A stretch of 24,510 nt of DNA from a virus. Shown piece after piece: positions 1 through 24,510 of this stretch. The stretch is taken from IMG/VR virus record IMGVR_UViG_3300025828_003399, positions 1-24,510 of that record; one strand, 5' to 3'. The position numbers and the translations under genes were made by a program. The notes beneath the pieces were generated by a model. It was given only the letters and a program-made list of their open reading frames with translations, was not told the origin of the DNA and ran no database searches. The number at the start of each line of letters is the position of its first letter. Positions within the stretch are counted from its first letter, which is position 1.

Positions 1-1
1 G

Positions 2-655
2 TTTATGAGAATGTCGATGTGTAACCTAACGTGTATTGGGTTTAAGTCCGAAGATGCACCGTATGGTTGTGATAGTTATATTTCATGGAGTATTAAGAAT
101 AAGATGTCATTTTATCATATTAAGTGTATGCTAGAAGATAATGGTTATAAAGATCACTTGTTTAACGGGGCTATTCTTAAACTAACTGGTGGTGAACCTC
201 TTATTCAGCAAGCTAAACTTCTTAAGTTCATCGATTACTTGAAGCAAGAGTGGGGTTTTGTACCTCGTATTGATTTTGAAACTAATGCAACTATCTATCC
301 TTCAGATCGATGGGTAGATGAGTTTCAAGCTACATTTACTACTTCACCTAAACTAAAGTCAAATGGTGATCCTAAAGGTAAGCGTTATATTGAAGAAGTA
401 CTTGATTGGCATACAATGCATAATTCAGGGTTTAAGTTTGTGGTACAAAGTCACCGTGATATGGAAGAAATTATGACTGAGTATGTTGATAAGTTTGATA
501 TACCAACTGGTCGTGTTTGGTTGATGCCTTGTGCTGGTAGTCGTGAAGAACATATTAGAGTTGCAGCAGATGTTGCTGAGCTAGCTAAAGAGTATCACTT
601 TAACTTTAGTCCTAGGTTACATTTGCTACTTTGGGATAAAGCACTTAAGGTATGA
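2..655 (+). CDS. queE: QueE-like radical SAM protein (7-carboxy-7-deazaguanine synthase family), 5' partial
   Basis: The reading frame is open back to the window edge, so the true start lies upstream; the first in-frame ATG is at 5. Numbered from that ATG, C6 and C10 (CNLTC, then IGF) and C22 (YGCDSY) are the likely Fe-S ligands, and TGGEP at 61-65 is the SAM-binding motif. The spacing C-x3-C-x11-C is not the usual CxxxCxxC but fits my recollection of the phage QueE-like family, which has CNxxCxGF followed by a GCDS segment. QueE makes the 7-deazaguanine core used for queuosine or for deazaguanine DNA modification. No queC, queD, folE or dpdA lies in this window, so the pathway cannot be judged. 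The stop overlaps the downstream gcvH start by 4 bases (ATGA), suggesting translational coupling. The family is fairly secure; the substrate is inferred. Confidence 0.75.
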   Translation, partial: FMRMSMCNLTCIGFKSEDAPYGCDSYISWSIKNKMSFYHIKCMLEDNGYKDHLFNGAILKLTGGEPLIQQAKLLKFIDYLKQEWGFVPRIDFETNATIYPSDRWVDEFQATFTTSPKLKSNGDPKGKRYIEEVLDWHTMHNSGFKFVVQSHRDMEEIMTEYVDKFDIPTGRVWLMPCAGSREEHIRVAADVAELAKEYHFNFSPRLHLLLWDKALKV

Positions 656-1011
656 AATTTTGTAAATCACATGAATGGGTAAAAGTAGATGGGGATATTG
701 CTACTATGGGTATTAGCGATCATGCACAAAATGAGTTAACCGAACTATGTTTTATAGAATTACCATCTGAAGGTAAAACTTTTAAACTCGGTGACCCATT
801 TTGTGTTGTCGAATCTGTGAAATCAGCTAGTGACGTTTATTGTCCGATTTCTGGAGAAATTATTGAAGTAAACAATAATGTAATGGATGACCCAAGTATT
901 GTTAATGCTGATGCTGAAGGTGAAGGTTGGTTTCTTAAAATTAAAATGTCAGCTCCTGAAGAATATGATACTTTATTGAGTAAAGATGAGTATTTATCTC
1001 TTGTAAGTTAA
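652..1011 (+). CDS. gcvH: Glycine cleavage system H protein (lipoyl carrier)
   Basis: This is a full-length H protein of 119 residues. The family landmarks are in order: HEWVK at 7-11, GISDHAQNEL at 20-29, ELPSEG at 36-41, the lipoyl-lysine motif ESVKSASDVY with K57 as the predicted lipoylated residue, PISGEI at 65-70, and the C-terminal GEGWFLKIK. In bacteria GcvH shuttles the aminomethyl group between GcvP, GcvT and GcvL, releasing CO2 and NH3 and forming 5,10-methylene-THF. No gcvP, gcvT or lipoylation gene is present here, so it would have to use host partners. Its start overlaps the QueE-like gene by 4 bases; AAGG lies 1 base before the ATG, closer than a usual Shine-Dalgarno. The ORF looks intact with all key residues, so it is unlikely to be a decaying fragment. 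Confidence 0.92.
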   Translation: MKFCKSHEWVKVDGDIATMGISDHAQNELTELCFIELPSEGKTFKLGDPFCVVESVKSASDVYCPISGEIIEVNNNVMDDPSIVNADAEGEGWFLKIKMSAPEEYDTLLSKDEYLSLVS

Positions 1012-1020
1012 AAATTACAT

Positions 1021-1028
1021 ATTAAATT
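1021..1028 (+). promoter_or_regulatory. Candidate late-type promoter box ATTAAATT
   Basis: The box ends 5 bases before the ATG at 1034 and lies inside a 15-base AT-only palindrome at 1019-1033. It differs by one base from the ATTAAATA box at 8376. A weak TTGTAA at 1001-1006 could serve as a -35. A chance match is possible in such AT-rich DNA. Confidence 0.3.
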
Positions 1029-1033
1029 AATAT

Positions 1034-1870
1034 ATGTCAGATTGGATAGTTCCTAATTTTCATAAAGCCCCTGAAGATTCTTTATTCGACAAAGAATTTG
1101 ATTATTTCGTAAGTTTAGGTCACCGTTGTTGCGTTGGACAATCTCTAAACTACATGAGAAAATCTTCTTTTCCTTTCGATTGGCAGGTTACAAAGATTGA
1201 TGTATTACCTAAAATTTTCAAAAATGAGTTTAAAGATTTTTACCCTGATAGTGGGGTAGATTTTGCTCATGTGATTTATTATAATGATGAGAATGATCAG
1301 GAAACTGATAAGATTAATGTAGAGGCTACAACTGAAATATATACAAGAAGAAGTAAGCGTTTAGTTAAACTAATTAAAGAGAATAAACGCAGATTACTTT
1401 TCGTTAGACACAAATATGTTTGGTATTGGTCTAAGTGGCCTGATCATGATGCACAATATGATGCTAACCCAGTAAGTTATGATTTAGATCAATTATCCCA
1501 AGTATCTGATATTTTAACCAATCAATATGGTAATGATAAATTTCATATTCTTTATGTTTATCAAGATATGAGTCAGTTAAAAGATTTTAACTGGGATGAA
1601 AAAGGTAATATTGATCAAGAATCTTTTAAATTACCAGATGGTCAAACTCAGATTGAACAAGCTAAAGATTTTACGTATATTGAACAGTTAGGTTTTAAGG
1701 ATAAACACATTACACCTGTTGTTGTTAAACCTAATAATGTAAGAGTAGAAGGTAATGCAATGTGTAGTTGTATTAACAATTTTATTAACTTAACTGAAGA
1801 TGTTCAGGACTTTGAATTACCATATGGTTTTGAGAAAAAAGTTTTGAGCAGAAACATAGACATCGAGTGA
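1034..1870 (+). CDS. DUF1796-family (putative papain-like cysteine peptidase) protein
   Basis: This 278-residue protein begins its conserved core with FVSLGHRCCVGQ (25-36) and then SSFPFDW (44-50). That matches the family hallmark SLG-x2-C followed by S-x-PFDW; C32 or C33 would be the putative nucleophile. A later conserved-looking segment is LLFVRHKYVWYW. DUF1796 has been predicted to be papain-like, but its biochemical role is not established, and such genes are often seen in capsule or glycan clusters. Here it opens the AT-rich glycan block. Its TGA overlaps the ATG of the next gene by one base (TGATG at 1868-1872), so the two are probably co-translated. There is no signal peptide or membrane segment, suggesting a cytosolic protein. 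The family call rests on the N-terminal motif; the function is unknown. Confidence 0.7.
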   Translation: MSDWIVPNFHKAPEDSLFDKEFDYFVSLGHRCCVGQSLNYMRKSSFPFDWQVTKIDVLPKIFKNEFKDFYPDSGVDFAHVIYYNDENDQETDKINVEATTEIYTRRSKRLVKLIKENKRRLLFVRHKYVWYWSKWPDHDAQYDANPVSYDLDQLSQVSDILTNQYGNDKFHILYVYQDMSQLKDFNWDEKGNIDQESFKLPDGQTQIEQAKDFTYIEQLGFKDKHITPVVVKPNNVRVEGNAMCSCINNFINLTEDVQDFELPYGFEKKVLSRNIDIE

Positions 1871-3789
1871 TGCCTGGTATCTTAGTAAAGAATATTAAAC
1901 AAATTTTAATCTCAGGATCCAAAAAGAATAAAAATCATAATGATTTTTATATTTCCGGGGAATTAGGAGATATTATCTACAGCCTACCTTCTATAAAATA
2001 TTTAGGAGGTGGTAATTTATACATAGGAGGTCAATTTGATAAATTTCCTAATTATAAAGTTTTAGATAAAAATTTAGTAAACCAATTATCTGAAATTTTA
2101 CTTCAGCAGCCTTATATAAAAAATGTTTATTTTTCTGAAACTTGTCCTAATAACGTTATTGACTTAAATCAATTTAAAAACAGATTTATTGATTGGAATA
2201 ATAATAAATTAAATGATAATGAAGTTGATAAATTAAGACGTACAAATATTTCGACTCTTTTTTCAAATTTACTAAAAGTACCAACTACTATCTGCAGTAA
2301 CAAATGGCTTACAAATAAAATATCACAATCTGAATTTATAGTAGTAAACAGATCATTAAAATATCATAATGAAAAATTTCCATGGACTGAAATAGTTACT
2401 AACTTTAAGGAATATATTCGATTTATAGGTCATAAAGATGAATATGATGATTTTTGTAACAAATTTGGCAAAGTAAATTATGTAGAAACGCCTAAATTAA
2501 TTGACGTCTTTAATATTATTTCTGAATGTGCAGTTTTTATAGGTAATCAATCTTTTTGTTATTCACTAGCTGAAGGTTTAAAAAAGAATTGTATTCAAGA
2601 AACTGATACATGGATATCAAACTGTCAATATTTTAGAGATAACAGTTTAATTTTTAAAAATGGTGAAAATTGTAACTTTTCTGATGTTGATTTCTTTTTA
2701 AGAAAAAATGGATTTAAAAAATTAAACGAACCTAATACCGTTACTATAAAATCTAATAAAAAGAAAATATTTTATATTGGTCAGTCTGGCACTAGCGGTT
2801 ATGCTAAAGCAGCTAAAGGTTATATATACGATTTTTATAAACAAGGTCATCATGTTGATTGGTTACCTTTAAAATTTGATCAAAGTGTTGAATGTAGAAC
2901 AGAATTGGATTTAATCTGTAAAGGTTTACAAATAGAGCATACTGATTTGAAATATGATGAAATCTATTTACATTGTACGCCAGATCTTTGGCCTTCATAT
3001 AGAGAAGTATATGGAGAAACATTTAAAGATACAAAGGTAATTGGTTATTCGGTTTGGGAAACCGAAACATTACACCATTCATGGGTACCTTTAATTAACG
3101 AAAATGTAGATTTGCTTCAGGTACCGTCCGAATATAATAAAAGAGTTTATATTGAAAGCGGTATTACCGTACCAATTGAAATAAAACCTCATTTATTTTT
3201 TAAAGAAGAATTACCTAATATAGATGATGTTAATATCGTTTCTATAGATGGTAAAAAATTAGATAATAATAAATTTACATTTTATAATATAAGTGAATTT
3301 AATGAAAGAAAAGGTATAATAGATTCTTTAGAAGTTTTTGATAAAGTTTTTAATAACAACAAAGATGTACAATTTTTAATAAAAACTCACTATAAAGATT
3401 ATACAGAAGAAAATAAAAAATATGTTTTAGATAAATTAAATGAATATATAATAAAACCAAATATTTTTATAATAGTAGAAAAATTATCTCAAAAGGAATT
3501 ACTATCTTTTCATAGTGTTGGTGATTGCTATTTTAGTATGCATAGAGGTGAAGCTTTTGGATTAGTTCTACATGAAGCTTATAATTATGGTAAAAAAATT
3601 GCAACTAATGCATATGGTGGTCAGGAAGACTTTTTAGGTAAAGATTACCCATACTTGATAAATTATAATATTAAAAACGTTAAAAATATGGGTGAATTTA
3701 ATAAATGGTATGATAGTTTACACCTTTGGGGGGTCCCTTGTAAAAATCATGCAGAGCAAATTTTAAGAAAGGTATATGATGAACGATAA
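1870..3789 (+). CDS. Two-domain glycosyltransferase: GT9-like N-terminus fused to GT4-type C-terminus
   Basis: The start is taken as ATG 1870, in a TGATG overlap, rather than the in-frame GTG at 1867. Residues 1 to about 295 resemble the heptosyltransferase (GT9) fold: GELGDIIYSLPSI at 30-42 is the glycine-rich donor loop, and FIGNQSFCYSLAEGL is the second-domain motif. From about residue 300 (IFYIGQSGTSGYAKA) a separate GT4/GT-B domain starts. It contains GYSVWETE, QVPSEYN, FNERKG and the E-x7-E motif with E561 (GEAFG) and E569 (HEAYNYG). Each half alone is about the size of a small GT-B enzyme, so this may add two sugars in sequence, or one half may be non-catalytic. There is no signal peptide or membrane span. 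G+C is extremely low (9 of 60 bases at 2161-2220). Donor and acceptor sugars cannot be predicted. Confidence 0.8.
   Translation: MPGILVKNIKQILISGSKKNKNHNDFYISGELGDIIYSLPSIKYLGGGNLYIGGQFDKFPNYKVLDKNLVNQLSEILLQQPYIKNVYFSETCPNNVIDLNQFKNRFIDWNNNKLNDNEVDKLRRTNISTLFSNLLKVPTTICSNKWLTNKISQSEFIVVNRSLKYHNEKFPWTEIVTNFKEYIRFIGHKDEYDDFCNKFGKVNYVETPKLIDVFNIISECAVFIGNQSFCYSLAEGLKKNCIQETDTWISNCQYFRDNSLIFKNGENCNFSDVDFFLRKNGFKKLNEPNTVTIKSNKKKIFYIGQSGTSGYAKAAKGYIYDFYKQGHHVDWLPLKFDQSVECRTELDLICKGLQIEHTDLKYDEIYLHCTPDLWPSYREVYGETFKDTKVIGYSVWETETLHHSWVPLINENVDLLQVPSEYNKRVYIESGITVPIEIKPHLFFKEELPNIDDVNIVSIDGKKLDNNKFTFYNISEFNERKGIIDSLEVFDKVFNNNKDVQFLIKTHYKDYTEENKKYVLDKLNEYIIKPNIFIIVEKLSQKELLSFHSVGDCYFSMHRGEAFGLVLHEAYNYGKKIATNAYGGQEDFLGKDYPYLINYNIKNVKNMGEFNKWYDSLHLWGVPCKNHAEQILRKVYDER
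3768..3772 (+). promoter_or_regulatory. Shine-Dalgarno-like AAAGG
   Basis: AAAGG ends 6 bases before the ATG at 3779 and only 3 before the ATG at 3776, so it favours 3779 as the start of the radical SAM gene. Recognisable Shine-Dalgarno sites are uncommon in this window. Confidence 0.4.
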
Positions 3790-5452
3790 AAATTTTACAG
3801 CTGGTTGGGATATAATTGAACAAGATGACACAGGACGTAACTTTAGATGGGGTAGTAAAAATTGTAGTTTATTTTTTGAAAATTTAGACAATAAAAGATT
3901 TTTATATTTTAATATAGGTACTGCTAAAAGTAAAAAAATTATAATTTATTACCCTAATGTAGAAAAATACGATATTATTGCAAAAGAATTAATTATCAAC
4001 CCGGGTTGGCATTATTATAAAATACCTATTAACTTACACGATTTAATACAAGAACAAGATAAAGAATTTGTAGAAAATATATATTTTAATAATATAAGAT
4101 TTGAATGTATAGATTATATATCTGAAGATAGAGATTTTATTAAAGAGTTAGCTTTTCAAGCTTCAGATTTTTTTATTGACGATGATATAAAATTTAACGT
4201 ATATAAACCTGAAAAATTAAAGTCAAAATTTATTGACATAATTTATATTTTACATCAAGAAAAACGAACAAGATTGACAATTGAAACTCAAAATAGAAAA
4301 GAGTCAGTTGAAATTTATTCAGGTGGAGAAAGATCAGTATCTTATGAGATACATGATGAAGATTTTAATGAAGACTTTGAACTAAAACTTTTATCTACCG
4401 GTAATGTTGATGTTAAAAGTATTATTAACAGAGAAAATTATTTTGACTTTTTAGGTTTAGAACAATTAAAAGATGAAGAAAGCGAAAATAATTTAAAAAG
4501 AAGTATTCAAGTAGCTAATACAATACCATTAGCTATTCAATGGTTTGTTACATGGAAATGTAATATGAAATGCGGTTATTGTTGGCAAGAGTCAGCTAAA
4601 TCCATTTATAGAAAACTTAAATCTAGATTTGACATACCTGTTGAACAATGGGCTGAAAAAATTAATAAAATTAGACCTAGAAAAATTTATTTTACAGGGG
4701 GTGAACCTTCTTTGTTTAAAGGTTTACCTTTATTGACTAATCTTATAGATAATTATACAAGATTTGATATGACTTCAAATTTTGGTAAAACATTTATTTT
4801 AGATGAATGGAAAGATGTCGATTTTTCTAGATGGGATTATTGTGCTTTTAGTATTCACCCTACACAATGGGATCACCCAGATGATTTTTTCAATAAATTA
4901 GAAGAATTTTTTACATTAAAAAATGTACATAAAAATAGAATAGGTATTGAAATGGTTTTACACCCTGATAATCTAAAATTAGTTGACCCTCAACGAATTA
5001 TTGATTTTTCTAACGAACATGGTTTAGTGGACCCACATTTAGATAATTTTGTAGATAGTAATGTTCCTTCTATGGATGGTGATGAAGTATTAGATCAAAA
5101 AGAAGTAAAGATAGAAAGTATATCTAACTCTTATAAATTAGAAAACTTAACTGATATAAAAGGAAGAAAACCTACATATTGTGCAGCAGGTATGAGACGT
5201 ATTAATATAGATTCAGATGGTAATGTTTTTACATGTATGAGTGCAATAGATAGATCGAAATTATTTGATTATTCAGCTATGCCACATTACCAGCCTATAG
5301 GTAATATATTTGACGATAATTTTAAATTAAATGAAAGACCCGTTCTTTGTTGGGAATCCTTCCGTTGTAGTGCATGTGATTATGATACATTAGATGTATC
5401 ATGGTTTCCTTTTAAAGAAAATTTTAATTTTCAATTACCTATTGTAGAATAG
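3779..5452 (+). CDS. Radical SAM/SPASM-type protein with a long N-terminal domain
   Basis: Two tandem ATGs occur at 3776 and 3779; the second has the better ribosome-site spacing. Residues 1 to about 245 form an unrecognised N-terminal domain. Its start (AGWDIIEQDDTGRNFRWGSK) and strand-rich pattern suggest a beta-sandwich, perhaps sugar-binding. The radical SAM core follows: CNMKCGYC with C261, C265 and C268 as the [4Fe-4S]/SAM ligands, and TGGEP at 306-310. The C-terminus has more cysteines (C468, C486, C524, C530, C533) around DSDGNVFTCMS, as in SPASM or twitch auxiliary cluster domains. SPASM enzymes modify peptides, sugars or cofactors. Lying between glycosyltransferase genes, a sugar-modifying role is plausible but inferred. 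The gene overlaps its upstream neighbour by 11 bases. Confidence 0.8.
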   Translation: MNDKNFTAGWDIIEQDDTGRNFRWGSKNCSLFFENLDNKRFLYFNIGTAKSKKIIIYYPNVEKYDIIAKELIINPGWHYYKIPINLHDLIQEQDKEFVENIYFNNIRFECIDYISEDRDFIKELAFQASDFFIDDDIKFNVYKPEKLKSKFIDIIYILHQEKRTRLTIETQNRKESVEIYSGGERSVSYEIHDEDFNEDFELKLLSTGNVDVKSIINRENYFDFLGLEQLKDEESENNLKRSIQVANTIPLAIQWFVTWKCNMKCGYCWQESAKSIYRKLKSRFDIPVEQWAEKINKIRPRKIYFTGGEPSLFKGLPLLTNLIDNYTRFDMTSNFGKTFILDEWKDVDFSRWDYCAFSIHPTQWDHPDDFFNKLEEFFTLKNVHKNRIGIEMVLHPDNLKLVDPQRIIDFSNEHGLVDPHLDNFVDSNVPSMDGDEVLDQKEVKIESISNSYKLENLTDIKGRKPTYCAAGMRRINIDSDGNVFTCMSAIDRSKLFDYSAMPHYQPIGNIFDDNFKLNERPVLCWESFRCSACDYDTLDVSWFPFKENFNFQLPIVE

Positions 5453-5461
5453 TTAAATTAA

Positions 5462-6283
5462 GTGACAATAAAATTATCAATTCATAATGGTATAGGAGAC
5501 ATTGTAAAATTATTTCCATTTGTACAAACGTTACTGTTAAATGAATATAAAGTAACTATACAAACTTGTGACTATAATCATGATTTTATACGCTATTTTT
5601 TTAATGATAAAGTTGAATTAGAAAATTGGAACAATCATTGGTATCATACTCAAGATGAAAGGTTTAATAAAGTAATAAATCTTAATCATTTATATAGATT
5701 AAATGATGTATGTACTTGGGGTGATTTTGATAAGTATAAAAACATGGGTATACACCCATTAATTTGTTATGAGTTTTTACGTAATGGTTTTATAAAAAAG
5801 AATTTTTTCCCAAAAGAGTTTACCCCTTCTTATCTTTTTGACTTAAAGAAAAAACAAAATGAAAATATAATAATTTTTACTAAATCTACCGCAGGTAATA
5901 GAACTCTAAAAGAAAGTTTAGTCGCTGAATTATCAGAAAAATATAAAGATTATAAAAATATAATAATAAATCCTTTATACGATAACAAAAAAGATTTAGC
6001 TATAAATATTAATAATGCTAAATTTGTTTTAACTGTCGATACCGGACCTTTACATATTTCAGAAGCATGTAAAACAAAATACCATGCTTTACTTACAGTT
6101 AATTCATATAACAAGTTTATGAAATATTATCATTACGGTACTTATTCATATTCAGGCATTGAATGCGGACCTTGTAATTTTCACGGAAACCATTGTTTAG
6201 AATATGGTAATAAAAATTATAAATGTCAGGATATGTTTAAATTTGAGGATTTAGTTAAAATTATAGACGAGCAGTTAGATTGA
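5462..6283 (+). CDS. GT9-like glycosyltransferase (heptosyltransferase family)
   Basis: GTG at 5462 is the likely start: the codon before it is TAA and no other early in-frame ATG exists. The 273-residue protein shows the GT9 donor loop NGIGDIV (9-15) and the C-terminal nucleotide-sugar motif VDTGPLHISEA beginning at residue 192 (D193, T194, G195, H198). Both are diagnostic of ADP-heptose:LPS heptosyltransferase-like GT-B enzymes. A cysteine cluster follows (ECGPCNFHGNHC), as in many GT9 C-termini. It is shorter than typical heptosyltransferases of about 320-350 residues. It is the last gene of the AT-rich glycan block, 9 bases after the radical SAM gene. The actual sugar need not be heptose. 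Confidence 0.75.
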   Translation: MTIKLSIHNGIGDIVKLFPFVQTLLLNEYKVTIQTCDYNHDFIRYFFNDKVELENWNNHWYHTQDERFNKVINLNHLYRLNDVCTWGDFDKYKNMGIHPLICYEFLRNGFIKKNFFPKEFTPSYLFDLKKKQNENIIIFTKSTAGNRTLKESLVAELSEKYKDYKNIIINPLYDNKKDLAININNAKFVLTVDTGPLHISEACKTKYHALLTVNSYNKFMKYYHYGTYSYSGIECGPCNFHGNHCLEYGNKNYKCQDMFKFEDLVKIIDEQLD

Positions 6284-6306
6284 TTATTATAGCTTTTTTC
6301 TAAAAT
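6280..6306 (+). promoter_or_regulatory. Candidate promoter upstream of the gmd-like gene
   Basis: TAAAAT at 6301-6306 ends 6 bases before the ATG at 6313. A weak TTGATT at 6280-6285 sits 15 bases upstream. The same TAAAAT-plus-6 arrangement is found before the ATG at 12179. No Shine-Dalgarno is visible. Confidence 0.35.
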
Positions 6307-6312
6307 ATATTA

Positions 6313-7290
6313 ATGAAATTTCTTATTACTGGTATTACAGGCTTTGCTGGACCACACTTAGCTAATCTTCTTATTGAAAATGGTCACGAAGTTTTTGGTT
6401 TAGTTAGACACTCAAATGGACGAGAAACTGATATCTTAGATGTTGTACCAGACGAACATTTTAAGCAAATTAAATTTGTTTATGGGGATCTTCGTAATTA
6501 CCTTTCTATTTCAAAAGTTTTTGAAGCAAATAAATTTGACGGGGTATTTCATTTAGCTGCTCAATCTCACCCTCCTACAAGTTTTGTTAACCCTATTGGT
6601 ACTATGGAAGAGAACGTTATGGGGTCAGCAAATCTTATTCAAGCTATTGAACTTCATAACCCTGAAGCAAAGTTAATGTTTTGTAGTACATCAGAAGTAT
6701 ACGGTAACGTTGGAAGAGATGGTAGAAAGATTCAAACAACAGATCAACTCCTTCCAGCTAACCCGTATGGTGCTAGCAAAGTAGCAACCGATCTTTACTT
6801 ACAAGAGAGATTTGAGAACAAAGCTATCCGAGGTTTTATTACAAGGGCCTTTTCACATACTGGACCTAGAAGAGGTAAAACGTTCTCCATATCATCCGAT
6901 GCATATCAAATTGCTCGTATGATGAAAGGTTACCAAGACAAAACCTTACTTGTTGGTAATCTTGAAACTATTAGAGTTGTGATTGATGTAAGAGATTGTG
7001 TAAATGCATATTATCTCCTTATGTTAGCTGACGGTTCAGATGGTCAGGTGTATAATGTATGTGGTGAAGAACCTCATAAGATGGGTTATTATACAGATCT
7101 TCTTATTAAGTACTCCGGTCTCGATAATGTTGAAAAGAAAATCTACGATAAGTTCTATCGTCCTATTGATATTGATTACCAGCACGGTGATAGTGAATCT
7201 ATTACAGAACTTACGGGCTGGGCTCCAAAATATAACTTAGACCAAACTATGGAAGACTTACTTCAGTATTGGGTTAACAAAATTGCATAA
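6313..7290 (+). CDS. gmd: GDP-mannose 4,6-dehydratase-like extended SDR
   Basis: This is a 325-residue extended short-chain dehydrogenase. GITGFAG at 7-13 is the NAD(P)-binding GxxGxxG. STSEVYG at 125-131 supplies T126 and E128, and YGASK at 152-156 supplies Y152 and K156. This T-x-E ... Y-x3-K set matches the catalytic residues of GDP-mannose 4,6-dehydratase, and HTGPRRGKTFSISS resembles the GMD substrate loop. The expected product is GDP-4-keto-6-deoxymannose, precursor of GDP-fucose, GDP-rhamnose or GDP-perosamine. It is shorter than E. coli Gmd and the TGFAG loop also resembles the related reductase Rmd, so a reductase or another NDP-sugar dehydratase remains possible. Its G+C (18 of 60 at 6421-6480) is well above the block before it. 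It could feed the fucosyltransferase-like genes at 13200 and 14009. Confidence 0.85.
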   Translation: MKFLITGITGFAGPHLANLLIENGHEVFGLVRHSNGRETDILDVVPDEHFKQIKFVYGDLRNYLSISKVFEANKFDGVFHLAAQSHPPTSFVNPIGTMEENVMGSANLIQAIELHNPEAKLMFCSTSEVYGNVGRDGRKIQTTDQLLPANPYGASKVATDLYLQERFENKAIRGFITRAFSHTGPRRGKTFSISSDAYQIARMMKGYQDKTLLVGNLETIRVVIDVRDCVNAYYLLMLADGSDGQVYNVCGEEPHKMGYYTDLLIKYSGLDNVEKKIYDKFYRPIDIDYQHGDSESITELTGWAPKYNLDQTMEDLLQYWVNKIA

Positions 7291-7293
7291 ATA
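7286..7293 (+). promoter_or_regulatory. T4-type late promoter box CATAAATA
   Basis: This matches NATAAATA, the late-promoter core of T4-like phages (TATAAATA in T4). It has no evident -35 and ends 5 bases before the ATG at 7299. It lies in the palindrome GCATA-AATA-TATGC (7285-7298). Transcription starting 5-7 bases downstream would give an essentially leaderless mRNA. Confidence 0.5.
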
Positions 7294-7298
7294 TATGC

Positions 7299-7742
7299 AT
7301 GAGCCTTTTTAATGATAAGATTAATGAAATCTTAGAAAAGACTGATTTAGATGCTAATGAACTTCGTCCTGGCGATCTTTGTTTAAACACAAACAAAGAA
7401 TGTGACCATTATGGTAGTAAAGGTAAAGTACTAAAAGTCTTTAAATTAAAAGAACCAAATAATACAATTGGTAAATTTATACGTTATAAAGTATTAAACG
7501 ATGGACCCACTTACAAAAAAGGTGATGTTTTAGATAAGACTGAAATTCAGCTTAAAAAAGTTAATGAAAATTATGCTGACGGTAAAGTTAAAGGTAAAAG
7601 CAGACCCGGAAGAGTTAAAAGATCAGGTGCAAGTTGTAAAGGTTCAGTTACTTCATTAAGAGCAAAAGCTAAAAAAGCTGGTGGTGAAAAAGGTAAGATG
7701 TACCATTGGTGTGCTAATATGAAGGGTGGTAAGAAGAAATGA
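7299..7742 (+). CDS. Basic phage protein: SH3-like domain plus conserved Cys/Lys-rich tail
   Basis: This 147-residue protein has no named function that I can assign. Residues 22-90 (RPGDLCLN ... GSKGKVLKVFKL ... KGDVLDKTEIQL) look like an SH3/KOW-type beta barrel. From residue 100 a highly basic tail (KSRPGRVKRSGASCKGSV, then RAKAKKAGGEKGKMYHWCANMKGG) carries C113 and C138. I recall similar tails at the ends of other marine phage proteins, and they may bind nucleic acid or metal. The N-terminus (MSLFNDKINEILEK) resembles a short capsid-targeting peptide with an I-L-E site. The gene follows a late-type promoter box and overlaps the SOD gene by 4 bases, which suggests late expression with virion genes. 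Confidence 0.6.
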   Translation: MSLFNDKINEILEKTDLDANELRPGDLCLNTNKECDHYGSKGKVLKVFKLKEPNNTIGKFIRYKVLNDGPTYKKGDVLDKTEIQLKKVNENYADGKVKGKSRPGRVKRSGASCKGSVTSLRAKAKKAGGEKGKMYHWCANMKGGKKK

Positions 7743-8374
7743 GTTACGAGTCTAAAGTATATCAATTATTAGAAGCTAATACTGCAAAATACTATGCTGA
7801 AAAACTTTCCTATGGATTAAAAGACTTAGCTCCAGTAATTAATAGACAAACGATGAACTTTCATTATAATGTTCATTATAAAGGTTACATCAAAAAATTA
7901 AACGAAGCTTTAGGTAATAAACCAAAACCACCTATTGTTGAGTTAATTAAAAATATTAAAAAATACGATGATAAAGTTAGAGACAATGCTGGTGGTTACT
8001 ACAATCACTCACTCTTCTGGAAATACATGCATCCAGGAGGGGCTCCATTTGAAGGTAAATCCGAACTCGGTAAAGCAATTAAAAGCACTTTCGGTTCCTT
8101 CAATAACTTTAGGAACGAGTTCGTTGAATCTGGCAAGTCCCAGTTTGGATCAGGGTGGGTATGGTTGGTTAAAAAAGATAATAGGTTGGAAGTAGTACAT
8201 ACACCTAATCAAGATAACCCTCTTATGAGTAATGCTGGTAAACCTATATTAGGTTGCGATGTATGGGAACATGCTTATTATCTTATGAATGGTCCAGAAA
8301 GAGGAGAATGGATTAATAACTTCTTTAAGATTGTTCATTGGAATCATTGTAATACTATTTTTATCAGTGATTAA
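7739..8374 (+). CDS. sodA: Superoxide dismutase, Fe/Mn family (Mn-type signature)
   Basis: This 211-residue Fe/Mn SOD has all four metal ligands: H42 (NFHYNVHY), H90 (GGYYNHSLFW), D174 and H178 (DVWEHAYYL). Mn-type indicators are the GG before YYNH and the Gln in NQDNPLM (Q158), which supplies the active-site Gln in Mn enzymes; GSGWVWL at 137-143 is also conserved. The enzyme disproportionates superoxide to H2O2 and O2. The protein starts about 16 residues before the usual SOD N-terminus, and that extension (MSYESKVYQLLEANTA) contains L-L-E followed by A, like a phage prohead-protease site. It is coupled by ATGA to the upstream late-type gene. The SOD call is very secure; metal choice is inferred from residues. 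Virion packaging is a hypothesis. Confidence 0.95.
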   Translation: MSYESKVYQLLEANTAKYYAEKLSYGLKDLAPVINRQTMNFHYNVHYKGYIKKLNEALGNKPKPPIVELIKNIKKYDDKVRDNAGGYYNHSLFWKYMHPGGAPFEGKSELGKAIKSTFGSFNNFRNEFVESGKSQFGSGWVWLVKKDNRLEVVHTPNQDNPLMSNAGKPILGCDVWEHAYYLMNGPERGEWINNFFKIVHWNHCNTIFISD

Positions 8375-8375
8375 G

Positions 8376-8383
8376 ATTAAATA
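8376..8383 (+). promoter_or_regulatory. Candidate late-type promoter box ATTAAATA
   Basis: The box ends 5 bases before the GTG at 8389 and has no -35-like sequence at a usual distance. The identical octamer occurs on the minus strand at 12158-12165, before the other structural-type gene. Confidence 0.42.
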
Positions 8384-8388
8384 ATTAC

Positions 8389-9414
8389 GTGGATAAGGAA
8401 TCACACATATTATTTGAAAAATATCAATCTGTTAATGAAGCTAATGGTATAGTACCTTATAATAAAAAAGAGGTAGAAAAAAGAAATAAACTTCAAAAGA
8501 GAGAAGATAAAGATGATGATTATAACACTTATTCTAGATCTTTTTCAAGTGATGATACTCCAGAAAATGTACCTCCGGACCCAAGTGTAAATTATACATA
8601 TGCCGGTCCTGAATCAGGAGAAAAATTCGCAGGTAGAGGTACAGGTGAAAATCCGGAAAGAAAAAAATTACCTCAAGGTCAACAAAGTCTAAAACCACAA
8701 CCAGCACCACAACCAAAACCTAACACTCAATCTCAATCAGCACCAGCCCTAGCACCACAACCAAAACCTAACATTCAATCTCAATCAGCACCAGCCCCGG
8801 CACCTAACGTTAACCAACCATCAACTTTTAAAAATTTCATAAAAGGAGGTAAAAAGGGATTAAAAGGTTTAGGTAAAGCATTAACAATGGGGGCTAAAGC
8901 TGTAGACCCATTTAGTAAACAAGGTTTATTAGGAAAAGCTGCTACTGCAGCTAAAAATATAGAAAATTGGGCTAAAACAGGATCGGGATTTGTAGATAAT
9001 ATATACGGTAAAAAGCAAGGTTCAGCTGATGATGCGGTAAAAAAGGGAAATGAACATGAGTTTTTTACTAATATAAGAAATACTTTTAAAAACAATAATA
9101 AAACTAAAGCAGCATACGCAGATGCTGTTGCAAATTCAGTTATCCCACCCGGTCAACAACTATCTTTAATACACCCTAAAAATCCAAACAAACCTAAACA
9201 ATATACCAATATAGAACACTATGCTAATGTAGTTTTAGATCAATTTAAATACTATTTAGTGAACAAAAACTATAGTGAAAACGATTCAGGTAAATACACA
9301 GTACAAGCATTTACAACAAGAACAAATACTGATAATAATAAAAATAAAATCATGCTGAAAATTTTAAAAAAACATGGTTTATTGTATGACGCTGTAGCTA
9401 AATTTGTACCTTGA
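8389..9414 (+). CDS. Pro/Gln-rich probable virion or internal head protein
   Basis: GTG at 8389 is used as the start because it sits 5 bases after a late-type box and gives an N-terminus (ILFEKYQSVNEANG) like other phage virion proteins. The 341-residue product has a charged, probably disordered region (20-95). It continues with a Pro/Gln/Ser-rich linker containing two 16-residue repeats (APQPKPN-T/I-QSQSAPA) encoded by a 48-base tandem duplication. A Gly/Lys-rich helical part follows (FKNFIKGGKKGLKGLGKALTMG) and then a more ordered C-terminal domain (about 225-341, HEFFTNIRNTF to the end). No enzymatic motif is seen. The linker and leader suggest a structural or internal protein. There is no Shine-Dalgarno. 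The gene is clearly coding; the role is inferred. Confidence 0.6.
   Translation: MDKESHILFEKYQSVNEANGIVPYNKKEVEKRNKLQKREDKDDDYNTYSRSFSSDDTPENVPPDPSVNYTYAGPESGEKFAGRGTGENPERKKLPQGQQSLKPQPAPQPKPNTQSQSAPALAPQPKPNIQSQSAPAPAPNVNQPSTFKNFIKGGKKGLKGLGKALTMGAKAVDPFSKQGLLGKAATAAKNIENWAKTGSGFVDNIYGKKQGSADDAVKKGNEHEFFTNIRNTFKNNNKTKAAYADAVANSVIPPGQQLSLIHPKNPNKPKQYTNIEHYANVVLDQFKYYLVNKNYSENDSGKYTVQAFTTRTNTDNNKNKIMLKILKKHGLLYDAVAKFVP
8703..8798 (+). repeat. 48-bp tandem duplication, two copies
   Basis: Copies at 8703-8750 and 8751-8798 differ at two bases and encode APQPKPNTQSQSAPAL and APQPKPNIQSQSAPAP. The unit is in frame inside the Pro/Gln-rich linker, consistent with recent expansion of a flexible linker. 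Confidence 0.9.
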
Positions 9415-9438
9415 TATTTTTTAGATATTCCATATAAT
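9411..9438 (+). promoter_or_regulatory. Sigma70-like promoter of thyX (TTGATA-16-TATAAT)
   Basis: TTGATA at 9411-9416 (5 of 6 to the consensus) and a perfect TATAAT at 9433-9438 are separated by 16 bases. The -10 ends 7 bases before the ATG at 9446, so transcription would begin at or within a base or two of the start codon. An inverted repeat, CCATATA/TATATGG with a 6-base loop (9430-9449), spans the -10 and start codon and could be an operator. Confidence 0.5.
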
Positions 9439-9445
9439 TTTATAT

Positions 9446-10120
9446 ATGGAAGTTAATCTTATTTCTGTTACCGATCCTAAAATTTTTACTGAAGATAACC
9501 AAAACAAATCTGAACGTTGGAGTAGGAGATCTTTAAATTCAGAAGAGCTTATTGCTTATTGTGCTCGAGTTTCCAATCCTTCTAATCAAATGAATATGGA
9601 GACTGCTCCGCGTTTGTTAAAGTATCTAATCAAACATAAACATTGGTCTCCATTTGAAATGGTAGATATGTGTGTTGAGATTAAGACTAGTAGAGCAATA
9701 GCAGCTCAAATTCTTAGACATCGTAGTTTTTCCTTCCAAGAGTTCTCTCAACGTTATAGCTCAGTTACTGAAATAGAACCTATTGAACTGAGGAAACAAG
9801 CGGAGACCAACAGACAGAGTAGTGAGCAAGTAATTGACGAACCGGTAATTAATAATGTCGTGCAATATGCAATTGATCACGCTGTACAAACGTATGAGAA
9901 GTTGATAAAAGAAGGAGTTGCAAGAGAGCAGGCTCGTTTAGTTCTACCTCTTGCAGCTCAATCGTGTCTTTATATGAAAGGTTCGGTAAGGTCTTGGGTT
10001 CATTATATTGATCTTAGAACAAAAGAAGATACTCAAAAAGAACATCGACTTATTGCGGAGAGTATTAAAAATATATTCAATGAGCAGTTTCCAACTGTAG
10101 CAGAAGCCCTTGAATGGTAA
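9446..10120 (+). CDS. thyX: Flavin-dependent thymidylate synthase ThyX
   Basis: This is a full-length ThyX of 224 residues. The signature RHR-x7-S is at R91-H92-R93 ... S101, within RHRSFSFQEFSQRYS. The C-terminal motif REQARLVLPLAAQSCLYMKG carries the conserved Arg/Leu/Pro segment used for dUMP binding and tetramer contacts, and SWVHYIDLR follows. ThyX methylates dUMP using 5,10-methylene-THF, FAD and NADPH, releasing THF rather than DHF, so no dihydrofolate reductase is needed. It has its own sigma70-like promoter and no Shine-Dalgarno, and overlaps the next gene in a TAATG junction. It fits an early/middle nucleotide-synthesis role and is common in AT-rich marine phages. Confidence 0.96.
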   Translation: MEVNLISVTDPKIFTEDNQNKSERWSRRSLNSEELIAYCARVSNPSNQMNMETAPRLLKYLIKHKHWSPFEMVDMCVEIKTSRAIAAQILRHRSFSFQEFSQRYSSVTEIEPIELRKQAETNRQSSEQVIDEPVINNVVQYAIDHAVQTYEKLIKEGVAREQARLVLPLAAQSCLYMKGSVRSWVHYIDLRTKEDTQKEHRLIAESIKNIFNEQFPTVAEALEW

Positions 10121-10455
10121 TGAACAAACAATCAGATAACAATACGCAGTTTTCAACAGGAGCCCAACGTGATGATCGTAAGGGTAAACTTCGAATGAGC
10201 TTAATGCCTCACACAGCAATGAATAGAATCATGAAAAGATATCTAGACGGTGCTGAAACTTATGGAGAGAATAATTGGCTAAAGGGTCAACCGTTCTCTG
10301 TATTGTATGATAGTGCTCATAGACATATGATGCAATTTTGGTCTGGTGATACTAGTGAAGACCATCTTGCAGCTGCAGCTTGGAATATTATGTCTATGAT
10401 GCAGTTTGAAGGTAAGAGAGAAGATTTAGATGACCGGATTGAGTTTCCTAGATAA
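10120..10455 (+). CDS. DUF5664-type dATP/dGTP diphosphohydrolase-like protein
   Basis: The start is taken as ATG 10120 (TAATG overlap with thyX); an in-frame ATG at 10114 would add two residues. Over 111 residues it shows the family pattern GAQRDDRKGK (14-23), SLMPHTAMNRI, DGAETYGENNWLKG (43-56), DSAHRHMMQFW (64-74) and SEDHLAAAAWN (79-89). The E/D/H residues of the last two are the presumed metal ligands. Related phage proteins hydrolyse (d)NTPs to dNMP plus pyrophosphate, shaping the nucleotide pool, and all-alpha MazG-like folds are typical. Its place between thyX and a P-loop kinase-like gene fits nucleotide metabolism. Substrate preference is not predictable from sequence. Confidence 0.7.
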   Translation: MNKQSDNNTQFSTGAQRDDRKGKLRMSLMPHTAMNRIMKRYLDGAETYGENNWLKGQPFSVLYDSAHRHMMQFWSGDTSEDHLAAAAWNIMSMMQFEGKREDLDDRIEFPR

Positions 10456-10470
10456 ATCATAAGTGTTAAT

Positions 10471-11223
10471 ATGCGTATAGCTATTTCAGGAACAGCTTGT
10501 CAAGGAAAATCGACATTAATTAAAGACTTTCTAAAAGAGTGGAATATGTACACCACTCCTGCAAAAACCTATCGTGACTACCTTACAGAAAACAACTTAC
10601 CACACAGCAAAGAGACAACGAAGGATACGCAGTGGGACATCCTTAATTTTATGGTCGATACGCTTCAACAATACTCTAAGGGTGATAAAGTTATTTTTGA
10701 TCGTTGCCCTCTTGATAACATGGTATATTCTCTTTGGGCTCATGAAAAAGATAATAGCGACCTTGATAGCGATTTTATAAAGAAATGCATACCTGTAGTA
10801 AGAGAGAGTTTAAGATTTTTAGATGTAATCTTTTTCATACCTATTACTAAAGCTGCACCTATAAAAATTGTCGAAGATGATTTAAGAGATACCGATGAAG
10901 AATTTATCACCGAAATTGATAATATTTTTAAAGGTATTGAACGACAATATTTAGAAGGTCAAAAAGCTTCACCTTTTCTACCTAATGAAGAATGTCCTGC
11001 AATTGTAGAAGTATTCGGTAATCGTGAACAGCGTTTACATATGATGAGACAATACATTGATGCAGAAGGCGATTTGTTAGGAGAAAATAGTAGCTCTATC
11101 TTAGGTGAAGAAGTTCTTGATATGGAACAAATCCTTCGTGATCAACATCGTGAAATGAACAAAGAAAAGGCGCAAGCAGAAGAACTGATGCGCCAAATTC
11201 AAAATACAAAAAATAGAAGATGA
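10471..11223 (+). CDS. P-loop ATPase/nucleotide kinase-like protein (AAA_28 type)
   Basis: The 250-residue protein has a Walker A at residues 7-15 (GTACQGKST) and a Walker-B/LID-like FDRCPLDNMVY at 76-86 with D77 and R78, as in AAA_28, NadR-kinase and deoxynucleoside kinase-like proteins. Residues 200-250 form a charged helical tail (QILRDQHREMNKEKAQAEEL), probably coiled coil, not part of the usual kinase core. Its position after thyX and the pyrophosphohydrolase-like gene suggests phosphorylation of a nucleoside, nucleotide or cofactor. It is followed at once by the convergent minus-strand gene, with a single base between the stop codons and no visible terminator. The family is likely; the substrate is unknown. 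Confidence 0.65.
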   Translation: MRIAISGTACQGKSTLIKDFLKEWNMYTTPAKTYRDYLTENNLPHSKETTKDTQWDILNFMVDTLQQYSKGDKVIFDRCPLDNMVYSLWAHEKDNSDLDSDFIKKCIPVVRESLRFLDVIFFIPITKAAPIKIVEDDLRDTDEEFITEIDNIFKGIERQYLEGQKASPFLPNEECPAIVEVFGNREQRLHMMRQYIDAEGDLLGENSSSILGEEVLDMEQILRDQHREMNKEKAQAEELMRQIQNTKNRR

Positions 11224-11224
11224 A

Positions 11225-12151
11225 TTACGTTATAGTATCAACGTCAACGTTTCTTCCAACTGTACCTCTTACTTTAAAATTCATTGTCACCACTACGTTA
11301 CCTCCAGGAGGATTTAACCTGTTATGATTACCGTTAGCATATATGCTAATTAAATCCCCCGCAACTACATCTCTTATGGTAGCTATACCGTTTGCTAAAG
11401 GTACTTTATTGTCGTTTATAAAAACTTCTGTAGGTATAGAAGATGGAGGTGGAGTTATCCCGGCTCTCAAACCAGGTCCCCTGATTAAACCACCGTATCT
11501 TGCTATTGTGTTTGCTTGAATGGTCACTATTGCAAAACTTTGAGACGCTACAATTTTCTTAACTGCATTTACCGCAGTACTTGTTGACCCTCTTTGTACA
11601 TAACTTCTTTCCAGTATTACTTCATTACCTTGATCCATTAGAATGGTAGACCCTTCTGCTGCAGATGGACCAAAAATAGGTATACCATCTTCATTTATTT
11701 TAACTACCTCACCCGGTACACCAGGAGCTAATGTAATAAAGTCTGCAAAATCCCCATTATAGTATAATAAACTACCCGGTAGTATATCTTCATTTGTTGG
11801 TAGGAATGCTCTAGAACTTAATTGATGAATTGTTGTGTAAGTTGAATCCCAAAGTGCACTTAATTCATTTAAAGTTGAATAAACAGAATATAATTTATCA
11901 AAATCTGCCTTTACAGTATTATTGATATAAGCATTTATTGAACATAATGATTGGGTATTCGTTACAACTTGAGCTGATAATGTATCTATCAAAGTTGTAA
12001 AGTCGGTGTTTTGCAGACCTATGATAAAATTTTGAAAATCTAATTTATAGATAACACCATTCGATATTGAAAATAAATAATCGCCATCTACAATATCTTG
12101 TATTTCTGATATGCTATCAATCGTAATGAAGTTGTCGTTTCCTGTGGACAT
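11225..12151 (-). CDS. Probable virion structural or fibre-type protein, lone minus-strand gene
   Basis: The 308-residue product has no enzymatic motif. Residues 50-115 are helical and heptad-like (TLIDTLSAQVVTNTQSL ... DFDKLYSVYSTLNELSALWD), which suggests a trimeric coiled coil. Residues 120-308 are Gly/Pro/Thr/Val-rich beta sequence with short repeats such as GSLLYYNGDF and APGVPGEVVKINEDGIPIFG, then GLIRGPGLRAG and TPPPSSIPTEVFIN, typical of fibre or decoration proteins. It is the only gene on this strand, convergent with the P-loop gene and divergent from the gene at 12179. A late-type box ATTAAATA lies just upstream of its ATG, in keeping with a virion role. I do not recognise the family; the structural call is inference. 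Confidence 0.6.
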   Translation of the reverse strand: MSTGNDNFITIDSISEIQDIVDGDYLFSISNGVIYKLDFQNFIIGLQNTDFTTLIDTLSAQVVTNTQSLCSINAYINNTVKADFDKLYSVYSTLNELSALWDSTYTTIHQLSSRAFLPTNEDILPGSLLYYNGDFADFITLAPGVPGEVVKINEDGIPIFGPSAAEGSTILMDQGNEVILERSYVQRGSTSTAVNAVKKIVASQSFAIVTIQANTIARYGGLIRGPGLRAGITPPPSSIPTEVFINDNKVPLANGIATIRDVVAGDLISIYANGNHNRLNPPGGNVVVTMNFKVRGTVGRNVDVDTIT

Positions 12152-12172
12152 TTTAAGTATTTAATCTAAAAT
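12145..12172 (+). promoter_or_regulatory. Sigma70-like promoter (TGGACA-16-TAAAAT) for the second glycan operon
   Basis: TGGACA at 12145-12150 (5 of 6 to TTGACA) and TAAAAT at 12167-12172 are 16 bases apart; the -10 ends 6 bases before the ATG at 12179. The -35 overlaps the first codons of the divergent gene. The 18-base inverted repeat GTATTT-N6-AAATAC (12157-12174) covers both this -10 and the divergent promoter. Confidence 0.45.
12158..12165 (-). promoter_or_regulatory. Candidate late-type promoter box ATTAAATA for the minus-strand gene
   Basis: Read on the minus strand, ATTAAATA ends 6 bases before the ATG at 12151. It is identical to the box at 8376-8383 and one base from NATAAATA. It overlaps the plus-strand promoter, so only one direction may be active at a time. 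Confidence 0.4.
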
Positions 12173-12178
12173 ACAATA

Positions 12179-12397
12179 ATGACCAAAGTTAAAGCAGGTA
12201 AAATTATCAGAGTAGATAACAAAGAAAGAAAATTTGGTGCTAATCCCGAATATCTTGCTATTTGGGTAGAAAATCAATCTAATGACGAATTTTGTCTTTT
12301 GTTTACTGAAAGAGAATTAAAAGTTGCAAAGGATAGAGCAGATAAAAACAAAGAAGATATACCAAGAAAAGGTTTCTTTACTGATTTGTTTGACTGA
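12179..12397 (+). CDS. Small conserved-looking phage protein of unknown function
   Basis: The 72-residue product has a beta-rich first half (VKAGKIIRVDNKERKFG, then YLAIWVENQSNDEFCLLFTE) and a charged helical second half (RELKVAKDRADKNKED). It has no signal peptide and no known motif. It is probably genuine: it has a promoter-like sequence upstream and its stop overlaps the start of the next gene (TGATG). It is the first gene of the second glycan operon. I cannot assign a function. Confidence 0.6.
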   Translation: MTKVKAGKIIRVDNKERKFGANPEYLAIWVENQSNDEFCLLFTERELKVAKDRADKNKEDIPRKGFFTDLFD

Positions 12398-13200
12398 TGA
12401 CTAACTTAAATGCATCTGTAATTGTTTTCTATCGTAAAGATAGTGAAGATAGAGAGTTAAATTTAAAAACTCTTTTAAACTTTTACTACAAACATTACGA
12501 AAATTTTGAGTTTATAGTTTCTGAACAAAAACATTTAGAAAGTAATATAGACTTCTCTTCTTATGAAAACCTTAAACATATAGTTCTTCCTGATCTGGAA
12601 GATACATGGAATAAAATGAAAGGTTATAATGAAGGGGTTAAAGATTCATTTTATGAAAATCTTATCTTTAATGATGTAGATGTAATTTTTGGGCCTGATC
12701 ATATAAATGAAACTTTAGATATTTTAACAAAAGATAATAAAAAAATTATTTTACCTAACGACGGTCATTTTGTTTGTGTAAAAGAAGGTATAAGAGACAA
12801 ATTTATTGATAATTTAGATTATGGTTATCTTTGTGATCAAATCGACCCTAATCATTACAATCAAATTAATTTTCAAAACGATAAAATTCATATAGGTCAT
12901 ACAAGTACACCAGGAGGTGGGTTTGTTACTAAGAAAAGAAATATTTTTAACTGTAATGGTTTTAACCCTAACTTCTTAGGTTGGGGATATGAGGATAACG
13001 AAACTTTAGCACGTTTTAATAAAATGGGTTATACGGTATGTAGACTTACGGGAGACTTTAAGCCTCTGTTTCATATTAATCATGAGAGTGCTGAAAGAGA
13101 AACTAACCCATATTATAAGCAAAACAACAATTTATGTAACTTTGTAGAAAAGATAGATAGTAAACTGCTTTATCTATATAGCAACACTTGGAAAATGTAA
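12397..13200 (+). CDS. GT-A glycosyltransferase, galactosyltransferase (GT7C-like) type
   Basis: The 267-residue single-domain enzyme starts with a strand-rich donor-binding core (ASVIVFYRKDSEDRELNLKT) and has the metal-binding DxD as D93-V-D95 (FNDVDVIF). The C-terminal block TPGGGFVTKKRNIFNCNGFN, then GWGYEDNE with E199 and D200, matches the GT7 C-terminal motif (GGxxx ... NGFxxxFxGWGxEDxD) of beta-4-galactosyltransferases and bacterial polymerases of the chondroitin type. The closing H-x-N-H segment (FHINHESAE) could hold a metal-binding His. No membrane segment is present. It is paralogous to the gene at 14791. Overlapping starts on both sides indicate translational coupling. Donor sugar is unknown; UDP-Gal, UDP-GalNAc or UDP-Glc are possibilities from family knowledge. 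Confidence 0.8.
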   Translation: MTNLNASVIVFYRKDSEDRELNLKTLLNFYYKHYENFEFIVSEQKHLESNIDFSSYENLKHIVLPDLEDTWNKMKGYNEGVKDSFYENLIFNDVDVIFGPDHINETLDILTKDNKKIILPNDGHFVCVKEGIRDKFIDNLDYGYLCDQIDPNHYNQINFQNDKIHIGHTSTPGGGFVTKKRNIFNCNGFNPNFLGWGYEDNETLARFNKMGYTVCRLTGDFKPLFHINHESAERETNPYYKQNNNLCNFVEKIDSKLLYLYSNTWKM

Positions 13201-14012
13201 TGAAGGTTAATATTAGAGATAGAAATTTTGGTCATGATATATCATCTTGCGCTAATACCCCAAGCAAATACATCGAGTGGGTTAGAGACAACGTCCCTGT
13301 TAGTGATGTATGTTTTATTACTGATATGTGTCTTGAAGACGTAAAGAAAGCTTCTGGTGTAAAAAGAAAGGTAGCTTGGATATTAGAACCAAGAAGCATT
13401 CATCCTCATTCATATGCATGGATTGAAAAAAATAACAAACTGTTTGACTTTGTATTAACCTTTGATCAAAATCTTATTGATAGAGGTGAAAATTATCTTT
13501 ACTACCCTCATGGTAGATGTTGGATTAAAAATTATGTAGATAAACCTAAAACAAAGATGTGTAGTATCTTTGCTTCAGAAAAAGCAATGACTGAAGGTCA
13601 CCGTTTACGTCATCAAGTAATTGATTATAACGGTGAACAAATGGATTGTTTTGGTGAATATGTTCTTAATAGACTTGAGAATAAAGAGGACGGTCTTAAT
13701 GATTATAGATACTCAGTTACAATTGAAAATGCTATCTTACCAGGTTATTGGACTGAAAAATTATTAGATTGTTTTGCTACAAAAACCATACCTATCTACT
13801 ATGGTGATAAAGATTCAGTAAATAAATTTTTCAACAAAAATGGTATCATTTATTTTAACTCATTAAATGATATTGATCTTGTTCTTAGTAATATGTCAGA
13901 AGATGATTACAATATGCGTCTTTCTGCTGTTGAAGAAAATTATAGCAAGGTGGAACAGTTTAGAGTACCAGAAGATTGGATATTCGAAAATTATAAATTT
14001 TTATTTGAATGA
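13200..14012 (+). CDS. GT10-type (alpha-1,3/4-fucosyltransferase-like) glycosyltransferase
   Basis: ATG 13200 (TAATG overlap) is preferred to the in-frame ATG at 13188, which lies within the upstream gene's last codons. The 270-residue protein carries the GT10 donor motif: YRYSVTIENAILPGYWTEKL (169-188), with E176-N177 and Y183-W184-T185-E186-K187, then CFATKTIPIYYG (191-202). These correspond to the FxxxxENs ... dYxTEK ... ga-xPxxxG signature of fucosyltransferases using GDP-fucose. The N-terminal acceptor domain is divergent (KVAWILEPRSIHP). It fits with the GMD-like enzyme at 6313, although no GDP-fucose synthase lies in this window. There is no membrane anchor. GT10 assignment is strong; fucose as donor is probable. 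Confidence 0.85.
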   Translation: MKVNIRDRNFGHDISSCANTPSKYIEWVRDNVPVSDVCFITDMCLEDVKKASGVKRKVAWILEPRSIHPHSYAWIEKNNKLFDFVLTFDQNLIDRGENYLYYPHGRCWIKNYVDKPKTKMCSIFASEKAMTEGHRLRHQVIDYNGEQMDCFGEYVLNRLENKEDGLNDYRYSVTIENAILPGYWTEKLLDCFATKTIPIYYGDKDSVNKFFNKNGIIYFNSLNDIDLVLSNMSEDDYNMRLSAVEENYSKVEQFRVPEDWIFENYKFLFE

Positions 14013-14794
14013 AAACTATTTTATTAAAAGGAGGTTTGGGTAATCAGCTTTATCAAATAGCTGCAATTAATTCTTATTGTAAAGATAATGATGAAGAGTT
14101 CTTTATTGATTATAGTGCAAGATTTGGGTGCGGTCAAGGCAAGCATCCTGTAATGTATAAAGATAATTTTTATAAGAATTTCAATACCGGTAAAATTGAA
14201 AAAGATTTTAAACTTTTACAAGAACCACAATTTACATACAACGAAATAGAAAAAACAGATGAAAACATTGTTTACGAAGGTTATTATCAGTCTCCCAAAT
14301 ACTTTGCAAAGTATAGAGATGAGCTTAATGATTGGTTTTGTTTTGATGAAGAAAAATATTCTCCTATAGAAAATAAAATTAATCAATTAAGAGAAAAAAC
14401 AGGTAAAAAGGTTGTTGGTGTGCATGTTAGAAGAGGTGACTATACTCACAACCCTGACATCCACCCCGCTATTCCTAAAAGCTTTTATGATAAAGCTAAA
14501 AACATGTTTAAAGATCATGTATTCATTTATGCTACAGATGATTTTGCTACTGTATCAAAAGAGTTTAAGTTTGATGAAAATAATATCTATGTAAACGGTG
14601 AAAGTGAATTAGAAGATTTCTATACTTTAAGTTGCTGTGATTCAATTATAATGGGTAATAGTACTTTTGCTGCTTGGTCAAGTTATCTTGGTAAAAAGAA
14701 AGAAAAGGTAATTGCTCCGGTACCTTGGTTTGGACCGAAAGGACCAGAATATAAAGATTTACTAGATGATAATTGGACTATTATAAAAACATGA
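14009..14794 (+). CDS. GT11-type (alpha-1,2-fucosyltransferase-like) glycosyltransferase
   Basis: The 261-residue protein opens with KGGLGNQLYQIA (7-18), the GT11 N-terminal motif GGLGNQMFQYA. Its central HVRRGDY at 139-145 is the GDP-fucose-binding HxRRxDY. Toward the C-terminus, CCDSIIMGNSTFAAWSSYLG is the third conserved GT11 block. Together these three motifs are diagnostic. The reaction is transfer of L-fucose from GDP-fucose in alpha-1,2 linkage. It overlaps both neighbours by 4 bases (ATGA). A GT10 and GT11 side by side point to a doubly fucosylated or related 6-deoxyhexose-bearing glycan. It is slightly short for bacterial GT11 enzymes of about 280-300 residues but seems complete. Confidence 0.9.
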   Translation: MKTILLKGGLGNQLYQIAAINSYCKDNDEEFFIDYSARFGCGQGKHPVMYKDNFYKNFNTGKIEKDFKLLQEPQFTYNEIEKTDENIVYEGYYQSPKYFAKYRDELNDWFCFDEEKYSPIENKINQLREKTGKKVVGVHVRRGDYTHNPDIHPAIPKSFYDKAKNMFKDHVFIYATDDFATVSKEFKFDENNIYVNGESELEDFYTLSCCDSIIMGNSTFAAWSSYLGKKKEKVIAPVPWFGPKGPEYKDLLDDNWTIIKT

Positions 14795-15600
14795 TATCAA
14801 TTAAATCTACATTCTGTATTTTTTATCAAAAAGATCATGATGATAGAGAACGTAATTTAAATATTCTACTTCATTATCTTTTAAAAAATTATACTGATTT
14901 AGAAATTATAGTACTTCAGCAATATATAGATAAAGAGCAAAGAGATAATCTTAAACCTTTACCTATCTTCAGTAATGAAAATATATTTCATCATAGATTA
15001 TTAGAAGATACTGAGTATTGGAATAAAATGACAGCATATAACTTTGGGTTAAAATATGCTTCATATGATACTATTTTCTTTAATGACGTTGATACTATTT
15101 TTAATCCTCAAGATATAGTTAAAGCTTACGATCTTATTAATAACGAAAATAAAATTCTTATTCCTTCTGGTCCTAATTTTATTGATGTAAAGGTACCATT
15201 AATAGATAAGTTTAAAGAAACTTTAGACTATAATACCTTTTTGAAAGAGTATCAAAATTTTCACGTTTATGAAAATGATCTTTTCAGACGTAATAACATG
15301 GGTGGCCCTGGTGGTGGGCTAGCTGGTAATAAAAACACATTTATTTCAATGAATGGATTTAACCCTAAATTCAAAGGTTGGGGTTTTGAAGATGATGAAA
15401 CCCGTGAAAGATTTGCTAAGTTTGGTAACCCGGTAAAATTTATCGATGATGGTCATCCTATCTTTCATATGGTACATGAAGGAGCAAAAAGAGGCACCGC
15501 AATGTGTAAATACATGGAAACAAATAGACAAGTTTTAGAAGAAATGAGAGCCATGTCTTATGAACAAATAAAGGAGTATAGTTTTTCATGGAAACTGTAA
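14791..15600 (+). CDS. GT-A glycosyltransferase, GT7C-like, paralogue of the gene at 12397
   Basis: ATG 14791 (ATGA overlap) is chosen over a TTG at 14773. The 269-residue product aligns by eye with the 12397 product along its length: FCIFYQKDHDDRERNLN at the N-terminus, D99-V-D101 in FFNDVDTIF, GGPGGGLAGNKNTFISMNGF, and GWGFEDDE with E200 and D201. The final FHMVHEGAKR parallels FHINHESAER in the paralogue. It is likely a metal-dependent galactosyltransferase-type enzyme with a related but distinct donor or acceptor. Duplication within one operon suggests two similar linkages in the glycan. Confidence 0.8.
   Translation: MISIKSTFCIFYQKDHDDRERNLNILLHYLLKNYTDLEIIVLQQYIDKEQRDNLKPLPIFSNENIFHHRLLEDTEYWNKMTAYNFGLKYASYDTIFFNDVDTIFNPQDIVKAYDLINNENKILIPSGPNFIDVKVPLIDKFKETLDYNTFLKEYQNFHVYENDLFRRNNMGGPGGGLAGNKNTFISMNGFNPKFKGWGFEDDETRERFAKFGNPVKFIDDGHPIFHMVHEGAKRGTAMCKYMETNRQVLEEMRAMSYEQIKEYSFSWKL
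15571..15576 (+). promoter_or_regulatory. Shine-Dalgarno-like AAGGAG
   Basis: AAGGAG lies 11 bases before the ATG at 15588, inside the end of the upstream gene. It is one of very few good Shine-Dalgarno matches here and supports 15588 as the start. Confidence 0.4.
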
Positions 15601-16280
15601 TCATATTACAACCAGCTGGTATAGGTGATATTTTTTATTGTTTAAAAATAGTTTACTATATATCATTTTACGACAGTAATATTAAAACAATCGAATGGCC
15701 TGTAGTAGATGAATTTTCCTATATTAAAGATTATGTAAAAATTCCAAAACTTAAATTTACTTCATTTAACGATTTTGAAGACCGAGATGATAATAAGCAA
15801 ATTTTAAATTTAAGAGATGCTGATGTAGGTAAACCGCAATACCTTAACAATACAATGCAAGCTAAGTATGATTTAGCAAATATAGATTCTAGTGATGCAT
15901 TAGATTATTTTGATTTTTTTAGAAATTATGAAAGAGAAGAAAAATTATACAACGAATTAAATCCTAATAATGAGGAATATATTTTAAGAAGTTGTAATGT
16001 AGGTTCCCCTCCTAATTTTTCACCAAGACATATTAATATTGAAACTAATAAAAAAATTATCGATGTAAAAGTATTACCTAACTATAACTTATTTGATTGG
16101 TGTAAGGTATTAGAAAATGCATCCGAAATTTATATGGTTGATACTTCGTTTATGTATTTGATGGAAAAACTTGACCTTAAAGCATCCAAATTTAAATTAT
16201 ATAGTAGGTTTAATCCTGCTAACTTTAATGTAATTAAACATATTCCTAAAAATGTAAAATGGGAATTAACTGAATGGTAA
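15588..16280 (+). CDS. Small GT9-like glycosyltransferase
   Basis: The 230-residue protein begins with IILQPAGIGDIFYCLK (5-20), the GT9 donor loop GxGD, and has a later MVDTSFMYLMEKL with D185-T186-S187, a degenerate form of the GT9 DxSG/xxH nucleotide-sugar motif. In contrast to the gene at 5462, the usual Gly and His after D-T/S are missing, and the protein is about 100 residues shorter than typical members. It may therefore be an altered, accessory or inactive GT-B protein. It overlaps the upstream gene by 13 bases, with an AAGGAG in reach, and is followed by one intergenic base. Fold assignment is moderate; activity is uncertain. Confidence 0.6.
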   Translation: METVIILQPAGIGDIFYCLKIVYYISFYDSNIKTIEWPVVDEFSYIKDYVKIPKLKFTSFNDFEDRDDNKQILNLRDADVGKPQYLNNTMQAKYDLANIDSSDALDYFDFFRNYEREEKLYNELNPNNEEYILRSCNVGSPPNFSPRHINIETNKKIIDVKVLPNYNLFDWCKVLENASEIYMVDTSFMYLMEKLDLKASKFKLYSRFNPANFNVIKHIPKNVKWELTEW

Positions 16281-16281
16281 A

Positions 16282-16917
16282 ATGGGTAATTTAAGAATTT
16301 TTAATTTAAATGAACTAACACAACTTAATAAAGCTTCTGTGTTTATTGAAACCGGTACTTTATATGGAGATGGAATTGTTCAAGCATTAAGATATGACTT
16401 TGATAGAATTATATCCATAGAAATAGAACCAACGGTAGCAGAAAAAGCTAGACATAGATTTAGGAATGAATCTAGAGTAGAAATAATTACCGGTCATTCA
16501 ACTTCTGTATTAGAGGAAATTTTACCTACTATTGATAGTAATATTTTATTTTGGTTAGATGCACATTTTCCTGGTGCAGATGCTGAATTGAAATCATATG
16601 ATGAAATTAAAAAATTAGATTTTAATTTAAATTTACCTTTAGAAGATGAAATTAATTTAATATCAAAAAGGTTAGGTAAGTATAAAGATGTTTTGATTTG
16701 TGATGACTTATGGGTTTATGAATCATTAAAGGATGGAGGAGACAAAAAGAGACCTTCGTTTGATGAGCATTGTAAAGCTCACGGTCATAACATAACTTTA
16801 GATGATATTAACCCTGATGGAAAAGATCTTTCAATGTTATATGAAACTTTTGGCAAGACCCACGACTTTAGAAAGGTCTATAGAGATCAAGGATATGTAA
16901 TAGTATACCCATTATGA
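16282..16917 (+). CDS. Class I SAM-dependent methyltransferase in the glycan operon
   Basis: The 211-residue protein has a Rossmann methyltransferase core: motif I is FIETGTLYGDG (21-31), the acidic strand-2 end is IISIEIEP (43-50), and ITGHSTSVLEEI (69-80) and ILFWLDAHFPG (88-98), with D93 and H95, follow. The LDAHFPG element is shared with methyltransferases found in LPS and O-antigen clusters. The likely role is O- or N-methylation of a sugar in the glycan assembled by its neighbours. It lies between glycosyltransferase genes, with a 1-base gap before and a 4-base overlap after. There is no signal peptide. Fold is well supported; the acceptor is inferred from context. Confidence 0.75.
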   Translation: MGNLRIFNLNELTQLNKASVFIETGTLYGDGIVQALRYDFDRIISIEIEPTVAEKARHRFRNESRVEIITGHSTSVLEEILPTIDSNILFWLDAHFPGADAELKSYDEIKKLDFNLNLPLEDEINLISKRLGKYKDVLICDDLWVYESLKDGGDKKRPSFDEHCKAHGHNITLDDINPDGKDLSMLYETFGKTHDFRKVYRDQGYVIVYPL

Positions 16918-17717
16918 TAGTACATAACAATTTAGATAAAAATTATTGGGAAGATCCTTTAAGATATTGGGATTTTGAACAATATAAAGATTTGGTTTCT
17001 GATGATATTCATGTTTACATTGGATGTGATTGGGACGCAATGAAAAATTCAAATGTAAGTGGTAAAAAGATTTGCTGTCATTTTGAAGAGGTATATGATG
17101 ATCTTGATGGTACGGAAACTCTTATAGCTCCATATTGTGATGAAATGCTCACTATTAGTAAAACAGCTGCTGAAAAGAAACCTAATAGAAAATATGTTTA
17201 CTTTCCTTTGAACGAAAAATATTTACCAGAAAAGATTTTAGCTCCATCAGAAAAAATTTATGATGCCTGTTATACTGGTAATCACAATAATACACCCCCG
17301 GTACCTGAAATCTTCAACACTTTAGGAGGTATGAGTTACGGTAAGTATGTGTTAGCTTCTTTTTCTAGAGGTACACATACTAATGTTACATATAAACAAA
17401 AATTGCAGTTGATAAGCGAGTCCAAGGTAACCGTAACTCATAACTCCACCCGAGCTTATGCTCAGTTAAAGAGTAGATCATTTGAAGCAGCATTTAATAA
17501 GAGTTTAATATTATGTTGCGAAAAATTTAGTAACTATATGGAACCTTGGTTTGTAAAGGGTGAACATTTTGTTACTTTTGAGGAAGGTAAATTAAAAGAA
17601 CGTTTAGACGAAATTTTAAACAACTATGAGTCTTATCATGATATGGTAGAAAAGACTTATGATTTAGCTATTAATAACTATACAGTTAAAAACTTTATTC
17701 TAGATTTTATATGTTAA
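16914..17717 (+). CDS. CgeB/group 1-type glycosyltransferase
   Basis: The 267-residue protein has a divergent N-terminal half and a C-terminal half typical of the Glyco_trans_1_2 (CgeB-like) domain. LKSRSFEAAFNKSLILCCE (185-203), including E191 after the R-x-F turn, is followed by WFVKGEHFVTFEEGKLKERL and a terminal helix with YDLAINNYTVKNF. The pattern R-x-FE-x(5)-G/K-x4 ... f-x2-GE-x-v-x-f corresponds to the donor-binding end of GT-B enzymes. It is shorter than most GT4 enzymes, so the acceptor half is compact. Its 4-base overlap upstream and 7-base overlap downstream place it firmly in the operon. Substrates are unknown. Confidence 0.7.
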   Translation: MIVHNNLDKNYWEDPLRYWDFEQYKDLVSDDIHVYIGCDWDAMKNSNVSGKKICCHFEEVYDDLDGTETLIAPYCDEMLTISKTAAEKKPNRKYVYFPLNEKYLPEKILAPSEKIYDACYTGNHNNTPPVPEIFNTLGGMSYGKYVLASFSRGTHTNVTYKQKLQLISESKVTVTHNSTRAYAQLKSRSFEAAFNKSLILCCEKFSNYMEPWFVKGEHFVTFEEGKLKERLDEILNNYESYHDMVEKTYDLAINNYTVKNFILDFIC

Positions 17718-18652
17718 GCATTGTAACAACAACTATTAACGAGCCTACTGAAGCAACTAAAAGGTATGCTAAATTAGCTCTCAATAATGATTGGACTTTT
17801 TATGTAGTAGGAGACACTAAAACACCTCATAAGCTTTACGAGGATATGGCTGGTGTTACTTACCTTCACCCAGACTATCAGGAAAAGAAATATAAAGAAC
17901 TAAGCGATAGTATTGGATGGAGATCTATTCAGAGGAGAAATATTGGTTTTGTTGAAGCTTATAAAGAAAGCAATAATAAAGTTATTGCTACTATTGATGA
18001 TGATAATATACCATATGATGATTGGGGATCCGATATAAAGGTCAACACAAAAGTAAACGTTAACCATTATAGAGGTAACACTTATGTTTTTGATCCTATT
18101 TCACCTACTTCTTATCATGATAAAATTTGGCATAGAGGTTTCCCTTTAGATTATGTACCTGAAAGAAAGAAAGCTATTTTACTTCAAGATAAAGAAGTAG
18201 AGGTTAAAGTACAAGCTGATTTTTGGAATGGAGATCCTGATATTGACGCAATGGCAAGACTAACAGTAAAGCCTTATTGCGATTTTAATTCTGAAAAAGG
18301 ATTGTTCCCTTTTACTAGCGAAAATATTCACCCTTTCAATTCTCAAAATACATTTTTATCTAGAGATGTTATACCTCATTATGCTGTTTGGCCTCATGTA
18401 GGTAGAATGGATGATATTTGGGGTGGGTATTACCTTCAAACCAAAATAAAACCTAATCAAGTTATATTTGATAAAGCATCAGTTTATCAAAATAGGAATG
18501 AGCAAGATTTAATTACTAATTTAGAAAAAGAAATTATAGGTTATAGAAATACTTTATCGTGGGTGTTAAATTGTTGCACTCTTAATAGTGATTTAATACC
18601 AGATGAAACTAAAAAATTCTTAGACATTTATTTTAATGAATTTAGTAAATGA
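17711..18652 (+). CDS. STELLO/DUF288-like glycosyltransferase
   Basis: The 313-residue protein starts SIVTTTINEPTEATKRYAKL (3-22) and has VVGDTKTPHKLYE, VTYLHPDYQ, IQRRNIGFVEAYK and the acidic D96-D97-D98-N99 (ATIDDDNIP). This order (TTIN-pT, VGDxkTP, YL, Q, RRNIG, DDDN) is the signature of the DUF288/STELLO GT-A family, where DDDN is the presumed metal/nucleotide-sugar site. Family members occur in plants, nematodes and scattered bacteria and phages; their reactions are poorly defined. The C-terminal half (WPHVGRMDDIWGGYYLQ) is likely the acceptor-side motif. It is the last glycan gene, overlapping pyrophosphatase by 17 bases. Confidence 0.72.
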   Translation: MLSIVTTTINEPTEATKRYAKLALNNDWTFYVVGDTKTPHKLYEDMAGVTYLHPDYQEKKYKELSDSIGWRSIQRRNIGFVEAYKESNNKVIATIDDDNIPYDDWGSDIKVNTKVNVNHYRGNTYVFDPISPTSYHDKIWHRGFPLDYVPERKKAILLQDKEVEVKVQADFWNGDPDIDAMARLTVKPYCDFNSEKGLFPFTSENIHPFNSQNTFLSRDVIPHYAVWPHVGRMDDIWGGYYLQTKIKPNQVIFDKASVYQNRNEQDLITNLEKEIIGYRNTLSWVLNCCTLNSDLIPDETKKFLDIYFNEFSK

Positions 18653-19157
18653 TATTCCAATAGGTATAGATGCTCCTTTAAGGATAAATGCTATAATTGA
18701 AGTTGAAAAGGATACTAATGCCAAGTATGAGTATGATGAACAATTAGGTATCTTTAAACTTAGCAGATGTCTTTACAGTAGTATGAGATACACCTGTTCA
18801 TATGGATTTGTCCCTCAAACTTTAGCTTTAGATAATGACCCTCTTGATGTTTGTGTTTATAATAACGTGCCTATCAAAACTGGTACTCTAGTAGAAGTTT
18901 ATCCAATAGCTGTTTTAGATATGGATGATAATGGTGATAAAGATTATAAGATTATTACAGTACCTGTTTCTCACGTAAAAGATTATCGTTCTCTTAAAGA
19001 TTTAGACCCACATTGGGTTTCAACTACATTCAATTTCTTTTCTCATTATAAAGACCTAGAAGATAAAGATGTGAAAATTAATGGATGGTTGGGTAAATCT
19101 GAAGCAAAAAAAATTATAAATGCCGCTCATAAACGTTGGTCTTCTTTGCAGAGGTGA
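18636..19157 (+). CDS. ppa: Inorganic pyrophosphatase, family I
   Basis: The 173-residue family I soluble PPase contains the signature D-N-D-P-L-D-V at 66-72. It also has conserved equivalents of the E. coli residues: E22, K30, E32 (AKYEYD), R44, Y56 (CSYGFVP), D66, D68, D71, the D95-D103 cluster (DMDDNGDKD), and a terminal FFSHYKDLE with Tyr/Lys. It splits PPi to phosphate using Mg2+, pulling DNA synthesis and NDP-sugar formation forward. Its start lies 17 bases inside the preceding glycosyltransferase gene. It sits between the glycan operon and replication genes, so it could serve either. All catalytic residues are present, so activity is expected. Confidence 0.95.
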   Translation: MNLVNDIPIGIDAPLRINAIIEVEKDTNAKYEYDEQLGIFKLSRCLYSSMRYTCSYGFVPQTLALDNDPLDVCVYNNVPIKTGTLVEVYPIAVLDMDDNGDKDYKIITVPVSHVKDYRSLKDLDPHWVSTTFNFFSHYKDLEDKDVKINGWLGKSEAKKIINAAHKRWSSLQR

Positions 19158-19163
19158 TATAAT
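19158..19163 (+). promoter_or_regulatory. Candidate -10 box TATAAT before the DUF366 gene
   Basis: A perfect TATAAT ends 6 bases before the ATG at 19170, in the short gap after ppa. No good -35 is seen at 15-18 bases. It may be a secondary promoter giving a leaderless transcript for the replication genes. Confidence 0.33.
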
Positions 19164-19169
19164 AACTAT

Positions 19170-19760
19170 ATGTTTAATGTAGAAAAATATGACGGTAATC
19201 TTCTTCATAGCAGATTTGCATATAAGTTTTTCAAAGATAAAGTATTACCTATTGGTAATCTAATATCATTTAGAGCTCCTATGGAAGTACTTGCTGATGG
19301 AATGATCGATCAGGAAGATGTAGATAAGCAAGAATTTATCTGGAGTGATGACTCAATTAACTTTCTATGGGAGATTCCTATCCTAGACAACCCTTTCGGT
19401 GCAGTAGCATATCAAAGACTATTCAATACTTGTATTGCTAATATTCTAGCTAAGCCTGAATATCTAAATTGCCCTATCTATATGGATGGTGATGATATTA
19501 TGGTACAGAAAGAATTCACTCAAGGCGGTGTAAAGCAGCAAGAAGGTAAAGTGAGTGTTAGTATTACATATGTTAAAGATGGCGTTGCCCTTGGTCATAC
19601 CGGTATCAATGTGGTAGCTGGTAAGAAAGCTCCTGCGTTTGCATTTAGTACTAATTTTACTAATGAGCAAGTGAATAATTTCTGTAGTGAAGTAAACAAA
19701 GCATTCTATGAGTTGAATGATGATATGTTCGTTGCTACGTCTAAAGTTATCATTAAGTAA
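19170..19760 (+). CDS. DUF366-family protein
   Basis: The 196-residue protein matches my recollection of DUF366 along its length: YDGNLLHSRFAYKFF (8-22), ISFRAPMEV (32-40), MIDQEDVDKQEFI (45-57), then MDGDDIMV (104-111), KVSVSITYVKDG and GHTGINV. Family members are found mostly in archaea and some bacteria, and the function is unknown; the conserved D-G, E-D and D-D-I/L positions look catalytic or metal-binding. It lies 12 bases after ppa and 5 bases before the clamp-loader gene, in a replication neighbourhood, which suggests a role in nucleic acid or nucleotide metabolism. That link is only by position. The ORF is intact. Confidence 0.7.
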   Translation: MFNVEKYDGNLLHSRFAYKFFKDKVLPIGNLISFRAPMEVLADGMIDQEDVDKQEFIWSDDSINFLWEIPILDNPFGAVAYQRLFNTCIANILAKPEYLNCPIYMDGDDIMVQKEFTQGGVKQQEGKVSVSITYVKDGVALGHTGINVVAGKKAPAFAFSTNFTNEQVNNFCSEVNKAFYELNDDMFVATSKVIIK

Positions 19761-19765
19761 TTGTA

Positions 19766-20167
19766 ATGCTCAATATCTTTGAAATTCTAAATGATATAAT
19801 TGTTACTAAGAAAGGTAACCTTTTGGATAACGTTGAGGATGAAGATCAGTTTCTTCCTTATATTGTTTGTAGATGGTTGAGTATGTATTCTCCTGAATAT
19901 GCTCAGATTATAAATGAAACTACTAACAAACATTATAACGTATTTGATACGAAAAGAGAATGGTATGATTACCTGATTAAAATATTACCAAAAGGTTCAC
20001 CTGGACGTATTCATTATATCAAGAAAGAGAAAAGAAAGGATATCAATAACTTCGATGAGATAGTAAAGTTTCTAGCTAAACGGTTTGAAATATCTAGACG
20101 TGAAGTAGAACAATATCTCGACTCAGGTAAAATAGATGTAACTAAAATTAAATCAGCATTGAAATAA
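19766..20167 (+). CDS. 62: Sliding-clamp loader small subunit, gp62-like
   Basis: The 133-residue protein matches the short gp62-type clamp-loader subunit of marine T4-like phages. It has a helical N-terminus (MLNIFEILNDIIVTKKGNLL), then EDQFLPYIVCRWLSMYSP (26-43), NETTNKHYNVFDTKREWYDYL, a basic PGRIHYIKKEKR (78-89), and a C-terminal helical pair EIVKFLAKRFEISRREVEQYL. In T4, gp62 with four gp44 subunits loads the gp45 clamp at primer ends; gp62 itself has no ATPase site, and none is seen here. T4 gp62 is 187 residues, so this is a compact version. Genes 44 and 45 are not in the window. It follows the DUF366 gene by 5 bases. Confidence 0.75.
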   Translation: MLNIFEILNDIIVTKKGNLLDNVEDEDQFLPYIVCRWLSMYSPEYAQIINETTNKHYNVFDTKREWYDYLIKILPKGSPGRIHYIKKEKRKDINNFDEIVKFLAKRFEISRREVEQYLDSGKIDVTKIKSALK

Positions 20168-20191
20168 TATGTAAGGCTAATAAGTCTTTAC

Positions 20192-20602
20192 ATGTCTCAG
20201 GCAGAAAAAAGTATTGACTTATTAGCTCCTAAAAAGAGTTTAATTGACTTATCAGACCCCACTCAAGGATTTGATTCAACCTTGATGGGGTATTCCCTTT
20301 CTACATTGATGGAAGATGTTATCCTTGTTCGTTATGTTGACTCTAACGAAGACGGTACAGCTATCCTTCGTAACGGTATTATGATTCCAATTAACGCTGA
20401 TACTAAAGCATGGCGTATTGGAGAAGTATTACTTAAAGGTACTAAATGTGAATATGTTAATGTTGGTGACCATGTTATGTTTCCAAACAATCTTGGCATT
20501 CCTATTAATAACATCGACGTAGACGGTATTGGTAAGGTAAAGAAAGGGTTGTTCTTAAACGAAGCTAGAATTTTCGGCATTGTAAAGCCTAATGAAGGTT
20601 AG
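20192..20602 (+). CDS. 31: GroES/gp31-like head-assembly co-chaperonin
   Basis: The 136-residue protein has a GroES-type barrel: LMEDVILVRYVD (37-48), a loop with the ILRNGIMIP hydrophobic tripeptide that would contact GroEL (58-66), AWRIGEVLLKG, and YVNVGDHVMFPNNLGIPI. T4 gp31 replaces host GroES to fold the major capsid protein gp23 inside GroEL. This protein adds about 35 residues at the N-terminus relative to GroES (MSQAEKSIDLLAPKK ...), which may be specific to the phage version. The start codon is preceded by ATAAGT at 6 bases, the same arrangement seen before the gene at 10471. It overlaps the next gene by 11 bases. The co-chaperonin call is strong; equivalence to gp31 is inferred. Confidence 0.85.
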   Translation: MSQAEKSIDLLAPKKSLIDLSDPTQGFDSTLMGYSLSTLMEDVILVRYVDSNEDGTAILRNGIMIPINADTKAWRIGEVLLKGTKCEYVNVGDHVMFPNNLGIPINNIDVDGIGKVKKGLFLNEARIFGIVKPNEG

Positions 20603-20972
20603 TAGAGGACAACTTATAAACATTCTTAAAAACAATGTCTGTGAAGTAAAATTTGCAAGACGTGTTATTAAGACTGGTGCACCTCCTACACGTCGTATGT
20701 TGTGTACAAATAGTTTTACTCTCTTGAATAGCGAGAACGGTAGGTTAACTCTAAACTATAGACCTACCACTCGTTTACCTGATTATGACCCAACTATAAA
20801 AAATTTAATTATTGTATGGGATATATTCATGCAAAATTATAGACAAATTAATTGTACTAATGGTGTAGAATTAATTAGAACGATTCCTGCTAATGAGGAA
20901 TTTTGGAAATATTTTACTGAAAACCTACAAACTTTAACACCACAAGAAAAACTAAATTTTCAAAATACATGA
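20592..20972 (+). CDS. WYL_2/DUF2693-like Sm-fold phage protein
   Basis: The 126-residue protein begins SRGQLINILKNNVCEVKFAR (4-23), then RRMLCTNSFTLL, and ends its core with NLIIVWDIFMQNYRQINCTNGVELI (71-95). This resembles the Sm-like WYL_2 (DUF2693) phage proteins: L-x-G/N-x-C-E-V-x-F ... R-x-M-x-CT ... VWD-x4-x-Y/W-R-x-I. Those proteins are small and of unknown molecular role, possibly nucleic-acid binding. It overlaps the co-chaperonin gene by 11 bases and the next by 4. There is no membrane segment. Confidence 0.65.
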   Translation: MKVSRGQLINILKNNVCEVKFARRVIKTGAPPTRRMLCTNSFTLLNSENGRLTLNYRPTTRLPDYDPTIKNLIIVWDIFMQNYRQINCTNGVELIRTIPANEEFWKYFTENLQTLTPQEKLNFQNT

Positions 20973-21316
20973 TTGTTAAAGTTATAGATGAAATAGAAAA
21001 TAATTTTAAAGATTTTTTTCTTAATAATGTTAATTTTGTAATTAATGAAAAAATTATTAAGAAAGGCAAACTTATTAATCTATCAGTAAAGGATTTTTTT
21101 ATTATATTTCAATTAGAAATACCTAAAGGTGGTATTAAAACTTTTGAGATACCTTACCCCTTTGGAATTGAAAATAAAAAGTCGTTTGTTAATTTTGATT
21201 ACAGGCTTTGTACGTTAACTCAAAACGATACTTATAAATTTGTTAAAGCAAGAAATTTTAAACCAAAAAAGAACTCAAAATTTTATGATGTTCAAATGAT
21301 AATGAAAATAGTATGA
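20969..21316 (+). CDS. Small protein of unknown function
   Basis: The 115-residue protein is rich in Lys, Phe, Ile and Asn (VNFVINEKIIKKGKLINLSV, FFIIFQLEIPKGGIKTFEIP). The pattern suggests a compact beta-rich cytosolic domain; no known motif or Cys cluster is seen. It is in a tightly overlapping run of genes (4 bases on both sides), which supports real translation. I do not recognise it. Confidence 0.55.
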   Translation: MIVKVIDEIENNFKDFFLNNVNFVINEKIIKKGKLINLSVKDFFIIFQLEIPKGGIKTFEIPYPFGIENKKSFVNFDYRLCTLTQNDTYKFVKARNFKPKKNSKFYDVQMIMKIV

Positions 21317-21615
21317 GAATATTTTTCAGCGTATTTACTGGAGTGATTTATGAACTAGAAGAAGAGTTTACCAACAACTTAGATTGTGGTCAACTTGAGA
21401 TAACTAATCACCCAAAAAGTAATTGTAAAAAATGTTATGGTAAAGGCCACACACATAAAAATATAAAAACAGACCACTACACGTTGTGCAATTGTACAAT
21501 GAAAGAAGCTACCCCATCTATGTTAAAGATTATGTCAGAACACCAAGTAGAAGATGTTACTCTTCATACTAAAAAATCTGACTTTGATTCTATAGTCGAT
21601 GACATATACTCATGA
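21313..21615 (+). CDS. Small zinc-ribbon-like phage protein
   Basis: The 100-residue protein has four spaced cysteines, C38 and C41 (NCKKCYGKGHTHKN) and C59 and C61 (YTLCNC), fitting a zinc-ribbon or rubredoxin-like knuckle. CxxCYGKG is familiar from small phage proteins. The rest is acidic and probably helical (SEHQVEDVTLHTKKSDFDSI). It overlaps the upstream gene by 4 bases and precedes the helicase gene by 3. A DNA-, RNA- or protein-binding adaptor role is plausible but not shown. Confidence 0.6.
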   Translation: MRIFFSVFTGVIYELEEEFTNNLDCGQLEITNHPKSNCKKCYGKGHTHKNIKTDHYTLCNCTMKEATPSMLKIMSEHQVEDVTLHTKKSDFDSIVDDIYS

Positions 21616-21618
21616 TAT

Positions 21619-23247
21619 ATGTTTAGTAAATATTTGAGTAAATTTCCGTATGGTTATAATCCATCAGAGGCTCAAGTCAAACTTATCAAAGAAATCGAAA
21701 AAGCTTTCAATGATGGCTATAGGTTTGTTATTGCTTCTGCCCCTACCGGTACTGGTAAGAGTTTTGTACCTAGAACTTTAGGTAATGTCAGTGCTAGACC
21801 GACTAAAGAATTTCGTTCGTTAGTTGAATCATACGATGCTTATGCTCAAGATTTTGCAGGTAATTTTGTTAATGAGGCAGAGTGTTTAGCTGAACCTTCA
21901 TTTGGTACATTTGCATTAACTATTACTAAACAGCTTCAAGACCAGTATAAGAAACTATTTGATGATATTGATACTCTAAAAGGTAAACAAAACTATCTTT
22001 GTGATATAGATGATTCATTTGATGTAGATACTGCGCCTTGTACATACACTAAGAATCTTAAAAACCAATGCTGGGCTAAAGGTTGTTGTAATTATTACAC
22101 AAATCGTAATCATGCCCTTACTAGTCAGTTTTCAGTTCTTAACTATAAGATGTTTTTGAGTTTACCTGGACATGTTAAACGTAAAAACTTTTTAGTGTGT
22201 GATGAGGCATCTGAATTAGAAGAAGAACTAGTGAGACGATTTAGTGCACATATTGATTACACACGTCTTAATCTCAATAATGTTGAGCATTCGGTTCTTA
22301 AGTCAGATAAGTATGATGTTCAATATAGATGGCTTACTAATCTTATTTTCAATATTACGGAGACGATTGAATCCCTTACGGGTAAGAATAACAATAAGAT
22401 TATAACAATATCACAACCAGAAGCAGCTAGACTTAAGTATCTACGTAATCTACATGGTAATCTATCAACGGTAGAACAAACTTGGCATAAATGTGAGTAT
22501 ATTGTCGATTTCACTAAGAATGGTGTTAGTTTCACTCCATTGAAAGTTAATAATCTAGCTAGTAGTTTGTTTGATTACGGTGATAATATATTGCTAATGT
22601 CGGCCACTATAACTGATCATGTATCGTATGCTAAAACATTAGGTATTAAACGTTACAAATATATAGAGACACCATCAGCATTTGACCCTGCTAAATCTCC
22701 TATCTATCTAATGACTAAACCTGAGTTGAACTATAGTAACTTAGAGCAAAATTTACCTAAGATAGCTAGATATTGTCAAGCATTAAGTGATAATCATCCA
22801 GATGAGAAAGGTATCATACATACTCATTCGTTAGATATATGTAGATATCTACAAAAGAAACTTAAAGGTGATAGGTTTCTATTTAGAGAAGAAGCAGCTA
22901 ATAATGAAAAGATATTAGAAGAGCATTTTTCTACCGATAAACCCACCGTATTAGTATCACCATCGTTAACGTTTGGTACGGATTTGAATGGCGATAAAGG
23001 TAGATTTCAAATTATTGTTAAAACTCCATTTCCACCTCTTGGTAATAAACGTATTAAGAAGATGGCTGATTTAGATCCTGAATGGTATCAGCAAAAAACA
23101 TTAAGTGCATTTATTCAGACTACCGGTAGATGCACTAGATCTAAAGCAGATTACTCGGTTACATATGTAATTGATGGTAAAGCACGCAAATTATTGCTAA
23201 AGAATAAGGATAAACTACCAGAACATTTTATTGAGCGGTTGAAATGA
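21619..23247 (+). CDS. DinG/XPD-type SF2 helicase with putative Fe-S domain
   Basis: The 542-residue protein has Walker A at 41-48 (APTGTGKS), DEAS at 195-198 in the motif II position, motif III-like MSAT at 327-330 and motif VI QTTGRCTR at 500-507, defining a Rad3/XPD/DinG-type superfamily 2 helicase. Between motifs I and II lie C128, C141, C151, C156 and C157 (KQNYLCDIDD ... APCTYTK ... QCWAKGCCNYY), placed as in the 4Fe-4S domain of XPD and DinG. Such enzymes unwind DNA 5' to 3'. The usual His of DEAH is Ser here. TATACT at 21605-21610 lies 8 bases before the ATG. Likely roles are replication, recombination or R-loop removal. It is close to the clamp-loader gene. Confidence 0.88.
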   Translation: MFSKYLSKFPYGYNPSEAQVKLIKEIEKAFNDGYRFVIASAPTGTGKSFVPRTLGNVSARPTKEFRSLVESYDAYAQDFAGNFVNEAECLAEPSFGTFALTITKQLQDQYKKLFDDIDTLKGKQNYLCDIDDSFDVDTAPCTYTKNLKNQCWAKGCCNYYTNRNHALTSQFSVLNYKMFLSLPGHVKRKNFLVCDEASELEEELVRRFSAHIDYTRLNLNNVEHSVLKSDKYDVQYRWLTNLIFNITETIESLTGKNNNKIITISQPEAARLKYLRNLHGNLSTVEQTWHKCEYIVDFTKNGVSFTPLKVNNLASSLFDYGDNILLMSATITDHVSYAKTLGIKRYKYIETPSAFDPAKSPIYLMTKPELNYSNLEQNLPKIARYCQALSDNHPDEKGIIHTHSLDICRYLQKKLKGDRFLFREEAANNEKILEEHFSTDKPTVLVSPSLTFGTDLNGDKGRFQIIVKTPFPPLGNKRIKKMADLDPEWYQQKTLSAFIQTTGRCTRSKADYSVTYVIDGKARKLLLKNKDKLPEHFIERLK

Positions 23248-23254
23248 ATAAATA
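23247..23254 (+). promoter_or_regulatory. T4-type late promoter box AATAAATA
   Basis: This exactly matches NATAAATA, ends 6 bases before the ATG at 23261 and has no -35 at a usual distance. It overlaps the stop codon of the helicase gene and drives a tail gene, as expected for late transcription. Confidence 0.5.
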
Positions 23255-23260
23255 TTTTGA

Positions 23261-24058
23261 ATGCGTTGGAAGTCGACATACTTTGAAATACAAGATCTTA
23301 TTATTCAATTTGCTAATGCTTTTGATAGTATAGTTATTGGTAGATACAATAAGAATAGAGAGCAAAAAGATAGGATTTTTGTAAGATACTTATACGCTCC
23401 TAAACAGCGCGTTCTTTATGATATAGTCAATAAAGCTAAAACTATTGCTTTACCGGTAGTTGCTATCAACGTAGCAGGTATTTCTAGAGATAATGATAGA
23501 GTTTTTAACAAGTTACCCGATGTTAACGGTTTCTATTATAGTAATGATCAATATTCTAACAAATATAATGCTCCTACCCCGGTAAACATTACAGTTAATT
23601 TTTCTGTTATAACAAGATATCAATTAGATATGGACCAAATCTTATCTAATTTTATACCTTACAACAACCCCTATATTATAATAAGCTGGCCAGTACCAGC
23701 AGGATTAGGTGCATTATCTGAAATGCAAGAAATAAGAAGTGAAGTACTTTGGGATGGTAATATTAATATGTCTTACCCAACTGAATTACAAGCTTCAGAT
23801 AAAGCAAGAGTTACCGCTGATACAACATTCACTATTAAAGGTTGGATATTTCCTGCTGCTCAAAATGATGTAAGTAACATTTACAGAGTTGATGCTAATT
23901 TCTATGCTGTTAGTGGTACTGAAAATACAGGCACGGTACTTACTTTAGACAATTACCCAACATTAAGAACTCAATTATCAGGGTTATCTGCAATAACCGA
24001 AACAGTAACAGTTTCTGCTTCAGAGCAAGAAATAGAATCATTTATATTTTCACAATAA
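23261..24058 (+). CDS. 15: Proximal tail-sheath stabilisation protein, gp15-like
   Basis: The 265-residue protein is close in length to T4 gp15 (272). Shared features are an N-terminal FEIQDLIIQFANAFDSIVIG (8-27) like the gp15 helix, RIFVRYLYAPKQRVL (RxPITYASK in T4), LPVVAINVAGISRD, and the central VNFSVITRYQLDMDQILSNF matching the T4 IFTRYEDDMFQI region. NPYIIISWPVP follows, with DTTFTIKGWIFPA near residues 190-205 (FEVNGWMYPP in T4). gp15 caps the contracted sheath and tail tube and joins the tail to the neck. It has a late-type promoter directly upstream and ends in a TAATG overlap with the next structural gene. A related tail-terminator (gp3-type) is an alternative. Confidence 0.75.
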   Translation: MRWKSTYFEIQDLIIQFANAFDSIVIGRYNKNREQKDRIFVRYLYAPKQRVLYDIVNKAKTIALPVVAINVAGISRDNDRVFNKLPDVNGFYYSNDQYSNKYNAPTPVNITVNFSVITRYQLDMDQILSNFIPYNNPYIIISWPVPAGLGALSEMQEIRSEVLWDGNINMSYPTELQASDKARVTADTTFTIKGWIFPAAQNDVSNIYRVDANFYAVSGTENTGTVLTLDNYPTLRTQLSGLSAITETVTVSASEQEIESFIFSQ

Positions 24059-24510
24059 TGAAGAGATTTGGACAAAAACTATTAATTAGAGAAAACCAAA
24101 TAAACAAACTGATTTACAGTGAGTATCAAAAATCGTTTGTTTTTAAAATACCTTTTACTAGAGGGGGTGTAGGTAATAGCTTAGGAAAAGCTTCAACTTA
24201 TCAGGTTTATTTGAGCAGCTCTAACCCATCTTCATTTATCCCCAACTCTCTCTCAACAGTTAATTTAAGTAGTGTACCTTATTACTCTAATATACCATCA
24301 CTTTCTTCTACTTACCCTGCATTTAGTGCGTACAATGCTTTAGATTTAGGTTGTGACGTATTTTTTGATTATACATCAAATACAGTTCAAGTAGGTCTTG
24401 GAGCTTTATCTGGTATTGCAACTGGAGAGTTCAAGTTTTTGATTACCAGCCCTGGTGGTTATAATGTATTTCCGTCAGTTAATAGTGATTACCCTTTTTA
24501 TATTCAATCT
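24058..24510 (+). CDS. Structural-type phage protein, 3' truncated by the window
   Basis: This frame of 151 codons starts at ATG 24058 (TAATG overlap with the gp15-like gene) and is open to the window end. It begins MKRFGQKLLIRENQINKLIY and continues as a Ser/Tyr/Pro-rich beta sequence with segments such as YQVYLSSSNPSSF, NSLSTVNLSSVPYYSN and GATGEF-like GIATGEFKFLITSP. This composition is usual for fibre, neck or decoration proteins; I do not recognise the family. It is probably co-transcribed with the tail gene from the late box at 23247. Confidence 0.7.
   Translation, partial: MKRFGQKLLIRENQINKLIYSEYQKSFVFKIPFTRGGVGNSLGKASTYQVYLSSSNPSSFIPNSLSTVNLSSVPYYSNIPSLSSTYPAFSAYNALDLGCDVFFDYTSNTVQVGLGALSGIATGEFKFLITSPGGYNVFPSVNSDYPFYIQS

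Follow-up and report, generated by a model that had tools for sequence, protein, structure and literature searches.

A T4-type phage represented by IMG/VR record IMGVR_UViG_3300025828_003399 encodes a superoxide dismutase (SOD) that is probably made late in infection and carried in the phage head as an internal protein, with a leader resembling the capsid-targeting sequences (CTS) of T4. By its conserved residues, the SOD is a catalytically intact Mn-type enzyme, and its first 12 residues form a predicted leader that would be removed after E12. The stretch analysed here, referred to as the window, comprises positions 1 to 24,510 of that record (24,510 nt). The T4 packaging mechanism, phage-encoded SODs and a virion Cu/Zn SOD in chloroviruses are already known, and what would be new is the SOD as cargo; in the open-access literature we found no description of a bacterial virus that packages an SOD. 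It has been proposed by T4 researchers that the CTS allows T4-like phages to load various proteins into the head (PMC9026906), and the documented natural CTS cargo comprises, as far as we found, a few defence proteins together with Alt. The SOD leader, together with similar leaders on many unrelated proteins of the lineage, suggests that metabolic enzymes travel in the particles of environmental T4-type phages. The leader signature also offers a prediction of virion cargo from sequence alone, and the question is raised whether superoxide has to be removed during the first minutes of infection or in the free particle.

The enzyme and its N-terminal extension

The Fe/Mn-SOD family is defined by PF00081, PF02777 and four metal ligands, all of which are present in the window SOD. 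Pfam matches cover residues 18–97 (Sod_Fe_N, E = 3e-18) and 108–205 (Sod_Fe_C, E = 4e-34), and H42, H90, D174 and H178, named as ligands in the preliminary description, align with the metal ligands of SODs. H46, Y50, W142, Q158 (of NQD) and E177 are also kept. The window SOD contains the AGG...NQD pattern, which we take to be that of Mn-type enzymes; this pattern and the two Pfam domains bear out the earlier assignment as an Mn-type SOD, the metal type being assigned from family knowledge. In fold, metal ligands and Mn-type residues, the enzyme resembles bacterial MnSOD (SodA), to which it is up to 47% identical, and the best cellular SODs found are 40–47% identical. It differs from SodA in possessing an N-terminal extension and in being more basic. 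The pI is 9.1 for the whole protein and 9.2 for the predicted mature form, and mature values of 9.1–9.4 in all six SODs of the clade compare with 6.0–8.7 in five other SODs.

Since alignments of PDB SODs start only at residue 14 to 28 of the window SOD, mostly at 16–23, residues 1–16 constitute an extension. Between codons 1 and 39 there is no in-frame ATG, GTG or TTG, and the extension is therefore translated and is not the result of a misplaced start. As had been claimed, it is absent from usual SODs: neither PDB SODs nor the nearest cellular SODs (40–47% identity) contain it. Host SODs with the same extension, which would have spoken against packaging, were sought in these two sets and none was found. 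A search of genome contigs with a profile of the clade alignment gave no SOD matches, and the P0001 search of genome contigs gave two cellular SODs, both without the extension.

Within the extension, L10-L11-E12↓A13 (the arrow marks the predicted cut) obeys the rule L/I-X-E of the prohead protease gp21 (PMC9026906), and the reported likeness of L-L-E followed by A to T4 processing sites thus holds. In T4 IPIII, whose N-terminus in NC_000866 is MKTYQEFIAEASVV (MKTYQEFIAE↓A), targeting depends chiefly on residues 4 and 7 and processing on residues 8 and 10, under the same rule (PMC9026906). The SOD leaders agree in type with these published determinants, which are hydrophobic/aromatic residues, I/L at P3 and E at P1. 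From published T4 data, a change of this E to D would be expected to stop cleavage and leave targeting intact. The aromatic residues of the window leader lie at Y3 and Y8, unlike the T4 IPIII spacing (P7/P4), and match the targeting positions loosely. The [IL]xE motif is short and prone to occur by chance, and it gains meaning from the comparative evidence, and from that only.

Table 1. Features of the window and related loci. Positions refer to the window unless a locus is named; arrows mark predicted cuts.
Feature	Location	Strand	Basis or N-terminal sequence
T4-type late promoter motif CATAAATA	7286..7293	+	13 nt before the start codon of gene 7299
Small basic protein, 147 aa, pI 9.8, first gene of the cluster	7299..7742	+	CTS-like start MSLFNDKINEILEKTD
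Mn-type Fe/Mn superoxide dismutase, 211 aa, ATG start	7739..8374	+	Pfam, PDB homology, ligands and second-sphere residues
SOD leader, codons 1–12, predicted capsid-targeting peptide cut after E12	7739..7774	+	MSYESKVYQLLE↓ANTAKYY; clade comparison, profile
Predicted mature SOD start, A13	7775	+	Predicted cut after E12
Basic protein, 341 aa, pI 9.6, after SOD	8389..9414	+	Leader MDKESHILFEKYQSVNE↓AN
SOD leader, L003 (and L002)			MNYEYKIQRILE↓ANTAKYY
SOD leader, L016			MNYEYKIQELLE↓ANTSKYY
SOD leader, L005			MNFEKYADLIVE↓ANTAKYY
SOD leader, L015			MSFEKYADLILE↓ANTSKYY
GGAAGHM-family protein, about 420–450 aa	L013:16665-17978		CTS-like leader VVNE↓GG
NMNAT/cytidylyltransferase-like proteins	L007:6063-6692, L013:14770-15390, L018:11734-12348, L183:3556-4176		Leaders such as MKTFKQFFLGE, MLTFKDYFLKE
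Retropepsin-like (Zn_protease/Asp protease) proteins	L007:10086-10535, L183:7112-7561		Leaders ending YIVQE, FIVNE or YFLNE
Very basic small proteins, pI about 10	L018:14302-14571, L018:13530-13832		CTS-like starts

Leaders of related SODs

Relatives of the window SOD in IMG/VR are few. Full leaders were compared for the window, L003 (and L002), L005, L015 and L016, the SODs of L004 and L006 being truncated; these sequences are mutually related as well as few and are not independent counts. Five distinct leaders occur in the clade, and [IL]xE↓A at residues 10–13 is kept throughout. E4, [IL]10 and E12 are found in every leader, and E12-A13-N14-T15 is invariant. Mean pairwise identity is 39% over residues 2–11, 93% over E12–Y19 and 77% over the body (13–211), and free variation stops at the predicted cut. 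The spacing of the T4 targeting residues is matched by YADLIVE of L005 and YADLILE of L015, the leaders of which are 80% identical.

This pattern bears on whether the leader could be another functional module, for example a helix, serving oligomerization or docking, by which the SOD is positioned on the capsid or tail and which stays uncut. A helix is predicted at residues 3–22, a weak indication taken from AlphaFold2 models of the six clade SODs that are of unusable quality (pLDDT 44, and about 33 in this region). Against such a role, residues 2–11 are wholly replaceable while E12-A13 is kept (the L015 and L016 SODs are 93% identical in their bodies and 20% in their leaders), and unrelated proteins bear leaders of the same kind, which together make an uncut docking helix quite improbable. 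The type of leader also tracks the type of upstream gene, which is of the KRSG-domain type in the window, L005 and L015 and short in L003 and L016, as would be seen if leaders varied by recombination with that gene and were neutral baggage. Neutrality is nevertheless hardly credible given that E4, [IL]10 and E12 are kept in all leaders and that the leaders resemble those of unrelated genes.

Gene cluster and late promoter

The first gene of the cluster, 7299, encodes a product ending in RVKRSGASCKGSV...MYHWCANMKGGKKK, with a leader akin to MNTFNNKIEKLLEAHP of L018:13817. Its own cleavage site is weak, because its score with the leader profile described below (p = 0.015) sits at an alternative E. 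The stop codon of 7299 overlaps the SOD start in an ATGA at 7739–7742, as it does in L005, L015 and L016, whereas L002 and L003 have a gap in place of the overlap. The product of gene 8389, downstream of the SOD, has P/Q-rich and Gly/Lys-rich stretches, and counterparts with MDK..(L/I)FE.Y leaders follow the SOD in L002–L005, L015 and L016. Relatives of gene 8389 were sought in IMG/VR and none was found, and searches of phage records with gene 7299 and L007:3404 gave no match for either. In contig G034, the portal of which is 80% identical, both neighbours of the SOD adjoin without it (L183:17401 and 17734), so that the SOD counts as optional within the cluster. L015:8534-9529, next to the SOD cluster, is a prepilin-type (type II/IV pseudopilin-like) gene that may have been acquired from the host; its weak matches include a Verrucomicrobia-associated family.

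The motif NATAAATA serves T4 and cyanophage S-PM2 as late promoter (PMC2984593), and it lies upstream of the 7299 orthologue in all six other loci checked. Over 415 gene starts of the clade, 49 promoter motifs fall 8–17 nt upstream, compared with 0–5 in each other 10-nt bin, and the distance to the start is 13–14 nt in 39 of 52 cases. With a late-type promoter upstream of the cluster and its own start codon overlapping the end of 7299, the SOD has the appearance of a late gene; at the level of sequence, the coupling to a late-type gene given in the preliminary description is thereby upheld. NATAAATA stands 13–14 nt ahead of many late and virion gene starts across the lineage, and also before gene 23261 of the window; at this distance the 5′ leaders of late mRNAs would be nearly absent. 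TATAAATA is otherwise depleted here, with 1 occurrence in the window against 8.2 expected.

The late promoter also has to be weighed against a reading of the SOD as an ordinary auxiliary metabolic gene, in which the enzyme keeps the infected host alive during lytic growth and the extension has nothing to do with packaging. Metabolic genes are numerous in the window, and the SODs of PA5oct-like jumbo phages and Vibrio phage 2.275.O are surrounded by metabolic and stress genes and lack a comparable [IL]xE↓A leader before the SOD domain. We consider this reading unlikely, since a late-type promoter, CTS-like leaders on both flanking genes and a fixed E↓A are not expected of a purely cytosolic enzyme. 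The SODs of the Pseudomonas PA5oct/MIJ3 group and of Vibrio phage 2.275.O share the Fe/Mn-SOD family with the window SOD but are shorter, are 24–29% identical to it, have another gene context and show no such leader directly before the SOD domain. Several SODs in records labelled as phage (including L113) were not used as phage SODs, since they look bacterial by context or identity. Among the SOD-containing GenBank 'phage' records OR84xxxx/OR85xxxx and MW462191, several look like bacterial DNA, MW462191 containing a beta-lactamase and regulators, and counts of phage SODs are inflated as a result.

Head machinery of the lineage

Processing of the SOD by the T4 route would require a gp21-type prohead protease. 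A T4-type portal (phrog_213, E = 5e-106) is encoded in the clade, and a T4-type tail sheath stabiliser (gp3) is present in the lineage. In sister phages with portals 61–63% identical, gp21 (PF03420, E ~1e-32) and gp23 (PF07068, E ~1e-92) are encoded beside the portal. The gp23 proteins of these phages contain LRE↓ANVAGG, FNE↓ANVAGG or VNE↓AGP sites, and genes of their head/core cluster begin MKTFKQYFLES (of the MKTFKQYFLE↓S type), MITFKDYFLIER. Both gp21 and gp23 also occur in phages at 52% DNA-polymerase identity. They were sought in the SOD-clade contigs via the portal, the DNA polymerase and one additional marker, and neither was found, which counts against the packaging reading and is its main gap. 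Because these contigs are fragments, although together they cover much of the genome, and because gp21 does not follow the portal of the SOD clade, its gp21 and gp23 probably lie elsewhere or have diverged.

Leaders of this kind on other proteins

CTS-like leaders occur on unrelated proteins in contigs of the lineage (Table 1), and their motifs are commoner at N-termini than at internal positions. Relatives of the GGAAGHM-family protein, which has no Pfam match, are found in 72 IMG/VR contigs, and in nearly all of them the shared part starts directly after an E. The KLDG stretch of this family recalls nucleotidyltransferases or ligases. The NMNAT/cytidylyltransferase-like enzymes are possible further packaged enzymes, and the very basic small proteins of L018 are candidate internal DNA-associated proteins. 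Other small basic proteins of the lineage begin MNFKQFYE↓A or MNTFNNKIEKLLE↓A.

A leader profile built without SODs was scored against 3065 internal control windows, giving a moderate p of 0.0088 for the window SOD, 0.0007 for that of L016 and 0.019 for that of L015. The training leaders were hand-picked, and profile scores of the trained proteins are therefore not evidence; this applies to the leader of gene 8389, which outscores all 3065 control windows but belonged to the training set. Motif enrichment was assessed by a training-free test with one vote per protein family and 2000 samples. The strict motif with T4 spacing was observed 11.6 times at N-termini against 5.7 expected, a value reached in three of the 2000 samples, and [ILV]xE[AGS] 16.6 times against 10.6 (20 of 2000). 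Enrichment was weak for the most permissive motif, [IL]xE[AGSN] (75 of 2000), and four control motifs showed none in the same N-terminal test. These figures are for the larger, family-collapsed set; a smaller contig set had given stronger numbers.

Proposed route and comparison with known systems

The capsid-targeting role suggested for the extension in the preliminary description gains support from the fixed [IL]xE↓A under a diverging leader, the leaders of the neighbouring genes, the late promoter and the T4-type lineage. In the route that we propose for a head-internal SOD, the gene would be transcribed late from the promoter ahead of 7299, and the 12-residue leader would bind the prohead core, as the CTS of T4 internal proteins does, and bring the SOD in. 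The prohead protease would then cleave after E12, and the basic SOD would remain with the packaged DNA. The later steps are less sure: the SOD may be ejected with the DNA and clear superoxide in the host before phage gene expression, or it may shield the packaged genome outside the cell. Ejection is feasible, given that foreign enzymes have been brought into heads, and from there into cells, by T4 leaders (PMC9026906), and we give it somewhat under an even chance. A wider proposal is equally tentative, namely that the SOD is one of a set of virion-delivered, protease-freed and early-acting enzymes of the lineage (NMNAT-like, retropepsin-like and GGAAGHM-family) with interchangeable leaders.

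The closest parallels are T4 IPI, IPII, IPIII and Alt, in which a leader of about ten residues ending in [IL]xE↓A is borne by diverse basic cargo. Late expression (here by sequence) and a T4-type portal are further points of likeness, with gp21 and gp23 here in sister phages. The present case differs from the T4 proteins in that the cargo is an SOD, the leader has 12 residues with another aromatic spacing, and packaging and cutting are predicted. The Cu/Zn SOD of chlorovirus PBCV-1 (A245R) is expressed late and packaged in the virion (PMC7019647). It is likewise a late viral SOD in the particle, as predicted here, but it has an unrelated Cu/Zn fold, belongs to a eukaryotic algal virus and has no T4-type leader described.

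Other genes of the window

Elsewhere in the window, a glycine cleavage H protein (GCV_H, E = 3e-38), here in a phage, is encoded at 652–1011 and a GroES-like protein (phrog_3188, E = 2e-4) at 20192–20602. The genes at 12397–18652 form a run that, by reading alone, resembles glycosyltransferases and sugar and methyl transferases.
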